A DNA stretch of 64,000 nucleotides, taken from the NCBI GenBank assembly GCA_022482625.1, contig JAKVOU010000001.1, positions 868,001 through 932,000 of the forward strand, written 5' to 3'. The notes below the pieces were generated by a model that was not told the DNA's origin, searched no databases, and saw nothing but the letters and a program-made list of their open reading frames with translations. Origin of the DNA: Spirochaetia bacterium (lineage in GTDB: Bacteria; Spirochaetota; Spirochaetia; Sphaerochaetales; Sphaerochaetaceae). The translations under genes were made by a program, and so were the position numbers. Below, piece after piece: positions 1 to 64,000 of this stretch (positions within the stretch are counted from its first letter, which is position 1; each line of letters opens with the position of its first letter).

Positions 1-608
1 AATTTGCCCAGGATATCAAAGAAGAGTACAAGACTGTAGCTGACCTGAGAGCAGGCATCAAGGGTGAACTTGAAACACAGATCGAACAGATTGTAAAGAA
101 TGAGAAGATCAAGGCTGTACTTGACAAGATGACCGAAGAAAATACCATCGACCTTCCCCAGTCAATGATCAATGCACAGGTAGAACAGCAATTGAATTCC
201 TATTTCCAGCGGATGGGAGCTACATCCCAGCAGATTTCCCAGATGTTTACAAAAGAACAGCTGAAAGGATTTGCAGATGAAATCCGTCCACAGGCAATCA
301 AGGATCTCAAGGCATCCCTCATACTTGAAACCATCGCAAAGAACGAAAAGCTCGATGCTACCGATGAGGAAATCAACAAGGTCATTGCCGACGAACAGCT
401 TGATACTTCCAAATACCAGAAAAATCAGCTGGATTATCTGAAGCAGCAGCTCAAGTTTGAAGTTGAAAACGACAAAGCCGCGAACTTCATACTTGAACAT
501 AATACTTTCACTGAAGAGGCAAAGAAATCCCTTGCTGAGCTGACTGCTCCGAAGAAGGCACCGGAAGAGGAAACGGAAGAAGCAAAAGAAACTTCTGAAG
601 CTGAATAA
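1..608 (+). CDS. tig: Trigger factor, C-terminal part (5' truncated by window edge)
   Basis: Ribosome-associated peptidyl-prolyl isomerase/chaperone that meets nascent chains. The frame is open from base 3 to the stop at 606-608, giving about 201 residues. These match the helical C-terminal substrate-binding domain: a helix starting FAQDIKEEYKTVADLR, then an amphipathic stretch with SMINAQVEQQL, and an acidic Glu/Lys-rich tail typical of the family. The N-terminal ribosome-binding and FKBP-like domains lie left of the window. Position directly before clpP and clpX is the conserved tig-clpP-clpX order. A strong hairpin terminator follows, so clpP is probably transcribed from its own promoter as well. 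Confidence 0.93.
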   Translation, partial: FAQDIKEEYKTVADLRAGIKGELETQIEQIVKNEKIKAVLDKMTEENTIDLPQSMINAQVEQQLNSYFQRMGATSQQISQMFTKEQLKGFADEIRPQAIKDLKASLILETIAKNEKLDATDEEINKVIADEQLDTSKYQKNQLDYLKQQLKFEVENDKAANFILEHNTFTEEAKKSLAELTAPKKAPEEETEEAKETSEAE

Positions 609-624
609 GTTCCTTTTTTGAGCA

Positions 625-662
625 AACAAGGGTTGTTGCCAGGCAACAGCCCTTGTTTTTTT
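625..662 (+). terminator. Rho-independent terminator after tig
   Basis: A 14-bp stem (CAAGGGTTGTTGCC / GGCAACAGCCCTTG, one wobble pair) with a one-base loop between perfect arms is followed by a run of seven T. It sits 17 bases after the tig stop. Confidence 0.9.
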
Positions 663-881
663 CCTAAGAAAACAATAAAAACAAATGAATTTTCAGAGGT
701 TCTGCAAAGCCAGGGATATAAAATGACTGAGTAACCTTTCTATTTTGCTTTTTTTCCAGTATATTGGAAAGGGGGCTGTTGCTCCAAAAAAAATACCGGG
801 AGCTGAACAGAAGCGAGCAATCCCTTTACGGTTAGCATACACGGGGAATGTTCCACCCAAAAATATCGAGGAGTAATTCTT

Positions 882-1490
882 ATGGATAGTTTCAATACAA
901 AGACAAGAATGCAGACCATGATCCCGATGGTTGTCGAACAATCCGGCGTCGGAGAACGTTCCTATGACATCTTCAGCCGTCTGCTCAAAGATAGGATTGT
1001 ATTCCTTGACGGAGAAATCACTGATGAAGCCGCAGATCTGGTCGTTGCACAACTGATATTCCTAGAAAGCCAAGATCCAAACAAAGACATAAGCATATAC
1101 ATAAACAGTCCTGGCGGCAGTGTGACAGCGGGCCTTGCAATCTATGATACCATGCAGTATGTGCGTCCTGATGTCCAGACAATCTGTATGGGACAGGCAG
1201 CAAGCATGGGTGCACTGCTGCTTACTGCAGGAACAAAGGGAAAGAGGTTCATCCTTCCCTCTGCTAGGGTCATGATCCATCAGCCTTGGGGTGGTGTCCA
1301 AGGCCAAGCCAGTGATATCGTTATACACACGAAGGAACTGCTCCGCATCAAAAAACTTACGATTGATATCCTTTCTCAATGCACAGGCAAGGATCTGGCA
1401 ACAATACAGAAGGATGTGGAACGGGACTACTTCCTGAATGCGGAAGAAGCACAGGCCTACGGGCTTGTCGACCAAATTATGAGGAGATAA
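882..1490 (+). CDS. clpP: ATP-dependent Clp protease proteolytic subunit ClpP
   Basis: Serine peptidase subunit of the cytoplasmic ClpXP/ClpAP machine. The 202 residues are full length. The catalytic triad is visible as Ser108 in GQAASMG, His133 in MIHQPWGG and Asp182 in the [11 protein letters not shown] segment, each shifted by 11 from the E. coli numbering, consistent with a short N-terminal extension. The start at 882 has a GAGGAG ribosome-binding site 7-8 bases upstream. The gene lies between tig and clpX, and clpX starts only two bases after the stop. Confidence 0.97.
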
Positions 1491-1492
1491 CA

Positions 1493-2764
1493 ATGAGAGG
1501 AGCAAAAGTCTGTTCTTTCTGCGGAAAGAGTGCTGACAAGTGCAAGAGGTTGATTACCGGCCCCGGCGTCGCAATCTGTGACGAATGCATAGCGACTTGC
1601 AACAAGATATTGGCAGAAGATCCGATCGATGATGAAAGTACCGCCTCCCTTCCTGATAAAATTCCGACTCCTCAGGAAATGAAGGCATATCTTGACCAGT
1701 ATGTCATCGGACAGGATGAAGCAAAGCGCGTCCTGTCGGTAGCTGTCTACAACCACTACAAAAGAGTAAAATTCCAGAAGAAAATTGCTGAAAACGGTGT
1801 CGAGCTGGACAAGTCAAACATACTTATGATCGGCCCTACCGGTACAGGCAAGACACTTTTGGCAAGGACACTTGCAAAGAAACTGCAGGTACCCTTCGCC
1901 ATTGCCGATGCAACGACACTCACGGAAGCAGGCTATGTCGGTGAGGATGTAGAAAACATCCTGCTCAAGCTGATACAGAATGCAAACGATAATATCTCTG
2001 CAGCAGAACATGGCATCATTTTTGTCGATGAAATTGATAAGATTGCAAAGAAAGGTGAAAATGTCTCCATTACAAGAGATGTATCAGGTGAAGGCGTACA
2101 GCAGGCCCTGCTGAAGATCATCGAAGGAACCGATGCTTCGGTACCTCCACAGGGAGGAAGGAAGCATCCGAACCAAGAAATGCTGAAGATAAACACAAGG
2201 AACATCCTGTTCATTTGCGGCGGTGCCTTCGTGGGATTGGACAAAGTCATCGAAAAGAGAGTGGCAACCCAACCTATGGGCTTCGGTGCTACCATACAGA
2301 CACTTGAAGAAAAGGATCTTTCACAGATTTACAGCCAGTTGCTCCCGGATGACCTGATCAAGTTCGGTCTCATCCCTGAATTCATCGGCAGGCTTCCGAT
2401 TCATGTTTCCCTTGACAATCTGAGCGAAGATGATCTGGTACGGATAATTACCGAACCGAACAACTCTATTGTCAAGCAGTACAAAGCTTCATTCCAGCTT
2501 GATGACGTAGACTTGGAATTTGACGATGAAGCAATCCGAGCAATTGCACACAAAGCGGTCGAGCAGAAAACCGGAGCAAGAGGACTGAGGTCGATAATCG
2601 AAAGCATCATGATGTCCATCATGTACGAGATTCCGTCCCTAGGTCCTGTAACAAAGGTCATACTGGACAAAGACTGCGTACTGGGAAATGGGAAACCAAA
2701 AGTATTCATGAAAGATGGTTCACTCCTGCAGTTTGCGGAAGCGACCCCAGAGATTACCGCATGA
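1493..2764 (+). CDS. clpX: ATP-dependent Clp protease ATP-binding subunit ClpX
   Basis: AAA+ unfoldase that feeds substrates to ClpP. 423 residues. The N-terminal zinc-binding domain has Cys7, Cys10, Cys29 and Cys32. Walker A (GPTGTGKT) is near residue 120 and Walker B ([10 protein letters not shown]) near 185. The ClpP-docking loop reads MGF in the segment QPMGFGAT where E. coli has IGF. Start 1493 is chosen because it makes the zinc domain begin normally ([11 protein letters not shown]) and because GAGGAG lies just upstream, inside the end of clpP; an in-frame ATG further upstream overlaps clpP and is not used. It overlaps the next gene by ATGA. Confidence 0.97.
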
Positions 2765-3747
2765 ACGACAACTTTGCATTTCCACCATTCAGCAAGGAAT
2801 TCATCGATACCCTGCATGCATTCAGACACGCTATTGTAGTCGGACATATGAGCCCTGACGGCGATTGCTTCTCAAGTGAAATTGCCATGGAACACCTGCT
2901 GAAATCCATAGGGTATACACAGGTATTCCTTGCCAACGCAGGGCCATTTGAAAGGGCTGAAGCAAAGGAAATGCAAAGCAGGTTCCATGCAATGATAACT
3001 GACGATATGCTCGCAGCGGATCCTCTGATAGTCATGGTCGACTGTGGAGAAATGAGCAGGATCGGAAGCCTTGCTGAGAAACTGCAAGGAAGGAAATTCC
3101 TTGTTCTTGACCACCATACGACTTCCATTGGGAAAAACCTTGGGCCAAGTTACATCCTTCCGGCTTCAGCTTCTACGACCTTGATCATCATGAAACTTTA
3201 CAAGCAGCTCGGGGTACCGCTTACTGAAGAAATTGCCACTGCATTGTTCTTTGGTTTTGCAACGGACACAGGTTTTTTCAAATTCATTCCAAAGGGCAAC
3301 GGAGAAGCAGTTAGAATGGCTGCACAGCTCATAGAAATCGGAGCGGATCCTCAGATTACCTATGCAAGGATGAGTAGCGGCAAAGACTGGAAATTCATCC
3401 AGAATACTGCCTTGCTCATCAATAGGACAATATTCCTGAAAAATGGTGAAATTGCTCTGAGCTGCTTCTGCCGCACGGATGAAGGTGAATGTCCAAGTGA
3501 CAACTATTATGAACAGATATTCAAAACTGACGGTATCAAATCCATCATCCTTCTGAAAGAAACAGATGTACATACTGTCGTGCTTGGACTCCGATCCAGC
3601 TATGACAGTGCCTTTGATGTAGCCCACTTTGCTTTGACTTTCGGAGGCGGAGGTCATGTAAAAGCTGCAGGAGCGACCCTTGACTGCAGTTTGGAAGAAG
3701 CAAAGGAACGGGTCCTGGCCCAACTTGAACTCCAATATGGGAAATAA
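2761..3747 (+). CDS. DHH-family phosphoesterase, NrnA-type oligoribonuclease/pAp phosphatase
   Basis: 328 residues with the DHH/DHHA1 architecture. Family knowledge: NrnA-type proteins degrade nano-RNA and some dephosphorylate 3'-phosphoadenosine 5'-phosphate, using two metal ions. Metal-binding positions are visible: His29, Asp33 and Asp35 in GHMSPDGD, Asp94 in VMVDCGE, and the DHH triad at 117-119. The C-terminal DHHA1 motif reads [13 protein letters not shown]. The start codon overlaps the clpX stop (ATGA), so translation is probably coupled. Which substrate it prefers cannot be told from sequence. Confidence 0.9.
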
Positions 3748-3761
3748 TGAAAGGAATATAT

Positions 3762-3802
3762 GAAAAAGCACCCGGTTACATCCAATCGGATGCTTTTATT
3801 TT
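3762..3802. terminator. Hairpin between convergent genes
   Basis: Inverted arms AAAAGCAcCCG and CGGaTGCTTTT flank a short loop between the stop of the DHH gene and the stop of the convergent symporter gene. The T-rich arms could end transcription from both sides, but the stem has a mismatch. Confidence 0.45.
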
Positions 3803-3808
3803 CCGTTG

Positions 3809-5107
3809 CTATTTCTGTCCTGCAGCAAGTTCCGTCCCTATCATTCTGGAACTGACAGCAACTACATAGGTGCATACCAAGTCCCCGACAACATTATTCA
3901 TTGTCTCAAACATATCAAGGATAGGATTGATTCCTAAAGCCAATCCGACAATAACAGCAATCTGATCTGAAGGTAACCCCATATTCTGCAGAATGATGAA
4001 CAGAAGCATCAACGATCCACCGGGAACTCCACCAGCCCCTATGGAAGCAAGGACCGTAGTCAGCACAAGGATTGCAAGACCACTGAAACCAAGATGCACA
4101 GAAAACATATTGGCTGCAAGAATTGCGAAAAATGGCAGATGTACGCAGACACCATCCATGTTGATAGTTGCTCCCAATGGCAACGAAAATGCAGAAAGGC
4201 GACTGTCTATCCCCAGCTCATCACTGCTTACCCGAAGTGATACCGGCAGTGTAGCAGCCGAACTTCTTGTAACAAAAGCAGTCAAGGGTGCTTCCTTGAT
4301 TGCAGAAAGGAAACGAAACGGATTCCTTCGAACTGAAAGAAAAATCAAAACCGGATAAACAACAAGCACCATAAAAGCAATACCTGTTATAACTCCTGTA
4401 GTAAGTGATACATATGGCCCGAACAGTGCTGATCCATAGCTTGCAAAATTACAGGAAGTCAAAGCAAATACACCTATAGGAGAATATGCAAGAATCCAAT
4501 CCACAATCTTGAATATTCCTTCTTTTGCAGCGTCCAGCAAGCCTAGGAGCGACTGGATATTATGTTTGAGACCTTCATCTTTCTTGGGATCTTCTGCTAC
4601 AAGTTTCAAAGCTAGGCCAAAGGCAATTGAAAAAACAATGATAGCCAGGAAATCACCATTTGCCAATGCTTGGAACGGATTCTTGAACATGCCGACAAAC
4701 ACATCTGCCAGCGCAGAACCTGTACTTGTATCAATTGATTTTACTGCGGTACCGGTTGTCACGAGGGAATTCCATGCTGAAATGCTTGCTCCGCCACCAG
4801 GATTGAACAAAGTAGCTAGAAAAGAGCCAACGACAGCGGCCAATACAGAAGTAAGGAAATACCATACGATGACCTTTATACCTACCCTACCGAACTGTCC
4901 GGTCGGAAGTGAAGCAGCTCCACTGATCAGGGACAGCAGGATGACTGGAACGACTATCATCTTCAACATTGAAACCAAAACGTTTCCGAAGGGAGAAACC
5001 CACGCAAGATACCCACTGACATCAAGCTTGGACAACCAAAGCCCGATACCGACAGCAAGACCAAGTACAAACGCAACCAGAATCTGTACAACCAAATTTT
5101 TTTTCAT
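3809..5107 (-). CDS. Dicarboxylate/amino acid:cation symporter (DAACS family)
   Basis: 432-residue inner-membrane transporter of the GltP/DctA/SstT type; substrate likely an acidic or small neutral amino acid or a C4-dicarboxylate. Family marks: a Ser-rich re-entrant loop motif (TRSSAATLP) and the NMDG motif (GATINMDG), plus many hydrophobic segments. The start at 5107 (MKKNLVV) is preferred over an upstream in-frame ATG because GGGGTGG lies just before it and the first transmembrane helix then starts directly. Single gene, convergent with the DHH gene. Confidence 0.9.
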   Translation of the reverse strand: MKKNLVVQILVAFVLGLAVGIGLWLSKLDVSGYLAWVSPFGNVLVSMLKMIVVPVILLSLISGAASLPTGQFGRVGIKVIVWYFLTSVLAAVVGSFLATLFNPGGGASISAWNSLVTTGTAVKSIDTSTGSALADVFVGMFKNPFQALANGDFLAIIVFSIAFGLALKLVAEDPKKDEGLKHNIQSLLGLLDAAKEGIFKIVDWILAYSPIGVFALTSCNFASYGSALFGPYVSLTTGVITGIAFMVLVVYPVLIFLSVRRNPFRFLSAIKEAPLTAFVTRSSAATLPVSLRVSSDELGIDSRLSAFSLPLGATINMDGVCVHLPFFAILAANMFSVHLGFSGLAILVLTTVLASIGAGGVPGGSLMLLFIILQNMGLPSDQIAVIVGLALGINPILDMFETMNNVVGDLVCTYVVAVSSRMIGTELAAGQK

Positions 5108-5295
5108 ATCCACCCCAATACAACTTATATGGGTTGCATGGTACCACAACGGACACGCAAATAACAACTGTATCCAGGTTCTCCCCGCAACTCAATCAAG
5201 ACAAAATCTAAAAATGTCTCTGTGATCAAGTTACTGTTATTTACATTCCACATATCTATACTGCAAGTAGATAGTTGATTAAATCGGAGTATAAT

Positions 5296-5718
5296 ATGAA
5301 ACATATAGCAAAAAGAATCTTACTGGTATTATTGGCCCTGTCAGCTTTGCCAGCTTTTGCATTTGCCCAGGGGCAAACAGAAAGTCCACAGGAAAACAAC
5401 CAAGCAGTTTATCACACTATTACACCTCAGGAAGCAAAAAAGCGTCTGGATACAGACAAAGACATAATCCTGCTTGATGTACGGACAGAAAGTGAATTTA
5501 CCCAAGGACACATTCCAGGAGCCAAGAACATTCCACTCCAGGAACTGAGCGATGTCGCATCGGCCCAATTACCAAACAAAGATGCTACGATTTTTGTCTA
5601 TTGCCGTTCGGGCAACAGAAGCAAAACCGCATCCAAAGCTCTGGTCAAACTGGGATACACACAGATCTATGACCTAGGCGGTATCATAGACTGGCCATAC
5701 GAAACCGTAAGTCCTTGA
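5296..5718 (+). CDS. Exported rhodanese-like domain protein
   Basis: 140 residues. A cleavable signal peptide (residues about 1-25, ending AFAQ) precedes a single rhodanese domain. The active-site loop CRSGNRS carries Cys103, the residue that would hold a persulfide. The domain start (DIILLDVRTESEF, GHIPGAKNIP) is typical. Start 5296 has CGGAG 8 bases upstream; an ATG 21 bases earlier lacks this. It stands alone between two minus-strand units. Role in periplasmic sulfur handling is an inference. Confidence 0.88.
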   Translation: MKHIAKRILLVLLALSALPAFAFAQGQTESPQENNQAVYHTITPQEAKKRLDTDKDIILLDVRTESEFTQGHIPGAKNIPLQELSDVASAQLPNKDATIFVYCRSGNRSKTASKALVKLGYTQIYDLGGIIDWPYETVSP

Positions 5719-5724
5719 CAGTTC

Positions 5725-6384
5725 CTAGCCCTGAAACTTTCCAGCTTTTTTCCTGCTGAATATAACATAGGAATAGACTACAGGAACCAGCGTCATTGCA
5801 AGGATGACTATGATGAAAGTAGCGGTCAGCAACATCTTTGGAAAAAAGATAGAAGAGACAAAGACACCTATGCCCCCTATCACCCATATCGGTGCCGCCA
5901 TGCGATGGGTTCGGTTCCATACATCCTCATCAGCAAGTGTCCATGGAGTCTTGATACCCATAGTATAGTTATGCTTGAACTTCGGCATATAGTTACCGAT
6001 AAGCGCAAGGAAACAACCTAGTGCGGCAAACAGAATCCTTACCATATCCAAGTCATGCCCGCTTGCAATACCTACCATCAGGAAAAGCAACAGGACAAAA
6101 AAGGCTGTCAATGCAACCCTGAAGATATCAAAGGCTCTCCTGAAGCGATCATAGTTTTCACTCTTCGGATCAATCCTTGCTATGAAAGGCACAAGGAAGT
6201 TTATGGCTACGATCAAAGCAAACAGATACCAGAGGGTCCTCTTGCTTCCGTAGCCGTCCACTTTTCCTCCGACTCCCCAATGTGTAGGTATGGTCGCCGG
6301 CAATTTTCCATACGATATGGCCAATACCAAGAAAGCTACCACAAGCAGGCAACATATCAAGAGAACAGTCTTCTTATCCCTCAT
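5725..6384 (-). CDS. SdpI/DUF1648-family membrane protein
   Basis: About 219 residues with roughly six hydrophobic helices. The segment PATIPTHWGVGGKVDGYG is the DUF1648 signature, and the C-terminal half (DEDVWNRTHRMAAPIW) is the SdpI-type domain. In Bacillus SdpI is a receptor/immunity protein for the SdpC toxin; most homologues elsewhere have no known toxin. Start 6384 overlaps the end of the SdpR-like gene by 11 bases and has GAGGG upstream. Coupled to its putative repressor, as in sdpRI operons. No sdpC-like toxin gene is visible nearby. Confidence 0.85.
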   Translation of the reverse strand: MRDKKTVLLICCLLVVAFLVLAISYGKLPATIPTHWGVGGKVDGYGSKRTLWYLFALIVAINFLVPFIARIDPKSENYDRFRRAFDIFRVALTAFFVLLLFLMVGIASGHDLDMVRILFAALGCFLALIGNYMPKFKHNYTMGIKTPWTLADEDVWNRTHRMAAPIWVIGGIGVFVSSIFFPKMLLTATFIIVILAMTLVPVVYSYVIFSRKKAGKFQG

Positions 6385-6685
6385 CTTTCCCTCCCTGACC
6401 TTCATCAGGCAATTCATCCGATGCTGAAATTCCCAAGAAACCGGCAAGCCAGTCCATGACATCTTCCATAACAGAGGTATTCAATTCATAGATAAGGCTG
6501 TTTCCCTGCCGTGTGTCACTGACAAGTCCTGCCTGTTTCAGGATCTTGAGATGATGTGAAAGAGTTGCACCCGTTATATCCAGGTCAGATAAAATCTCAC
6601 CCACGGATTTCGGTCCTCCCCTGAGCAGTTCCAACACTTTCCGTCGTACAGGATCACTAAGAGCCCTGATGGTATCCTGCAACAT
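6374..6685 (-). CDS. ArsR-family transcriptional regulator, SdpR-like
   Basis: 103-residue winged-helix repressor. The ArsR pattern is clear: ALSDPVRRKVLELL at the N-terminus and the recognition helix ITGATLSHHLKILKQAGLV. No Cys pair for metal binding (CVC) is present, so it is probably a non-metal ArsR protein like SdpR. Start 6685 follows GGAGG by seven bases. It overlaps the SdpI-like gene, the usual sdpRI pairing in which the repressor controls its own operon and SdpI titrates it at the membrane. Confidence 0.87.
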   Translation of the reverse strand: MLQDTIRALSDPVRRKVLELLRGGPKSVGEILSDLDITGATLSHHLKILKQAGLVSDTRQGNSLIYELNTSVMEDVMDWLAGFLGISASDELPDEGQGGKDEG

Positions 6686-6719
6686 GTCATGTCCTCCATG
6701 CCCTTCCGTTTTCTTCAAG

Positions 6720-6745
6720 TTTCCTGCCGGCCATCCGGCAGGAAA
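6720..6745. repeat. Perfect inverted repeat between hydrolase and sdpR-like genes
   Basis: TTTCCTGCCGG and CCGGCAGGAAA form an 11-bp perfect stem with a 4-base loop in the 70-base gap between the hydrolase stop and the sdpR-like start. No T-run follows on the minus strand, so it looks more like an mRNA processing/attenuation hairpin or a protein-binding site than a full terminator. Confidence 0.6.
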
Positions 6746-6755
6746 ACAATCAAAT

Positions 6756-8111
6756 TTATTTTTCTGTTGTCTTGACCCATGTTGCAATATCTGTAATTAC
6801 CATGGGATCGACATGCTGCGGTGTATTGTACAATGAAACATCAGGTGTACCAGTCGGTGATATCTGACCAGGCATAAACAGATGGCTCAAACCATCATAA
6901 AGCCTGAACGTGACATTGTCCCGTCCCATCAAGACAACCTGCCACAGTTTATAATCTTTGTCAAAGGGAACTTGGAAATCCTCGTTGCCTTGCAGGATAA
7001 GCATCGGCAGATGTACTTTCTTGATGATATCCATACCATGGATATCATCAAGACTCTTCCAATAGGACGTAGGAGTTCCCATGATATAGCCACTTCCGCC
7101 ATCATCCAGCGTCTTCGTCTTTTCCAATCCAGCCGCAGCTTGGTCAAGCAAGGCTTTCTTCTGTTGAGCTGAGTAGGAAGGCTGTGCGTTGATCATAGCC
7201 TTGTTCTGGTCAAGCATTATATCCTGCAGGCTCCGCAGGGAACCTGCCATGGAAATGATACCCTTGACATGAGGATTGTCTTGTGCAATCTTCGGAGCCA
7301 GCATGCCACCAAGGCTATGTCCAAGCAAATAGATAGCACTCCCGTCAACCCTGTCGTCAGCATACAGGAGGTCTACTGCAGCTTCTGCATCATCCAAGAC
7401 CTCATATTCCACGGTAATACCTGCTGTGGCCCAAGGATACTGATAGGTACGCTTGTTATATCGTAAGGAAGCAACCCCTTGCTCTGCTAATCCACGGGCT
7501 ATATCCTTGAACGGTTGGACAGGAACCTTTCCTATGGATTCATTCATATCAGACGAACCTGAACCTTGCACCAAAAGTACGACAGGTGGCTTCTTTATGC
7601 CCTTAGGCAGGGTCAACAGACCTGGTAATCCCTTTTCTCCGACTTTCACGGCTTCTTCTTCCCATGCAGCCGTACTCTGAGGTTCAGGTACTTCCTTCGG
7701 AATGGGACTGATCAGTATACCTGCAGGCTTCTCTTCACTGTCAAAGCTTATTGTTATCCTGAAATCAAAAAGCGTACCCGCTATAGAAGTCACGACACTG
7801 TCATACTGCCCCTGCTTGACATACTGGCTGCTTAGGATGTTTCCTGCAGAACCGGTTATCTGTTGCTGAAGCATGACCCAACCCTGCTGCAATTGAGCTT
7901 TGCTGATACTTTGAGTCAGCTTCTCTGCCGCATCACCGTAGAACGTAGTAAAATTTCCTGCAAAAAACTGTGAAATGTAAGCTGCAACCCGTTTTTCCAA
8001 AACTGCACCTTTGTCCTGCTGAGATGGTCCCGACTGAACCGCAGGTCCAGCAGAACACAGTGCCATTGCCGCCAACAGCAAGGCCAAAAAGGCAAATGTC
8101 TTTTTTTTCAT
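6756..8111 (-). CDS. Exported alpha/beta hydrolase with N-terminal DUF3887-like domain
   Basis: 451 residues: signal peptide (1-22), an N-terminal domain at about 35-135 resembling DUF3887, and an alpha/beta-hydrolase domain from about 165. The nucleophile elbow is GHSLGG (Ser266) and the oxyanion region reads VLLVQGSGSSD. The late His is in DGLSHLF. Such two-domain exported esterases have few known substrates. Start 8111 (MKKKTFAF) is set by TGGAGGAAG upstream and the signal peptide. It is first of a three-gene minus-strand unit with the SdpR-like and SdpI-like genes. Confidence 0.85.
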   Translation of the reverse strand: MKKKTFAFLALLLAAMALCSAGPAVQSGPSQQDKGAVLEKRVAAYISQFFAGNFTTFYGDAAEKLTQSISKAQLQQGWVMLQQQITGSAGNILSSQYVKQGQYDSVVTSIAGTLFDFRITISFDSEEKPAGILISPIPKEVPEPQSTAAWEEEAVKVGEKGLPGLLTLPKGIKKPPVVLLVQGSGSSDMNESIGKVPVQPFKDIARGLAEQGVASLRYNKRTYQYPWATAGITVEYEVLDDAEAAVDLLYADDRVDGSAIYLLGHSLGGMLAPKIAQDNPHVKGIISMAGSLRSLQDIMLDQNKAMINAQPSYSAQQKKALLDQAAAGLEKTKTLDDGGSGYIMGTPTSYWKSLDDIHGMDIIKKVHLPMLILQGNEDFQVPFDKDYKLWQVVLMGRDNVTFRLYDGLSHLFMPGQISPTGTPDVSLYNTPQHVDPMVITDIATWVKTTEK

Positions 8112-8134
8112 TGTTCTTCTTCCTCCATTGTCCA

Positions 8135-8157
8135 CCATAGGCTCTTCCAGCCTATGG
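8135..8157. repeat. Inverted repeat in leader of hydrolase operon
   Basis: CCATAGGCT and AGCCTATGG form a 9-bp perfect palindromic stem with a 5-base loop in the 5' leader of the minus-strand operon, just upstream of its ribosome-binding site. Function unknown. Confidence 0.5.
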
Positions 8158-8183
8158 AAAATATATGGGATAAAATAGACAAA

Positions 8184-8209
8184 CATCTAATTAGATAATC
8201 ATCTAAATA
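8184..8209. promoter_or_regulatory. Candidate operator of the hydrolase-sdpR-sdpI unit
   Basis: A perfect palindrome ATCTAATTAGAT (8185-8196) is followed by a second related half-site, CATCTAAATA, 16 bases away. It lies about 75-100 bases upstream of the hydrolase start, in the divergent gap with the metallophosphatase gene. By analogy with sdpR autoregulation it may be the target of the downstream ArsR protein; this is inference. Confidence 0.4.
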
Positions 8210-8359
8210 CTATCCATAGGGACAAGACATGTCAAGCAATGAACAAGGACTTATCCGATATAATAATTTTGCTTGCACGGTAGCATAAGTGCGTGTTAGT
8301 CTACTCGTATGCCGATACTTCGGTACGAGGTCGCAGGCATAGCCTGCAAAGGAGAGTAT

Positions 8360-10126
8360 ATGAAAAAACGGTTCTTATTGCTGCCGTTGGTGCTACTGGC
8401 TGCAATCAGCTCCCTGTTTGCACAAGCGCAGATTGAACAGGTTGCTGAAAGACAACCTGTTACCATTTCCGTAGTAGCAACGACGGATGTCCATGGGGAT
8501 ATTTACGGTTTTTCCTATGAAAACAACAAGGAAACCAAGGATTCTGGACTTGCCAGGGTCTATCCTTTCGTCCAGGAAGTCCGAAAGGAAAACCCTACAG
8601 GAACCATACTTGTGGACGACGGTGACATGCTGCAAGGTACTATCCTCACGGATGACATCTTCAACAAGACAGACGGACCACATCCCGTCGTACAGACAAT
8701 GAACTACATGGGATACGATGCCATGACTCTCGGCAACCATGAGTTCAACTTCGGACTTGGACTCATAAACAGGCTCATTGCCCAAGCAGACTTCCCCATT
8801 CTGGCTGCAAATGTCACCTATAAAGATGGCACACCGTTGGCAAAACCATATACCATCTTAGAAAGAAATGGACTACGTATAGCCATCATCGGCTTGACTA
8901 ATCCGAATGCGCCACGATGGGACGGAGACAAAGTCGCTGCATTGACTTTTACTTCCGCAGCTGACAGCTGCAGGAAGGTATTGGACGAACTCAAGGGAAA
9001 AGCCGACATCTACATTGCCCTCGCCCATATGGAAGAAACTCCTGAATATGATATCGAAAACGGCTCGGACAGCGGAGACAAGATAGCTGAAACCTGCCCG
9101 GAACTGTCTGCATTGATGCTTGGACACTATCATATTGACGCAAATACTGTAGTCAATGGAGTTCCTATCCTATCCTGCCAAAAAGGTGGCAAGGACGTTG
9201 CCAGGTTTGATATCCACGTAGGACCTGACAAGAAAGTCACTTCAGTGACCGCTACGCTGACAAACACAAAGGATTACCCGGCTTCTGACGAAATACGAAA
9301 CCTTCCGTTCGTCAAGAAAGCCCAGCAAGAGACAGTCGATTATATCCATAAGGGAATAAAGCTGGCAGACGGATCAACAAAAGGCGGCGTACTGGGAGAA
9401 GCAACCGCAGATTTCCAACCTGCAAATGAAATCAAAGGCATTCCACAGGGTAAGCTTGAAGATACTGCAGTAGTGGATCTCATCAACAACATACAATTGG
9501 CTGAAAGCGGAGCCGATGTCTCGGCAGCAGCACTCTTCAAGGATACCAGTGACCTACCGAAGGGACCGCTCAACTATGGGAATGTCTTTGATATCTACAA
9601 GTATGACAATACGTTATATACGGTAGTCGTCACAGGGCAAGAGTTAAAGAACTACATGGAATGGGCAGTAAAGCACCTCAACACCTTCAAACCAGGCGAC
9701 CTTACCATTTCCTTTGACAAGGATATACCAGGTTATCTGTACGATATGTTCCAAGGTGTAGACTACCAAGTCGATATCAGCAAACCGGTAGGTCAGCGAA
9801 TCGTAAACCTGACATTCAAGGGCAAACCTCTCAAGATGGACCAGAAACTGACCCTCGCTGTCAACAATTACAGATATTCCTCTGCCTTGAAGGCACAGCA
9901 CCTGGTTGCCGGTACAAGGAATTGGGAAAGCTCGGCATCAATCAGGGATATGATTGTCGCCTATCTGCAGAAACATAAGACGATTTCTCCTGAAGTCGAC
10001 CACAACTGGAAACTCATAGGTTATAGTTGGGATAAGGATTTGCATCAAAAGGCAGTACAGGAAGTCAATGACGGCATCCTTGAAGTACCTTATTACAGAA
10101 GTCTTACTGCAGCAGATCTCAAGTAA
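8360..10126 (+). CDS. Exported bifunctional 5'-nucleotidase/2',3'-cyclic phosphodiesterase-type metallophosphatase
   Basis: 588 residues. Signal peptide (MKKRFLLLPLVLLAAI, cut near AQA), calcineurin-like phosphoesterase domain with TTDVHGD, VDDGDMLQG, GNHEFNFG and LGHYHID, then a 5'-nucleotidase C-terminal domain from about residue 340 (NYGNVFDIYKYDNTL, LAVNNYRYSS). These proteins hydrolyse extracellular nucleotides for phosphate and nucleoside salvage. Start 8360 has AAAGGAG upstream; an earlier in-frame ATG would bury the signal peptide. Monocistronic, closed by a strong terminator. Confidence 0.92.
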   Translation: MKKRFLLLPLVLLAAISSLFAQAQIEQVAERQPVTISVVATTDVHGDIYGFSYENNKETKDSGLARVYPFVQEVRKENPTGTILVDDGDMLQGTILTDDIFNKTDGPHPVVQTMNYMGYDAMTLGNHEFNFGLGLINRLIAQADFPILAANVTYKDGTPLAKPYTILERNGLRIAIIGLTNPNAPRWDGDKVAALTFTSAADSCRKVLDELKGKADIYIALAHMEETPEYDIENGSDSGDKIAETCPELSALMLGHYHIDANTVVNGVPILSCQKGGKDVARFDIHVGPDKKVTSVTATLTNTKDYPASDEIRNLPFVKKAQQETVDYIHKGIKLADGSTKGGVLGEATADFQPANEIKGIPQGKLEDTAVVDLINNIQLAESGADVSAAALFKDTSDLPKGPLNYGNVFDIYKYDNTLYTVVVTGQELKNYMEWAVKHLNTFKPGDLTISFDKDIPGYLYDMFQGVDYQVDISKPVGQRIVNLTFKGKPLKMDQKLTLAVNNYRYSSALKAQHLVAGTRNWESSASIRDMIVAYLQKHKTISPEVDHNWKLIGYSWDKDLHQKAVQEVNDGILEVPYYRSLTAADLK

Positions 10127-10155
10127 GCACCTGCAGATTTGTCAATTTTTGTTTC

Positions 10156-10188
10156 AGAGACCATAGTGCGCTATGGCCTCTTTTTTTT
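10156..10188 (+). terminator. Rho-independent terminator after metallophosphatase gene
   Basis: AGAGaCCATAG and CTATGGcCTCT form a stem with a 4-base loop, followed by eight T. Confidence 0.92.
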
Positions 10189-10283
10189 ACCTAGTCCTAG
10201 GAAAATCACAGGTATCATTGGAGTCAAGATACCAGATTTTAAAAATTAGCTTAACAAACAACAGGTAGTAACGCCATATTTCG

Positions 10284-10300
10284 TTGGCATAAGAATTGCG
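10284..10300 (+). promoter_or_regulatory. Candidate sigma-54 type promoter
   Basis: TTGGCAT-N5-TTGCG: the GG (10286-10287) and GC (10298-10299) are exactly 12 bases apart as in -24/-12 promoters, and eight consensus bases match. A start about 12 bases downstream would leave a short leader to the ATG at 10344. No activator gene is adjacent, so this rests on the motif alone. Confidence 0.35.
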
Positions 10301-10343
10301 TTGGTTTACTCATCTTCCTTCAAGGGAAAAAAGGAGAAAACCA

Positions 10344-11426
10344 ATGAATTACTACACGGCAATGCCTGATCTGGCATCCTATGACTGGACACCTCTTACA
10401 CGACTCATAATGAAACGGAAAGCTGCACCTCTCAACAAAAAAGAAGAAACACTTTTGCAAAGGGAACTGCAGCTGCTCATCTACAGCATGACGCTCCAAT
10501 GGCATATCCTGCCGGAAGATGACGCTTCGGGATTCTTGCTTTCTACGCTTCCGAATATAGAAAAGATCCTAAGCAAATGGAACAGTAGCAAGGGAACCTT
10601 CAAGAATTATCTCATCGGTTCAATCTACAAGCTCGCAAGTTTCCACAATCTGAGGAAATATTCCGACAAACAAAAGGAATCAACTTATTTTCTTCTGATG
10701 CATAACACAAGGACCGAACAATCCAACTATGCGGTATCTACGAATCCCGACGGTACAAAAGAGCTGATCATCAGCTCCTCGGACAAAATCTTTGAAACAG
10801 AACCTGCCTACGGACTTTCATCCTATGCATTGCTTGAAACCAACCTGCAGGTCCAAGCAAAATCAACATTCAAGCGAATCGTCAAAGCGACACATAAGCC
10901 CTTGGATACAACAAGCTGTAATTTTTCCCCGACAGAGCAAAGGCTCCATGAATATTTGGCAAAGAAAACCGACAGAAGAGCCATCCTGCTGTATTTTCTT
11001 ACGTTCACCTATGATGCCATGGAAAATCTTATCCCGACACTTGCCTCCCTCTTCAATATCGATGAGGATTGCATGCAGCTTCAGTTCCTGTCTCTCAGGC
11101 CTTTGGCACTCAAGAAAATCTTCGACCATGAGTACAGAAGGAACATGAGCCAGAAACATCTCAACAGCATGATCATGCATGTCGAGAAAAGCAAGGATAT
11201 TGAGCTGACAGTCCCTAAAAAAGAACAAATAGATAAGCAGATACGTTCGACAGGTTCATTGTTCAGAAAATCGTATGAAGCAAACAAGGAAATTCGAATA
11301 TCACAAAATCAGCTTGCAGAAGTACTTGATATCAGCAGAGGTACTATTGCCGGTTACATCGTAAGAGCAAAAAAGATACTCAAGTCTTGTCTTGATGGAA
11401 CTTCGGCGGTATCTTACTCAATATGA
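10344..11426 (+). CDS. Uncharacterised protein with sigma-70 region-4-like C-terminus
   Basis: 360 residues, not recognised as a named family. The last 40 residues (NQLAEVLDISRGTIAGYIVRAKKIL) form a helix-turn-helix like sigma region 4 or an ECF sigma C-terminus. The N-terminal half has helices including LLIYSMTLQWHI and a segment FKNYLIGSIYKLA reminiscent of sigma region 2, where small sigma factors contact core. No clear -10 recognition motif can be named. Start 10344 has AAGGAG 5-6 bases upstream. Its stop overlaps rdgB (ATGA), so the two are co-translated. Could be a divergent sigma factor or a DNA-binding regulator. Confidence 0.7.
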   Translation: MNYYTAMPDLASYDWTPLTRLIMKRKAAPLNKKEETLLQRELQLLIYSMTLQWHILPEDDASGFLLSTLPNIEKILSKWNSSKGTFKNYLIGSIYKLASFHNLRKYSDKQKESTYFLLMHNTRTEQSNYAVSTNPDGTKELIISSSDKIFETEPAYGLSSYALLETNLQVQAKSTFKRIVKATHKPLDTTSCNFSPTEQRLHEYLAKKTDRRAILLYFLTFTYDAMENLIPTLASLFNIDEDCMQLQFLSLRPLALKKIFDHEYRRNMSQKHLNSMIMHVEKSKDIELTVPKKEQIDKQIRSTGSLFRKSYEANKEIRISQNQLAEVLDISRGTIAGYIVRAKKILKSCLDGTSAVSYSI

Positions 11427-12010
11427 AATATCTATTGGCAAGTTCAAACAAACACAAGTATCAGGAACTGATCGCACTGCTTCCATCCGTGACTTTGGAG
11501 CTGGCAGAAGGTCTGGAAGACGTCAATGAAAATGCCAAGACATTCCTCGGCAATGCCTTGATCAAAGCAGAAGCAGCCTACCGTCAGTTCCACATGCCGG
11601 TGATTGCAGATGACTCAGGTCTCTGCGTCTCCGCATTGGGAGGAGCACCTGGAGTGTTTACTGCCCGTTATGGCAGTGATGTACTGCACAGGCTTCTGGA
11701 CAGCAGCGAACGCAATGCCTATCTGCTGAAAAACATGCAGGGAATTACAGACAGAAGTGCAAGTTTCGTCTGTTGTATTGTTGCTTACATTTCTCCTTAC
11801 AGAATCTATACGGTAAGTGAAGAAGTCAAAGGCAGCATCGCAGAAAAACCTATCGGTGCAGGAGGTTTCGGTTACGATCCTGTCTTCGTGCTTGATGACA
11901 TCGGCAAGGCAATGGCCCAACTTACCGAAGAAGAAAAAGGACAGCATAGTCACCGTGGAAAAGCAGCAAGGGCAATGAATACGCTGTTGGCTACATTGGA
12001 GGAGAACTAA
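11423..12010 (+). CDS. rdgB: XTP/dITP pyrophosphatase (RdgB/HAM1 family)
   Basis: 195 residues. It removes deaminated purine nucleoside triphosphates (XTP, dITP, ITP) from the pool, giving the monophosphate and pyrophosphate. Motifs: SSNKHKYQE at the N-terminus, DDSGLCVSALGGAPGVFTARY (metal/substrate loop, Asp-Asp), GGFGYDPVF and SHRGKA near the C-terminus. Full length. Start overlaps the upstream gene by four bases and its stop is two bases before pepF. Confidence 0.95.
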   Translation: MKYLLASSNKHKYQELIALLPSVTLELAEGLEDVNENAKTFLGNALIKAEAAYRQFHMPVIADDSGLCVSALGGAPGVFTARYGSDVLHRLLDSSERNAYLLKNMQGITDRSASFVCCIVAYISPYRIYTVSEEVKGSIAEKPIGAGGFGYDPVFVLDDIGKAMAQLTEEEKGQHSHRGKAARAMNTLLATLEEN

Positions 12011-12011
12011 G

Positions 12012-13782
12012 ATGAAAAGAAATGAACAACAGGCAGGTGATACATGGGACCTGTCACCACTATTTGAAAGCAATGAAGCATTCTATGCTGCACTGGAAAA
12101 TTTCAAGACGACTTATCTTGCAAAGGCAGGAACGATCAAAGGTACCCTCTGTTCAAAAAAAGGCATCCTGGATGGGTATGATTTCATAAGACGTTCATCT
12201 TTGCTTCTGGAACGTCTTGCCCAATATGCGCAACTGAAAAACAGTGCCGATTCAAGTGATATGGAAAACCAAAAGATGCTTTCCTATCTCATGATGACAG
12301 CTTCTTCCTACATGCAGCAACTGGCTTTCTTTGATACGGAAATCCTTTCAAACGACGAAAAAGGACCTTGAAGCCTATATCGCAGACAAAGATTTCAAGG
12401 ATTTGAAAAGGACACTTACCGATCTGCTCAGACAGAAAAAACATATACTTGACGAAGAAGGTGAAAGGCTCCTTGCCGGACAGATGGAAGTCGGTAGCAA
12501 AGCCTCCAAGATATTCCAGGACCTGACCACCAATGATTTCAACTTCGGAACAATTGATGGCAAACCACTGTCAGAATCTACATTCTCCCTCTTTCTCAAG
12601 GATTCAGATGAAGGGTTGCGCAAACAGGCATATAACCAGCTGTACAGTGAATATGAAAGCCATAAGTATACGTTGGCCAACACCTATGAGATGCAGATCA
12701 AACAGGACATCTTCGTGAGCAAGGCAAGAGGCTATGCTTCTACCAGGGCCATGAAACTTTATGACGACAATGTTGACGAGAGTGTCTATGACAACCTGAT
12801 TGCACAGATCCATGAAGGCTTTCCTGTCCTACATGATTATTATGCACTCAGAGCAAAGCTGATGGGAAAAGACAGATTGCATCATTGGGATGTATATACG
12901 CCTTTGGTCGAAGGTTTTGAACGGCACACGACATATGATGAAGCCGTTGCAATTGTTGAAAAGGCTTTGTCACCATTAGGCAAGGAATATACCGATACCC
13001 TGAAGAACGGTCTTACGGCAGCCCGCTGGGTCGACAAGTATGAAAATGAAGGCAAACGGCATGGAGCCTTCTCAAGCGGAACCTATGAGTCATACCCGTA
13101 CATTCTTCTCAACTACAAGGAAGATGATATGAGGGATATCTTTACCATAGCCCACGAGGGTGGTCACTCGATGCACAGCTGGTATGCCACCCACAACAAT
13201 ACATTCTTTGATTATGACTACACGATCTTTGAAGCTGAAGTTGCCTCAACTTTCAATGAACAGCTGCTTGCTGGCTATCTGCTGGATAACAGTACAAACA
13301 AAGCAGAAAAAGCCTATCTGCTGGGCAAGCAACTGGATGACCTCATAGCAACATTGTTCAGGCAGACAATGTTTGCCGAATTTGAACATCAGGCACATTG
13401 CATTGCAGAAGAAGGTAATCCTCTGACCGTTGATGTACTCAGAGACGTCTACAGGAAACTGCTTGAAGCTTATTTCGGACCGATGATGGAGTTTTCGAAT
13501 CTGAGTGACATGGAAGGACTGCGGATCCCACACTTCTATTCTTCCTACTATGTCTATAAATATGCTACGGGTGTCAGTGCTGCTATTGCATTGAGCAAGA
13601 AGGTGCTTGGTGGAGGCCAGGACGACCTTGAGCACTATAAGGCATTTCTGAAAAGCGGCGGTTCCAGATATCCCCTGGATTCCCTGCGGCTTGCCGGTGT
13701 CGACATGTCCAAGAAGGAACCTGTGCAGGCAGCAATTGCACATTTTGCACAGTTGCTGAAACAATTCACTGCATTGATTTAA
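12012..13782 (+). pseudogene. pepF: Oligoendopeptidase F, one frameshift
   Basis: Zinc metallopeptidase of family M3 that cleaves cytoplasmic oligopeptides. The first 119 codons end early because of one extra A in the A-run at 12358-12362; the rest continues in the +1 frame. Removing one A gives 589 residues, the normal length, and joins NDEK to DLEAYIADKDF, as expected for the family. The catalytic HEGGH motif is intact (IAHEGGHSMHSW) with a downstream Glu in FEAEVAST. No other damage is visible, so this may be a sequence error, a recent mutation or a slippage site. Confidence 0.88.
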
Positions 13783-13805
13783 TGCATGTTTACCAAACAG
13801 CAATG

Positions 13806-13835
13806 ACCGCCAGGGAAATCTTTCCCTTTGGTGGT
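13806..13835. terminator. Hairpin between convergent pepF and phosphofructokinase genes
   Basis: ACCGCCA ... TGGTGGT outer arms enclose GGGAAA/TTTCCC. It lies between two convergent stops and lacks a clear T-run, so termination is only probable. Confidence 0.45.
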
Positions 13836-13864
13836 TTGCTGGCTGGTCACATTTGATCGCCCGG

Positions 13865-14953
13865 TCAAAGTCTGAAGCCTTTGCCGTCCCCGATGCTGAT
13901 ACCGATTCCCCTGGCAATATTTACCATCTGATGATCAGTCGGTATATATTTTGTCTTTCCCGCAATATCACTGAGCAGGTTATAAGTAATTTTGTCATCT
14001 TTTATGGCAATTGTAGTACCGAACTTGCCTTCCATTGCCAGCCGTCCGGCATAACTGCCCATTTCAGAAGAAAGCAATCTATCGTAGGCACTTGGATTTC
14101 CGCCACGCTGCAGATGTCCAGGCACGACTATCCGGGTTTCTACTCCACAGTTTTCACTGATATACTGTGCAAGGAATTTTGTCGATGTAAGCTCCCCTCT
14201 TCTGGAAGCCAACCGTTCGCCTTTCTTCATCTGGCTTTCAGCTTTTGTCATTGCACCTTCTGCTATGGCAATGATATTGAAGGCACTGCCTTTTGCTATA
14301 CGGCGATTGACTGCCTTTGCTACCTCCTCCGGTTCATAGGGAAATTCCGGAAGCAGGATGATATCTGCTCCACCTGCAATACCAGCATAGAGCGTCAGCC
14401 AACCGACTTTGTTACCCATGAGCTCAATGAGCATGGTCCGGCCATGGCTGGCTGCGGTGGTATGGATCTTATCGATGCAGTCGGTAGCAATATCAACTGC
14501 CGTATGGAAGCCAAAAGTAACATCAGTCCCCCAGATATCATTGTCTATCGTCTTGGGCAGACCAATGACATTCAGACCGGCACGTGAAAGCAACCCAGCT
14601 GTCTTATGGGTTCCTGCCCCGCCCAAGGTAACCAACAGATCCAGTCCAAGGTCCCTGTAGGTCTTTACCATCATATCGAGCTTTGATACCCCGTTACGAT
14701 CTTCTACGGTCATCTGCTTGAATGGTTGGCGTGATGTACCAAGGATAGTACCGCCGACATTGAGAATACCTGAAAAGTCCTTGGCCTCAAGTACCCTGGT
14801 TTCATTGTTGATAAGGCCGGAATATCCATCCGTGATACCGATAAGCCGCACTCCGTTCATCTGGTTGAGGACGAACTTCCCGAACCCTCTGATCACCGCA
14901 TTCAATCCCGGGCAATCACCACCGCTTGTCAAGATACCTATCTTCATTCCCAT
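13865..14953 (-). CDS. 6-phosphofructokinase family protein
   Basis: 362 residues, glycolysis. Motifs in order: SGGDCPGLNAVIRG (nucleotide loop), GGTILGTSR, TLGGAGTHKTA, LPKTIDNDIWGTD (catalytic TIDND), ELMGNKVGW, and GHLQRGGNPSAYDRLL. It fits the PFK group with a THKTA signature. In the loop where E. coli PfkA has GGDGS (Asp103, Mg-nucleotide) this protein has GGAGT, and the usual MGR is MGN. ATP versus pyrophosphate use cannot be settled from sequence. Start 14953 follows AAGGAG by five bases; a long in-frame extension upstream overlaps the neighbour and is rejected. Confidence 0.85.
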   Translation of the reverse strand: MGMKIGILTSGGDCPGLNAVIRGFGKFVLNQMNGVRLIGITDGYSGLINNETRVLEAKDFSGILNVGGTILGTSRQPFKQMTVEDRNGVSKLDMMVKTYRDLGLDLLVTLGGAGTHKTAGLLSRAGLNVIGLPKTIDNDIWGTDVTFGFHTAVDIATDCIDKIHTTAASHGRTMLIELMGNKVGWLTLYAGIAGGADIILLPEFPYEPEEVAKAVNRRIAKGSAFNIIAIAEGAMTKAESQMKKGERLASRRGELTSTKFLAQYISENCGVETRIVVPGHLQRGGNPSAYDRLLSSEMGSYAGRLAMEGKFGTTIAIKDDKITYNLLSDIAGKTKYIPTDHQMVNIARGIGISIGDGKGFRL

Positions 14954-15040
14954 ATTTGCTCCTTTTCGATATATACTCTCTCCTTCATCATAGAGGAGAA
15001 AAAGGCCATCACGAAAGAAAAAAATCATATATGCAGAAAA

Positions 15041-15074
15041 ATCAGCCCCACTCCATCGTTGGAGCAGGGCTGAT
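15041..15074 (-). terminator. Rho-independent terminator after pepC
   Basis: On the minus strand ATCAGCCC-TGCTCCA / TGGAGTG-GGGCTGAT form a long stem with a 4-base loop, followed by TTTTTCTG. It lies four bases after the pepC stop. Confidence 0.85.
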
Positions 15075-15077
15075 ATA

Positions 15078-16412
15078 TTACAATGCCAGACTTCCCATCG
15101 GATCCCATGGTTCCAAAACAATTGGTTCCAAGGCAAGCATCTGTTGCTGGTCGGCAGTCAGATACTTCTTGTCTATGACAATTTGATATACAAACTGGTC
15201 AAACCAACTGTCAGACATGACAAAGTATCCTTTGTCACCGGGTTCTTCTCCCCAACTGTTCTCGACTTTCCAACGATCAGGTTTGCCATTCTCATCAAGA
15301 TTGACGCCGGTAAGGACCATGGCATGGGTCATGCGGCTGTCACCATAGTCAAGCCTTTGTGCTTTTGTAAGCGGAAAATCAGTGGAGAACAAGCCTGAGA
15401 TATCATGTATGCCCACATCCATGATGCCGGTATCACGATCACTGCACTTGCCGACATCCGAACCGAACCAGACCACCTTGCCATCCCGCATCTGGGCCAA
15501 AGCCGCCTGTTTCAGCGCATCAACAGAAAGGTTGAGATATCTCACAGGCCTGCCACCTACGACATTGCCCAAGAACCTGACGGTATACATCTTGTCATAA
15601 GGTTTGTCAGCTGTAGGAGCATTGATCAGGCTGATATACCTATCAAGATCCATGCTGACATATTCCTTGTAGAACTGCTGTGGCGTAATATCCTTTATCC
15701 TGATGAATTTGTCATCCTTGTCCCTGGTTTCAAAGGTAAAGGATACCGGCGGCTTGCCAAGGCTGATAGACAGCATCCGATAGACAGTTGCAATCATATC
15801 ACCCTTCATTGCATAAAGCTTTTCCTCATCGGCCCCGTCCTTGGCAGCCTCACGCAGTTCACAGGCAAAACCTCGGAGTTTCGTGGTTAGCAAGCCATCC
15901 ATAGTACGGGTTTCTGAAGATGATTTACTCTCTCCCATGCATTGTTTGGGTACGACACCATATTTTCTTACCAGATTGGCAAACATATCCCATTGCCCGC
16001 CGTCTCCAAGCGGATCGGTCAGCAAGAAAGCAACAGTTCTGCCGGACAAAGGCTCTTCCAAGGTCTCTATGATATTTTCCAAGAAATAATTGGATTTCTC
16101 CAATTTGTCATAGAACAAAGGATAGGATTGCGAAAGCTCGAAATTTTCAATATTGAGTTTCTTCATCACTTCTATCCGCATGACATTCAATGCAGAAAAC
16201 ATCCAGCATCTGCCTGATTTTTTCTGATTCGTTACTTTTCCAGCTTCAATCTGAGTTGAAAACTCATGTACTGCAGCGGCTTCATCCCCCTTGACAAGGC
16301 AAGTCGGAAAAATGCCATTGTTGACTGTAGCATGCATCAATGCTCGATTTTTCTTCATATCTTCAAACGCTGACTCAAATGAAGCCAGGTTTTCTGTAGC
16401 AATTGCTCTCAC
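15078..16412 (-). CDS. pepC: Aminopeptidase C / bleomycin hydrolase (C1B papain family)
   Basis: 444 residues, cytoplasmic cysteine aminopeptidase, usually a hexamer. The catalytic Cys69 is in SGRCWMFSALN, the His in SRMTHAMVLTG and the Asn in KVENSWGEEPG; all three are present. Full length for the family. The start codon is GTG at 16412 with AAGGAG eight bases upstream; no ATG with a better site is available. Monocistronic with its own terminator. Confidence 0.93.
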   Translation of the reverse strand: MRAIATENLASFESAFEDMKKNRALMHATVNNGIFPTCLVKGDEAAAVHEFSTQIEAGKVTNQKKSGRCWMFSALNVMRIEVMKKLNIENFELSQSYPLFYDKLEKSNYFLENIIETLEEPLSGRTVAFLLTDPLGDGGQWDMFANLVRKYGVVPKQCMGESKSSSETRTMDGLLTTKLRGFACELREAAKDGADEEKLYAMKGDMIATVYRMLSISLGKPPVSFTFETRDKDDKFIRIKDITPQQFYKEYVSMDLDRYISLINAPTADKPYDKMYTVRFLGNVVGGRPVRYLNLSVDALKQAALAQMRDGKVVWFGSDVGKCSDRDTGIMDVGIHDISGLFSTDFPLTKAQRLDYGDSRMTHAMVLTGVNLDENGKPDRWKVENSWGEEPGDKGYFVMSDSWFDQFVYQIVIDKKYLTADQQQMLALEPIVLEPWDPMGSLAL

Positions 16413-16546
16413 TATGATTCTCCTTTGCAGGTAGGCTGTATCCTATGCTACTGACACAATAATTCTGATTGCCATCAATTGCAAGCAAGCCATACTTCCG
16501 TCACTCCTCTGGAAGCAAAGAAAGAAATACGATATAGTCATGAGAG

Positions 16547-16602
16547 TCGGGAATGAAGTTCTCCCTTGGCATAGCCAGAAACGCAGCTGCTGATGACTTC
16601 TG
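16547..16602 (+). ncRNA. Fluoride riboswitch (crcB motif)
   Basis: The segment has the crcB-motif order: first stem GGGAATGAAGTTCTCCC, an internal hairpin TTGGC/GCCA, AAACGCAG, then the conserved GCTGATGACTTCT. It lies directly before two fluoride-channel genes, the expected context. The 3' strand CTTCTG can pair with CAGAAAG at 16610-16616, next to the AAAGGA ribosome-binding site, so fluoride probably exposes the site and turns on translation. The structural reading is mine; no covariance search was run. Confidence 0.85.
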
Positions 16603-16626
16603 AATACTACAGAAAGGATTTTGTAC

Positions 16627-17052
16627 ATGAAAAGATATCTGTTAATCGGATGCGGCGGTTTCCTGGGAGCTTTTTGTCGTGGCGCTGTCAAAAGTTTGGA
16701 TTGGCCAGCAACTTTCGGCTCTTTCCCTTTGGCAACGTTGCTTATCAATCTGAGTGGTTCGTTTATTCTGGCCTTCATCCTGACGGTCACCCTTGAACTA
16801 TGGCAGGCCGATCCAGATTTTCGCAATGCACTGACTGTCGGCTTCTGCGGTTCATTCACTACATTTTCAACATTTACGAAAGAGTTGTTCCATTTGTTGT
16901 CCCTAGGAAAATTGGTACAGGCAGGTCTTTATCTTGGTCTTTCCATTGCCATAGGACTGCTGATGAGCCTTGCCGGCATCTATCTTGCCAACTTACTCGC
17001 AGAGCGTCATGTCGAAAAGCCACGTATGCTGGAAAAGGAGGCAAAGGAATGA
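16627..17052 (+). CDS. crcB: Fluoride channel CrcB/Fluc, first copy
   Basis: 141 residues with four hydrophobic helices. Fluc channels are dual-topology dimers that export fluoride. Signature motifs: GCGGFLGAFCRG at the N-terminus, FPLATLLINLSGSF, and GFCGSFTTFSTFTKE (the Phe-box and central Na-binding region). Start at ATG 16627 with AAAGGA eight bases upstream; an in-frame TTG six bases earlier is less likely. Its stop overlaps the second crcB gene (ATGA). Under the fluoride riboswitch. Confidence 0.93.
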   Translation: MKRYLLIGCGGFLGAFCRGAVKSLDWPATFGSFPLATLLINLSGSFILAFILTVTLELWQADPDFRNALTVGFCGSFTTFSTFTKELFHLLSLGKLVQAGLYLGLSIAIGLLMSLAGIYLANLLAERHVEKPRMLEKEAKE

Positions 17053-17405
17053 ACATGCTTATCCTGATTGGTATCGGCGGATTTTTCGGCAGCATATCAA
17101 GATATATATTGGAACATGCAATTTCCTCCAAAGTCATGTCAGTCTTTCCGTTCGGAACCTTTACCATCAACTTGTTGGGTGCCTTTCTGCTAGGCATCGT
17201 TTCGGTAATAGGACATGGAAGTTCCTATGCCCTCCTCGGAGACGGGTTCCTTGGCGCTTTCACGACTTTTTCCACCTTTACGTATGGAGCTTTCCAATTG
17301 ATGCTCAAGGGAGAACATTACTACTGTTTTCTTTACGTCTTTGGGTCTATACTATGCGGTACGGTGGCATTTGTCGCCGGGTTTGCCATAGGGCAGGCTA
17401 TCTAG
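17049..17405 (+). CDS. crcB: Fluoride channel CrcB/Fluc, second copy
   Basis: 118 residues, four hydrophobic helices, with GIGGFFGSISRY, FPFGTFTINLLGAF and GFLGAFTTFSTFTYG. The start overlaps the first copy by four bases, and codon AAAGGA in the end of copy one serves as ribosome-binding site. Tandem short crcB pairs are known to form heterodimers with fixed opposite orientations; here copy one keeps few and copy two few charged loop residues, so orientation cannot be assigned by eye. DUF190 gene follows 18 bases later. Confidence 0.93.
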   Translation: MNMLILIGIGGFFGSISRYILEHAISSKVMSVFPFGTFTINLLGAFLLGIVSVIGHGSSYALLGDGFLGAFTTFSTFTYGAFQLMLKGEHYYCFLYVFGSILCGTVAFVAGFAIGQAI

Positions 17406-17423
17406 TATTCAAGGAGGTAATTC

Positions 17424-17774
17424 ATGACAGTCACAGATTCTTGTCAGTTGTTACGAGTATATGTCAGTGAAGATACCCGCTATAAGGGTCACAGCCTATA
17501 CAACGAAGTAGTATTCCTTCTGAAAGGAGAAGGTATCTGTGGTGTAACCGTCTATCGAGGCATTGCAGGCTATGGTGAAGGCAAAGTACTTCATACTACC
17601 CGGTTCATCGAAATGAGTTCAAGTCTGCCTATTATCATCGAAGCGGTAGATACCAAGGAAAAAATCACCGCAGCATTGCCGAAAGTAAAAGAAATGGTCA
17701 TGGAAGGCCTCGTGATAGTCCAGGACATACAATTGATTTCCTATGGCAAAGCCAATCAGAAAGAAACAAAATAA
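17424..17774 (+). CDS. DUF190 family protein
   Basis: 116 residues, PII-like small protein. The pattern CQLLRVYVSEDTRYKG, LLKGEGICGVTVYRGIAGYG and LPIIIEAVDTKEKI is the DUF190 signature. DUF190 proteins are often next to crcB genes, as here, and have been proposed as regulatory or ligand-binding partners; their exact role is unknown. AAGGAGG precedes the ATG. Last clear member of the fluoride operon; the thioesterase gene follows after 11 bases and may be co-transcribed. Confidence 0.9.
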   Translation: MTVTDSCQLLRVYVSEDTRYKGHSLYNEVVFLLKGEGICGVTVYRGIAGYGEGKVLHTTRFIEMSSSLPIIIEAVDTKEKITAALPKVKEMVMEGLVIVQDIQLISYGKANQKETK

Positions 17775-17785
17775 GGAGCAACAAC

Positions 17786-18619
17786 ATGGATAGTACTACG
17801 ACAGGAAGCTGCGTTGGCGGCTGTATGGGAAAAGACAGAGTCTATAGACAGGACTTTCCTTTTTATTCTTTCAATGCAGACCGCCATAACCAGGCAGATC
17901 TTGTCTGGTATTTTCAGATTCTCCAGGAAATCAGCCTGAAACATTCACAGCATGTCGGTTTGGGATGGGAAGAGTTGGAAAAGAAGGGTCTTGCATGGGT
18001 TGCCTTCAGAAATATCATTGAAATTGACAGATATGTCAGGTGGCCGCAGACGGTAAGGGTCGAGACATGGGCCGGCAGCATCTACAAGCTCTATTTTCCA
18101 AGGATGGTAAGGGCTTTTGACGAAGCAGGAAACAGACTGTTTGAGTCCCACAGCTACTGGTTGCTCCTGGATAGAAACAGACATGGCCGTCCGGTACCGC
18201 CTGCACCTTATCTTGCTATCTATGGTGTTCCTGAAAGTACAGATTTCAGCAGACCGACAGGCTTCCCTTCTCGCCTTGTCCCAGACGAAGAACTCCCACA
18301 GGCCAATGTGTTCATGCCACCGATCCTGTACCAGGATACGGACTTCAACATGCATGTCAATAACATTACCTATGTAAAGTGGTTCATTGAGTCTATGCCT
18401 GAGACCTTCAGGGATACCCACAAAGCCTGTTTCATGGATATAAACTGGAACAAGCAGACATTTTCCAGCGATGTAATAAAGATCATCACATCAAGCAAGG
18501 ATGGTACAATGCAGCAGGATTCCTTCCAACACTACCTTGAAAAGACTGATAAAGAAGGAAACACCACCATTTCCAGTTGCTGTATGACGAAGTGGAAGGC
18601 ACGGGAAGAAATGTCCTGA
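17786..18619 (+). CDS. Acyl-ACP thioesterase
   Basis: 277 residues, double hot-dog fold of the FatA/FatB-like bacterial family that releases fatty acids from acyl carrier protein. Visible marks: first hot-dog with HSQHVGLGWEELE and WPQTVRVETWAG, second with DTDFNMHVNNITYVKWFIE, whose Asp/Asn-x-His-x-Asn matches the catalytic N-x-H motif of plant and bacterial acyl-ACP thioesterases. ATAAGGAG sits nine bases upstream of the ATG. A Gly/Cys-rich first 15 residues may be translated or an ATG at residue 14 may be used. Confidence 0.85.
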   Translation: MDSTTTGSCVGGCMGKDRVYRQDFPFYSFNADRHNQADLVWYFQILQEISLKHSQHVGLGWEELEKKGLAWVAFRNIIEIDRYVRWPQTVRVETWAGSIYKLYFPRMVRAFDEAGNRLFESHSYWLLLDRNRHGRPVPPAPYLAIYGVPESTDFSRPTGFPSRLVPDEELPQANVFMPPILYQDTDFNMHVNNITYVKWFIESMPETFRDTHKACFMDINWNKQTFSSDVIKIITSSKDGTMQQDSFQHYLEKTDKEGNTTISSCCMTKWKAREEMS

Positions 18620-18635
18620 AAAGAACGAAGTCCGT

Positions 18636-19094
18636 CTATCGGGTCAACCGATGGATGTCCTCGCCCTCCAAGCTGAATATCCATGGAATGGAAAACTTTG
18701 CTGTCAGCAATGCCCATTCCTGCGGCAGGATCCGGCCATAATCGAATTTTTCCTGCAGGTTCAAAAGGCATTGCAGTAAATAACGCTCATTCATCTTTAC
18801 TGCAAAGATATCCTCATACATAACCGGATGGCAGGAAAAATGATGACTAAAATGTTCCATCCTGTTTGTCGTCATAGGACCGGCCATATATCCTCGTCGT
18901 AGGAATTCATCCAAGACAAGCCTATGGTATGCAAGCAACTCACAGGGCGAACTGTCATTGACAAAACCAATCACAGGGTTACGTACCTGTCCTTTTGAAA
19001 GCAATACGCTTTCCATGGCGGCACACTCCCTGTTTTGTCCTAGGAGCTGTTGCCGTGGCAAGACATCGATAAGAGCTTTATGCCATAAGCGCAT
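18636..19094 (-). CDS. Pyrimidine-dimer DNA glycosylase family protein
   Basis: 152 residues. The N-terminus MRLWHKALIDVLPRQQLLGQ matches the bacterial family related to T4 endonuclease V, which removes UV-induced pyrimidine dimers. Conserved HHFSCHPV follows in the middle. AGGAGG precedes the start. Convergent with the thioesterase gene; stops are 16 bases apart. Confidence 0.85.
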   Translation of the reverse strand: MRLWHKALIDVLPRQQLLGQNRECAAMESVLLSKGQVRNPVIGFVNDSSPCELLAYHRLVLDEFLRRGYMAGPMTTNRMEHFSHHFSCHPVMYEDIFAVKMNERYLLQCLLNLQEKFDYGRILPQEWALLTAKFSIPWIFSLEGEDIHRLTR

Positions 19095-19685
19095 CTTTGT
19101 TCCTCCTGATATTGCCTACCCTAAAATAAAAAGACAATTGCTTCAACTTCACTCGACACAAGAAACAAAGCAAAACAAGCACATGAAAATTTCTATTCCT
19201 TGGTTTCCTGTTTGTAGCTGATACCTTCAGCATACTTCCCTCTACCGGAGATGTCTACAAGAAATTATTCACATCCAGTACTATGCGAAATGGATATAGC
19301 TTATGGAAATCACAGACTATCAACAGCATGGAAGCAAACTGCTATCCTTATACAAAAAAGAGATATAAGCATCTATGCTTACGGTGATGAACATAAGGAA
19401 AAAAACAGCTGGCCAAATTTCAAAAATATCAAGATAGCAAGCCAAATTGCAGTAATGAAAACTAAAATCTTCGGCAGTTTAATAACCTATCATAGTATAT
19501 AGTATCCTATTAAAGCCAAACATAATCATACCGTTGAGAATCTTCATGACTGATGGCTTTGTCATTCATGTTTATCTTAGTTTTCAATGTATACTTCACG
19601 AATTATAAACAATATAATTATTATAATTTCATGTTTTAACTTAATAGTTGATATTTAACATAATAAGAGTTAAAATATATTTGAA
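19095..19685. other. AT-rich intergenic stretch, no gene seen
   Basis: About 590 bases rich in A/T with only short open frames that lack ribosome-binding sites or recognisable products. The right half (from about 19500) is strongly AT-rich and probably holds the promoter of the following regulator gene. I see no RNA or repeat. Confidence 0.5.
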
Positions 19686-20642
19686 ATGTTAGAAGGAATT
19701 TCTATAGATTATATCGAAACAACATTAGGAATGAAAACAAGCTATCAGCAATGGCCCCATGAATCAGAACTACCTTACTATCTCCGAGATCGTTATGAAT
19801 TTTCACAAGCGACAATCGGCAATATAAAGACTATTTTTGTCTATCCAAAAATGAATTTGGACCAAATGGGCTCGGTAAAAAAGCAAATTAGCAGGATACA
19901 GAAAATTGAACCATTGCCGGTTGTCTTCGTTCTCAAAAGCATTGATCGCAATCGCAGAACTTATATGATCTCTGCAAAAATTCCTTTCATTGTGCCAAAT
20001 AATCAAATCTACCTCCCCTTCATGGGAATAGTTCTCCAAGACAGATTCAAAACTGAAAAGATCCCGATGATACGATTACAGCCTTCAACACAAGTCTTGT
20101 TTTTCCATTTCCTGTATCAAAAACAAAATTTGATTTACCTGAACGATGTTGCACATATGCTCGGATATTCGGCAATGACAATCAGCAGGGCAGCATCACA
20201 ACTGGAACAAACAGGATTGTTTGGAACACAAAAAGACGGCCTCAGAAAAATACTGATCAGTCGATATAATGGGCAACAATTGTTCAGAAAAATGTTACCT
20301 TATCTGATATCGCCTGTGCACAAGACAATTTTCATAGAAAAGAAAAACAATTTATCCAAATTATATTCTGCCGGCATATCAGCATTGTCAGGAAAAAGCA
20401 TGCTCAATCCACCTGCGGTGAAGTGCTATGCAACCAGAAAAGAACAGAACTGGGAAAAAACCAATATATTAATGGATGCAGACATTCAGGTCCAAGTTGA
20501 ATTATGGAAATATGATCCCGGTATCTTAGGAAAGAACGGTATCGTCGATACGCTTTCACTTGCCATGGCATTAAAAGATAACCAAGATGAACGCGTCAAG
20601 GAAGCTTTGGACAAAACACTGAATCAAATTTGGGAGAATTGA
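19686..20642 (+). CDS. AbiEi-like regulator/antitoxin homologue, winged helix
   Basis: 318 residues. The middle carries a MarR-like winged helix (NDVAHMLGYSAMTISRAASQLEQTG). The C-terminal half (MLNPPAVKCYATRKEQNWEK) resembles the domain of proteins paired with AbiEii-type nucleotidyltransferases. Directly downstream is the broken start of such a nucleotidyltransferase, which supports reading this as the antitoxin/regulator half of a type IV-like pair. The ribosome-binding site is weak. Family assignment is from pattern and context; a generic MarR-type regulator remains possible. Confidence 0.6.
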   Translation: MLEGISIDYIETTLGMKTSYQQWPHESELPYYLRDRYEFSQATIGNIKTIFVYPKMNLDQMGSVKKQISRIQKIEPLPVVFVLKSIDRNRRTYMISAKIPFIVPNNQIYLPFMGIVLQDRFKTEKIPMIRLQPSTQVLFFHFLYQKQNLIYLNDVAHMLGYSAMTISRAASQLEQTGLFGTQKDGLRKILISRYNGQQLFRKMLPYLISPVHKTIFIEKKNNLSKLYSAGISALSGKSMLNPPAVKCYATRKEQNWEKTNILMDADIQVQVELWKYDPGILGKNGIVDTLSLAMALKDNQDERVKEALDKTLNQIWEN

Positions 20643-20644
20643 TA

Positions 20645-20771
20645 ATGATACAGGGATTCGCAAGCTTCAGAGACTGGTTCTAAAAGTTTGAACATCAATA
20701 TGTAATCATAGGTGGCACAGCCTGTGAACTGCTGATGTCAGAGGAAGGATTGGACTTCAGGACAACAAAAG
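20645..20771 (+). pseudogene. Remnant of AbiEii-like nucleotidyltransferase gene
   Basis: Starts three bases after the regulator stop with ATG and reads MIQGFASFRDWF, then an in-frame TAA (20681-20683), then KFEHQYVIIGGTACELLMSE and GLDFRTTK. The GGTAC..L segment is the GG[ST] nucleotidyltransferase motif. After RTTK, where the catalytic D-x-D would follow, the sequence loses similarity, so both a stop and a large deletion have inactivated it. Confidence 0.75.
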
Positions 20772-20880
20772 TTGCACAACTTCAGCATGAACTGTATTAT
20801 AGCTGTTACTTATGTATCTCAAATCTCATTCATGAGGTTCTGTTTTCCAAAAAACACACAGGACAAAGGAATACAAAGAC

Positions 20881-21510
20881 ATGAACCAAGGCTACCAAGT
20901 AATTGATATGAACAATTGGAAACGAGCAATGCACTGCCAGATATTCAGGAATTGCATCGAACCGTCGTATTGCGTTACCTTTGAATTGGATATTACGAAT
21001 TTTCTTAAAAAAATAAGGGAAAAAGGATATTCATTTACACCAGCCTTTGTATTCACCGTCTCAGCATGCGCAAACAGAATTGAAGAATTCCGCTATCGTT
21101 TCCTGGATGGGCAAGTCGTGCTCTATGACAGGATCAACACAGCTTTTATGTATCTAAACAAAGAAACCGAACTTTTCAAAGTAATCAGAGTAGAAATGCA
21201 AGATACCTTGGCACAATATGTCATCGCTGCAACCAAGAAAATAAAAGAACAGAAAGAATACTTTACAGATCCCCTGGGAAATGATGTATTTCAGTTTTCT
21301 TCTTTGCCTTGGGTATCATATACACATATTTCACATACGAATTCCGGGAAAAAAGATAATGCTACGCCCCTATTCGATTGGGGAAAATATTTTCAAAGAG
21401 ACGGGAAATGGGTCTTGCCTTTTTCTGTACAGGTCCATCATTCTTTCGTAGATGGTATCCATATAGGGAAATTGGCAGATTCATTGCAAAAAAGCCTGGA
21501 TATACTTTGA
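20881..21510 (+). CDS. Chloramphenicol acetyltransferase-like (CatA fold) protein
   Basis: 209 residues, normal for type-A CAT monomers. The catalytic HHxxxDG motif is intact (VQVHHSFVDGIHIG near residue 188), and the usual DMNNWKRAMHCQIF start and PWVSYTHISH substrate strand are present. Many chromosomal members have unknown substrates, so resistance to chloramphenicol is not certain. The ribosome-binding site is AAAGGA, about ten bases upstream. Alone between a broken toxin gene and a convergent reductase gene. Confidence 0.85.
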   Translation: MNQGYQVIDMNNWKRAMHCQIFRNCIEPSYCVTFELDITNFLKKIREKGYSFTPAFVFTVSACANRIEEFRYRFLDGQVVLYDRINTAFMYLNKETELFKVIRVEMQDTLAQYVIAATKKIKEQKEYFTDPLGNDVFQFSSLPWVSYTHISHTNSGKKDNATPLFDWGKYFQRDGKWVLPFSVQVHHSFVDGIHIGKLADSLQKSLDIL

Positions 21511-21639
21511 ACTTACAACAGAGTATCCAAACTTCGCTACATGCAATAACCATCAAGGTCTGATGGACTCTACGCTTTTGAGATGTTTTCTCTTATAAAG
21601 ACTTGCAGGCATTTGTTTTGTCTTCAGGAAGTCAGACGA

Positions 21640-22296
21640 TCAGAGATTGAACGGTTTCCCAGAAGCCAGTTGTTCCCCCAGCTGAAAGGCACTCTGACAA
21701 TCCTCATCAAAATGTGCATCCTTATAAGCCTTCTTCGCTTCCCCTGTAGCATTGGCTTCATATAAACTGTAATCGTCATATTGTGTGGTGTTATTGGCTA
21801 AAATCATCTTGCAAGAGCCGAATTCCCTGTCCAGTGTTTGTTTCGTACGTCCAAAAGTCACGTCATAACCAATCTTTTCAAATTGTTCAATCGGAATATT
21901 CATGGTATAGATAAGGCCCACAGGAATCCGACGAGGGAAATGGCTATGAGCATAATCTGCATAACTCAGGTATGGAAAACACAGCCGTTCAATAAGTGCA
22001 CGGGTTGCTGCCGTTTCACTGCCATAATAGACAGGTGTACCGATCAGGATAGCATCGACATCATGGATTTTTTCCAATATCGGCCGCAAATCGTCCCTGA
22101 CTACACAGACAATAGGACGTTCTTTATCCAGACGTTTGCATGAGAAACAACTGAGGTAACCGGAAAATTTCATTCTATATAAGTTGAAAACCTCGACGTC
22201 CGCTCCTTTTATACGAGCCCCCTGTATTGCGTTATCAAGCATGGTTGCCGTATTTCCTTTAAGACGGGGGCTTCCGTTGAATGCTAGGATTTTCAC
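21640..22296 (-). CDS. Flavodoxin-fold NAD(P)H-dependent reductase-like protein
   Basis: 218 residues of the NADPH-dependent FMN reductase / flavodoxin-like family: KILAFNGSPRLKGNT (FMN phosphate loop), a Cys pair region SGYLSCFSCKR, and DAILIGTPVYYGSETAATRALIER. Similar proteins are annotated iron-sulfur flavoproteins or quinone reductases. The GTG at 22296 is taken as start because AGGTGA lies seven bases upstream and the Rossmann strand begins right after; upstream in-frame TTG codons have no such site. Confidence 0.82.
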   Translation of the reverse strand: MKILAFNGSPRLKGNTATMLDNAIQGARIKGADVEVFNLYRMKFSGYLSCFSCKRLDKERPIVCVVRDDLRPILEKIHDVDAILIGTPVYYGSETAATRALIERLCFPYLSYADYAHSHFPRRIPVGLIYTMNIPIEQFEKIGYDVTFGRTKQTLDREFGSCKMILANNTTQYDDYSLYEANATGEAKKAYKDAHFDEDCQSAFQLGEQLASGKPFNL

Positions 22297-22521
22297 AAGC
22301 TTTTTCACCTCATTTCTCAACAAAAAAGAATATCATTCAAAAAGAATATAATTCTAGGTTTTCCATGATACATGGTTACTTGGATCATTTCCAATCTCTT
22401 ATAGAAAATTCAACATATACAAAAGGTATTTCAGGTCATCTTCTGATCATCTCTGAAGATTCTGGACAAGCTGAAATATAAAATACCATGATTGATTCAA
22501 AATCAAAGGAAACCGGTACCT

Positions 22522-22941
22522 ATGGAATTCAAACTGAATGAAAATCCCGATGAAACAGCAATCAATGAAATCCGACATAAATTACAGGATTATAACGACC
22601 CATATTGGGAAGTCGAAGACAGATATAAGTATGTATTGACCTTGAAAGACGAAACCGCTCTTGTGGGAGGTATCGTATTTACCATTTTCGGAGAATGGCT
22701 TGAACTTGATTTCTTCTGGATAGATGCATCAAGACGTCATCAAGGCTATGGAAAGGAATTACTCAAAAAAACAGAATCATTTGCAGTTTCAAAAGGATGT
22801 CGAATGTCTTTCCTCAATACGTTCAGTTTTCAAGCCCGTCCCTTTTATGAAAAGAATGGATATACAGTCGTATATACACAGAAAAATTATCCAATACGAA
22901 ACACACGGTATTTCATGGAAAAATCTCTGAAAAAGGCATGA
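22522..22941 (+). CDS. GNAT family N-acetyltransferase
   Basis: 139 residues. The acetyl-CoA loop reads RRHQGYGKELLKKTE (Q/R-x-x-G-x-G/A), followed by a strand and SFQARPFYEKNGY, the common GNAT C-terminal motif. The substrate is unknown. ATG at 22522 with CAAAGGA about 12 bases upstream; an upstream in-frame TTG is less likely. Confidence 0.82.
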   Translation: MEFKLNENPDETAINEIRHKLQDYNDPYWEVEDRYKYVLTLKDETALVGGIVFTIFGEWLELDFFWIDASRRHQGYGKELLKKTESFAVSKGCRMSFLNTFSFQARPFYEKNGYTVVYTQKNYPIRNTRYFMEKSLKKA

Positions 22942-22992
22942 GGAATTACAGGCAAAAGAATTTGATCCTAAGCATCTAGCTCTACATTTTAT

Positions 22993-23021
22993 TTGACAAG
23001 CTGAAGAGTAAAAGCTATAGT
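22993..23021 (+). promoter_or_regulatory. Sigma-70 type promoter of the DMT transporter gene
   Basis: TTGACA (22993-22998), a 17-base spacer, then TATAGT (23016-23021). Close to consensus with ideal spacing, about 37 bases before the transporter ATG. Confidence 0.7.
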
Positions 23022-23057
23022 CCAGCCATTACAGGAATCTCTTTCAGGGAACAAACC

Positions 23058-23954
23058 ATGAAAAAATCTGGCAAAGTCAATGATTTGGTAATCGGATATA
23101 TACTCGTTGCCCTTTCGGCAATATGTTTTGGCATTATGCCGGTCCTTGCAAAGGTAGCCTATAATTCTGGCGAAGGAACTACAACACTCCTCTTCCTCCG
23201 CTTTGGAATCGGAGGTTCCTTACTGTTCTTTTTCAATCGGACAAAGAAAGCAAAGTCCCCTTCAAGGAAAAATATATTTGCACTCTTCCTACTTGGAGCC
23301 CTTGGCTATACCGGCCAATCCTTCTGCTATTTCACTGCATTGGAATTCGCATCTGCAAGTCTTGTGGCTTTGTTGCTGTATGTTTATCCGGCACTTGTCA
23401 TCTTCATTTCAGCAATTTTCCTGCATGAGAAAATTACTTCCTCAAAAATGATAGCCTTGGTCTGTGCCTTGGTCGGATGCATGCTCATCCTAGGTTTCAA
23501 AGGAGAAAAAGATGCCAGAGGAATGGGCTTGGCACTTGCTTCAGCAGCAATCTATGCAATCTATATCATCTGCAGTTCCATGTTCGTAGAAAAGGAAACA
23601 GCAAGCATGTGTTCGGCCATTATCATGCTTTCAGCCTCTTTTTCCTTTGCCGTCATCCTTGGCTGCAGCAAGGGTTTCCAACTTCCAAAGACAGGGAAAG
23701 GGATACTTGCAACAATTGCAATTGCCCTCTTCTCAACCGTAGTTGCGTTCTGGGCATTCTTCTCAGGACTAGGACGTATCGGACCTACCGATACGTCACT
23801 TGTATCAACTTTGGAACCTTTGGTTACAGTCCTCTGTGCAATGCTGTTTTTAGGAGAACGACTCTCATCTATCAATATCTTGGGCGGGGTATGTATCATT
23901 CTCTCCCTCATTGTATCAGCTTTTCCATCCTATCGGAGCTCCCATACATTGTAG
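23058..23954 (+). CDS. EamA/DMT family transporter
   Basis: 298-residue inner-membrane protein with ten predicted hydrophobic helices in two EamA repeats. Marks: ALSAICFGIMPVLAKVAY in repeat one, SLVALLLYVYPALV, and SLVSTLEPLVTVLCAMLFLGERL in repeat two (the family EP motif). Substrate cannot be told; relatives export amino acids or metabolites. AGGGA lies upstream of the ATG and a good promoter precedes it. Confidence 0.88.
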   Translation: MKKSGKVNDLVIGYILVALSAICFGIMPVLAKVAYNSGEGTTTLLFLRFGIGGSLLFFFNRTKKAKSPSRKNIFALFLLGALGYTGQSFCYFTALEFASASLVALLLYVYPALVIFISAIFLHEKITSSKMIALVCALVGCMLILGFKGEKDARGMGLALASAAIYAIYIICSSMFVEKETASMCSAIIMLSASFSFAVILGCSKGFQLPKTGKGILATIAIALFSTVVAFWAFFSGLGRIGPTDTSLVSTLEPLVTVLCAMLFLGERLSSINILGGVCIILSLIVSAFPSYRSSHTL

Positions 23955-24024
23955 TATTGTACTGCTGAAGGAAACATATATGGACAGAAAAGATCTTACC
24001 GAAAAAATATGGTAAGCAGCCAAG

Positions 24025-25023
24025 TTACAACCACTCATTTTTTTGTTTGGACTTTTGCTCTAGGAACTTTATGCTTTCAAGATAGTCTTTTTCTACACTG
24101 CTGAGTGTCTTCGCCTGATATTTCTTATATTCTGTTTCAGCTTTATTCATCGCCTGAAAGTGACTGATTGTTCCATTGCCAGTCAATAGATTTTCTCCGG
24201 TGGATGTCAAAATACCATCCAAATGCTTTGACCAGTCTTCCATTTTCATAGGAATTTCTCTTTCAGCCTGTCTCTGGGCAAAATCCAGATACCCAGAAAC
24301 AAGTTGCCCCATTGCTCGCAGTTCTTTTTCATTCAGATAGTTCTTGGCAGTTTTTGCCTCACGCAATGTCGGTTGCGTTCCTGAAAAAGTCATCAAGCCC
24401 ATGTAATCTTTTTCAGCATCTGCACGATGGTAAATGACTTCAGCTGCTGTCTCACCAGAAATGGCATAATGGATTTTATTCTGAACCTTTTTGAAAAACT
24501 GAATGGAGACATCAGCCTTCGGATTGTAATCAATACTTGTAGCATAAATTTCAAGCACCTGGCGATAGAACACTTTCTCTGATGCCCGAATGTCTCGAAT
24601 TCTTTCCAGAAGTTCTTTGAAATATCCTCCACCGCCTAATTTCTTCAGGCGGTCATCGTCCATTGCAAAACCCTTTTTTATGTATTCTTTCAGGACACCT
24701 GTTGCCCAGATACGAAACTGTACACCTCGCTGTGATTTCACACGGTATCCCACGGAAATAATTACATCAAGATTGTAGAAATCCACCTGATATGTTTTTC
24801 CGTCAGAAGCAGTGTAGGCAAATTTTGCCCACACTGAATTTTTGTCCAGTTCTCCTTCCTTGAATATATTTCTCACATGCTTTCCGATAACACTTTTATC
24901 ACGTTGAAACAATTCAGCCATCTGATCCAGGGAAAGCCATACAGTTTCATTCTGCATATTAACATCTATTTTTGTCAGACCATCTTCTGTTTGGTATATT
25001 ACGATTTCTCCGTGATTGTCCAT
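24025..25023 (-). CDS. RhuM-family protein
   Basis: 332 residues. The N-terminal part (VWLSLDQMAELFQRDKSVIGKHVRNIF, ASDGKTYQVDFYNLDVIISVGYRV, GVQFRIWATGVLKEYIKKGFAMDD) is the conserved RhuM core, a DNA-binding-like domain; the C-terminal half is helical with the HFQAMNKAETEYKKYQ region. RhuM was named from a Salmonella pathogenicity island gene, but most copies lie on genomic islands and near restriction/defence genes, and the molecular role is unknown. ATG at 25023 has GGGGGAAG upstream. Here it stands at the left side of the AT-rich accessory stretch. Confidence 0.85.
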   Translation of the reverse strand: MDNHGEIVIYQTEDGLTKIDVNMQNETVWLSLDQMAELFQRDKSVIGKHVRNIFKEGELDKNSVWAKFAYTASDGKTYQVDFYNLDVIISVGYRVKSQRGVQFRIWATGVLKEYIKKGFAMDDDRLKKLGGGGYFKELLERIRDIRASEKVFYRQVLEIYATSIDYNPKADVSIQFFKKVQNKIHYAISGETAAEVIYHRADAEKDYMGLMTFSGTQPTLREAKTAKNYLNEKELRAMGQLVSGYLDFAQRQAEREIPMKMEDWSKHLDGILTSTGENLLTGNGTISHFQAMNKAETEYKKYQAKTLSSVEKDYLESIKFLEQKSKQKNEWL

Positions 25024-25873
25024 TGCAGCTTCCCCCAATCCGTTTATCTCTCCTTCATAATAACATAATTTTTAGTCAAAGTTGTTTACAGTATAAAACT
25101 TGTGTATATTAAAACAGATAAATATCGTTTTCCCTTATCTGTATTCATTTCACCCAATCAAAACACTTCTATTTTCGGGTCATTTTTTGATATTGGCTAA
25201 TTTCTAATTTGTGTAGTACAGAGCTGCTATGCTTTGTTCAAAAGTGTAAATGACAAAAATTTGTCTGCCCTAATCCAGCTATTCTTTACTGACATAACTA
25301 AACAATCCAGTATCAAGGAATATACTATAACTATGTTGCAAATGACTTTTCTACAAGACATATAATCAAATCTTAATTTATTTTGTCTACAATAAACCTG
25401 TACTTACTCAAAAATCAGCTTTCCCAAAAACTTAACAACAAGAGTTTTCTCTTCATTCTGACTATTTCATCAAGGGATTTGTTAACAGACGCTGCTTAGG
25501 ATAAAAAGCACGCGTGTTACTAAAGGACAAATACAACATGATATTCGTCAGAAACGAATATACGGGAGAACTTAGTCATAGGCTCAGGCAAGGACATATG
25601 AAATGAAGAAGACTTGCACACCACCAGTCAAATTCGCACTTCCCTCAACAAGGAACTTCAGATGGTGTCCAAACATAATTTGTAAGCTTGTTTTCTTCTT
25701 TATGACGATACTTCTCATCAAAAAGCAGAAGACAAACCCCAAGAAGCTGAAGCTTCAGGAACTTCCTTTGTGTAATAAGACTTAATCAAGGAATAGGACA
25801 GAACAGTGGCCGTATCGGGTGAAACACTGCTAACTCTATCAAAGTTTGTAATAATCCTTTCACTTTCTATGAT
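25024..25873. other. AT-rich stretch, no clear gene
   Basis: About 850 bases with many stops in all frames. A short readable stretch on the plus strand near 25620-25785 has coding-like composition, but it contains stops and matches nothing I recognise. Probably decayed accessory DNA. Confidence 0.45.
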
Positions 25874-26206
25874 TTATTCTTCCCGTTCTGCTGGTATTGT
25901 ATTTTTACTTGATCGGAAGAATATATCGTCCTTGATATCTTCCATTAGAATTTGGATCAACTCCAGCTTCTTGCTGGATAATACAACGGCCTTCTCAACG
26001 GAATCCATCCAAAACAATACCGCGGATATAAAGGCAGAAATAATACCGCCGACCAAGAATGAATAGATCTTGAAACTAGCAACTAATTTAAGCATATTCC
26101 CATCAAAAAGATCAGATGTATTGTTGGAACAACCTATCAAACAATTTAGGCAAAGCGCAAACAAAACCACAGAAATAATCGCAAATATGACACCGAAAAA
26201 TTTCAT
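25874..26206 (-). CDS. Small membrane protein or lipoprotein, unknown function
   Basis: 110 residues. An N-terminal hydrophobic segment ends in LNCLIGC, a plausible lipobox; a second hydrophobic helix lies near 48-66 (FLVGGIISAFISAVLFW), then a charged helical tail. AAGGGAG lies eight bases before the ATG, which supports real translation. No family recognised. It follows a degraded minus-strand coding remnant by about 45 bases and may be the last gene of a broken operon. Confidence 0.6.
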   Translation of the reverse strand: MKFFGVIFAIISVVLFALCLNCLIGCSNNTSDLFDGNMLKLVASFKIYSFLVGGIISAFISAVLFWMDSVEKAVVLSSKKLELIQILMEDIKDDIFFRSSKNTIPAEREE

Positions 26207-26250
26207 AAGTAACTCCCTTCAACATAACATGAGAATAAATCGAAATACTA

Positions 26251-26526
26251 TCAATCCATTCTTTTACCTAATAAATTATCATGGTATATATCTGTTGCCA
26301 TCAGTTCATATCGGTAATCTTTGTATTTTGTTAAAATTTTGTCACTCCTTATAACTTGGATATAGCAGGCAACGCCAAAGTATGATTGGAATTCAAAGGT
26401 GACAAAGTCGTCTGTCGATTGTACAAATTTGTCCTCTATGGTACTGATGCCTTGGAGCTCAGAATATAAAGTCCCCTCTGAGTAAGTTCCAAAGTACTTC
26501 CAACCAAGGCAACATGTCTTTAGCTT
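26251..26526 (-). pseudogene. Coding remnant without start codon
   Basis: On the minus strand a frame open for about 90 codons reads through CLGWKYFGTYSEGTLY, FVTFEFQSYFGVACYIQV and YRYELMATDIYHDNLLGK before a stop at 26251. It has coding-like amino-acid use but no start codon; a stop sits at its 5' edge and the preceding frame (26520-26798) may be its broken upstream part. Not recognised. About 45 bases before the small membrane protein gene. Confidence 0.4.
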
Positions 26527-27304
26527 CTAAAATTAAGATACAATTGCTTATAGTCACTTTTTTTCTTACCTTGATTATTCACATACTCTGCTATCTCGCT
26601 TGTATTCGTATATTTCCCGACACTTTCCACAAACTGATATACTATGTAAAAAAGCATCAACACTCGCTTTTGCTTATTCTTGCAACTCCCGCAACTTATC
26701 CTAAGTTTAAGGCTTCCATACGGTAAGTCACAAAATGTATGGATTTTAGCCATCAACGACGTACAGTGCAGATTGAAACTAATAAAAAATAATCGCATTC
26801 ATTGATCCACCGCAGAAAGAAGAAACTTTTGCAGCCGTAAAACATTTTATGTTCAACAAAATTCATACTATAGATCTAAAACTAATCTTTAAACCTAAAG
26901 AAGTCATCTTTTACTGCTACTGCTACTGTACATTTGAGCACTACAGCCCTAATAAAATCATCAATGCCAGAGAATTTTAAGTGTTGCTCTAACAGAGAAT
27001 TTGATTACACAAAGTTTAAAACCCAGTGGAAGAAGAAAAGTCAAAATTAGAACGATGACACAATATTATTACTATAGCTTATTGATCAACTCATTTGTTA
27101 ATTACTTTTTACTGTTTAAGGACGTATCAAAACACAATAAAATCTGTGTATATTTAATTCAGATTAGGCTGGATTTTAGGTTCAACTTTTCTGAATTGCA
27201 CAATGGTATCGCATATTATCTTTTCAGAGAAGGGTTTTATATCCTTTTCACATTTATTTTTCACCGCAGAAACTCACTTATCGGTCTACATCCATTCGCT
27301 AATA
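26527..27304. other. AT-rich stretch, no clear gene
   Basis: Only short frames without ribosome-binding sites or recognised products. The part next to 26527 could be the decayed 5' end of the minus-strand remnant to its left. Confidence 0.4.
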
Positions 27305-27736
27305 CTAATTTATAAGTTGATTTTCTGCAGTACTTATGAGTAATTGGATATGTGAAATAAAATCACCATAATGCGTATTTGTTTCACCATCTTTTAAAAG
27401 AATTCTCTCATTATCAGGTTTCAAGACAATCTCTTTATAACTATTTTCCATAGCATCAGAAATCTGATTAAGCATCTTTTTTTTACAAAGAAATTGTTTC
27501 CCCTCATGTTTGAGAAAATTTTTTTCTCTTTCAAATACAAATTGAAAAGTATAATGATTTGCTTTACAAGGTTTACTTACCATCTCACCAATCTCTGAAT
27601 AAAACGAAGCAAAGCGACAAAAAATATTTTCCCGTGCCAGATGCCATTCCTGCCGCCTCAAATGCAGCAAGGAAAATAAGTAGACAATAACAGCGCCTAT
27701 GAATCCAGAAAGTAAATTAATCGCTACTTCCCTCAT
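27305..27736 (-). CDS. Membrane-anchored protein of the GHKL/STAS-like module
   Basis: 143 residues: one N-terminal transmembrane helix (about 5-24, LLSGFIGAVIVYLFSLL) and a charged, mainly helical cytoplasmic part. Unknown family. Its ATG overlaps the stop of the DUF4325 gene (ATGA), so it is translationally coupled to it and is the third gene of the module. The tight coupling suggests it anchors or senses for the two soluble partners; this is inference. Confidence 0.7.
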   Translation of the reverse strand: MREVAINLLSGFIGAVIVYLFSLLHLRRQEWHLARENIFCRFASFYSEIGEMVSKPCKANHYTFQFVFEREKNFLKHEGKQFLCKKKMLNQISDAMENSYKEIVLKPDNERILLKDGETNTHYGDFISHIQLLISTAENQLIN

Positions 27737-28071
27737 TTTTTTCTTTCAACCCTCATAGCCTCTTTTATATAATCAGTAACATCTTTTTCCCAAGACACAG
27801 GAATATGCACAAACTTAAGATTCGCAATTTGTTCTCCAAGACCATCTCGAACAGCTCCACCAAACGCCTCCTCCAAAAAGGAAGGGGAAAACATCTTTGT
27901 ACCTCCAAAATCAATGGTAATTTCTTCGTCATTTTTTACTTTTTTTAGCCATGGTTCTAAAATATTCTTACGAAATTCTTCTCCTGAATTTGGACCAAGA
28001 TCTTTAAAACGTGGCCCTTGATAGACATAATTAGGAGCTACTTCAGAAATCTTTAATATATTTTCTTTCAT
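27733..28071 (-). CDS. STAS-like DUF4325 protein
   Basis: 112 residues. The core EEITIDFGGTKMFSPSFLEEAFGGAVRDGLG is the DUF4325 pattern, a STAS-like fold related to anti-anti-sigma proteins. In STAS partner-switching systems a small STAS protein is a substrate or binding partner of a GHKL ATPase, and such an ATPase gene lies just upstream. GAGGT lies ten bases before the ATG. Second gene of the three-gene minus-strand module. Confidence 0.82.
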   Translation of the reverse strand: MKENILKISEVAPNYVYQGPRFKDLGPNSGEEFRKNILEPWLKKVKNDEEITIDFGGTKMFSPSFLEEAFGGAVRDGLGEQIANLKFVHIPVSWEKDVTDYIKEAMRVERKK

Positions 28072-28079
28072 AGTAATTA

Positions 28080-28623
28080 CTACCTCTTGGATTTATTTAT
28101 AATATAGGAAATTGGAATAGAAAAATCAATGATTGATCCTTGAATGCATGTTTCTCTATCAGGCTTAGCCTCATCTATAACTCTGTCATTCTCTATACCT
28201 GCACGATACCATCCCCTCCCACTCATTATACCAATAGTTCCATCAACATCCTTTAAGGACTGGGTTGCTTTGGGCAACCCCAAACCTCTTCCTATAGTTT
28301 CTCCATTAACAATGCCCGATCGTCCTCCTGCTGCTAATTGAATAAGTTGAGAATCAGATGTTACTTGGTCCTTTATGGCTGAAAAAAATTGTTTTTTCTT
28401 TAAACTTTCTCTAAAACCTATCCCTTTATCGCAAACACAAAATTGATATTTATCATCTAGTGGATATAATCCAAATCCCAAATACCATTTTGTAAATTTA
28501 GCATCTTCATCATATGCATGCTCTCGACAGTTAAACAAAGCTTCAGAGATAGCAGTTGCAATAAGACTATTTTCGCCTTCATTTGAAAAAGATAAACATT
28601 TAGGAAGAATATCCTCCATTAAA
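28080..28623 (-). pseudogene. GHKL ATPase gene, 3' part separated by IS insertion
   Basis: Encodes the histidine-kinase-like ATPase domain: N-box ATAISEALFNCREHAYDED, G1 box CDKGIGF and G2 box GRGLGLPKA are all present and look active. An ATG right at the insertion edge (28619) with AAGG supplied by the IS end could allow a 179-residue ATPase-only protein. Deleting the IS and one TTAAA copy fuses it in frame with the 5' part to a 345-residue protein. The DUF4325 gene follows nine bases after its stop. Confidence 0.85.
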
Positions 28624-28653
28624 CCTTAGCTTCCACGAATTTTGACACTAAAA
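28624..28653 (+). repeat. Left terminal inverted repeat of the IS
   Basis: CCTTAGCTTCC then ACGAATTTTGACACTAAAA; matches the reverse complement of the right end with a few differences. Confidence 0.85.
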
Positions 28654-28670
28654 GTCGGAAACACTCCGGC

Positions 28671-28883
28671 TTATAGCTTGATCAGACGCATCACCTCTTC
28701 CATGGTCTTGCCGCTTTTGTCGATGGCTTCGAGAAGCTTGGCGACCTGCATCTCGCGACGTTTGTCTTGCAGATCCTTCAATTCCTTGAGGGCCTCGTCG
28801 TACCGGTTCTTCAACCTTCTGGCTTTCTCCTCCGCCTTCAGGATCTTGCCGTTCAGGCTTTCCATGCTGCTTGCTCTTGCCAT
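28671..28883 (-). CDS. Small coiled-coil protein carried by the IS
   Basis: 70 residues, almost entirely one charged helix with heptad-like spacing (LKAEEKARRLKNRYDEALKE). It overlaps the transposase stop by 31 bases in another frame and ends 47 bases inside the left end of the element. Unknown function; perhaps an accessory to transposition or a passenger. Confidence 0.6.
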   Translation of the reverse strand: MARASSMESLNGKILKAEEKARRLKNRYDEALKELKDLQDKRREMQVAKLLEAIDKSGKTMEEVMRLIKL

Positions 28884-30667
28884 TGGCGTTCCTCCTCGTC
28901 CTCGACCGTCGTGTCATTCCGGATGTCGTCATCGGGAGCCCCGTTTCTGATGTCTGCCGTGTCGATGGCGGCCAGATGCTTGGAGAGATCCATGCAGGCA
29001 CTTCTCATATCATCGGCACTCAGTCCGAAGACCGAGAGTATTTCCTTCTGCCTGGCGGTAATGGCATGGTCCAGACGGTATATGCCGTCGCCGATCCTGA
29101 TCAACTCGATCTTCTCGAGCTCGGTGATGACCGAAACGACATTCAGGTAGTTGCGTTTCCTCCCGGTTGCCTGCACATGATCGCAGATACAGGCGTGGAA
29201 CCGGCTGCGGACAATCAGGGCGAAGAACTCGATGAAAAGCCTTGAGCGGAGGGAGGCTTCGGACTGTACCCGTTCGGCCCTGCTTCCTATGAAGGTCTTG
29301 TCGGCTGCAAACAGCTTTTCGGAGCTATCCCGGGCCTTGTACAGGAGCAAGGCCTCCCGTGCACTCATTCTGTCGGACGATATGATGCAGAAGTATCCGC
29401 ACAGGTCGATGAGCCGTTCGGTAACTTCCGTCCTCTCGCGGTACATGACCAGGGTCTTCCCCTCCCCGAAGAAGGTGAGCTCGAAGTCCTGGAACCGTTC
29501 CATGTCCAGCTCGGCACAATCCTTCCCGACGAGGGCATCCAATTCGCACGACAGCTTCCTCAGCAGCATCTCGATCTTCGCACGCTCGACCGAATGGCGG
29601 AACGGGGAATAGTAGATATGGAAGAAACGATTTTCCCTGTCCCCTTCGTAGAGCTTCGCCTCGACGGTGGTCCCGTTCACCGAGTATTCCCAGAGGTGGT
29701 TCGCCCGTATGTTCTCGAATGTCCCCTTCACTCCGAGGACAATGGAGGAGACCAGTTTCTTCCTCCCCTTTGCCATGATGATGAACGAGTAGCCGTAGCG
29801 GTCCAGGTACTCGATGTTGGCCTTGCTGAAATATCCCCGGTCGAGGATGAAGCCGAGGTTCCGGTAGCCGAGCCCCCTCGCCTTGTCGACCATGTGCACC
29901 AGCTGCGAGACATCGACGATGGAACCCGGGTAGTCCTCGTAGAAGAGCGGGAGCTTCTCCTTGACGTCCAGGGCCACCGACAGGCCGAAGATCGGCTCGC
30001 CGTTGATGCCGCTTTTCGAATGCCCTCCTTCAACCATGGCGATGTCCCCCGCCTGGCAGAGCTTGTTGGAGGAGTCGTAGGAGATGTACACCTTCTTCCG
30101 GTGGTCCTTGTCGCCGTTCCACCATTCGGTGAAGGCGATGGTGTCATCCCGGCCGATAGTCTCTCTCAGCAGGTGGCCGACCTTGCTGTCGCTGTAGATC
30201 CGCATCTCCGGGGTGAAGAGGGGATGGCCGTATGCATGATCGGGATAATGCTGTGCCGAATTCCGCCCGGAGACGAGGAGATAGACGGCAAGGTCCATGA
30301 CCAGCCCCCCATCCTTGCAGCCGAACCGGTCCTGCAACCACTGGAGCAGCCGGTGTTTCTCCAGTATCTTCCGTATCACCACATAGGTCCCGCACCGGAG
30401 GCAGCTGCTTCGCCCTCCCGTGTATTCGGGAACCTCCGCCGTCGTCGCATCCGGAAAGAACTCCCGGTACTTCTCGTTCGGGTACATCCGGGTGTCGTCT
30501 TTCGGGTCTTGCTTGCCTATGCATGCCCGCTTGGGTATCGTGTACTGCCTGTCCTTGTAGTAGATCCTGTCGTATTCGAAGTAGATGTAGAGGCTTCCGT
30601 CACGGCCTTTCTTACGGGTCATCTTGCCTTTCACATCGGGTATGGGTACGGTGAATTTCCGGTACAT
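28853..30667 (-). CDS. IS1634-family (IS4-like) DDE transposase
   Basis: 604 residues, full length. The N-terminal part has a Cys pair region (SSCLRCGTYVVIRKIL); the catalytic core shows FGLSVALDVKEKLPLFYEDYPG, ILDRGYFSKANIEYLDRYGY with the second Asp, and the C-terminal KARDSSEKLFAADKTF, which holds the final Glu of the DDE triad in the YREK-like motif. GC-rich codon use differs from neighbouring genes. Because of the high GC content, long open frames also appear on the opposite strand, but these are not genes. Confidence 0.92.
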   Translation of the reverse strand: MYRKFTVPIPDVKGKMTRKKGRDGSLYIYFEYDRIYYKDRQYTIPKRACIGKQDPKDDTRMYPNEKYREFFPDATTAEVPEYTGGRSSCLRCGTYVVIRKILEKHRLLQWLQDRFGCKDGGLVMDLAVYLLVSGRNSAQHYPDHAYGHPLFTPEMRIYSDSKVGHLLRETIGRDDTIAFTEWWNGDKDHRKKVYISYDSSNKLCQAGDIAMVEGGHSKSGINGEPIFGLSVALDVKEKLPLFYEDYPGSIVDVSQLVHMVDKARGLGYRNLGFILDRGYFSKANIEYLDRYGYSFIIMAKGRKKLVSSIVLGVKGTFENIRANHLWEYSVNGTTVEAKLYEGDRENRFFHIYYSPFRHSVERAKIEMLLRKLSCELDALVGKDCAELDMERFQDFELTFFGEGKTLVMYRERTEVTERLIDLCGYFCIISSDRMSAREALLLYKARDSSEKLFAADKTFIGSRAERVQSEASLRSRLFIEFFALIVRSRFHACICDHVQATGRKRNYLNVVSVITELEKIELIRIGDGIYRLDHAITARQKEILSVFGLSADDMRSACMDLSKHLAAIDTADIRNGAPDDDIRNDTTVEDEEERQWQEQAAWKA

Positions 30668-30800
30668 GGCAACCCCCTGTGTTTAGTGTTTCAATAACAC
30701 TAAAAATATACCACGATTAGGCTGAAACCGCAAGTGCTGTCGTAAGGAAATCTGTTGTTTTACAAGGAATTATCTACTCCATGTCGGACCGGAGAATCTT

Positions 30801-30830
30801 TTTAGTGTCAAAAATTGCGGGAAGCTAAGG
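30801..30830 (-). repeat. Right terminal inverted repeat of the IS
   Basis: Read on the minus strand: CCTTAGCTTCC then CGCAATTTTTGACACTAAAA. Pairs with the left end; followed outside by TTAAA, the target duplication. Confidence 0.85.
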
Positions 30831-31329
30831 TTAAAAGCAAAGGAATATTCTTCTCTGATTCTTTGTCAAAATCATATAATTGCCAGCAGGTCAAATCTCG
30901 ATATTTCTGGCATTTGACACCATACTCTCTAATTTTTAAGTATTGCAACACCGCTTGGGTTTTTTCATTTTTTGGTTTCTTAATCCAAGGTTTCCTTTTG
31001 TATGTAAACAAAAACTGATCATTAAAAGCTTTCAATGTCAAACCAGCGCGTAAAGAAATCGTTGTTACATTAGAAAAATCAAGAGAACAATTCGGAGTTC
31101 TTAATACATAATCAAGCTTTTCGATAAAATTCTTGGCAATTTTATCATCTGATAGAAAAAGCTTATCAGGTACAGAAACAAAAAAATCGGGCTTAATCCG
31201 CATTCGCTTTTTAAATTGACTATGTCGAATTTTCCATTTGATTACTTTTTCTTTCTGGGCAATTCGACATTGAGATGTATATTTTCTTTTATTTTTTCTT
31301 TCACAATAGACATTTCTTCCTAATGCCAT
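30831..31329 (-). pseudogene. GHKL ATPase gene, 5' part separated by IS insertion
   Basis: Encodes about 165 native residues, then runs a few codons into the IS. It starts with MALGRNVYCERKNKRKY, with an AGGGGTAGGT ribosome-binding site. It is basic at the N-terminus and then has a STAS-like pattern (LDFSNVTTISLRAGLTLKAF, AVLQYLKIREYGV), so the full protein would be STAS-like domain plus GHKL ATPase. The last native residues EKNIPLLL join in frame to MEDILPKCLSF of the 3' part after precise IS excision, giving 345 residues. Confidence 0.82.
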
Positions 31330-31388
31330 ACCTACCCCTTTCTACTGATACAAATACAATCAATAAGCTAATTAATAACATAACATAT

Positions 31389-31650
31389 TCATATGAAACA
31401 TTTACACCATTCCATTACCAGTTTAATTTGTCTGCTATTATTTCTATTATTAATTTCTATCGAATCAGTTAAACCTAACCCAATTCCAACATAAGGACAG
31501 CTAGCAAATAAAACAACATCAACATTGTTTTTCTCAAAATGTCTTATACAATGAACAATGGTAATAACTACCTAAATAATGAACTTGCCATGTGGTCTAT
31601 AAAAGTGTATCACATAGCTAGGGTTGAATGGATTTTTCACTAAACAGCAT
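31389..31650 (-). pseudogene. Coding remnant upstream of the GHKL module
   Basis: Minus-strand frame reading NPFNPSYVIHFYRPHGKF, an in-frame stop, then CIRHFEKNNVDVVLFASC and PYVGIGLGLTDSIEINN to a stop at 31389. It has coding-like composition, an internal TAG and no start I can support. Family not recognised. It lies 60 bases upstream of the GHKL gene on the same strand and may be a lost first gene of that operon. Confidence 0.35.
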
Positions 31651-31930
31651 TTATTTCCCAATAAAAAAATTTGGAATATCCATTACTGATTGTACCCTGC
31701 AAATAATTTCTATGAAATGTAAAAGCTAACATGTTCTTATCAGCTTTGATAATCAATGAAGTAACAAATTTTCTATGTTTAGAAACATAGTTCATTAATA
31801 TTTAAAATCCATTGAATATGGTCAACGCATATCCACCGCAATAAAAATAACTATGCACTAATAAAAAAACTCCCAATCACCGTAGTAATCAGAAGAAAAA
31901 AAATTATCGAAATCTCTCAAAATTATAAAT

Positions 31931-32015
31931 TGCGGACGACTGGACTTGAACCAGCACAGCATTTCTGCCACTAGCACCTCAAGCTAGCGTGTCTACCAAA
32001 TTCCACCACGACCGC
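31931..32015 (-). tRNA. tRNA-Leu (anticodon GAG)
   Basis: 85-nt class II tRNA. Minus strand: acceptor GCGGTCG, D-arm with TTTGGTAGACAC, anticodon arm CTAGC-TTGAGGT-GCTAG giving GAG, long variable arm TGGCAGAAATGCTGT, T-arm GCTGG-TTCAAGT-CCAGT, acceptor CGTCCGC and discriminator A. CCA is not encoded. The acceptor has one U-U mismatch at the fifth pair. It marks the right edge of the AT-rich accessory stretch. Confidence 0.9.
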
Positions 32016-32262
32016 AGACAGTCCCATTCGGAACGATTGGAACAATACACGATGAACGGGCTAACGTCAAGATAGTATGGAGAAATATTGGAAAAATCTT
32101 AGGTTCTATAGGTATCTCTTTCGATTGTCTCTGATATTGGTTTCACCACCAGGATATCATATCCCCACTCTCTTCAGCACACGTAAGAAAACTTCATGGA
32201 AGTTATTGACATATGCCAATAATAAACCTATGATGATGCCATCATCACATAAGGAGTAACCT

Positions 32263-32622
32263 ATGAAAGTAGCAATGGCAGTAACAGGAAAAGACTTGGA
32301 CTCCAAAATCAATCCGACATTCGGCAGGACACCCTTTTTCCTCATCTACGACACAGAAACAAAGAAAGAGACCTACATAGACAATCCTGCAATGAACGCC
32401 TCCGGCGGAGCAGGCATACAAGCAGCACAGGTTGTCATAGATACAGGAGCCGACACCGTAATCGCCTATCGATTCGGTGAAAACGCAGCCAAGGTATTTG
32501 AACATGCAAATGTAAAAAGTTACAAGGCTACAGAAGGGACGGTAAAGGAAAATATTGAAAAACTCGAAAGTAATGAACTTAGTCCATTACAGGAAGTCCA
32601 CCCTGGCTTCCACCACGCCTGA
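32263..32622 (+). CDS. NifX/NifB-C-like molybdenum-iron cluster-binding protein
   Basis: 119 residues of the dinitrogenase iron-molybdenum cofactor family (ribonuclease-H-like fold). Typical segments: MKVAMAVTGKDLDSKINPTF, GRTPFFLIYDTETK, GGAGIQAAQVVIDTGADTVI. Outside nitrogen fixers these small proteins bind or carry metal-sulfur clusters with unclear targets. No nitrogenase gene is in view. ATAAGGAG lies nine bases before the ATG. First of three genes with two 4Fe-4S ATPases that follow within four bases. Confidence 0.9.
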   Translation: MKVAMAVTGKDLDSKINPTFGRTPFFLIYDTETKKETYIDNPAMNASGGAGIQAAQVVIDTGADTVIAYRFGENAAKVFEHANVKSYKATEGTVKENIEKLESNELSPLQEVHPGFHHA

Positions 32623-32625
32623 CCC

Positions 32626-33456
32626 ATGCAGATAGCAGTACTCAGTGGCAAGGGAGGAACTGGAAAGACCTTTGTTTCAACCAACCTTGCAGCAGTCATT
32701 GAAAACTCGACTTATTTGGATTGCGACGTTGAAGAGCCTGACGGCAGATTGCTGTTGCACCCAGTCAGCATACAGACAGAAAAAGTAACAAAACCCATGC
32801 CTCAGGTCAATGCAGACAAATGCATAGGTTGCAGGGCTTGTGTGGATATCTGCAGATTCGGAGCATTGGCATTTCTTGGTGGGAAACCTATGGTATTCCC
32901 AGAAGTATGCCATAGCTGCGGAGGATGTACCCTTGTCTGTCCGACAAAGGCAATGGAAGCACATCCCCATGAAATCGGTACAATTGAAACTGGTACCTCA
33001 GGGAATATGGAAGTCGTAACAGGCATCCTGTCCATAGGAGAAGCTTCTGCCGTTCCCTTGATCAGCGCTGTCCTGAAAAAAGCAAAGGGAAATACCATTA
33101 TCGATTGCCCACCAGGAAGTGCCTGCAGTGTCATGGAATCCATCAAGGGAAGTGATTACTGTGTCATGGTTGCCGAGCCCACAATCTTCGGACTTCACAA
33201 TCTCAACATGGTATATACCTTGGTCAAGCTTTTCCACAAACCCTATGGAATCGTCATCAACAAATGTGAAGACGACTATAACCTGATCGATGACTTCTGT
33301 AAAAAAGAACACATTGAAGTATTGCTGAGAATTCCCTTTGACAAACAGACAGCACAGGATACAGCAAGAGGAAAGCTAGCTGTACGGCAAAATGCAGCAA
33401 TGAAGCAATCATTCATGTCCCTTGCAGACAAATTGAGAGAAAGGACAAAAAAGTGA
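32626..33456 (+). CDS. MinD-superfamily P-loop ATPase with 4Fe-4S ferredoxin domain, first copy
   Basis: 276 residues. The deviant Walker A reads LSGKGGTGKTFVSTNL. A two-cluster ferredoxin insert follows: CIGCRACVDIC and CHSCGGCTLVCP. Then the MinD fold continues with TIIDCPPGSACSV and the nucleotide-base segment VINKCEDD. Members are linked with iron-sulfur or metal-cofactor assembly. Coupled with the NifX-like gene upstream and a second paralogue downstream (GTGA overlap). No clear ribosome-binding site, so translation may depend on coupling. Confidence 0.9.
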   Translation: MQIAVLSGKGGTGKTFVSTNLAAVIENSTYLDCDVEEPDGRLLLHPVSIQTEKVTKPMPQVNADKCIGCRACVDICRFGALAFLGGKPMVFPEVCHSCGGCTLVCPTKAMEAHPHEIGTIETGTSGNMEVVTGILSIGEASAVPLISAVLKKAKGNTIIDCPPGSACSVMESIKGSDYCVMVAEPTIFGLHNLNMVYTLVKLFHKPYGIVINKCEDDYNLIDDFCKKEHIEVLLRIPFDKQTAQDTARGKLAVRQNAAMKQSFMSLADKLRERTKK

Positions 33457-34320
33457 AGAAGATATTGGTACTGTCAGGGAAAGGTGGCACAGGAAAGACA
33501 ACCATCACCTCTGCCCTGATTACCCTACTCTCTATCAAGGCCTATGCTGACTGTGATGTCGATGCACCAAACCTCCACCTTGTCTGTGATGACAATCATT
33601 GGGAGAAAAAAGACACTCCTTTCTTCGGTATGCCGATATCACAGATAGATACTGCAAGATGTACAGGCTGCGGGCGTTGCCTGCCAGTCTGTCGTTTCGA
33701 TGCAATAATCAAAAAGGGGAAATACATATTCCGTAGACCCATATGCCTGTGAAGGTTGCGGTGTCTGTCAGTATGTCTGTCCTGAAAAAGCAATCAGCGA
33801 TGTACAGAATCAAAGTGGTACCTGCAGTGTCCATAAAGGAAATGATACAATCTTTTCAACGGCACAGCTGACCATAGGCAGCGGCAACTCAGGAAAGCTC
33901 GTCTCGCAGGTAAAGAAAAACCTTGAAGATGCATGCCAAGACATCAGTTATGCCATCATCGATGGTTCCCCTGGCATCGGCTGTCCCGTCATAGCCTCAC
34001 TTTCAGGTGTAAATCTAGCACTATTGGTCACCGAGCCGACTGCAAGCGGATTAAGTGACTTGAAAAGAATCGTACATACAGCCAGAATCTTTTCCACATC
34101 CATGGCAGTCTGTATCAACAAATATGACTTGGACGATGAAGGTTGCAAGAGCATTGAAGCTTATTGCAGACAAGAAAAGCTCCCGTTGGTCGGTCATATC
34201 CCATATGACAGGGAAGTATCAAGAGCCATCAACAGAGGTGAAACCATAGCAAAAATCGATTGTCCCGCCAGGACTGCCATTGTAGAAATGGCAACAGAAC
34301 TACGGCCGTTATTACGATAG
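33453..34320 (+). pseudogene. MinD-superfamily 4Fe-4S ATPase, second copy, one frameshift
   Basis: Paralogue of the previous gene. GTG start overlaps its stop. LSGKGGTGKTTITSAL is Walker A; the first cluster motif CTGCGRCLPVC is in the first frame, then one extra C at 33731-33732 breaks the frame. Removing it joins KYIF to VDPYACEGCGVCQYVCP, the second cluster, and gives 288 residues ending at 34320 with IIDGSPGIGCPVIAS. The rest is undamaged. Two paralogues probably form a heterodimer working on the NifX-like partner. Confidence 0.85.
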
Positions 34321-34339
34321 TCTCTTTTTGAAACAACTA

Positions 34340-34376
34340 CCGATAGCTGACGAAAAGCTTTTTTTTTCGTATCTTA
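34340..34376 (+). terminator. Weak terminator after the ATPase operon
   Basis: ACGAAAA-GC-TTTTTTTTTCGT forms a short A/T stem with a nine-T run, 20-50 bases after the operon stop. Weak in stem strength. Confidence 0.35.
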
Positions 34377-34406
34377 TAGGTAAGAAAATTTGTTTCAGGA
34401 GACAAA

Positions 34407-35255
34407 ATGACCGATTATTTCCAGCAATTGATATTGGAACCAGACATACGGGATCTTAAGGAGTTTGCCAGAAGACAAGATCTCATTGCGAAATTCCAAA
34501 AAGAAAAAAGAGATGCTTTCAATAGACTCGGCCCTTTCTCCCTCCCTGCCCTTGTCTATGAAGGGCGACTTTATGACCTTTACACAGCTGAAGGTGAATA
34601 TGACACGGCTTTGCAATCAGCAAAGACAATCTACCAGGGACTTTCACATTCCAAAGAACAAAGCAATGACAGCGTAGTCGAAGCATTCCTCAATCTTGGA
34701 GAATCCTATCTCAATATGCATGACGTGATGAGAGCCGGTGCCATAGCAGCAAAAGCGAATCTATACACCACGGGGAAGACAGAACCACAGTACCACGAAC
34801 TGATGGCTCGGCTTGCAAAAGCCAACGGAAGCAAGGACAAGGAATTGTCCCACTATATTGAAGCATACAAAACTACAGTAGCGAACCACGGTGGCAATAA
34901 CACCCGTCTCAGCAACCTGCAGGCAGCCTTGGCCCTTTGTTATGAAAAACAGGGATATTTCCAGAATGCTACCTATAACTATACCATTCTGCTAAGAGAT
35001 GCCGACAAACTGGAACTATCGGCAGAAGAAAGGATTTCCTTGGAAGCCAGAAGAGCTTACTGCCTATCAAAAAACGGGCAACCTCAACTTGCAAAACAAT
35101 TGATGGAATTGGCTTTGGCCAAAGCAAAGGAACAGCTGAGACCAAAGCACCCTACTACCATCAGAATTGAAAAACTGATGGAACAATTTCCCATTCCCGA
35201 TGATGCAGATTCCTTTCCCCCTGCTTCTGTTACAGAGCCCCCACTGAAAACATAG
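34407..35255 (+). CDS. TPR-like repeat protein
   Basis: 282 residues, no signal peptide. Helical repeats of about 34-40 residues: YEGRLYDLYTAEGEYDTALQ, VEAFLNLGESYLNMHDVMRA, LSNLQAALALCYEKQGYFQN, EARRAYCLSKNGQPQLAKQL. These fit tetratricopeptide repeats used for protein binding. Partner unknown. AGGAG lies eight bases before the ATG. Alone, with no clear operon partner. Confidence 0.75.
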   Translation: MTDYFQQLILEPDIRDLKEFARRQDLIAKFQKEKRDAFNRLGPFSLPALVYEGRLYDLYTAEGEYDTALQSAKTIYQGLSHSKEQSNDSVVEAFLNLGESYLNMHDVMRAGAIAAKANLYTTGKTEPQYHELMARLAKANGSKDKELSHYIEAYKTTVANHGGNNTRLSNLQAALALCYEKQGYFQNATYNYTILLRDADKLELSAEERISLEARRAYCLSKNGQPQLAKQLMELALAKAKEQLRPKHPTTIRIEKLMEQFPIPDDADSFPPASVTEPPLKT

Positions 35256-35409
35256 CATCTTTTCCTGTCTTGTGTCTGTCGTTTTCATGTGTTCACAAAA
35301 GAAAGGTTGCAAACAGCGTGTTTCAAGTTTATGCTTACAGATGTAAACTTGTAGTGTTGTATTATTTACCAGCTTACAAAGGTCAGGCAGCACATAGCAT
35401 TCAATCTTT

Positions 35410-35438
35410 TTGACTTATGGGAAAACAGTCTCTATACC
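35410..35438 (+). promoter_or_regulatory. Candidate sigma-70 promoter upstream of the leader ORF
   Basis: TTGACT (35410-35415), 17 bases, TATACC (35433-35438). Lies about 105 bases before the leader ORF. A second weaker TTGACA lies at about 35451. Confidence 0.45.
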
Positions 35439-35543
35439 TATGTGGGACTTGACAGTTTTTCAAGATTCTGCCTGATGACAATACCACGAGCTGACAAAGA
35501 GGGTTCGGGGAATCCTGGATTTTGCAAGAGGAGGACGGCAAGT

Positions 35544-35585
35544 ATGGATACATATTTCCAGTTGCAACTTGCCAAACATAAATGA
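35544..35585 (+). CDS. 13-codon leader ORF coupled to the lipoprotein gene
   Basis: Encodes MDTYFQLQLAKHK. It has a strong GAGGAGG ribosome-binding site, while the lipoprotein gene after it has none. Its TGA stop overlaps the lipoprotein ATG (ATGA at 35582-35585). The arrangement suggests ribosomes load at the leader and reinitiate at the lipoprotein start. No known attenuator peptide is recognised. Confidence 0.5.
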   Translation: MDTYFQLQLAKHK

Positions 35586-37243
35586 CCAGACGACAGCTAA
35601 AGAAAATATGCTATGTTTCCATTCTTATTACAAGTGTCTTGTTCAGTCTGACAGGATGCAAGAAAAAACAACAGGCTGAAGCAGAGGTTCCTGCCACACA
35701 GACCGTCGTACAAAAAGAAAAGATTGATGTGCAACCAGCCGTGAAGGAACCAGTCCCAGTAACAGCAGAATCAACTTCTCAGGAAAAGGCAGCTACTGAA
35801 TCAGTTACAAAACCTCAAACAGAACAGACATTGCAATCTGACACACAAACTGCAGTAACGCAACAAAGCGCCCCCGAAAAGGAACAGAAATCCCAACAGT
35901 TCTTCAAAGCCTCAGTCTATGGATTCCAGATAAAGGATGGAAAGCTTTATCTTAATGATCTGTTGCTCAGTAATTCACCGGTAGCACAAGACACTGCCGA
36001 TGCTACTTCAGAAACCTTTGTCCTTGACGACGGTGCAAGCCTTTCTGCCAAAGCAGATGGAACAATCCTGGCGAAGCTTCCAAATGACATCACCATACAG
36101 ACAGACCATCTTTTCCAGACATTCCAGACAAGTTTTCGTACCTTGCTGATTACCGATGCACCTATAACTTCATTCGTAGCAAAAGACAATGCCTATGACT
36201 GTTCTTACGGTTCCAAGCTGTCAATGCAAGATGCCCCAGAATCATTGACAGTAACGTTTGGCAGACTGAGTATGGCTATTTCTGCAGAATCGGCAACGAC
36301 CTACTTTGATTCCATGCAGGTGGAAAATTCAAAAGTAGCGGCATTCACGGCAAATACCAAAGGCTTTGTACTCACCTACACAGATGGAATCAAAATCTCA
36401 GCAGATTTAGACGGAAACTATACCTATACGTTCTCCAACGAAAACACAGTGAATGTTTCCTCTGACAGCATGGAAATCAACAACAAGGCTACAAAAGCCC
36501 AGCTCAAAGGGACGTTTGGAAAAGCAACAGCCGATGCTTCTGCAAATACAATCACCATTGTGACAAACAAGGAAGATACAGCTACCATCGATATGGAAGG
36601 CAACATCATCATACAAAAACCTGAAGTTCCTGCAGAACCGACCATCGAACCTGTAACTGAAAAGGAAGAAGCTCCTATAGAACAAGACAAAACCGCTTCA
36701 CAGGAACCTGTCGCTGCACAACCACCTAAAGAAAATAATATACCTGATGGCGAAGATATCTTTGCAGATATGGCAATGACTACAAAAATTGAAGCACCCT
36801 CACAATGGACACTGACCGCAGACCTGGAACCTGACTTATACTGGCAGAAAGACCTTGGCATAAGCATAGGGGGTACGGTCAATGTAGGATTTTCTTATCG
36901 TCTGGACAAAGACCTGAAGACAGGCATATCACTCGGATATACATATGGCACCATCTATGATTCCAGCGATGATAACCAACGCATGAATCTCAGGGCATTC
37001 ATACGCAAGGATTTCCAACTGTCCATTCCAATATACGTACAGGCAAGTGCAGGTTTTATAATCAATCTCTTTTCTTCCGTTTCAGCAACTACCCCAGTCG
37101 TATTAGGCATTGAGACAGGCACCACATTTCATATGGCAGACAAACTTTCACTGCTGGTCGGCATCGGAGAAGACTTCATGCCTTCCACGGATACAATAGG
37201 CAATACAGTCTACGGGAAAATAGGAGTTGAATATTCCCTATGA
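35582..37243 (+). CDS. Lipoprotein with beta-barrel-like C-terminus, unknown function
   Basis: 553 residues. Signal peptide ending in the lipobox LTGC (Cys about 26), then a Gln/Glu/Thr/Pro-rich linker (about 30-105), a repetitive beta domain (about 105-355), a second Pro/Glu linker, and a C-terminal domain (about 400-553) with alternating strands typical of small outer-membrane barrels (LGISIGGTVNVGFSYRL, KTGISLGYTYG, GKIGVEYSL). The combination of a lipid anchor and a barrel-like end is odd. Not recognised beyond this. Its own ribosome-binding site is missing; a leader ORF overlaps its start. Confidence 0.7.
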   Translation: MTRRQLKKICYVSILITSVLFSLTGCKKKQQAEAEVPATQTVVQKEKIDVQPAVKEPVPVTAESTSQEKAATESVTKPQTEQTLQSDTQTAVTQQSAPEKEQKSQQFFKASVYGFQIKDGKLYLNDLLLSNSPVAQDTADATSETFVLDDGASLSAKADGTILAKLPNDITIQTDHLFQTFQTSFRTLLITDAPITSFVAKDNAYDCSYGSKLSMQDAPESLTVTFGRLSMAISAESATTYFDSMQVENSKVAAFTANTKGFVLTYTDGIKISADLDGNYTYTFSNENTVNVSSDSMEINNKATKAQLKGTFGKATADASANTITIVTNKEDTATIDMEGNIIIQKPEVPAEPTIEPVTEKEEAPIEQDKTASQEPVAAQPPKENNIPDGEDIFADMAMTTKIEAPSQWTLTADLEPDLYWQKDLGISIGGTVNVGFSYRLDKDLKTGISLGYTYGTIYDSSDDNQRMNLRAFIRKDFQLSIPIYVQASAGFIINLFSSVSATTPVVLGIETGTTFHMADKLSLLVGIGEDFMPSTDTIGNTVYGKIGVEYSL

Positions 37244-37310
37244 TATGTCGAATCCATAGAACAGAAAATCGAGTCTTGGGTTATTGTCCTGCAGATGGTA
37301 TAGTCTTGCC

Positions 37311-38192
37311 ATGAAAGCAGAAACCCTAGAACTTACATCAGCTTCAAACGGAGGGAAAAGCCTATACGACCTGAGACAACAGGTCACCTTCTTTTTGTCA
37401 GATCTTCCGCTTGAAATCATTGCATTTCATCTTTCTGCCTATCTGCAGGCAATACTGGGGCATGGCGGCAAAAGGAAAAGTGAGACGACGATCACAGCTT
37501 CTTCCTTTGCTACAGTATTGGCCTCTGGAAGACATATTACGACTTGCAATGATATCGAAGGATGGCACTTGGAGTCATTACGGACAGCAACAGCCACAAT
37601 TATCCCTATCCTGCGTGAACAGCAGCCTACGGAACTGTTTGCCTGCTATCAGGGAAACAGAGAAAAACAGGCAATCCATCCGAGGCTGTTCTTATCAAGC
37701 AACAACAGCTTGGATTGCCTCGACAATACTTTATCTGCAGGATGTCGGCTTGATGAACTTACTGCATGGTGGAAAAAAGAAGAAGAACAGAATGCGCCAC
37801 AGTTGTCTCTCTTGCGGCCCGTCGTACAGAAAGCCATGCCTGCCCATTGCTATCTCCAGGTCCCCAAAAAGAGTTCGCAGTCTGATCTTACCCTGACAGG
37901 ACGTTTGCTTGATGGTGTTCGGCTGAATCTGCTGAACGAACAATGCAAGGACAGACTTTGCATCATCATGGATCTTGCACGGCGTTTTATCCTGGCAGGA
38001 ATCGGTTGCAAGCATCCTTTTGAACAGGAAGGCTTAGTCCTCATGTTCGGCATAGAGCCATCTTTCCCTTCTTTGCTGCTGTCACTTTTCCCCAATTTGC
38101 AGGTACTGGCAACAATTTCCAGACTACCACAACCACAGGATGTAACTTTTTCCTGTATGGTCTATGATGGCAGGGAATTGGAGGAAAAATAA
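37311..38192 (+). CDS. Hypothetical protein upstream of Nudix gene
   Basis: 293 residues, no family recognised, no signal peptide or membrane helix. The N-terminus MKAETLELTSASNGGKSLYD is followed by mixed alpha/beta sequence with a Cys-containing C-terminal half (IIMDLARRFILAGIGCKHPF, FGIEPSFPSLLLSLFP). ATG 37311 is taken because the upstream in-frame start is a TTG; neither has a good ribosome-binding site. Its stop codon TAA shares its last A with the ATG of the Nudix gene, so the two are coupled. Confidence 0.65.
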   Translation: MKAETLELTSASNGGKSLYDLRQQVTFFLSDLPLEIIAFHLSAYLQAILGHGGKRKSETTITASSFATVLASGRHITTCNDIEGWHLESLRTATATIIPILREQQPTELFACYQGNREKQAIHPRLFLSSNNSLDCLDNTLSAGCRLDELTAWWKKEEEQNAPQLSLLRPVVQKAMPAHCYLQVPKKSSQSDLTLTGRLLDGVRLNLLNEQCKDRLCIIMDLARRFILAGIGCKHPFEQEGLVLMFGIEPSFPSLLLSLFPNLQVLATISRLPQPQDVTFSCMVYDGRELEEK

Positions 38193-38704
38193 TGGACTAT
38201 TGCATGGAATGCGGTACAAAGCTGGAAGAACGCTTTCTCGAAGGAGAAGGCAACGTACCTTATTGCCCTACTTGCCAGCAGTTCCGTTTCCCGGTTTTTT
38301 CAACTGCAGTCTCCATGGTCGTGCTGAATCCAACCATGGACAAGATATTGCTCATCCAACAATATGGACAACCCTTGAATGTTCTCGTTGCAGGGTATAT
38401 CAGCAAAGGGGAAAATGCCGAGCATGCTTCCCATCGTGAAATAATGGAAGAAATAGGCATTGAGGCCAAAATGCTTTGCTACAACAAAAGCGAATACTAT
38501 CCGCGGACAAATACAATTCTGTTCAACTATACGTATGTTGCAGCATCTGAAGATCTGAACCATACGAACAGAGAAGTTGACAAGGCCGGTTGGTATTCCT
38601 TTGGCGAAGCAAGGCAAGTCATCAAGAAAAATAGCCTTGCAGAGAATTTCCTACGTTACTATTTGGACAAAGTAGAGAATACAGGGAAAAAGAATCCGTG
38701 CTGA
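38192..38704 (+). CDS. Nudix hydrolase with N-terminal zinc ribbon
   Basis: 170 residues. A CxxC...CxxC zinc ribbon (MDYCMECGTKLEER, PYCPTCQQ) leads into a Nudix box GYISKGENAEHASHREIMEEIG, which matches GX5EX7REUXEEXGU. The layout is like NudC/NADH pyrophosphatases but shorter, so the substrate (NAD(H), other nucleoside diphosphates) is open. GGAGG lies ten bases upstream. Coupled to the hypothetical gene before it. Confidence 0.88.
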   Translation: MDYCMECGTKLEERFLEGEGNVPYCPTCQQFRFPVFSTAVSMVVLNPTMDKILLIQQYGQPLNVLVAGYISKGENAEHASHREIMEEIGIEAKMLCYNKSEYYPRTNTILFNYTYVAASEDLNHTNREVDKAGWYSFGEARQVIKKNSLAENFLRYYLDKVENTGKKNPC

Positions 38705-38810
38705 AACATCAACGTGCAGGAACCTCCAACTATTTCCTTTAAAATTCTTGAGCAACAGCAAGTATGATTACCATATAGTTGAAGCAGACCATGGATATAT
38801 GGTAGTATAT

Positions 38811-38877
38811 CGGAGAAAGGGAAAGAAGTTCTCCCACGGCTATGCCGAAACCGCTTGTCAAAGCTGATGACTTCTGT
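38811..38877 (+). ncRNA. Second fluoride-riboswitch-like element
   Basis: Same order as the crcB-linked element at 16547: AAGGGAAAGAAGTTCTCCC, hairpin ACGGC/GCCG, AAACCGC, then AAGCTGATGACTTCTG. It differs at one usually conserved spot, reading GAAAG where the first copy reads GAATG, which could weaken ligand binding. No fluoride-channel gene follows; two MutS-like genes do. From memory, mutS genes are among those reported downstream of crcB motifs. Confidence 0.75.
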
Positions 38878-38902
38878 GTCAGGCAGAATCGTCAGTTTTT
38901 TT
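38864..38902 (+). terminator. Intrinsic terminator overlapping the riboswitch aptamer
   Basis: CTGATGACTTCTG pairs with CAGAATCGTCAG around a 7-base loop, followed by seven T. The 5' arm is the conserved 3' strand of the aptamer, so aptamer and terminator exclude each other: ligand binding should allow read-through into the MutS-like genes. Confidence 0.8.
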
Positions 38903-39008
38903 GTTTGGTAAGGTCCATTTTTTATCTTTGTCATAAAAAAGACATAATCTGCAAAAGGTGCTCCATAACAAAACGGAATTGTGATTCTGCCCTGAAAAGG
39001 GAGTAACT

Positions 39009-40550
39009 ATGTTTTGTAGCCTCTTGTTCCTTACACGGCAGCAGTATGACCAGCCACGTCGTACAGATATGCCAGACTATTTCAAAGACCTGAATCTTGA
39101 TCAGATATTTGAGCCGATTCTGAAATCAAAGCAAAGATTCAAACTGGAAGAATTCTTTTTCACTGTACTGCATGACCCAGCCATCATTGCCTATAGGCAG
39201 GAAATCATGCAGGAAATGGAAAATATTGATCTCCAAGTTTTACTTTCCGAGTTTTCAAAAACTATCTATGGCCTTGGTTATTATATGGAAATCCTCCGAA
39301 AAGAATTATCCAAGACAGATGTGCACAGCAGTTATCTTGACAAAGGACATATGCTGGATACTGCAGATGAATATTGCCACATTGTCTCCGCACTTTCACA
39401 GAAACTTTCAAGCATAACTATCCATTCACAGGGTCTGTGTCACTTCACCGAATATCTTTCTGCTTATGAAAGTTCAGAGCCTTATATGCAGCTCAAGACC
39501 CAAGTAAAAAAACTTCGCAAAGAACTTTCTACTGTACATTATTGCATGTTAATCAAAAACGGGACCATCCGTGTCCGTAAATACGAAAATCAATCTGACC
39601 ATTCAAAACAAATCCTTTCAATCTTTGAAAAATTCCGCCAAGGAAACGTAAAAGATTATCGGCAGACTTTTACCGAAGAACCTTCTGCTGTACATGTCGA
39701 AACTGCTGTATTGGATTTGGTTGCAAGACTTTACAAAGATATATTTACAGACCTTGATGGTTTTTGTTCCACATTTCTTCATTTTGATGACAAAATACTC
39801 CTTCGCTTTTCAAGAGAATTACAATTCTATCTTGTATGGCTTGAAGCAATCCGTCCGCTTCGAAAAGCAGGTCTCTCATTCAACTACCCAGCAATCTGTG
39901 ATACTCCCGATTGCATATATAACCAAGGAGGATTCGATCTTGCCCTGGCATTTTCACTTGAAGGGAAAACCATTACAAATGATTTTTCATTGCACACACC
40001 GGAACATATTTTGGTCATCACAGGGCCTAACCAAGGAGGAAAGACCACCTTTGCCAGGGCTTTCGGCCAACTGCATCATCTTGCTTCACTTGGTCTCTGT
40101 GTGCCAGGGGAAAAAGCTGCAACATATCTTTTCGATAATATATTCACCCATTTCGGTAAAGAAGAAGATATATCTACCCTGAATGGAAAACTGCAGGATG
40201 ACCTTATAAGGCTTCATGATCTGCTAGGAAAAACCACTTCAAAAAGTATTATCATTGCCAATGAAATTTTCTCTTCTACAACACTTTCAGATGCACTTTA
40301 CTTAGGCAAACAGATGATGGATGCATTTGCTTCATCGGGATCACTTGCTGTGGTCGTGACATTTCTGGACGAATTGGCCTATCACGGTACTGATACCGTC
40401 AGCATGATGAGTACAGTCCAGCAGGATAATCCTGAGCAACGGACCTATAAAATCATCAGAAAGCCACCAGACGGCCTGGCTTATGCTCTCTATATTGCAG
40501 AAAAACATGGATTGACCTACAAGCAACTCAATAAGAGGCTTAAAAAATGA
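39009..40550 (+). CDS. MutS-related ATPase, first of tandem pair
   Basis: 513 residues. Contains the MutS core/lever helices and ATPase domain but no N-terminal mismatch-reading domain I of full MutS. Walker A is TGPNQGGKTTFARAFG; the MutS-type segment FTHFGKEEDISTLNGKLQDDL and the Walker B region IIIANEIFSSTTLSDA follow. The Met start MFCSLLF has GGGAG upstream. Overlaps the next gene by ATGA. Function in this subfamily is not established; the riboswitch upstream suggests a stress link. Confidence 0.85.
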   Translation: MFCSLLFLTRQQYDQPRRTDMPDYFKDLNLDQIFEPILKSKQRFKLEEFFFTVLHDPAIIAYRQEIMQEMENIDLQVLLSEFSKTIYGLGYYMEILRKELSKTDVHSSYLDKGHMLDTADEYCHIVSALSQKLSSITIHSQGLCHFTEYLSAYESSEPYMQLKTQVKKLRKELSTVHYCMLIKNGTIRVRKYENQSDHSKQILSIFEKFRQGNVKDYRQTFTEEPSAVHVETAVLDLVARLYKDIFTDLDGFCSTFLHFDDKILLRFSRELQFYLVWLEAIRPLRKAGLSFNYPAICDTPDCIYNQGGFDLALAFSLEGKTITNDFSLHTPEHILVITGPNQGGKTTFARAFGQLHHLASLGLCVPGEKAATYLFDNIFTHFGKEEDISTLNGKLQDDLIRLHDLLGKTTSKSIIIANEIFSSTTLSDALYLGKQMMDAFASSGSLAVVVTFLDELAYHGTDTVSMMSTVQQDNPEQRTYKIIRKPPDGLAYALYIAEKHGLTYKQLNKRLKK

Positions 40551-42048
40551 AAGTACATCTCATGTTCCGTAACAAGGATTTTGAAGAACAGAAACAGTGT
40601 TTCTGTAAAGACACACTGGAAACGGACCTTGCACTGACATGCATGCTTTCGGCAATGTCACAGAAAGACGATGTCGTTCATACTACCTGCAGTTCTGCAT
40701 TATTCAGTCCGTTGCAGCCCCTAGAGGAAATCCACTACCGTCAGGAAAATCTACGTGATGCACTTCAGAATCCTGATGTGATACGACAGCTTTACGATAT
40801 TACAGTCAAGACAGAACAGAAAAAAAGGAATTCCTTGCAATGGCTATTTCATTCAGCTTACCTCTCCAGCACATTCTCAAGTGCCGTCAATCTCTTACAG
40901 TTATACACCAAGGTATTGATGGAGCTACGCCAAATTGCAGATATCAATCTATCCTATTTCCATTCAGAGGGATTCCATAATCTGTTCACTATGTTCCAGC
41001 AGGAATTGAATGATGAGTACTTTATAGAGGTACAATCTCATCTGGATGCATTGAAAGAGGATAATGAAAGCATATTGATCAGTGCTTCACTCGGCAACTA
41101 TATGCAAGGGGTCAATTATGTACTTCGTCGCAAGATTCCCAAAAGATTTTGGTGGCGTTGGCATGTTGCTCCGTCGTATACCATAGCACCTCGTGATGAT
41201 TCCGGAGCAACAGATTTGAGCATGCGGCGAGGCAGGGCCATCAATGAAGCAACGAATGCACTGGCACAAGCTACGGAACACATAGAATGTTTCTTCGCTA
41301 TGCTGCGCAGAGAGCTGGCCTTCTATATCGGCTGTCTCAACCTTGCCGATAAACTTCATGAACTTGGTATGCCTACCTGTATCCCTGATCTGCAATCTAT
41401 GGAAAGTACTGATCGCTCTTGGCAAGGGCTGTATGATATAAGCCTCGCGCTTACAAAGGATAAAGCTGTTGTAGAAAACAATTTGGATGCAAAAGACAAG
41501 CAGTTGTATATCATCACGGGGGCCAATCAAGGCGGTAAATCCACTTTTCTACGTAGCGTAGGACAATCTCAGCTCATGGCACAATGCGGTATGTTTGTAG
41601 GAGCTAGCAGTTCTTCACTACCTCTCCGCAAGGGTGTCTTTTCCCATTTCAAAAAAGAAGAGGATACAACGATGAAAAGTGGTAAACTGGATGAGGAACT
41701 GGCACGTATGAGCGAACAGGCAGACCATCTGGCAAAAGGAGACCTGATGCTGTTCAATGAGTCCTTTGCGTCAACGAAACGAACGTGAAGGTTCAGAAAT
41801 ATGCCGACAAATTACACAGGCTCTGATTGAAAACGACATAGAAGTTTTTTTCCGTGACTCATCTTTACACGTATGCCGTTGCGTTCATGGAAAACACAAA
41901 AACACAATATCTTAGGGCCCAGCGATTGGAAGCTGGAAAGCGAACCTTTGAAATTGTTCCTGGCAAACCGTTGGATACAGCTTTTGGAGAAGATTTGTAT
42001 CATAAAATCTTTTCTATCCCCAGGACGATACTACAGGGAATCGCCTAG
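40547..42048 (+). pseudogene. MutS-related ATPase, second of tandem pair, two frameshifts
   Basis: Paralogue with Walker A ITGANQGGKSTFLRSVG, HFKKEEDTTMKSGKLDEEL and LMLFNESFAST. Two extra bases break it: an A in 41777-41779 and a C in 41852-41853. Removing them yields 499 residues, joining NESFAST to NEREGSEIC and EVFF to VTHLYTYAVAF. The two proteins probably act as a heterodimer, as both carry the clamp/ATPase region. Without correction the ATPase lacks its C-terminal dimer part. Confidence 0.82.
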
Positions 42049-42137
42049 CATAATCAGATACAATCTTGGATGAGATTATACAAAGAAGAACAGCAAGTTG
42101 CTAGTATATAAAAAAGGAGACAAGCAAACAAGGAAGT

Positions 42138-42894
42138 ATGGCAATGGAATGGAATCCTGGACTTTGTGACCACAAGCACGGCTTCGTATCAAAATACGGC
42201 GAAGACGTCGTAAATTTACTTGCTCCCCAAAAAGGTGAAAACATTTTGGATGCCGGTTGCGGTATCGGTAATCTGACCAACCTAATAAGCGGTTCAGGCG
42301 CTGATGTCATCGGAATCGACAATTCTGAAGAAATGATAAAAAAAGCCCACAAGAAATATCTCCAGCTTAAATTAGCCATAAAATCCGTAGACAACCTTGG
42401 CTATGAAAATAAATTTGACGCTGTTTTTTTCAAATGCAACACTTCATTGGGTACTGGAAAAAGAAAAAGCAGCAAAATCCATTTATGCCAGTCTGAAAGC
42501 TGGTGGAAGATTCGTCTCGGAATTCGGAGGAAAGGGAAATGTCAACAATATAATTTCGGCATTGAGAATTTCCCTAAGAAAACACAAGGCCCTTGAAGCC
42601 GCAAATAAAGTCATCTGGTACTACCCTTCCTTATCGGGATATACTTCTCTACTCGAAAAAAATGGCTTTCGAGTGACATTTGCAACTCATTTCGACAGGG
42701 CAACACCACTGGATGGTAGCAATGGGATCAGGAACTGGATCCGTATGTTCGGAAAACCATTCTTTGAAGGTCTGGATGATGCAACTATTGAAAACATCCT
42801 CGCTGATGTCGAAAAACAAGTCAAACCGACAAATTTCAAGAATGGACAGTGGTTTGCAGACTATGTACGCTTAAGGATCATGGCAATCAAGTGA
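42138..42894 (+). pseudogene. SAM-dependent methyltransferase, one frameshift
   Basis: Class I methyltransferase resembling trans-aconitate methyltransferase. SAM loop ILDAGCGIGNLTNLI; acidic strand DVIGIDNSEEM. The run of seven T at 42424-42430 carries one T too many; with six, FDAV joins FSNATLHWVLEKEKA, the usual motif, and the protein is 251 residues. Homopolymer slippage or sequence error is likely. Two close ATGs (42138, 42144) are possible starts after AAGGAAG. Confidence 0.85.
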
Positions 42895-42947
42895 ATTCGT
42901 CTGTCCTATCAATCTTTGCTTTCATATTGCCCCGAAGTTCTGAATAA

Positions 42948-44558
42948 CTAATGTTTATTCAAAGAAGCAGTTGCCTGTTCTTTTTTCATTTGCTGTTTAT
43001 GCTGATACATCAGTTTGTCAGCTTTCTGTACCAATGCATCGACACCCATATCATTGTTTTCCTTAATGTCCAGACAACCATAACTCACACTCCATGGTAT
43101 AGAACAGTTCACTTCCCTACCCTTTTCTCCAAGGATTGAGTTGATCTCAAGAAGATGTTCCTTAGCCATCGAAAGGGATTCCACCTCACAGACAGCGAGA
43201 AACTCATCTCCTCCAAACCGAGCGATTCTGTCACTACCATGCATAAATTGTCGCAGTACCCTGACAAATGTACTGATAAACAAATCTCCTTTGTCATGTC
43301 CAAGCTGATCATTGATTCTTTTTAGGTTGTTCAAATCAAAAAAACAAAGAATAGGCGAGGCCCCAGCATTCTGGCTTTTATCTATAGCTTGTTGGATAAA
43401 TTTGAATCCAGCTTTCCTGTTGTAAGTTCCCGTCATGATATCGCGAGTAGCGTCATGATACAATTGTTTATGTAATTCTATGTTTCGTTCTTCCTTACGA
43501 GTCCACAGATATGCCAATAGTAATATGATTGGAATTGCCACAAAAGCCAATAATAAAAAAACTTGCTTAGCCAAGGAAATATATTTTGCCCAACGGTTCG
43601 GCGAAAGTTCGGCAAGTATAAATAACTCTGGACTGTCATGACCAATTGAAAAAGTTTCGAACTGTGGATTCGTATTTAACTCAAGAATCTTGAATACTAC
43701 AGGGTTAGAGGAGTCAACCAAAGAAAAGAAGTCTAGACGATGTCTATAGGTATAAAGTCCAGAAGAATTCTGCACCATCATTTTCCAGAGATCGGGATTT
43801 TGCTGTTCAATGTTTTTCCCAATGAAACTTTTCAACTCGCTGTCTTCACCTACTACACTACCTAAGCAGTTGCCATGTGAATCTATCACATGAATGATAC
43901 ATTCTTCTTCATAGGCAAATTTGTGTAACAAGGCTTCCACATCATCGGCAGACCAATCGAGAATGAGAAAACCAAGTGGGTCTGAAGTTGTTTTATCATA
44001 AACTTTAACTATATACCGAATGTTTGCAGGAAAAGTTTCATTTAGACTGGTCAAAACCATATTGAGATTTTGCGGATACACATGGATGTAATCTTTCTGG
44101 AAATTTTGGAATAAAGAAAAAAAAGAAAAAGAATTATCAGCTGTTTTCTGTATATCGTCATTGTATATAATTTTTATGCCCGAATCATCCCTTTTGATTC
44201 TCAGGAATTCTGTACCTGATGTATCAAACAATTGTATGGAGCGATAACCTTGATGACTTTGAAGTAATGAAGTAGCAATGTTACTGAAAGCATTTATAGC
44301 CTTTGGGTTATTATAGAAAACTTGGTCATTTCCCCCAACACTAGCAAGAAAAAAGACATCTTCGATAACTGTTTCTTTTCTTTCTGACATCCGGGTAATG
44401 AGAACCTGTAAATGTTGAAGTTCATTCTGCTCAAATACAATACGTTTTTCATGATTGGTAAATACATATACGGCAAACAACCATAGTATTAGTATTCCCC
44501 ATGACAGTATAAAAAGAAGAAAAGTACGCTTAATAACAAATACCGATATTTTTTTCAT
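42948..44558 (-). CDS. Membrane diguanylate cyclase with periplasmic sensor domain
   Basis: 536 residues. Helix one at about 12-32, a long periplasmic sensor (about 33-305, probably a Cache-type fold), helix two about 315-335 (VFLLLAFVAIPIILLLAYLW), then a GGDEF domain with RFGGDEFLAVCE intact, so c-di-GMP synthesis is predicted. The inhibitory I-site, RxxD in many cyclases, reads HGSD, so product inhibition may be weak. A degraded copy of part of this sensor domain lies 260 bases upstream of its start. Confidence 0.9.
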   Translation of the reverse strand: MKKISVFVIKRTFLLFILSWGILILWLFAVYVFTNHEKRIVFEQNELQHLQVLITRMSERKETVIEDVFFLASVGGNDQVFYNNPKAINAFSNIATSLLQSHQGYRSIQLFDTSGTEFLRIKRDDSGIKIIYNDDIQKTADNSFSFFSLFQNFQKDYIHVYPQNLNMVLTSLNETFPANIRYIVKVYDKTTSDPLGFLILDWSADDVEALLHKFAYEEECIIHVIDSHGNCLGSVVGEDSELKSFIGKNIEQQNPDLWKMMVQNSSGLYTYRHRLDFFSLVDSSNPVVFKILELNTNPQFETFSIGHDSPELFILAELSPNRWAKYISLAKQVFLLLAFVAIPIILLLAYLWTRKEERNIELHKQLYHDATRDIMTGTYNRKAGFKFIQQAIDKSQNAGASPILCFFDLNNLKRINDQLGHDKGDLFISTFVRVLRQFMHGSDRIARFGGDEFLAVCEVESLSMAKEHLLEINSILGEKGREVNCSIPWSVSYGCLDIKENNDMGVDALVQKADKLMYQHKQQMKKEQATASLNKH

Positions 44559-44821
44559 ACGTTCTCACATCAAAGAAATTCACAAAATAATCTATCCGAC
44601 TAAAACCACCTGTATTTAAGCACCTTTTTAGTATATCATGGTAAAACTCTATTGTCTTTCATATAATTCATAAATATGCAATATATTTCCTAATTATTAA
44701 ATGCATTCGTCATAATGCCTACGATAATTAGCGTTATTTCCGTCGATAGTTCCTCTATTCTGATAGCATGAAAAAACCATTACTCAGTATATCAGGCAAT
44801 CAACATGTCATTCTTAACAAT

Positions 44822-44905
44822 ACTATACCAGAATTTATTTTATCATAAACTTTGACAATATACCGAATATTTACGGAAAAGTTTTCATTTATAATGGACA
44901 AAACT
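44822..44905 (-). pseudogene. Degraded fragment of a related sensor domain
   Basis: On the minus strand the frame LSIINENFSVNIRYIVKVYD closely matches LTSLNETFPANIRYIVKVYD inside the diguanylate cyclase gene (about 44000-44060). Only about 80 bases remain. Probably the last trace of a second, tandem cyclase or of a partial duplication. Confidence 0.65.
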
Positions 44906-45040
44906 AAATAAAACCATTGTATATATGATATGAGTTTTTACAAACTGTAAATCAAAAGTGTCAATTAACACTTGGAAAAAGATTACATCTTGTTATTAAT
45001 TTAGCTCATACACAAAGTTGCTTTGACCTGACCTATAAAG

Positions 45041-45067
45041 TGACCACCAACGAAGCTGGTGGTCACC
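45041..45067. terminator. Perfect-stem terminator
   Basis: GTGACCACCA / TGGTGGTCAC with a 7-base loop, followed on the minus strand by CTTTATAGG. It lies 40 bases after the stop of the binding-protein remnant. Confidence 0.65.
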
Positions 45068-45106
45068 ATTAATCTTTTTCAAAAACATAATTCAAGCGGT
45101 TGACCT

Positions 45107-45300
45107 TATTTGTCAAATAATTCCGCAGTGCGTTTAAACATACTTTCAACAGCCATTTTTGGTGTATAATTTTCCTTTAAAATCCATTTTTGAATTTCAT
45201 TGTTAATAATTACGTCTTTAACTCCTGCATATTTATGCACCCTGACCAATCAGTTTCGAGTTTTGCAAAAAGCTCTTTGAACTATTCTTTCTTTTATACA
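45107..45300 (-). pseudogene. C-terminal remnant of an extracellular solute-binding protein
   Basis: Minus strand frame ends VIINNEIQKWILKENY, TPKMAVESMFKRTAELFDK, stop. This is the typical C-terminal end of family-1 ABC sugar-binding proteins. Upstream ELFAKLETDWS is in another frame, so a frameshift separates them, and no more of the gene is left. No permease genes nearby. Confidence 0.55.
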
Positions 45301-45443
45301 AAGAAAACTTCCGACATGGCCTAGCCATATAAATGTCTCCCAAACCGCATGTACCGTGAATAACGGTAACAGTGAAGAAATCTATATGAACGCTGACTAT
45401 TCAGAAGTTCTAGCAAGTAACTATACTATAAATAATTAAATTT
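45301..45443. other. AT-rich spacer
   Basis: No gene or RNA seen between the binding-protein remnant and tRNA-Val. Confidence 0.4.
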
Positions 45444-45515
45444 TGAGACCGATTGGGTTTGAACCAACGACTTCTACCGTGTGAAGGTAGCACTCTCCCA
45501 CTGAGTTACGGTCTC
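45444..45515 (-). tRNA. tRNA-Val (anticodon CAC)
   Basis: 72-nt tRNA on the minus strand: acceptor GAGACCG / CGGTCTC with discriminator A, D-arm ACTCAGTGGGAGAGT, anticodon arm CTACC-TTCACAC-GGTAG giving CAC, T-arm TTGG-TTTGAAC-CCAA. All stems pair well. CCA is not encoded. Confidence 0.93.
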
Positions 45516-46140
45516 GGGAAACCTCTTTTCCAAGGGATAACACAAAGTTCTACTCTTACGCGAACCTACACCCATTGAAAAGACATTAACTGACCATATA
45601 GAAAAGCATCGGAAAAGTCAATAGCAAGAACCTTTTGGTCCCTAGCAGCCAGCCTTTCCTTGATAGAAAAAGCCTGACTTATCTATCGACGGTATAGTAC
45701 CTATTTCATCACCACAATGCACATGGCATACCTGCTTCTGTATTGAATTATTTATACTTCCACACCTATCCTTCACAAAACTCCATATAACTTCGTTTTC
45801 CTTTTCCGTCTATGACCGGTATACTGGGACCAGGTCAAAAGAATGAGTTGCTTCATTGATACAAACAACTATCTTATGAAGATTGCCTTTGTTTCGGTGT
45901 GGCTCCATTCGTATGATTCCTTCAGATAAACCTTGTTTCCATTTCGTACAGGAAGGAGTTTCTGCTGGATAAGACTCTCAGATTTGCCCTTTCCTGTTCT
46001 GCCTGCCTAGCGATAAAGACAGGCAGTTTATTATTTCAGGCCCCTGCCTTTTCCTTGCTACTGCAAAAAGACAATAGAGAGAGAAGTGTTTTCTCAAGCC
46101 TGTTGCTCCCAAGATAGTAGCAAATCATCAGAAAAGGAAA
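45516..46140. other. Intergenic stretch without a recognised gene
   Basis: About 620 bases. A terminator-like hairpin CTGCCTG/CAGGCAG (45999-46026) is followed by TTTATTATTT. A short open stretch near 45830-45930 reads MKIAFVSVWLHSYDSFR but is not recognised. Confidence 0.4.
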
Positions 46141-46146
46141 TGTCTA

Positions 46147-46175
46147 TTGACAAATGTGTTTAGTATATATACACT
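46147..46175 (+). promoter_or_regulatory. Promoter and possible operator of the marR-like gene
   Basis: TTGACA (46147-46152), 17 bases, TACACT (46170-46175). Between them GTGT-N11-ACAC (46156-46174) forms an inverted repeat. The predicted start point is at or next to the ATG at 46183, implying a leaderless or nearly leaderless mRNA; no ribosome-binding site is seen. Confidence 0.5.
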
Positions 46176-46182
46176 TTAAGAT

Positions 46183-46665
46183 ATGTTATATCTCAACTTC
46201 AAGAACAGAGGCAAACTCAGTTACCAGTTCCTAAGAATTGCCGTCAAATTGACAGAATTCGATAAGGTAACACAGAATTATGGGACAGATACGAAACTCA
46301 CTATGGCTGAAATCCATATGATCAAGGCAATTAAGGAAACTGATGATTGTCACGTAACGAAACTGGCTGCTTTGCTTGGAGTAACAAAGGGTGCAGTTTC
46401 CCAAATCACAAAAAAATTGGAAAGGAAACATATGATTTCCAAAAGTACAGATCCAAACAACCTGTCAAAACAAATCCTAAGATTAACGGATATCGGGGAA
46501 ACAGCAAATGATTGCCATGAGGCTCTGCATAAGGAATTTGATGCCGTTTTCATGGAAACATTGGCAAATGCCACTCCAGAAAACATAGAGTTTCTCAAGG
46601 ACTTTCTCCATCGCATGGAAACAGAAATCGATGTTTATGAAAGCAATGGACATATACAACTTTAA
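46183..46665 (+). CDS. MarR family transcriptional regulator
   Basis: 160 residues. Winged helix: TKLTMAEIHMIKAIKE, HVTKLAALLGVTKGAVSQITKKLERKHMI (recognition helix), DPNNLSKQILRLTDIG (wing). Typical of repressors of drug efflux, and a MATE transporter gene follows 150 bases downstream. ATG 46183 sits almost on the predicted transcription start. Ligand unknown. Confidence 0.9.
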   Translation: MLYLNFKNRGKLSYQFLRIAVKLTEFDKVTQNYGTDTKLTMAEIHMIKAIKETDDCHVTKLAALLGVTKGAVSQITKKLERKHMISKSTDPNNLSKQILRLTDIGETANDCHEALHKEFDAVFMETLANATPENIEFLKDFLHRMETEIDVYESNGHIQL

Positions 46666-46725
46666 CCATTGTCTTTACTGACATCAGTTCCTTATGAAAA
46701 AGAAAATTTCGTGAAACAGTATAGC

Positions 46726-46768
46726 TACTAAATACTTTTTGTAGTAACAAATTCGTTTGGGTTTATAA
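46726..46768 (+). promoter_or_regulatory. Candidate promoter/operator of the MATE gene
   Basis: A perfect inverted repeat TACTA-N11-TAGTA (46726-46746) overlaps a possible -35 TTGTAG (46739-46744); TTATAA follows after 18 bases (46763-46768). The same N11 half-site spacing is seen at the marR promoter. A plausible MarR binding site. Confidence 0.4.
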
Positions 46769-46814
46769 CACAGCATACATGTATAGCACCTAAACAATAT
46801 AAGAGGAAAATAAA

Positions 46815-48206
46815 ATGAACGATCAGAAACTACAGTTGATGAGAACAGGCAACATGCCAGAGGTACTTGCCAGACTTGGTATCCCGACCATGGTCGGAAT
46901 GATGGTATCAGCGTTGTACAGTGTTGTAGACGCCTATTTCGTCGGTGGATTAGGAACGAGCCAAATGGGTGCCATCGCAGTTGTATTTCCCGTGGTACAA
47001 GTCATTGTGGGCTTGGGAATGACCTTCGGAAGCGGAGCAGCTTCATATATTGCACGGATGCTCGGCAAAGGAGATGCCCAGGCAGCAAACCACACGGCAG
47101 CAACAGCATTGTATACAAGCCTTGCTGTAGGTGCCGTTGCAATATTGCTCTCATTGGCCCATCTTGACCGTATACTTACCGCATTGGGAGCAACTTCTAC
47201 CATACTTCCCTATGCCAGAGCATATGCTAGCATCTATATTGCAGGCTCTATCCTCAATGTCTTTAATATCACCATGAACAACATCATTACAGCTGAAGGC
47301 AGGTCAACACTGACCATGGTATCCATGTGCATAGGAGGTGGACTCAATGTTGTCCTAGATCCTCTTTTCATTTATCCTCTTGGTTTTGGTATCAGAGGAG
47401 CTGCAATTGCAACTGTCATTTCACAGGTAGCAACTGCATGTCTATATTTCTGGTACATTGGATGCAAAAAGGGATATCTGCGTTTTGCACCCAGTCTTTT
47501 TTCCTTCGACAAAACCATATTCATGGAAATATTCAAGGTAGGTGTCCCAATCCTTGTATTCCAGCTACTGACAAGCATATCTTTGGGGCTTTCAAATACT
47601 GCTGCCACCACTTATGGTGATTCGGCCGTTGCAGCCGTAGGTGTTGTCACAAGGATACTGACTCTCGGTACCTATGTTATCTTCGGATATATGAAGGGTT
47701 ACCAACCGGTAGTCGGATACAATTACGGCGCAGGGCGCAATGACCGTGTCAGGCAAGCGACAAAGCTCTCACTTCTCTGGTCAACTGTATTTTGCATAGT
47801 TGCTGCAGGCCTCATGCTTATCATCCCAAAGCAAATTATCAATCTGTTTACGACTGGTGATGCGGATCTGTCTACCATAGGAGCCCATATGCTTTGGGCA
47901 AATGGTTTGGTTTTTCCTCTCTTTGGTTTCCAAATGGTTACCATGGCATTGTTCCTGGCTATGGGAAAAGGCAAAGAAGGAGGCATATTAAGTATAAGCA
48001 GACAAGGACTTTTCTTTGTCCCGGCCATTTTGCTACTTCCCCATTTCTTTGGAGTCAATGGTATAATCTGGGCGCAACCTGTTGCTGATGCCGCAACAGA
48101 TATTCTAGCAATCATCCTGGTACTCAGATTACATAAGGAATTATCAGCTACCAGCAAAGACAATCTGAAGAAAGCCATGTCAACAAACTCAGATACAACT
48201 GTATAA
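46815..48206 (+). CDS. MATE family efflux transporter
   Basis: 463 residues, twelve hydrophobic helices in two related halves. Marks: PTMVGMMVSALYSVVDAYFVGGLG at the start of half one and GVPILVFQLLTSISLGLSNTAA at half two. These export cationic drugs or metabolites with Na or H exchange. GAGGAA precedes the ATG. Together with the MarR-type gene it forms a regulator-pump pair. Confidence 0.92.
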   Translation: MNDQKLQLMRTGNMPEVLARLGIPTMVGMMVSALYSVVDAYFVGGLGTSQMGAIAVVFPVVQVIVGLGMTFGSGAASYIARMLGKGDAQAANHTAATALYTSLAVGAVAILLSLAHLDRILTALGATSTILPYARAYASIYIAGSILNVFNITMNNIITAEGRSTLTMVSMCIGGGLNVVLDPLFIYPLGFGIRGAAIATVISQVATACLYFWYIGCKKGYLRFAPSLFSFDKTIFMEIFKVGVPILVFQLLTSISLGLSNTAATTYGDSAVAAVGVVTRILTLGTYVIFGYMKGYQPVVGYNYGAGRNDRVRQATKLSLLWSTVFCIVAAGLMLIIPKQIINLFTTGDADLSTIGAHMLWANGLVFPLFGFQMVTMALFLAMGKGKEGGILSISRQGLFFVPAILLLPHFFGVNGIIWAQPVADAATDILAIILVLRLHKELSATSKDNLKKAMSTNSDTTV

Positions 48207-48332
48207 GTCTTTATATGCCCACACTTGAAATCGTTCTTTGCAGAAACAAGAGCTTTGCTTTGCATAACTATCATAATTTATGATATAGTAGTCACATCAG
48301 AGACAGAACGGAAAATGCGGAAAGGGAAAAAC

Positions 48333-49069
48333 ATGAAGAAAAAACATATTGCGGTCATCCTGGCTATCATAGGTTCAAGCATAGCATTGCTGACTGCAAA
48401 GCCTGCAACGTCGGTGCCATCAGATTCTGATCAGATTCTCTATGACAAATCAGGTAACCCGATTACATTCGTTACACCGCATGGTCCGGCACCATATGCT
48501 TACATAGTCCCGAATTCAATCGTGGGTTACTACGAAGCTTACATTCCACTTGGATTTACTTACAGCTATGGCAGTCATGCCATCGAAGGATCATCAGATG
48601 ACGCTTTTACTACCATGGGAGTCAACTTTGACTGTTATATCTATGATTATGGAGAACCCTTGGGACTAGGGATGAAAGCTGCATGTACATTTGGCGATAA
48701 CCTTGTCTCAGTATCATTTCTTCTTGAGCCTGCATACCGTTTTACTATTACCTCTGAGCTAGAAGGTTACATGGGCATAGGATTTGCCATGAATGCAATC
48801 GGCAGCAATGATGATGACACAGGACAGAACTCAGGAAGTAACAAAGTCAACCTTCCTTTTCATCGGTCCCTGGCATGGACATAGGCTTCAATTTCAGTCC
48901 GATTCCAGATAATCATTCTTTCTTTATCAATGCCGGCGTAGATGGCGAAGCTCTTTGGCTGGTATCAGATGAAAGCACCGAGGCAACAGGAAAAGACTTC
49001 AGATATCGAATTGCACCGCATATCGGCTTTAACTTCAGGTCTGTTTCTCCCCGCTGGCTATTCAACTGA
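48333..49069 (+). pseudogene. Outer-membrane beta-barrel-like protein, two frameshifts
   Basis: Signal peptide MKKKHIAVILAIIGSSIALL, then alternating strands with aromatic/Gly residues (YEAYIPLGFTYSYG, VNFDCYIYDYGEPLGLGMKA, SVSFLLEPAYRFTI, APHIGFNFR), like small spirochaetal barrels. One extra C in each of 48855-48856 and 48868-48870 breaks the frame; removing both joins KVNLLFIGPGMDIGFNF and gives 244 residues. AAGGG lies before ATG 48333; longer upstream starts are rejected. Confidence 0.75.
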
Positions 49070-49100
49070 AAACAACGGGAAAAATCAAGGCATATATATT

Positions 49101-49129
49101 AACAGCGGCACAAACCGTGCCGCCGTTGT
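49101..49129. terminator. Bidirectional terminator-like hairpin
   Basis: AACAGCGGCAC ... GTGCCGCCGTT around a 5-base loop, between convergent stops at 49069 and 49159. Confidence 0.6.
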
Positions 49130-49158
49130 CATATACTTTCTCCGTCTTTTACGGATAA

Positions 49159-50487
49159 TCAATCATGAATCAACTGCTTGAGTTCTGCAACTCTTTCATC
49201 CAATTCCTTCTTCGTAGAAGCTTCTACGACCAATCTAAGATAAGGCTCCGTATTGGATTTCCTGATATTGAACCACCATGTAGGATATTCAATCCTGTAA
49301 CCGTCGAAGTCAAGGACTTTCTCAGCCTTGGATGCATAGTTCTCCTTCAACTGTTCCATTACTTCATCCTTGTGCTCAATCTTGAAGTTGACCTCCCCAC
49401 TGCTGTAATACTTGACAATCTCACCCATCAGCTGAGAGAAACTCTTCCCTTGCTTTTTTGCATCTGCAAGTACGGAAAGCACCATCATCGAAGAGAATAG
49501 ACCACTGTCACAGTTGTTGAATTCATGGAAATAGTAATGCCCGGCAAGTTCTCCTCCGAAAACAGCACCGGTTTTCCTTAGCATAGCCTTTGCATTGACA
49601 TGACCGACCTTCCAAATCTTTACTTCAAATCCAAGCTTGGCAAGGTAATCAGTCGTTGACCTGCTGGTTCTGATATCACACACCGCAATTTTATTGCCCG
49701 GCATATGAACCATTTTCTGCCCCATGAGACCCATAGCATAATCTGCCTGGATATACGTGCCTTTTTCATCGACGAACATGACCCTGTCCGCATCACCGTC
49801 AAAGATAATACCGACATCACAGCCATGCTTCAGAACAGTATCCTGCAGTTGCCTGCAGGTCGTCGGATCAAGAGGATTCGGTGCATGGGCTGGAAAACTT
49901 CCATCCAAAGTATCATTCAGGAAAATATGATCTGCACCATATAAGTCTTTGACCAATATCGATGACATGCCATTGCTACAGTCAAATGCAAGCTTCAGGT
50001 TCGACACATCAGGCAAGTATTGCTTGAGAAATTCCAGATATGGAGCCTTTGCATCTACCTTTTCAATCGTACCCTTCTTCTTTGCAACAACAATTTCATC
50101 CTCGTTGCACATCTTTTCCAAATCCTTGAGCCCTGAATCACCTCCGACAGGAATTGCCCCGGCAGCGCTGATCTTCAACCCATTGTATTTTGCAGGATTA
50201 TGGCTGGCTGTAATCTGGACACTACCGCCACAGGGGAAATGAACCGTCGCAAAATAAACCATTGGAGTTGAGGCCAGTCCGATGTCAACAACAGTACAAC
50301 CGGCATCCATCAGTCCTTGGGACAGACCTTCAAACATCTTGTCACTTGAAAGACGCATGTCTCTTCCAACGACAATTCTGTCAGTCGAAAGTAACTTAGG
50401 CAGAAAATAACCTACCTTATATGCCAATTTTTCATCCAGATCTTCTCCGAAGATACCGCGAATATCATATGCTTTGAAAGCACCCAT
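49159..50487 (-). CDS. Phosphomannomutase/phosphoglucomutase
   Basis: 442 residues, alpha-D-phosphohexomutase. Four domains: N-terminal KAYDIRGIFGEDLD, phosphoserine loop TASHNP (Ser in QITASHNPAKYNGLK), Mg loop FDGDADR, sugar loop GGELAGHYYFH, and phosphate-binding RKSNTEPYLRLVVEA at the C-terminus. It converts hexose 1- and 6-phosphates for exopolysaccharide or nucleotide-sugar supply. The second of two adjacent ATGs (50487) is preferred for spacing from AGGAGGG. Confidence 0.92.
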   Translation of the reverse strand: MGAFKAYDIRGIFGEDLDEKLAYKVGYFLPKLLSTDRIVVGRDMRLSSDKMFEGLSQGLMDAGCTVVDIGLASTPMVYFATVHFPCGGSVQITASHNPAKYNGLKISAAGAIPVGGDSGLKDLEKMCNEDEIVVAKKKGTIEKVDAKAPYLEFLKQYLPDVSNLKLAFDCSNGMSSILVKDLYGADHIFLNDTLDGSFPAHAPNPLDPTTCRQLQDTVLKHGCDVGIIFDGDADRVMFVDEKGTYIQADYAMGLMGQKMVHMPGNKIAVCDIRTSRSTTDYLAKLGFEVKIWKVGHVNAKAMLRKTGAVFGGELAGHYYFHEFNNCDSGLFSSMMVLSVLADAKKQGKSFSQLMGEIVKYYSSGEVNFKIEHKDEVMEQLKENYASKAEKVLDFDGYRIEYPTWWFNIRKSNTEPYLRLVVEASTKKELDERVAELKQLIHD

Positions 50488-50531
50488 CATATCCCTCCTG
50501 ATTTAGGTATGGTAGTATATGTATTATTGTA

Positions 50532-51029
50532 TCACCTTTCAGCTTTTTCTCCTAGGTTCAAACCTTTTTGCCAAAGCAAAAGCTTTTCCTCAAAAGGCAG
50601 CGTATAGGCAGGGCTGGTCGAGGGCATCACCAAAAAATCAATGTCGGGATAATAACCGACTTCCTTCCGATAAAGGCTACAAGCCGTTTTGCCATTGAAA
50701 AGGACTCTGACTATGGTAGGCTGTCCCTGCAGGAGCTTCTCTACTGCATGGGGTTCTACATTCCTTATTGCAGTATCAAGGGAACCCTTCCGTTCACATC
50801 GCCTGACCACATCCCACAAGGCAATGCCATTGTTCCTAAGCAGTTGTTTTTTCTCCTCATAGTCCGAGAAGCCTCGCTTCTTATTGTAAAGGATGTCCAT
50901 TATCTTCCAGAAAGCATTACGCTCATGCCCATAGTATTCTGATTTTGCAAGGGATCGCACGCTTGGCGCTGACCCCAGGATCAGCAGTTTTGGCTCAGCC
51001 CCGATGATGGCATCAAAAGCTTCTATCAT
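50532..51029 (-). CDS. Uracil-DNA glycosylase family 6-like (hypoxanthine-DNA glycosylase)
   Basis: 165 residues of the Mug/HDG branch. N-terminal LLILGSAPSVRSLAKSEYYG and HERNAFWKIMDIL and C-terminal VMPSTSPAYT are typical of family 6 enzymes, annotated as DNA-deoxyinosine glycosylases, which remove hypoxanthine from deaminated adenine. Asn in RNAFW matches the family active-site region. Start overlaps the stop of the upstream FAD gene (ATGA), so it is co-translated. Confidence 0.85.
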   Translation of the reverse strand: MIEAFDAIIGAEPKLLILGSAPSVRSLAKSEYYGHERNAFWKIMDILYNKKRGFSDYEEKKQLLRNNGIALWDVVRRCERKGSLDTAIRNVEPHAVEKLLQGQPTIVRVLFNGKTACSLYRKEVGYYPDIDFLVMPSTSPAYTLPFEEKLLLWQKGLNLGEKAER

Positions 51030-52570
51030 GCCAAGTACCTTACCACTGCATCAGCAACGTTGATGCCATCCATGGCAGAACTGACAATACCTCCTGCATA
51101 ACCGGCGCCCTCGCCACAGGGAAACAATCCATCTTTGGACATCAAGGAAACATCATCCCTGACTATCCGTACAGGACTGCTGGTCCGACTCTCACAGGCA
51201 AGCAACAACGCTTCATCGGTAAGGAATCCCCTCGCTTTCTGTCCGAATTGTTCGAAAGCAAGTTTAAGCCTCATGCTGACAAAAGACGGAAACAAGGTTC
51301 TCAAATCAGCACTGGCTACGCCAGGCACATAGCTGGTTTCCGGCAAGTCATTACTCATTTTGCCGGCACAGAAATCCGTCATTCTCTGGGCAGGCACAAC
51401 AAGGCCTTTGTCAAAGACCTTCCATGTACGCATTTCCATTGCCTTCTGAAATGAAAGCATGCCAAGAGCCCCCTGGAATTGGACAGGCATATCCTCAGGA
51501 TGCAGTTCCACTACCATGGCACTGTTGGCCCATCTGCCTGTACGCGAAGCTGGACTCATGCCATTGACAACCGTACGGCCTTGCTCAGTATGCGAAGGAA
51601 TGACTAATCCGCCAGGACACATGCAGAAGGAATAGACACCACGTCCTTGTACCTGTGTAACAAAACTATATTCAGCAGCAGGCAGATAACTTCCACGTCC
51701 CTTGGGGTCCTTGTATTGTATCCGATCAATCAATTGCTGAGGATGTTCAACCCTGACTCCTATGGCTATCCCTTTTGCTTCAAGATCATAGCTACCATCT
51801 TTCAGGAACCTATAGACAGACTCTGCACTATGGCCTGTTGCAAGTACGATAGGTCCATCAAAGGTCGAACCATCTCGACAAAGGGCTCCGCAAACCCTTC
51901 CATCTGTTTCCTTTAAGCCGACTACTTCCGTATTGAAATGGACTTCTCCACCATATTCAATGATGGTGTTTCGCATATGTTCAATGATCCGGGGAAGCTT
52001 ATCAGTACCAAGATGAGGATGAGATTGTCCGAGGATAGCAGGATCAGCCCCATGTTGGCAAAACTGAAAAAGAACTTTGTCAACATTTCCCCGTTTCTTC
52101 GACCGGGTATAAAGTTTGCCATCAGAAAAAGTTCCTGCCCCTCCTTCCCCAAAGCAAAAATTGGAGTTTTCATCCACATGGTTCGACCTGATCATCTTCG
52201 CTATGCTGATCTTACGTCCATGTACCTGTTCTCCTCGTTCCAAGACAATGGGACAAAGTCCCTGCTCCAGCAACCTCAGAGCACAAAAAAGTCCTGCAGG
52301 GCCCTCACCTACGACAATGACCCTTTTGCAATTCCGCACATCCTTGTATTCAGTTTTTTCATAAGGAAGCGATGGTTCCTGGGAAACAAATATCCTCACT
52401 TCCATGTCAACCATGACAGGATGCCTGCGGGCATCAATCGACTGTCGTCTTACCAGGATGTCTGTTACTTCATCTACAGGTACCTTGGCTCTGCCTGCAG
52501 ACTCTTTCAACAAAGATTGCCTTACGAAAGCAACTTGCGGCAGTATTCTCAGATGTATATCTTTTACCAT
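51026..52570 (-). CDS. FAD-dependent NAD(P)-type dehydrogenase of unknown substrate
   Basis: About 514 residues, widespread bacterial family often called uncharacterised FAD-dependent dehydrogenases. N-terminal RNA-binding-like region (VKDIHLRILPQVAF), then the FAD Rossmann loop VVGEGPAGLFCALRL, ERGEQVHGRK and ATGHSAESVYRFL. The C-terminus ends SMDGINVADAVVRYLA (FAD motif). Start 52570 matches where homologues begin; longer starts up to 52633 have no ribosome-binding site. Operon with the glycosylase gene downstream. Confidence 0.83.
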   Translation of the reverse strand: MVKDIHLRILPQVAFVRQSLLKESAGRAKVPVDEVTDILVRRQSIDARRHPVMVDMEVRIFVSQEPSLPYEKTEYKDVRNCKRVIVVGEGPAGLFCALRLLEQGLCPIVLERGEQVHGRKISIAKMIRSNHVDENSNFCFGEGGAGTFSDGKLYTRSKKRGNVDKVLFQFCQHGADPAILGQSHPHLGTDKLPRIIEHMRNTIIEYGGEVHFNTEVVGLKETDGRVCGALCRDGSTFDGPIVLATGHSAESVYRFLKDGSYDLEAKGIAIGVRVEHPQQLIDRIQYKDPKGRGSYLPAAEYSFVTQVQGRGVYSFCMCPGGLVIPSHTEQGRTVVNGMSPASRTGRWANSAMVVELHPEDMPVQFQGALGMLSFQKAMEMRTWKVFDKGLVVPAQRMTDFCAGKMSNDLPETSYVPGVASADLRTLFPSFVSMRLKLAFEQFGQKARGFLTDEALLLACESRTSSPVRIVRDDVSLMSKDGLFPCGEGAGYAGGIVSSAMDGINVADAVVRYLA

Positions 52571-52658
52571 GTCCATATGGTAGCTATTCACACTATCTGC
52601 GTCAACGGAAACAAGCCTTTCAGTTGCAAACACCGGGCTCTTGCGCTACCATAGGCTC

Positions 52659-54566
52659 ATGAATGTTCTATCTGTGGAGCAAATCTCCAAGACCCTCAAT
52701 GATGCACCTTTGTTTGAAAATGTTACATTTGGCTTGGAAAGCGGCGAACATGTCGGCTTGATAGGCAGCAACGGATGTGGCAAGAGCACACTGCTCAACA
52801 TACTCAGCGGCAAGCTTGAGACTGATACCGGAAAAGTAAGCATGTCAAATGCAGCTCAGATACTGATACTTGAACAAACCGTTTCCTTTGCAACTGACGA
52901 TACTGTAGAACAGTATCTTTACAAAGCAAAAAGCCCCCGGTTCAAGCTTCTGGAACGCTACCACAAATTACTCGACAAAGCCACAGAACCGGCCACGCAA
53001 AAGCAACTGGCAGACCTGACTGACAAAATGGAAAAAGATGGTACATGGAACATCGTCTCGGACTTTACCTCTATCTTGGGTGAACTGGGACTTTCGGACG
53101 TTTTGAACCGACGCATGGCAACCCTATCAGGAGGAGAACAGAAAAAAGTTGCCATAGCACGGGTATTATGCGGGAAACCGACCATCCTGCTGCTTGATGA
53201 GCCGACAAACCATCTGGACATCGACACCATCGAATGGCTCCAGGATTATCTCTCTACAAGCAACATGACTATGATCATCGTTACACATGACCGATATTTT
53301 CTCAATGCAGTCTGCACAAGGATCATCGAACTTGATGATGGGCAGGTCTATTTCCATCCCGGCAACTATGACAGTTACTTGCTTCGCAGGGCAAAACGGA
53401 TCGATGACAACCAAAAGCAGCAGGATAGATTTGCAACCATACTGAGACGGGAATTGGAATGGCTGAAGCGTGGCCCACAGGCAAGGACAGGTAAGGATTC
53501 AGGCAGAAAAGATCGTATTGTTTCCATGCAGGAACAACAGAAAAATGTCCAGGATATTGCCCAGAACCAATTCACATCTGCTTCCAGACGCTTAGGTAAG
53601 AAAATCCTTGAAGTACGGGACATCAGCAAAGGTTTTGCAGGACAACCGTTGTTCAAGGATTTTTCATTTTCATTTACGAAGGGCATGCGAATGGGCATCA
53701 TAGGAAAGAACGGAAGCGGCAAGAGTACTTTGCTTGATGTACTTACAGGACATCTATCCCCAGATGCAGGAAACGTTGACATCGGCGTCAATACGGTTTT
53801 CGGTTATTATGACCAGAAAGGAAGGAACCTGAACAGCAGCAAAAGTGTACTTGAATATGTGGAAGATATCAGCGAACGTATTACTTTGGCTCCGGAGCAA
53901 CAGGTAACGGCCGCCAGATTCCTTGAATTGTTCTCATTCCCTACGAAACTGCACAGACTACCCATTTCAACTTTGTCGGGAGGACAAAGACGAAGGCTTT
54001 ATCTGATCTCAAGATTGCTGAGCAATCCGAATTTTCTTGTCTTGGACGAGCCTACGAATGATCTTGATGTAAAGACAATGGAAAATCTTGAAAGCTACAT
54101 CGCAGATTTCGAAGGGTGTTGCCTCATTGTTTCCCATGACCGTGCTTTCCTAGACCATACTTGCCAAGATCTGCTCATACTTTCAAACCAGCATGTCGAA
54201 CGATTCGAAGGCAATTACTCAAGTTGGAAAGTTGAGGAAAATGCAAGGAAGGAAGAAAAGCAGCAACAGGAACGGCAAGCCATCAAGGCACAGCAGAAAG
54301 CCCAAGAAAGATCTGATGCGGAAAAAACCAAAAAAAGCAGGAAAGGCCTGACTTACAAAGAAAAGCTAGAACTCAAGGATTTGGAAAGCAACATTGCGGA
54401 AAAAGAAAAATTAGTTGCAGACTTAGAGGCGAGTTTTGCCACTGCAGACACAACAGAATTAGGGACATTACAGGAAAGAACTATAGCTTATGCAAAGGCA
54501 AAGGACCAACTTGAATCCATGGAAAACCGGTGGCTTGAATTGAGCATGCTTGTTGAAGAGGCGTAA
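52659..54566 (+). CDS. ABC-F type ATPase, Uup-like
   Basis: 635 residues, two ABC domains and no membrane helices. Walker A: GSNGCGKST and GKNGSGKST; signatures LSGGEQKKVAIARVL and LSGGQRRRLYLISRLL; Walker B LLDEPTNHLDIDT and VLDEPTNDLDVKT. A Lys/Glu-rich linker with coiled coil closes the C-terminus (KLELKDLESNIAEKEKLV), as in Uup. These proteins act on ribosomes or DNA-associated stress. Start ATG 52659; an earlier TTG is less likely. Divergent from the FAD gene. Confidence 0.92.
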   Translation: MNVLSVEQISKTLNDAPLFENVTFGLESGEHVGLIGSNGCGKSTLLNILSGKLETDTGKVSMSNAAQILILEQTVSFATDDTVEQYLYKAKSPRFKLLERYHKLLDKATEPATQKQLADLTDKMEKDGTWNIVSDFTSILGELGLSDVLNRRMATLSGGEQKKVAIARVLCGKPTILLLDEPTNHLDIDTIEWLQDYLSTSNMTMIIVTHDRYFLNAVCTRIIELDDGQVYFHPGNYDSYLLRRAKRIDDNQKQQDRFATILRRELEWLKRGPQARTGKDSGRKDRIVSMQEQQKNVQDIAQNQFTSASRRLGKKILEVRDISKGFAGQPLFKDFSFSFTKGMRMGIIGKNGSGKSTLLDVLTGHLSPDAGNVDIGVNTVFGYYDQKGRNLNSSKSVLEYVEDISERITLAPEQQVTAARFLELFSFPTKLHRLPISTLSGGQRRRLYLISRLLSNPNFLVLDEPTNDLDVKTMENLESYIADFEGCCLIVSHDRAFLDHTCQDLLILSNQHVERFEGNYSSWKVEENARKEEKQQQERQAIKAQQKAQERSDAEKTKKSRKGLTYKEKLELKDLESNIAEKEKLVADLEASFATADTTELGTLQERTIAYAKAKDQLESMENRWLELSMLVEEA

Positions 54567-54576
54567 ACATTGCATA

Positions 54577-54624
54577 GAAGGAGAAGCAGAAATCAAGATA
54601 ATGTCTTTATCTGTTTCTCCTTTT
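54577..54624 (+). terminator. Terminator after the ABC-F gene
   Basis: GAAGGAGAAGCAGA pairs with TCTGTTTCTCCTTTT around a 20-base loop; a short T-run follows. It sits between convergent stops. Confidence 0.6.
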
Positions 54625-54628
54625 CATT

Positions 54629-57037
54629 TCAGAACCACCGGGATTGCTGTGGCTCCTTACAGTTTGTTTCCAGCTTTGCGACAGTTTTGTCAAAACGGGC
54701 ATCGTGCATAAACAAAGCTCCTGTAGGACAATTCTTTATACAAGCACAGCAGTGTATACAACTGCTCTTGTCTTTTGTTGTCCAGGCATGGGTAGGACAG
54801 ACCACATAACAGGATCCACAATTGATGCAAAGTGTCTGTTTTTTTTCCGGCATATAGGGATCTTCCATAGGGGCAATGCCCTTACGGTAAGGCCTGTTAC
54901 CTGGAATCTTACCGATTTCACCGCTTTTGCGACGCTCTTTGACTTTCTCTGCAAATTGTCTGATAACAGCCATATCAGCCGAAGAAGGACGATAGGTACC
55001 GACCTTGCTGGTAAAACTGTGTTCGGCAACTATTGCTATAGCCCCAATTACCCTGCCACCTTTTGCACTGACAAGATCAGATGCTTCAATCAACGCATCA
55101 TCAAAGGCTCTGTTGCCATAGGTTGCCACAAGTGCCACATCAGCGCCTTTGAAATTTGCCTGTTCCTTCAGATATTCCGCAAAAACAGAGGGAACTCTCC
55201 CCGCATACACGGGAAACGAAACTACGGCAAGTTCCCTGTCAGTTGCAGAAAAGTTTTTTTTTCTTTCTTCGGGCAAAGTAACATTGAAGACTGATTCCTT
55301 GCAGATCAATGATGCCAAGTAAGAACCACAAAGCAGACTGGAACTTGTCGGCGAAAAAGAAAGATGTTTCACCGTACAATTCTTCTGATGTATCTGATCT
55401 ACAAAGAATGCCTCAAATTTGGCAGCAGGCAGGGGTTTGGAAAAATAATAGCCCTGTGCATAAGGGCAACCGATCGAATTAAGATACTTTGCATCCTCCT
55501 CAAGCTCAACACCTTCCGCTATAACAGCTAGGTCAAGCTCCTTGGCAATGCCCATTATCAAGCGAAGAATAGCCCTTTTGCTCGTCCAGTTGGACCTGCG
55601 GTTGTTGACAAAAAGCATATCAAGTTTCAATGCATCCACAGGTACTTCACTGAGCATATTGAGGCTCGAATAGCCAGAGCCGAAATCATCCATTTCAATA
55701 TAGAATCCCCGATGTCCAAGTTCATTTACGACTTCAATCAATTGGGTCTGGCTCTGCGTATAAGCTGATTCAGTGATTTCTATATGCAACATATCCGGAT
55801 CAATCCCATACTGTTTGACCAATGCTGTCAATTGGTCACAAAGTCCTTCCTCATAGATGTCAAGCCTGGACATATTAACTGAAATCGGAACAACAGGAAT
55901 TCCTGCTTTCTTCCATTGTGCCAACTGTCTGCAAGCTTCCTTCCAGACATATTTATCCAGTTCGATGATAAAACCATTTTTTTCGAACAATGGAATAAAC
56001 ATTGCAGGAGAAAGAAAACCTCTGGAAGGATTATCCCATCGGACCAAGGCTTCTGCACCGATGACAGTACCTGTCGAAAGTTCCCATTTGGGCTGATAGT
56101 ATACAACAAACTGATGTTCTTTGAGTGCATTTTCCATCTGCAGGACAATTTCTTGTTCCTGGAGCATCTGTTCATACATTTCCGGAAGGAAGTGTGCAAC
56201 ATGCACATCATACTTGCCTTTGATTTCAGACAGTGCCATTTTTGCCAAACCGCACATGGTACTGATTTCCTGAGACACGTCATTGATTCCATAGATACCG
56301 AACTGTATATGCATTGGAATTGACAACAGCACCTTCTGATGACAAGTCTTTGCAATATCTTCCAAGATTTTTTCTATATTGCTGCAGTGTCGTATCAGAA
56401 TAAAATAGCAATCTGCATATGACCGCGTCATGACAGCTGATGGCAGGTTTCGTTTCAGCAGTTCAGCCAGGCATTGCAATACATGGTCACCCGTATCTGT
56501 TCCATATATTTTATTTATCAGCTTGAACCTGACAATATCACAGTAAATCAAATCATAGGATCCGCTGGAATTGGCATCCAATTCTTTCCTTGCTTGCTGG
56601 TAAAATCCATCTTCATTGAGCAAACCGGTCAAAGCATCATGTTGCCCATCATTGACTGTCTTCTCATTTTCAGTAGCAGCGGTCAACATCGTCAAAGTTT
56701 CTGACAATGTATGCATATCGAGACAACGGTGAAACACATGCGTTTTTGTCAGATATTTTTCCAAATCCCCCACTGTCGATTCCAAAGTAGTCAGAGGGAT
56801 AAAGGCGCCTACACCCTCTTTTTCCACTTTATCGAGGAATTCATAGACTTCAGAACAGGGACTCCGCAAGTCAAGCACTACGGCAGCAATATATTTCAAA
56901 TGCCATTGAAGAAATGATAAAGACTCTTTTTCATACTGTACGACATGTGTCTGAAATATTTCCCCCAACACTTGTGACAGTTCGCGGCCTCTTTCAAGGT
57001 CATTGCTTACTATCAACACAAGATGTGCATTAGACAA
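54629..57037 (-). CDS. Fusion: receiver-like, degenerate GGDEF, EAL phosphodiesterase, flavodoxin, 2x[4Fe-4S] ferredoxin
   Basis: 802 residues in one uninterrupted frame. About 1-125: receiver-like domain (AAVVLDLRSP). About 130-285: GGDEF domain whose signature reads YADCYF (207-212), so inactive as a cyclase. About 300-550: EAL domain with all catalytic residues visible: GAEALVRW, ISVNMS, EITES, DDFGSGYSSL, LKLD, AEGVE, AQGYYF. About 555-705: flavodoxin-like domain (LSFSPTSSS, SFPVYAGRVPSVF). About 735-775: two 4Fe-4S motifs, Cys 737/740/743/747 and 760/763/766/770. TTG start at 57037 is supported by AAGGAGG. The last two domains resemble stand-alone EFR1-type proteins. Confidence 0.88.
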   Translation of the reverse strand: MSNAHLVLIVSNDLERGRELSQVLGEIFQTHVVQYEKESLSFLQWHLKYIAAVVLDLRSPCSEVYEFLDKVEKEGVGAFIPLTTLESTVGDLEKYLTKTHVFHRCLDMHTLSETLTMLTAATENEKTVNDGQHDALTGLLNEDGFYQQARKELDANSSGSYDLIYCDIVRFKLINKIYGTDTGDHVLQCLAELLKRNLPSAVMTRSYADCYFILIRHCSNIEKILEDIAKTCHQKVLLSIPMHIQFGIYGINDVSQEISTMCGLAKMALSEIKGKYDVHVAHFLPEMYEQMLQEQEIVLQMENALKEHQFVVYYQPKWELSTGTVIGAEALVRWDNPSRGFLSPAMFIPLFEKNGFIIELDKYVWKEACRQLAQWKKAGIPVVPISVNMSRLDIYEEGLCDQLTALVKQYGIDPDMLHIEITESAYTQSQTQLIEVVNELGHRGFYIEMDDFGSGYSSLNMLSEVPVDALKLDMLFVNNRRSNWTSKRAILRLIMGIAKELDLAVIAEGVELEEDAKYLNSIGCPYAQGYYFSKPLPAAKFEAFFVDQIHQKNCTVKHLSFSPTSSSLLCGSYLASLICKESVFNVTLPEERKKNFSATDRELAVVSFPVYAGRVPSVFAEYLKEQANFKGADVALVATYGNRAFDDALIEASDLVSAKGGRVIGAIAIVAEHSFTSKVGTYRPSSADMAVIRQFAEKVKERRKSGEIGKIPGNRPYRKGIAPMEDPYMPEKKQTLCINCGSCYVVCPTHAWTTKDKSSCIHCCACIKNCPTGALFMHDARFDKTVAKLETNCKEPQQSRWF

Positions 57038-57256
57038 AACCCCCCTCCTTGGTATCAACAATATCCTTGCTGCATGGAAAAAAATATCCAAACAGCAACC
57101 TTTTCCCTTACACTTCTTCCTTGATACCACAAGTTTGATTGTATATCAACTTAACATAAAATTACTTTTTAACCATTTGTTGATTATTTTGTAAGAAATC
57201 TGTGTTCTTGCACAAGGACGTACTTATATACTATCTTAGTAAATAAGGAGATATTT

Positions 57257-58057
57257 ATGCAGATTACTACAGAAAACCTAGTCCATCCTCTAGACAGCCA
57301 AGCCCTTGAAGATTTAAAGTCACTTCCCAACTTCCGGGACTTCAGCTACGGCTTCTCCATGGAACTGAATGATGACATACTTCTGGCTTCTTCCCTGTCC
57401 AGTAAAATCAGACTTTCTGATTCTCAATTACCGACCCTTTATGTCATACTTAAGGATTTATGCAAACGCCTTGACATCAAGGTTCCTTATTTTTTCCTGG
57501 AGATCAGCACATTGCCATCCATCTATACCCTTGGCTTTGAACAACCTGCCATCACAATAACTTCAGGGCTGGTAGATCAATTGACTGAAGAGCAGACAGA
57601 AGCACTTCTAGCAAGGGAATGTGGACATATTCTCTGTGGTCATACCATGTACAAAACGATGGCACATTTCACATCTTCCTTGCTGGCCAGGCAATTCGGA
57701 ACAAATATGCATCTGACTCCATCTCTTCTCAGAGCATTGAATTATTGGGATCACATAAGTGAAGCTACGGCTGACAGGGTTTGTGCGGTATTAATGAATG
57801 ACCCCGAGCTGGTCCAACAATCCCTTGTAATCGAAGCTGGTGGCAACAAGGCAGGTGTCGTTACTGCAATTGATTATGACCAGTTGCAATACCAGGCAAA
57901 GGATTTTACCTCATTCATGCAACAGCGCCATGAAGAGCATAATTTCTCCCGTCTTGCCGAAGCAAATTCATTCCTGACCATCAGGTTGAAGTCACTTGCC
58001 GACTGGTGTGATACAACTGAATATAGACAGCTTGCGGAACGATGCTGTAAAAGATGA
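57257..58057 (+). CDS. M48-like metallopeptidase homologue lacking one zinc ligand
   Basis: 266 residues. The pattern PYFFLEISTLPSIYTLGF, AITITSGLVDQLTEEQTEALLA and then ARECGHILCGHTMY matches M48 peptidases, but the motif HExxH reads RECGH: the first His is Arg (AGG codon). The later Glu in EATADRVCAVLMND is present. The protein may be inactive, bind metal differently, or serve as a scaffold. AAGGAG lies before the ATG. Convergent with the caspase-like gene; stops are one base apart. Confidence 0.78.
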   Translation: MQITTENLVHPLDSQALEDLKSLPNFRDFSYGFSMELNDDILLASSLSSKIRLSDSQLPTLYVILKDLCKRLDIKVPYFFLEISTLPSIYTLGFEQPAITITSGLVDQLTEEQTEALLARECGHILCGHTMYKTMAHFTSSLLARQFGTNMHLTPSLLRALNYWDHISEATADRVCAVLMNDPELVQQSLVIEAGGNKAGVVTAIDYDQLQYQAKDFTSFMQQRHEEHNFSRLAEANSFLTIRLKSLADWCDTTEYRQLAERCCKR

Positions 58058-58058
58058 G

Positions 58059-59240
58059 TTACAACCCTGTAAACAGGAGTAAATCTTCCCTACCGCCGTT
58101 AACAACCAAATAGTTGTCTAAACCATAATACTCAGCATAACAGGAATCAAACTTGGCTGAGGTTGACGCATATAGGCTGTCAACGGTAATATCACCTCCG
58201 TCATTGGCGGGAATATCATCAGCAAGCCCTGTGAACGTCTTCCAATCCCAGCCGATTGCCTCATCCATGCTTCTGGTAAGGCATCCATGGGCAGGAGAGA
58301 TATCCGTATCATCACCTGCTCTATGGGTTGAATTCGTGGCTGTCATAACGTATACATCATCATATTGCGTTGCCGTTGCCGACGAAAACAATTTGTCCCA
58401 GATTGATGAGCCATCATACTCATCATTCTGGGTATTGGTCGTATAGGTGTCTTCATCAACAGCAACGCCACTGAAGCAACTGTCAAGGATAATGAATTTC
58501 TTACCTGGAATAGATGATATACAATTAAGCAAGTCGCTACATTTTAAAAAATTATCTCTATATGAGTATCTATAATGTTCTGTAACAGAAACAAACTCCT
58601 GACATAAACAAAGTGAACCATCATCAGTGCCATGTCCGCTATAGTAGAAAATGACCAAATCGTCATCAGTTACAGTAATAGGCGTGTCCGTACCAACAGG
58701 TGTAAGATCAAGGGGAAAATCATCCAAATCTTCTGATGCATCACCTACAACATAACAATACTGAGAAATATCCGTACTATTCGAAACATTATCAAGCTTT
58801 TCAAGATTTCTTAATAGATTTTTAACATGCTTCTTCGTAGGGCTCAAAGCATCATTAATAATTGAATCATGTATGCCATCTCCGATTCCTTCACTCGTTT
58901 CTTCCAAAGTTTTTTGGTTCATAGGAATTATATACAAGGGTGTATTGTTCTTCGAAGCCAAAGCAGAAAAAGAATGTGCCACGTCTGCAGCATCATTCAA
59001 TGGCCCTTCCAATGTTAGCCCATATTCCTCCACTCGTTGTGTGTTTAGATTACGAACAGGATAAACAATCTTATCATAATTCAGCGACACATCCACCAAC
59101 ACAATCTTTCCATAACCCTTATTTGTATCATGGGGAAGGATAAGGTCACAGGATGAAAGCATGAATACCAATATGGTAGCTAAGAATAACAGACAGTTGT
59201 TTGCTCCATGTTTCCTTTGACTTCGGTTATATCCATGCAT
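58059..59240 (-). CDS. Caspase-like (C14) lipoprotein
   Basis: 393 residues. N-terminal signal with lipobox MLSSC, so it is exported and lipid-anchored. The p20-like domain shows the catalytic His in VIFYYSGHGTDDGSL and Cys in KFIILDSCFSGVA, followed by VYVMTATNSTHRA. A long N-terminal part contains LNDAADVAHSFSAL, typical of bacterial metacaspases. Substrate is unknown; location suggests envelope or secreted protein processing. AGGGGA precedes the ATG by nine bases. Confidence 0.85.
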   Translation of the reverse strand: MHGYNRSQRKHGANNCLLFLATILVFMLSSCDLILPHDTNKGYGKIVLVDVSLNYDKIVYPVRNLNTQRVEEYGLTLEGPLNDAADVAHSFSALASKNNTPLYIIPMNQKTLEETSEGIGDGIHDSIINDALSPTKKHVKNLLRNLEKLDNVSNSTDISQYCYVVGDASEDLDDFPLDLTPVGTDTPITVTDDDLVIFYYSGHGTDDGSLCLCQEFVSVTEHYRYSYRDNFLKCSDLLNCISSIPGKKFIILDSCFSGVAVDEDTYTTNTQNDEYDGSSIWDKLFSSATATQYDDVYVMTATNSTHRAGDDTDISPAHGCLTRSMDEAIGWDWKTFTGLADDIPANDGGDITVDSLYASTSAKFDSCYAEYYGLDNYLVVNGGREDLLLFTGL

Positions 59241-59350
59241 ATATGTATTCCCCTGATATCCAAAATCTTAGTTTTCGGATATATGCTAGCAGACATACAT
59301 ACATCGTAGCATGCATGTACTAACAAAAGCAATACGATAGGAAACGACTT

Positions 59351-60217
59351 TTATACCACAGTAAGCTTATCAATGATGGAAGTAAAGAATTCCTGCCCCC
59401 AAATTGAAAATTGATTTTGGTCTTTGACAAAAGGTCGGACATCTTCTACTGCCTGTTTGAAATCAACTTTCTCGAATTTCTCTCTAAGCATATGCTTCAG
59501 GTCCAATAGCCCAAAACTGTCTTTCCAATCTAGCTGTCCGGTTTGGATAAGACGGCACTGAAGATGAAAAAGATTTACTGGAATCCCTTGTGAAAGGTAC
59601 CAAATGAAATCATAGTAATCACGACCTTTTACTCGATTTTGCCATCCTCGGCACAAAAGAGCATGTATTTTTCCTGCAAACAGTGACGGAGCATCATACA
59701 GACATACAGAATGTGATGAAGGCAGAAGTGTATATTTGTTTTCATAGGAAGCACCGTCTGGAGGATCTGTGTCTATTTCAAATTTAATTTTCAATTTCTC
59801 ATTTGGAGCAATTCCTGAAATAGGAACCTCAGAAGGTATAATGTTAAGAATCTGTATCGAGGTAGTACCTTTGATAAAAGCAGAAGTAACTGCAGAAGAT
59901 TTAGTTTTCTGTTTTGATTCCACAGTCATTGTGAATCCATTGGCAGTAAGTTCATCTTCTATGGAAGAAAAATAACGAGTCAAATCAAACGTACCGTCAG
60001 ATTTCTTAAGTGAAAAATCCAAATCTTCTGAAAAACGATCCAGTCCATAAAAAATCCGCAATGCTGAGCCACCATAAAAAGCTGATCCATCAAAAAAATC
60101 TGTCCTACTTAACCCACACAAAGCTATTTCTTGGATAATTTCCTTCAAGGCATTACGATAATCAACAACATCCTTGCACTTATATTTCTTCAGCATTGTT
60201 GCTACAGCACTGGTCAT
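59351..60217 (-). CDS. AbiEii/AbiGii-type nucleotidyltransferase toxin
   Basis: 288 residues. GGSALRIFYGLDRFSEDLDFSL carries the nucleotidyltransferase GGS and D-x-D motifs of AbiEii toxins, which target tRNA or related substrates and stop growth. The segment RVKGRDYYDFIWYLSQG is the usual C-terminal motif. Start ATG 60217 follows the antitoxin stop by one base, with AAGGAG inside the antitoxin end. Complete and intact second gene of a type IV-like toxin-antitoxin pair. Confidence 0.88.
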   Translation of the reverse strand: MTSAVATMLKKYKCKDVVDYRNALKEIIQEIALCGLSRTDFFDGSAFYGGSALRIFYGLDRFSEDLDFSLKKSDGTFDLTRYFSSIEDELTANGFTMTVESKQKTKSSAVTSAFIKGTTSIQILNIIPSEVPISGIAPNEKLKIKFEIDTDPPDGASYENKYTLLPSSHSVCLYDAPSLFAGKIHALLCRGWQNRVKGRDYYDFIWYLSQGIPVNLFHLQCRLIQTGQLDWKDSFGLLDLKHMLREKFEKVDFKQAVEDVRPFVKDQNQFSIWGQEFFTSIIDKLTVV

Positions 60218-60218
60218 A

Positions 60219-60809
60219 TCAACTCTTTTCTCCTTCTTCAAGCAATTTCAAGAAAAGCATCAAGTTTCTCTTCCGATATCTGGGAGCCAAAAAATCAACA
60301 TCTTTCCTGTTCAATGAAAGCACATTTTCTGGTTCCATACGCCAAGATATAAATAAAAGCGTCCTTAATTGTGCAACAGTCTGTACAGGCTGACTTTTAT
60401 ATAACATATCACAGAGTGCTTTTTCTGGCGTAGCCATTTGCCAGCTATAGCTGCCCCCTTCCAATATGGTAACATCACAAGGAAAAACAGTTTCAGGAAT
60501 TGTACGATAGATGAATGTTCCAAATGGAGTCTGATAAGTCTTTATCTTGTTTTTCCTAAACACTGCCGAAGTGTATACATCTACACGCTCAGGGATAAGT
60601 CCATACCAAGCAAGTGCATATTCAAACGAAAGATAGGAGGGCCCGTAGATTGCAGATGCAAGGGCATAAGGAGGAGCATCCTTGTCAGTTTCAAAGAGAC
60701 CCCGCCGAATTTGTACCAAATCCCCATGTTTGACCATCTGTGTCATTTTTGATTTCGGCGATTTGTAATCTTTTAATGAAGCTCTTATAATCCGTGTATC
60801 CTGTAACAT
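60219..60809 (-). CDS. AbiEi-type antitoxin
   Basis: 196 residues, first gene of the pair. The N-terminal wing HTH (MTQMVKHGDLVQIRRGLFET) and LASAIYGPSYLSFEYALAWYGLIPE match AbiEi/DUF6088-like antitoxins that bind promoter DNA and neutralise AbiEii without direct contact. Start ATG 60809 with GGAG seven bases upstream. Operon order antitoxin then toxin is the normal AbiE layout. Confidence 0.85.
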   Translation of the reverse strand: MLQDTRIIRASLKDYKSPKSKMTQMVKHGDLVQIRRGLFETDKDAPPYALASAIYGPSYLSFEYALAWYGLIPERVDVYTSAVFRKNKIKTYQTPFGTFIYRTIPETVFPCDVTILEGGSYSWQMATPEKALCDMLYKSQPVQTVAQLRTLLFISWRMEPENVLSLNRKDVDFLAPRYRKRNLMLFLKLLEEGEKS

Positions 60810-61045
60810 TTTTTCTCCAGCAAGTATGATTATATCGTACTTTCTGGAGAAAATCAATTAAAGCATAAGGCAGAATCATTGAACAGCTATAATTGGGTAA
60901 ACAAAAACCACAATTCTGCCATTGCTACTTCCTCCTTGAAATATGAGACTTGCAAGCCCCTATTGGAATTGCCAGCAAAGCCTCCGTGAGACTTTCACTC
61001 AAACTTGATAATACATATCTATACCCCTCATAAGAATAAGACAAA
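60810..61045. other. Short intergenic stretch, promoter side of AbiE pair
   Basis: About 235 bases without a gene; should hold the AbiE promoter. No clear operator repeat seen. Confidence 0.3.
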
Positions 61046-61072
61046 CCGGAGCTTCTTCTGCAGAAGCTCCGG
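61046..61072 (-). terminator. Rho-independent terminator after ygeW
   Basis: CCGGAGCTTC / GAAGCTCCGG perfect 10-bp stem, followed on the minus strand by TTTGTCTTATTCT. 36 bases after the ygeW stop. Confidence 0.85.
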
Positions 61073-61107
61073 TAAACTAACGCGACCATGAAGGGAACAC
61101 TATTTCT

Positions 61108-62310
61108 TTATTTTATACGCTTGGCACCTGCATCGAGCAGTTCCTTAAGCTTTGCACTTGGATTCTCGAACTTGGAAAGGAAAATCATTGCAGCAATAAC
61201 GTAAGGCTTGTAGCTAGCCTGCTTGTAAAGAGGTACACGATACCTATCAAAGACAGAGGCATCGACCTCACCTTCCTTGCAGGAAACGCCGGAAATGTCA
61301 GCCGGAAGACAATGCAGATACAAGGCCTTGCCATCCTTTGTAGTCTTCATCAGTTCTTCTGAACAAGTCCAATCCTTGAACTTGGCATTGTTGGCCAGAC
61401 ACTTTTTCTCAAGGGTATCCAGTTCATCAAATTTTGCTTCATCAACAAGCTTGGTTCGCTCTTCCATGATGCTGAAAGGAGCCCAGCTCTTCGGATAGAC
61501 GATGTCAGCATCCCTGAAGGCTTCTTCCATAGAATTGACCTTCTTGAAAGAACCACCGCTCTTCTTTGCATTTTCAGCTGCAATCTTCTCAACCTCAGGC
61601 ATCACATCATAGCCTTCGGGATGAGCCAGGACAACATCCATGCCGAAACGGGTAAATAGACCGATGACTCCCTGAGGAACAGAAAGAGGCTTGCCATATG
61701 AAGGGCTATAAGCCCATGTCATTGCAACTTTCTTACCCTTCAGCTTGTCTTCACCACCGAAGTAATTGATTACGGAAAGGATATCAGCCATTGTCTGAGT
61801 CGGATGGTCTATATCACACTGAAGATTCACCAAGGTAGGTCTCTGCTCAAGTACGCCATCATCAAAGCCTTCCTGTACAGCATCTGCTACGGTCTTCTGA
61901 TACGTATGTCCCTTGCCGATATACATATCATCACGGATACCGATGACATCAGCCATGAAGCTGATCATATTGGCGGTCTCACGGACTGTCTCACCATGGG
62001 CAATCTGACTTTTCTTTTCATCCAGATCCTGCACTTCAAGTCCCAGCAGATTGCAGGCACTGGAAAAGGAGAAACGAGTCCTGGTAGAATTATCCCTGAA
62101 TATTGAGATTCCCAATCCACTGTCAAAGACCTTGGAAGAAATATTATTCTCCCTTAGACCGCGAAGAATCTCAGCTACCGTAAAGACAGCTTTAATCTCA
62201 TCATCACTTTCCTTCCAAGTGTGATAGAAATCATTAAGATACATATTCTGCGTATCAAGGGACTTGAGCACCTTGATCAACTGCTCTATCGCAGCCTTGT
62301 CCTTCTTCAT
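61108..62310 (-). CDS. ygeW: Knotted carbamoyltransferase YgeW
   Basis: 400 residues of the aspartate/ornithine carbamoyltransferase superfamily. Carbamoyl-phosphate loop FRDNSTRTRFSF; HCLPAD near the C-terminus; the insert TWAYSPSYGKPLSVP marks the knotted YgeW group. YgeW genes go with xanthine dehydrogenase and purine or allantoin breakdown; the true substrate of YgeW is debated. GAGGAG precedes ATG 62310; an in-frame ATG about 130 bases earlier is rejected. Same strand as the molybdenum hydroxylase gene upstream. Confidence 0.92.
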   Translation of the reverse strand: MKKDKAAIEQLIKVLKSLDTQNMYLNDFYHTWKESDDEIKAVFTVAEILRGLRENNISSKVFDSGLGISIFRDNSTRTRFSFSSACNLLGLEVQDLDEKKSQIAHGETVRETANMISFMADVIGIRDDMYIGKGHTYQKTVADAVQEGFDDGVLEQRPTLVNLQCDIDHPTQTMADILSVINYFGGEDKLKGKKVAMTWAYSPSYGKPLSVPQGVIGLFTRFGMDVVLAHPEGYDVMPEVEKIAAENAKKSGGSFKKVNSMEEAFRDADIVYPKSWAPFSIMEERTKLVDEAKFDELDTLEKKCLANNAKFKDWTCSEELMKTTKDGKALYLHCLPADISGVSCKEGEVDASVFDRYRVPLYKQASYKPYVIAAMIFLSKFENPSAKLKELLDAGAKRIK

Positions 62311-62443
62311 ATACACTTTCTCCTCTACATAGGTACTATGGATACACGTATCATAGCATGAGCCGATATTCTTGTCTAGAAAGATGTTGCAGTATGTTGC
62401 AACATATTCTGTAGTTGTGTTTGTGCACGGTACATTCATCACT

Positions 62444-62469
62444 GGGACCGTACCTGTGGCACGGTCTCA
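62444..62469. repeat. Inverted repeat between molybdenum hydroxylase and ygeW genes
   Basis: GACCGTACC / GGCACGGTC around a 3-base loop. No T-run follows on the minus strand. May be a regulatory hairpin in the ygeW leader. Confidence 0.4.
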
Positions 62470-62493
62470 GGAAACTTGATACTTTTTTATCAC

Positions 62494-64000
62494 CTATACA
62501 ATCTTACCCATGGCACGCAGAATCTTTTCACTGGTAAACGGCCACGAACGCATCCATACCCCTACTGCATCATGAATGGCAATGGCAATGGCTGGAGCAG
62601 CTCCGTTCGTAGCAATCTCACTGATTGACTTTGCACCGAAAGGCCCTTCCTCATCATTTACATCAATGAGCACTGCCTTGAAATCCTCAGGCATTTCACT
62701 GATCATCGGAGGACAATAATCGGTAAGGTTAGTGTTCAAAGGAACTCCTTCCTTGTTGAAGATCAAACCTTCATAAAGCGAATGACCGATTGCCTTGAGC
62801 GCAGCCGCATACATCTGGCATTGCGCCATCTCGGGATTGATAGGAGTCCCTGCATCCTGCAATGCATAGAACTTCATCACCTTTACTTCGCCTGTCTTGA
62901 CATTGACAGCAACCTGGGCAAAGTGCGCCCCATAAGGAATGGAATTGACCATGGTAGTAAAGGATGCCTTGCCCATCAGCTGTCCATTGCCAGTACCACT
63001 GAGTGCAGTATGGCACAGTTCACCATAAGGCAATTCCTTGTTGCTCTTGGTACTGACTATCTTGCCGGGTAGTTCAAGAATGAGATCTTCTTCTTTCTCA
63101 TTCATCTGAAAAGCAGCTTCCTTGAAAATTGCCTTCTTCAGATCTTCACAGGCAAGCCGTGATGCATTGCCGGAAAAATATGTACCGCTGGAAGCATAGG
63201 CCCCGGTATCAAAGGGACAGCTGTCTGAATCTCCGCTGATCACGGCAACCCTGTCCATCGGTACCCGAAGGATTTCACAGGCAAGCTTGCAGCTGATTGT
63301 GTCCAGCCCGGTTCCCAAATCGGCACCACCGGAAAACACCTGTACTGATCCGTCAGTCATCAGCTTTGCCCATGCATTGGCATGGTCCAGTCCGGGAAGT
63401 CCCGATCCTTGCTGAATCATAGCAAAGCCTTTCCCTATCTTCCAATCAGGGTCAGCAGACACCTCCTTCCTGCCCCATCCAATCATCTTGGCACCTTTTT
63501 CCAATGCCTCACCAAGCCCACAGGAACCGACAGGAACGACATTACCTTCCCTGCCTTCTCCCAAACCTCTGAGAATTTCAAGCATATATCCTTTGTGCAC
63601 ATGATTCTTCCGTGCTACTTCCAGATAATCGATACCGAGTTTCTCACTCAGTTCTGCCATGCAGGTCATCAGTGCAAAAGCACCTTTCGGAGCCCCATAT
63701 CCCTGATAGGCACCTACAGAGGCTATATTGGAATAATAGGTAGTCACATCAAAACGCATATTGTCTACTGCAAGAAGCGGCAAAGTCTTGGAACAAGCAT
63801 TCATCGGAACAGTCAGGCAATGATTGCCATAAGGCCCGGTATTTGCTCTGACATCCATGTCAACAGCAGTAATCTTGCCATCCTTATTCGCTCCCAGCTT
63901 GACCGTAATTCTCATTGGATGACGAGTCGCTGTCGTAATGAATTCCTCCGCCCTGGTATTCCTGTAATAAATAGGGAGTCCCGTCTTCCAGACAGCATAA
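62494..64000 (-). CDS. Molybdenum hydroxylase large subunit, xanthine dehydrogenase-like (5' truncated)
   Basis: At least 500 residues; the frame is open to the window edge, so the start is missing. Molybdopterin-binding features: SVGAYQGYGAPKGAFALM, MIQQGSGLPGLDHANAW, GTGLDTISCKLACEIL and the C-terminal GPFGAKSISEIATNGAAPAI, whose Glu matches the catalytic Glu of xanthine oxidases. Oxidises purines or related heterocycles to feed the YgeW pathway. The 2Fe-2S and FAD parts would be other genes to the right. Confidence 0.9.
   Translation of the reverse strand, partial: YAVWKTGLPIYYRNTRAEEFITTATRHPMRITVKLGANKDGKITAVDMDVRANTGPYGNHCLTVPMNACSKTLPLLAVDNMRFDVTTYYSNIASVGAYQGYGAPKGAFALMTCMAELSEKLGIDYLEVARKNHVHKGYMLEILRGLGEGREGNVVPVGSCGLGEALEKGAKMIGWGRKEVSADPDWKIGKGFAMIQQGSGLPGLDHANAWAKLMTDGSVQVFSGGADLGTGLDTISCKLACEILRVPMDRVAVISGDSDSCPFDTGAYASSGTYFSGNASRLACEDLKKAIFKEAAFQMNEKEEDLILELPGKIVSTKSNKELPYGELCHTALSGTGNGQLMGKASFTTMVNSIPYGAHFAQVAVNVKTGEVKVMKFYALQDAGTPINPEMAQCQMYAAALKAIGHSLYEGLIFNKEGVPLNTNLTDYCPPMISEMPEDFKAVLIDVNDEEGPFGAKSISEIATNGAAPAIAIAIHDAVGVWMRSWPFTSEKILRAMGKIV

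Follow-up and report, generated by a model that had tools for sequence, protein, structure and literature searches.

The only closely similar system described, VapKSC, appeared in 2026: when its STAS antitoxin is phosphorylated by the STAS-GHKL kinase, the VapC nuclease is freed (PMC13373217, EMBO J 2026). The operon protects E. coli against a phage, and ssDNA was proposed as the signal. In the CapK-CapS pair, CapK carries an N-terminal HTH and CapS a DNA-binding C-terminal wHTH (PMC13373217); the text of this paper contains neither a transmembrane variant nor DUF4325. Here we analysed a stretch of 64,000 nucleotides from a Spirochaetia genome (the window), in which an insertion sequence interrupts the first gene of a three-gene cassette. 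The insertion event itself is an ordinary IS knockout and, taken alone, a routine one; its interest lies in the strictly conserved cassette to which it points. As a whole, the locus is likely to hold the split kinase gene of a cassette resembling a toxin switch, with the module turned off.

The nature of the kinase was derived from its homologues, all of which (41 of 41 tested) match PHROG 3364, an entry that gives no function. One homologue (L042) was modelled with 60 sequences at a mean pLDDT of 86.5. In this predicted structure the C-terminal domain was nearest to SpoIIAB (Z 13.2, 2.6 A over 129 residues), followed by RsbW and UsfX; CheA and histidine kinases ranked lower. The model shows the SpoIIAB/RsbW serine-kinase fold for this close homologue, and the same fold is predicted for the intact window kinase. 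The N-terminal domain resembles STAS weakly (Foldseek E 0.2; Pfam recognised STAS in 1 member out of 41) and, combined with the SpoIIAB-like C-terminal fold, points to a STAS-GHKL protein of the kind found among partner-switching serine kinases. The N-terminus of the family is basic, with a median of +12 in the first 40 residues versus +1.4 per 40 residues elsewhere, which would suit nucleic-acid sensing.

The two other cassette genes of the window are intact and lie on the minus strand. The second (27733-28071) encodes a DUF4325 STAS-like protein of 112 aa (PF14213, 48 bits, cut-off 23), predicted to be the antitoxin and the target of the kinase. The column aligned to S48 of VapS holds S or T in 145 of 159 relatives; the window protein has P at this acceptor column and Ser on both sides of it, which makes the substrate role less certain in the window's clade. 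The third gene (27305-27736) encodes a protein of 143 aa, the predicted effector, for which AlphaFold2 (pLDDT 91) gave a long N-terminal helix, taken as a membrane helix, and then a helical bundle. This fold had no significant match in PDB (best E 0.41) or BFVD (best E 0.075). A hydrophobic segment, usually N-terminal, was present in 139 of 154 third ORFs, compared with a control fraction of 0.41. The order kinase, DUF4325, third gene was kept in all 56 evaluable loci of a separate kinase-centred scan.

Copies of the cassette occur on plasmids, temperate phages and islands; the contigs that carry one, from phages, plasmids and bacteria, run into the hundreds. Francisella phage KIRK carries one, with all three genes listed as hypothetical (PMC7924643). 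No function is given for the cassette in PHROG, Pfam or PADLOC, and the PADLOC defence models returned no credible match. Among the 139 genomes of the window's bacterial family the cassette is rare and is therefore accessory DNA; in the window it sits in a stretch of 34% G+C beside a tRNA-Leu gene (31930-32016). The A+T-rich accessory stretch ends at this tRNA-Leu, but we found no attachment-site repeat there and no integrase. The same stretch also holds a RhuM-family protein (24025-25038, minus strand, Pfam E 1.3e-104).

The insertion sequence (28624-30830, minus strand) is 2207 bp long and is flanked by TTAAA on the left (28619-28623) and on the right (30831-30835). The duplication is exactly 5 bp, as neither 4 bp nor 6 bp match. 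Its terminal inverted repeats are imperfect, with 29 identical positions across a gapped alignment of 33 columns; in an ungapped comparison the first 18 bases agree at 15 positions, a level that 20,000 random pairs drawn from the window never reached. Length, terminal repeats of about 30 bp and the flanking TTAAA had all been proposed from the letters of the sequence, and coordinates and alignment agree with each of them. Assignment to IS1634 held as well: the intact transposase of 604 aa (28853-30667, minus strand; Pfam DDE_Tnp_1) scored 188 bits against NCBIfam IS1634 (NF033559), for which the cut-off is 100.

Elements of the IS1634 family make AT-rich duplications of 5-6 bp, end in C-----YT and measure 1500-2000 bp (PMC2266710). 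The window element resembles them in its DDE transposase, its AT-rich duplication of 5 bp, its imperfect inverted repeats and its ends, which both read CCTTAGCT and fit C-----YT. It differs in being slightly longer than 1500-2000 bp, a size that is typical and not defining, and in belonging to a subgroup with a second conserved ORF. This coiled-coil-like ORF of 70 aa lies at the 3' end of the element (28671-28883, minus strand) and was found by tblastn at full length in five related elements (L004, L006, L007, L018, L032) and in part in two others (L003, L008). Its conservation points to an accessory gene carried by this IS1634 subgroup, and the extra ORF accounts in part for the excess length. 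The terminal repeats of related IS1634 elements, sought for a comparison of target sites, were not recovered by a simple search. The G+C content is 56% in the element, 33% in the host gene and 43% in the window. The genome has a single copy of this exact element, and its other IS1634-type transposases are only about 28% identical to that of the element; there is therefore no sibling copy by which the insertion could be dated. The sequence-only reading had called the insertion recent, and the perfect 5-bp duplication and intact ORFs are compatible with a recent event, which stays plausible only, since a single copy gives no date.

Together, the element and the two gene parts span 28080-31329. 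In the window's genome the kinase profile was matched at positions 14-183 before the element and at 180-358 after it. The 5' half (30808-31329, minus strand) comprises the basic N-terminus and the STAS-like domain; its ORF stops within the element, from which its seven terminal residues (TLASRNF) derive. The 3' half (28080-28619, minus strand) comprises the GHKL domain, in which the N box (SEALFNCREHAY), the G1 box (DKGIGF) and the G2 box (GRGLG) are all intact. Removal of the element and one TTAAA, already predicted to restore the frame, joins 28080-28623 to 30836-31329 and gives 1038 nt, that is 345 codons and a stop with no internal stop, reading ...EKNIPLLL-MEDILPK... at the junction. The gene had been read as that of a GHKL ATPase; the GHKL domain was recognised correctly, but the reading overlooked the conserved three-gene cassette in which this gene supplies the kinase and the two downstream genes are intact.

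The restored frame could be a coincidence if the STAS and ATPase parts were natively two genes between which the element had landed, and in the present sequence each half does have its own start codon and stop. We therefore turn to the relatives, found with a profile of the DUF4325 gene in 355 bacterial-genome stretches and 202 viral contigs; the 80 best from each set were kept (160 loci). In 146 of these 160 loci the DUF4325-linked kinase gene is one full-length uninterrupted frame, and the halves were seen as separate native genes at none of them. The joined window protein is 31-37% identical to its six nearest relatives (L039-L043, L046) over about 290-340 residues, and these align across the junction without a gap (ESEKNIPLLL-MEDILPK versus KTEVEFSKLL-ATKIIPE and similar). 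One of them, L046, is the contig of a genome of the same family (G110) that carries the kinase gene intact and uninterrupted. The undivided gene that the sequence-only reading had told its readers to look for thus exists in relatives, and the separate genes without the IS that would have spoken against it were not found. Apart from the window's own genome, none of 100 near genomes has the gene, and no allelic empty site was found because the three genus mates and almost all of the 139 family genomes lack the cassette. The single frames and the ungapped junction argue for a single ancestral gene that was cut at a point between the two domains, and two native genes with the element between them were rejected on the same grounds; that reading has next to no probability left. 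By comparison of sequences, an IS1634-family element almost certainly split one ancestral gene.

As the sequence and the relatives show, the element transposed into the first cassette gene, duplicating TTAAA, and parted a STAS-like and a GHKL kinase domain that had belonged to a single protein. By analogy with VapKSC, a stress signal such as ssDNA would activate the intact kinase, the activated kinase would phosphorylate the DUF4325 STAS protein, and phosphorylation would free the membrane-anchored third protein, which may then damage or arrest the cell. We put forward this toxin-release mechanism tentatively, at a little short of even chances. Under the VapKSC model, the loss of the kinase trigger with the DUF4325 and third genes intact would leave the module locked off: most likely the insertion silences it, with the trigger gone and the predicted effector and antitoxin kept. 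Loss of kinase function we consider likely. The split might instead be neutral or regulatory, if read-through from the transposase yielded cooperating STAS and GHKL fragments, or if precise excision were frequent enough to preserve the switch. The transposase and the host gene do share an orientation (both on the minus strand), the element end is without a strong terminator and has one weak 5-pair stem only, the catalytic motifs are all intact, and an ATG stands directly behind the element at the start of the 3' half, in the order AAGG-TTTA-ATG. From this AAGG it had been suggested that the ATPase domain alone might still be made. The site is present, but as a ribosome site it is weak: its pairing with the 16S tail is worth -3.5 kcal/mol at a spacing of 3-4 nt, and of the 28 starts in the window taken as reference just 36% pair more weakly. 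Separate translation of the ATPase half is at best a possibility. As regards excision, the 5-bp duplication offers only a short homology for slippage, and the titles and abstracts of the few papers retrieved on IS1634 and precise excision gave no clear lead. Both halves of the kinase could still be translated and associate, but a neutral or regulatory split is improbable. For the cassette itself, a role as partner-switching regulator of phage or plasmid genes, in lysogeny control or superinfection exclusion, would make the third protein a membrane sensor instead of an effector, which it could be. Several copies adjoin phage repressor genes (L026, L030 and that of Francisella phage KIRK); against this, plasmid copies adjoin toxin-antitoxin genes (L025, L027, L029), and relatives of the kinase pair act in immune modules. 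We regard such a regulator as rather unlikely, and retain the silenced toxin-switch-like module as the preferred reading.

Kinase genes were broken in other copies as well. On Acinetobacter wuhouensis plasmid p2_010060 (L028, 692-3008) the kinase is broken by the IS3-like element ISAba14, while the DUF4325 gene and the third gene are intact. As there is no clean duplication at ISAba14 and the N-box region of the kinase is lost, this is not a precise insertion. Kinase genes spread over two frames stand beside intact DUF4325 genes in L121/L253, L162/L252 and L098, whereas near-identical contigs (L122, L123, L164-L166) have intact kinases. The kinase was the sole cassette gene with clear breaks (in the window, L028, L098, L121 and L162). 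We considered this bias as evidence for a toxin-antitoxin system and discarded it as not significant, because the kinase accounts for over half of the cassette and one scan of the two is biased towards intact DUF4325 genes.

Several other genes of the window were recorded. A second MinD/NifH-like ferredoxin ATPase gene (33453-34320, plus strand) is in pieces, with ORFs at 33453-33752 and 34024-34320; the homologous genes of genus mates (L037, L038) are free of stops. A protein of the chloramphenicol acetyltransferase family (Pfam CAT, E 5.5e-43) is encoded at 20881-21510 on the plus strand. On the minus strand, two adjacent ORFs of 296 and 212 aa (59351-60857) are, by eye, candidates for an AbiE-type nucleotidyltransferase toxin and its antitoxin, and a lipoprotein-like ORF of 393 aa (58059-59240) is, by eye, a candidate caspase-type peptidase.

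Compared with the known systems, the window cassette shares with SpoIIAB-SpoIIAA and RsbW-RsbV the pairing of a GHKL serine-kinase fold with a STAS protein; unlike them, its kinase has a STAS-like domain and a basic N-terminus of its own, and the cassette is without a sigma factor gene. As in CapK-CapS, a STAS-GHKL kinase is followed by a STAS protein as its substrate, here a predicted one, and the genes are linked to immune loci; in contrast to that pair, Pfam detected no HTH in the window kinase or in the DUF4325 protein, and with only 112 aa the latter has no room for a C-terminal wHTH. VapKSC comes closest. Like VapKSC, the cassette is a three-gene operon that starts with a STAS-GHKL kinase without HTH, continues with a small STAS protein, in most relatives with S or T in the region of the acceptor, and ends with a small third protein, and many copies lie close to other immune genes. 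The STAS protein of VapKSC (PDB 9z7o) is a weak sequence relative of DUF4325 (E 0.13). The differences are that the second protein belongs to DUF4325, that the window kinase is split, and that the third protein is membrane-anchored and helical and is no PIN nuclease: a PIN match was sought in 40 third proteins and found in none. The window cassette lacks a VapC and is therefore not VapKSC, but by analogy it may work like it. Within the open-licence literature of PubMed Central, it looks like an apparently undescribed membrane-anchored relative of VapKSC. Going further, we raise as a possibility, held with less than even confidence, that the CapKS/VapKSC phospho-switches have a third branch, widespread and undescribed, to which the cassette belongs and in which sensing of damage or infection would free a membrane effector in place of a nuclease. 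The IS insertion of the window, the IS-broken kinase of Acinetobacter and the frameshifted kinases of phage contigs would then be natural alleles that turn the switch off but keep the antitoxin. Should the membrane protein prove to be the effector, one phospho-switch would control transcription, an RNase and a membrane effector, and the window would hold a natural allele from which the trigger alone has been removed.

Follow-up and report, generated by a model that had tools for sequence, protein, structure and literature searches.

In a treponeme-like bacterium of the Spirochaetia (family Sphaerochaetaceae), a c-di-GMP phosphodiesterase of the receiver-GGDEF-EAL type runs on, in the same reading frame, into an EFR1-type flavodoxin-like domain and a ferredoxin domain with two [4Fe-4S] cluster motifs. 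The gene lies in a 64,000-nucleotide stretch of contig JAKVOU010000001.1 (positions 868,001 to 932,000 of the forward strand), which was analysed as a whole and is called the window below. The domain assignment is correct, and the fusion is real and conserved. From conserved residues and structure models, we give an even chance to the reading that the protein is a c-di-GMP phosphodiesterase gated by its C-terminal redox module.

The preliminary description of the window had placed one 802-codon frame on the minus strand and had divided it into a receiver-like end, a degenerate GGDEF domain, a complete EAL domain and a flavodoxin-ferredoxin C-terminus. The frame is uninterrupted, with no internal stop, and each of these parts was recovered by Pfam and NCBIfam searches, alignment or structure prediction (Table 1).

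Table 1. Features of the fusion gene. Coordinates are those of the window; residues are numbered along the protein.
Feature	Coordinates	Strand	Basis
Whole fusion gene, 802 aa + stop: receiver-like / degenerate GGDEF / EAL / flavodoxin-like / 2x[4Fe-4S]	54629..57037	-	open frame, Pfam, NCBIfam
Shine-Dalgarno AAGGAGG	57044..57050	-	6 nt before TTG start (57037-57035)
Receiver-like domain and signalling helix, residues 5-130	56648..57025	-	ortholog PF00072 matches, model fold, alignment
Degenerate GGDEF domain, residues 132-283, SYADCYF replacing GGDEF	56189..56644	-	PF00990 1.4e-16
EAL phosphodiesterase domain, residues 301-535	55433..56137	-	PF00563 1.7e-65; motif positions; MorA/MucR alignment
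Junction between the last EAL helix (538-552) and flavodoxin strand 1 (555-560)	55373..55424	-	full-length model
EFR1-type flavodoxin-like domain, residues 552-715	54893..55384	-	NF038196; model pLDDT 93.9; fold matches; Foldseek
2x[4Fe-4S] ferredoxin domain, residues 716-802	54632..54892	-	PF00037, two stretches

The EAL domain scores 221 bits against a Pfam gathering score of 31.3. In an alignment with the chains of MorA and MucR, whose type provides the best solved relatives in the PDB, all active-site positions of solved phosphodiesterase-type EAL domains are present, namely E329 of the EAL motif, N388 (SVN), E420 (ITES), the aspartate pair D450 and D451 (DDFG), K471, E508 (AEGVE) and Q528 (QG). 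The GG(D/E)EF active site of the preceding domain is absent and replaced by the signature SYADCYF; cyclase activity is therefore not expected, and the degenerate domain might bind a nucleotide and add a layer of control.

Pfam recognised no receiver in the N-terminal region of the window protein itself; its orthologs match PF00072 (1.1e-23 and 1.5e-21), and in the full-length model residues 6-130 adopt a (beta-alpha)5 receiver fold with a long helix leading into the GGDEF domain. In the window protein the acidic pair has become Ser-Asn (LIVSND, against LIVDDN in the sister species G034) and the switch lysine of the TKPY motif is lost, while the acceptor aspartate is kept. The aligned receivers of three congeneric species (G034, G018 and G046) retain both the pair and the lysine, so the phosphorylation input seems to have been lost in the window species while the redox module was kept. 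The receiver is probably not phosphorylated there; that of G034 looks functional and would add further control. The two sensory inputs suggested in the preliminary description are thus supported in part: the receiver looks non-phosphorylatable in the window species, and its site is intact in the sister species.

The C-terminal 220 residues match the NCBIfam EFR1 model NF038196 with an E-value of 1.2e-20 and 74.6 bits, at or just under the curated cut-off of 75; the nearest stand-alone relatives score 55-70 bits from trimmed stretches. EFR1 proteins have the same flavodoxin-like N-terminal half followed by the two cluster motifs with their eight cysteines, but they are about 250 aa long and stand alone in the other genomes searched, whereas the module here forms the C-terminus of a phosphodiesterase. 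The cluster cysteines are arranged as two CxxCxxCxxxC motifs (737/740/743/747 and 760/763/766/770), and all eight are invariant in a family alignment of 25 relatives, as are Y93-G94 and P62 (C-terminal numbering) of the loops on the flavin side; the YGNR and PxYxG loops are retained in the module. A flavodoxin fold is confidently predicted: the AlphaFold2 model of the module reaches a pLDDT of 93.9 and a pTM of 0.91, over its first 160 residues it resembles FprA and flavodoxins with Z scores of 14-14.9 (best match FprA, Z 14.9, 137 residues at 2.6 A; flavodoxins 14.0-14.7), and Foldseek agrees. The FMN phosphate loop differs. It reads SPTSSS in the window protein, SPNGTS in G034 and SPTGxS/T in most stand-alone relatives, so that, compared with the consensus T/S-x-T-G-x-T/S, the window protein lacks the glycine and retains the Ser/Thr positions. 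Because of this altered loop, FMN binding by the module is plausible but not assured.

Only about two residues separate the last EAL helix from the first flavodoxin strand in the full-length model (pLDDT 86.4, pTM 0.56, a value at which the relative placement of domains is unreliable), and the lack of a long flexible linker would favour mechanical coupling between the two domains.

The same full-length fusion is present in a second species of the genus, G034 (JAENWY010000004.1, 'Spirochaetaceae bacterium'), with 43% identity. The alignment extends over residues 5-802 of the window protein and one 816-codon frame, with the same junction and domain order, and the gene occupies the same chromosomal place in an independent metagenome assembly. 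Both loci share an ABC-F ATPase gene that converges on the 3' end of the fusion gene and, on the other side, a caspase-like lipoprotein gene and an ornithine-carbamoyltransferase-like (YgeW-type) gene; the caspase domain was assigned by Pfam, and the lipoprotein and the carbamoyltransferase by reading of the sequences. In the congeners G018 and G046, the orthologous gene at this place stops directly after the EAL domain; no remnant of the module was found downstream of it, where the convergent ABC-F gene lies immediately next to the EAL frame. From these two congeners without the fusion one might suspect that two genes were joined artificially, by misassembly or a sequencing error, but an identical junction in another species, assembled independently and 43% identical, rules this out for practical purposes and leaves it a negligible probability. 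The preliminary description had also considered that the two halves might be misjoined, or be separate in relatives with the fusion absent everywhere; G034 carries the fusion, and among the congeners only G018 and G046 are without it.

Two further features of this neighbourhood were recorded. The caspase-domain (Peptidase_C14) lipoprotein-like gene (window 58059-59240, minus strand) lies near the phosphodiesterase gene in all four congeners and is the adjacent upstream gene in three of them (other copies at L038:2736-3830, L098:4002-5069 and L099:6853-7869); the window copy had no match in the PADLOC defence library. An AbiEi/AbiEii toxin-antitoxin type pair (window 59351-60857, minus strand; PADLOC 3.2e-60 and 3.7e-108) sits between the conserved neighbours and is probably an insertion in the window lineage, since it is absent from the same place in G034, G018 and G046.

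The origin of the fusion can be approached through the trees of its parts. A tree of 29 EFR1-type modules unites the two fused ones in one clade (100/97), whose sister group consists of two stand-alone proteins from the same family, in G049 and G085 (99/95). In the tree of the phosphodiesterase part (94/95), the window species lies outside a clade of G034 and the unfused G018 and G046, and the tree of the neighbouring ABC-F protein gives the same placement (99/95). The simplest history compatible with these sequences would be that the genes fused once, in the genus ancestor, where a stand-alone EFR1-type flavodoxin-ferredoxin gene joined in frame the 3' end of a receiver-degenerate GGDEF-EAL gene, and that the branch of G018 and G046 lost the module once and cleanly. 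Formally, one of the two fused species could have received the module from the other, or a common source could have been fused twice; the divergence is alike in the module (44-46% identity) and in the whole protein, which favours descent.

Identity between the two fused proteins is 58.0% in the EAL domain, 45.7% in the flavodoxin, 44.2% in the ferredoxin, 33.6% in the GGDEF and 24.1% in the receiver domain. Synonymous sites are saturated (pS 0.72-0.95), pN in the module is 0.39-0.41, and pN is lower than pS in every domain. Conservation is higher in the module than in the receiver and GGDEF parts, and pN is below pS throughout; the module is thus kept by selection. The phosphodiesterases of the two congeners without it look otherwise intact, so the module is not essential to the enzyme. 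The absence of decay in these enzymes, and the decay already under way in the receiver and GGDEF parts of the window protein, would fit a mere passenger or scaffold that stabilises or dimerises the phosphodiesterase, or co-localises it with a redox enzyme, and does not gate it. Retention of every cluster ligand at 44-46% identity, over a saturated synonymous distance, makes such a role improbable.

The fusion is rare and apparently undescribed. It was seen in two of the 139 genomes of the family that were searched and in no further one in samples of the phylum with several hundred other spirochaete genomes. A scan of 84,980 species genomes with degenerate patterns, which detects close relatives only and is the sole coverage of Firmicutes, returned one fused locus, that of G034. 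EFR1 proteins are common in Firmicutes. No plasmid record covers 80% of the fusion protein, and no viral contig matched its peptide patterns. In phylum-wide searches, all stand-alone EFR1 relatives are frames of about 190-330 aa. Two longer EFR1 frames, in G051 (395 aa) and G123 (629 aa), were considered and rejected, as the stretches read show no signalling domain before the EFR1 part begins; C-terminal extensions of related phosphodiesterases were likewise discarded, those named by Pfam being GGDEF or PAS-GGDEF. In the literature searched, for the most part openly accessible, no paper deals with a fusion of EAL to flavodoxin and ferredoxin or with the function of EFR1 proteins.

In the gating mechanism that we propose, the module would bind two [4Fe-4S] clusters and probably a flavin, and would equilibrate with the low-potential electron carriers of the cell or react with oxidants. 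Transmitted by the last EAL helix, the redox change would reach the EAL dimer and turn hydrolysis of c-di-GMP on or off; the scheme leaves the activating state unspecified. An intact EAL active site, all eight cysteines, retained YGNR and PxYxG loops, a predicted flavodoxin fold, a tight junction and the precedents of redox-gated c-di-GMP enzymes argue for such gating; a phosphate loop that differs from that of most relatives argues against it, as does the lack of the module in two congeners. A link to FMN/Fe-S redox state, as the preliminary description had it, is the best reading, one that we infer.

Information might also flow in the opposite direction. The flavodoxin-ferredoxin unit would then be the output, an electron transfer protein or reductase, regulated or positioned by c-di-GMP binding or hydrolysis in the EAL domain, together with the GGDEF and receiver domains. 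Signalling domains usually come before the output, the redox unit is C-terminal here, and EFR1 proteins that stand alone are small redox proteins complete in themselves. However, the EAL catalytic set is full and not degenerate as in receptors, and the phosphodiesterase lineage exists without the module and carries other C-terminal additions (PAS-GGDEF, GGDEF) in relatives. We regard this reversal as unlikely.

The stand-alone EFR1 genes of G049 and G020 directly adjoin genes for ArsR-family regulators. Such neighbours of the nearest stand-alone modules fit a redox- or metal-responsive role. Many ArsR-family regulators respond to metals, and the ferredoxin cysteines are invariant whereas the flavin loop is altered; the module could thus sense the supply of metal or of iron-sulfur clusters, as under iron limitation or metal stress, instead of redox potential, with cluster loss altering phosphodiesterase activity. 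This version, too, has a low probability, as other members of the ArsR family sense redox and further signals, and the flavodoxin fold and the ring-side loops are kept. In two genera, the gene for an ArsR-family regulator immediately precedes a stand-alone EFR1 gene (L089:6229-7352 and L092:5701-6936), which hints that EFR1 proteins are metal- or redox-regulated.

The substrate of a gated phosphodiesterase is probably made in this organism, because the genome contains 16 GGDEF domains; a PF07238 search of the genome found no PilZ receptor. The window itself encodes a strong GGDEF domain (8.6e-29) in a 538-codon frame (42981-43451, minus strand). Elsewhere in the genome a second, divergent EFR1 protein stands alone (G000:C1:1226847-1234993, locus L093:4827-13849); a diguanylate cyclase (GGDEF, with a weak match to PAS) and a GGDEF-EAL phosphodiesterase are encoded no more than about 6 kb away. 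Two fluoride riboswitch matches in the window (16540-16609 and 38810-38883, both plus strand) score just over the Rfam gathering score.

Compared with known systems, the fusion shares its tandem GGDEF-EAL core and full EAL active site with phosphodiesterases of the MorA, MucR and DosP type. The sensors of these proteins (PAS, heme, MHYT) sit N-terminal, and none of them is known to have a flavodoxin-ferredoxin module. Receiver-degenerate GGDEF-EAL proteins of Treponemataceae and Clostridia (L012, L013, L039, L043 and L046) belong to the same lineage, with 35-39% identity. Their C-terminal additions are GGDEF or PAS-GGDEF and not redox proteins; the lineage thus tolerates such additions. In YkuI a regulatory domain, YkuI_C, follows the EAL domain, as the module does here. 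YkuI_C is a CACHE-like intracellular domain (PMC8846402), unrelated to the flavodoxin-ferredoxin module. Redox control of c-di-GMP enzymes has been described for RmcA and AxDGC2 (FAD-PAS), CdgF (flavin PAS), Bhr-HD-GYP (hemerythrin) and PdeC (CSS thiols) (PMC8846402), for the first two also in PMC12540587. These enzymes resemble the fusion in likely function, the redox-set turnover of c-di-GMP, and differ from it in the cofactor module; the census in the former review lists no flavodoxin or ferredoxin sensor, and neither word occurs in its text.

Redox-responsive c-di-GMP phosphodiesterases are a known class, in which the fusion probably represents a new type of sensor. More tentatively, and with somewhat less than even confidence, it may be the first c-di-GMP enzyme under direct control of a flavodoxin- or ferredoxin-type carrier in the same chain, so that messenger breakdown would be set by the reduction state of the low-potential electron pool through a C-terminal sensor. 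Known redox inputs to c-di-GMP signalling are heme, FAD-PAS, hemerythrin and thiols. In anaerobes, the supply of low-potential electrons by ferredoxin and flavodoxin is the central energy variable, and a covalent fusion of carrier and phosphodiesterase, kept across species, offers a concrete route, open to testing, from electron supply to the motile/sessile switch, for which the congeneric branch lacking only the module is a natural control. The fusion partner and the ArsR neighbour suggest a sensing or regulatory role for the widespread, uncharacterised EFR1 proteins. For the cell, the fusion probably makes it possible to tie the signal that decides between motile and sessile life to redox or electron supply.
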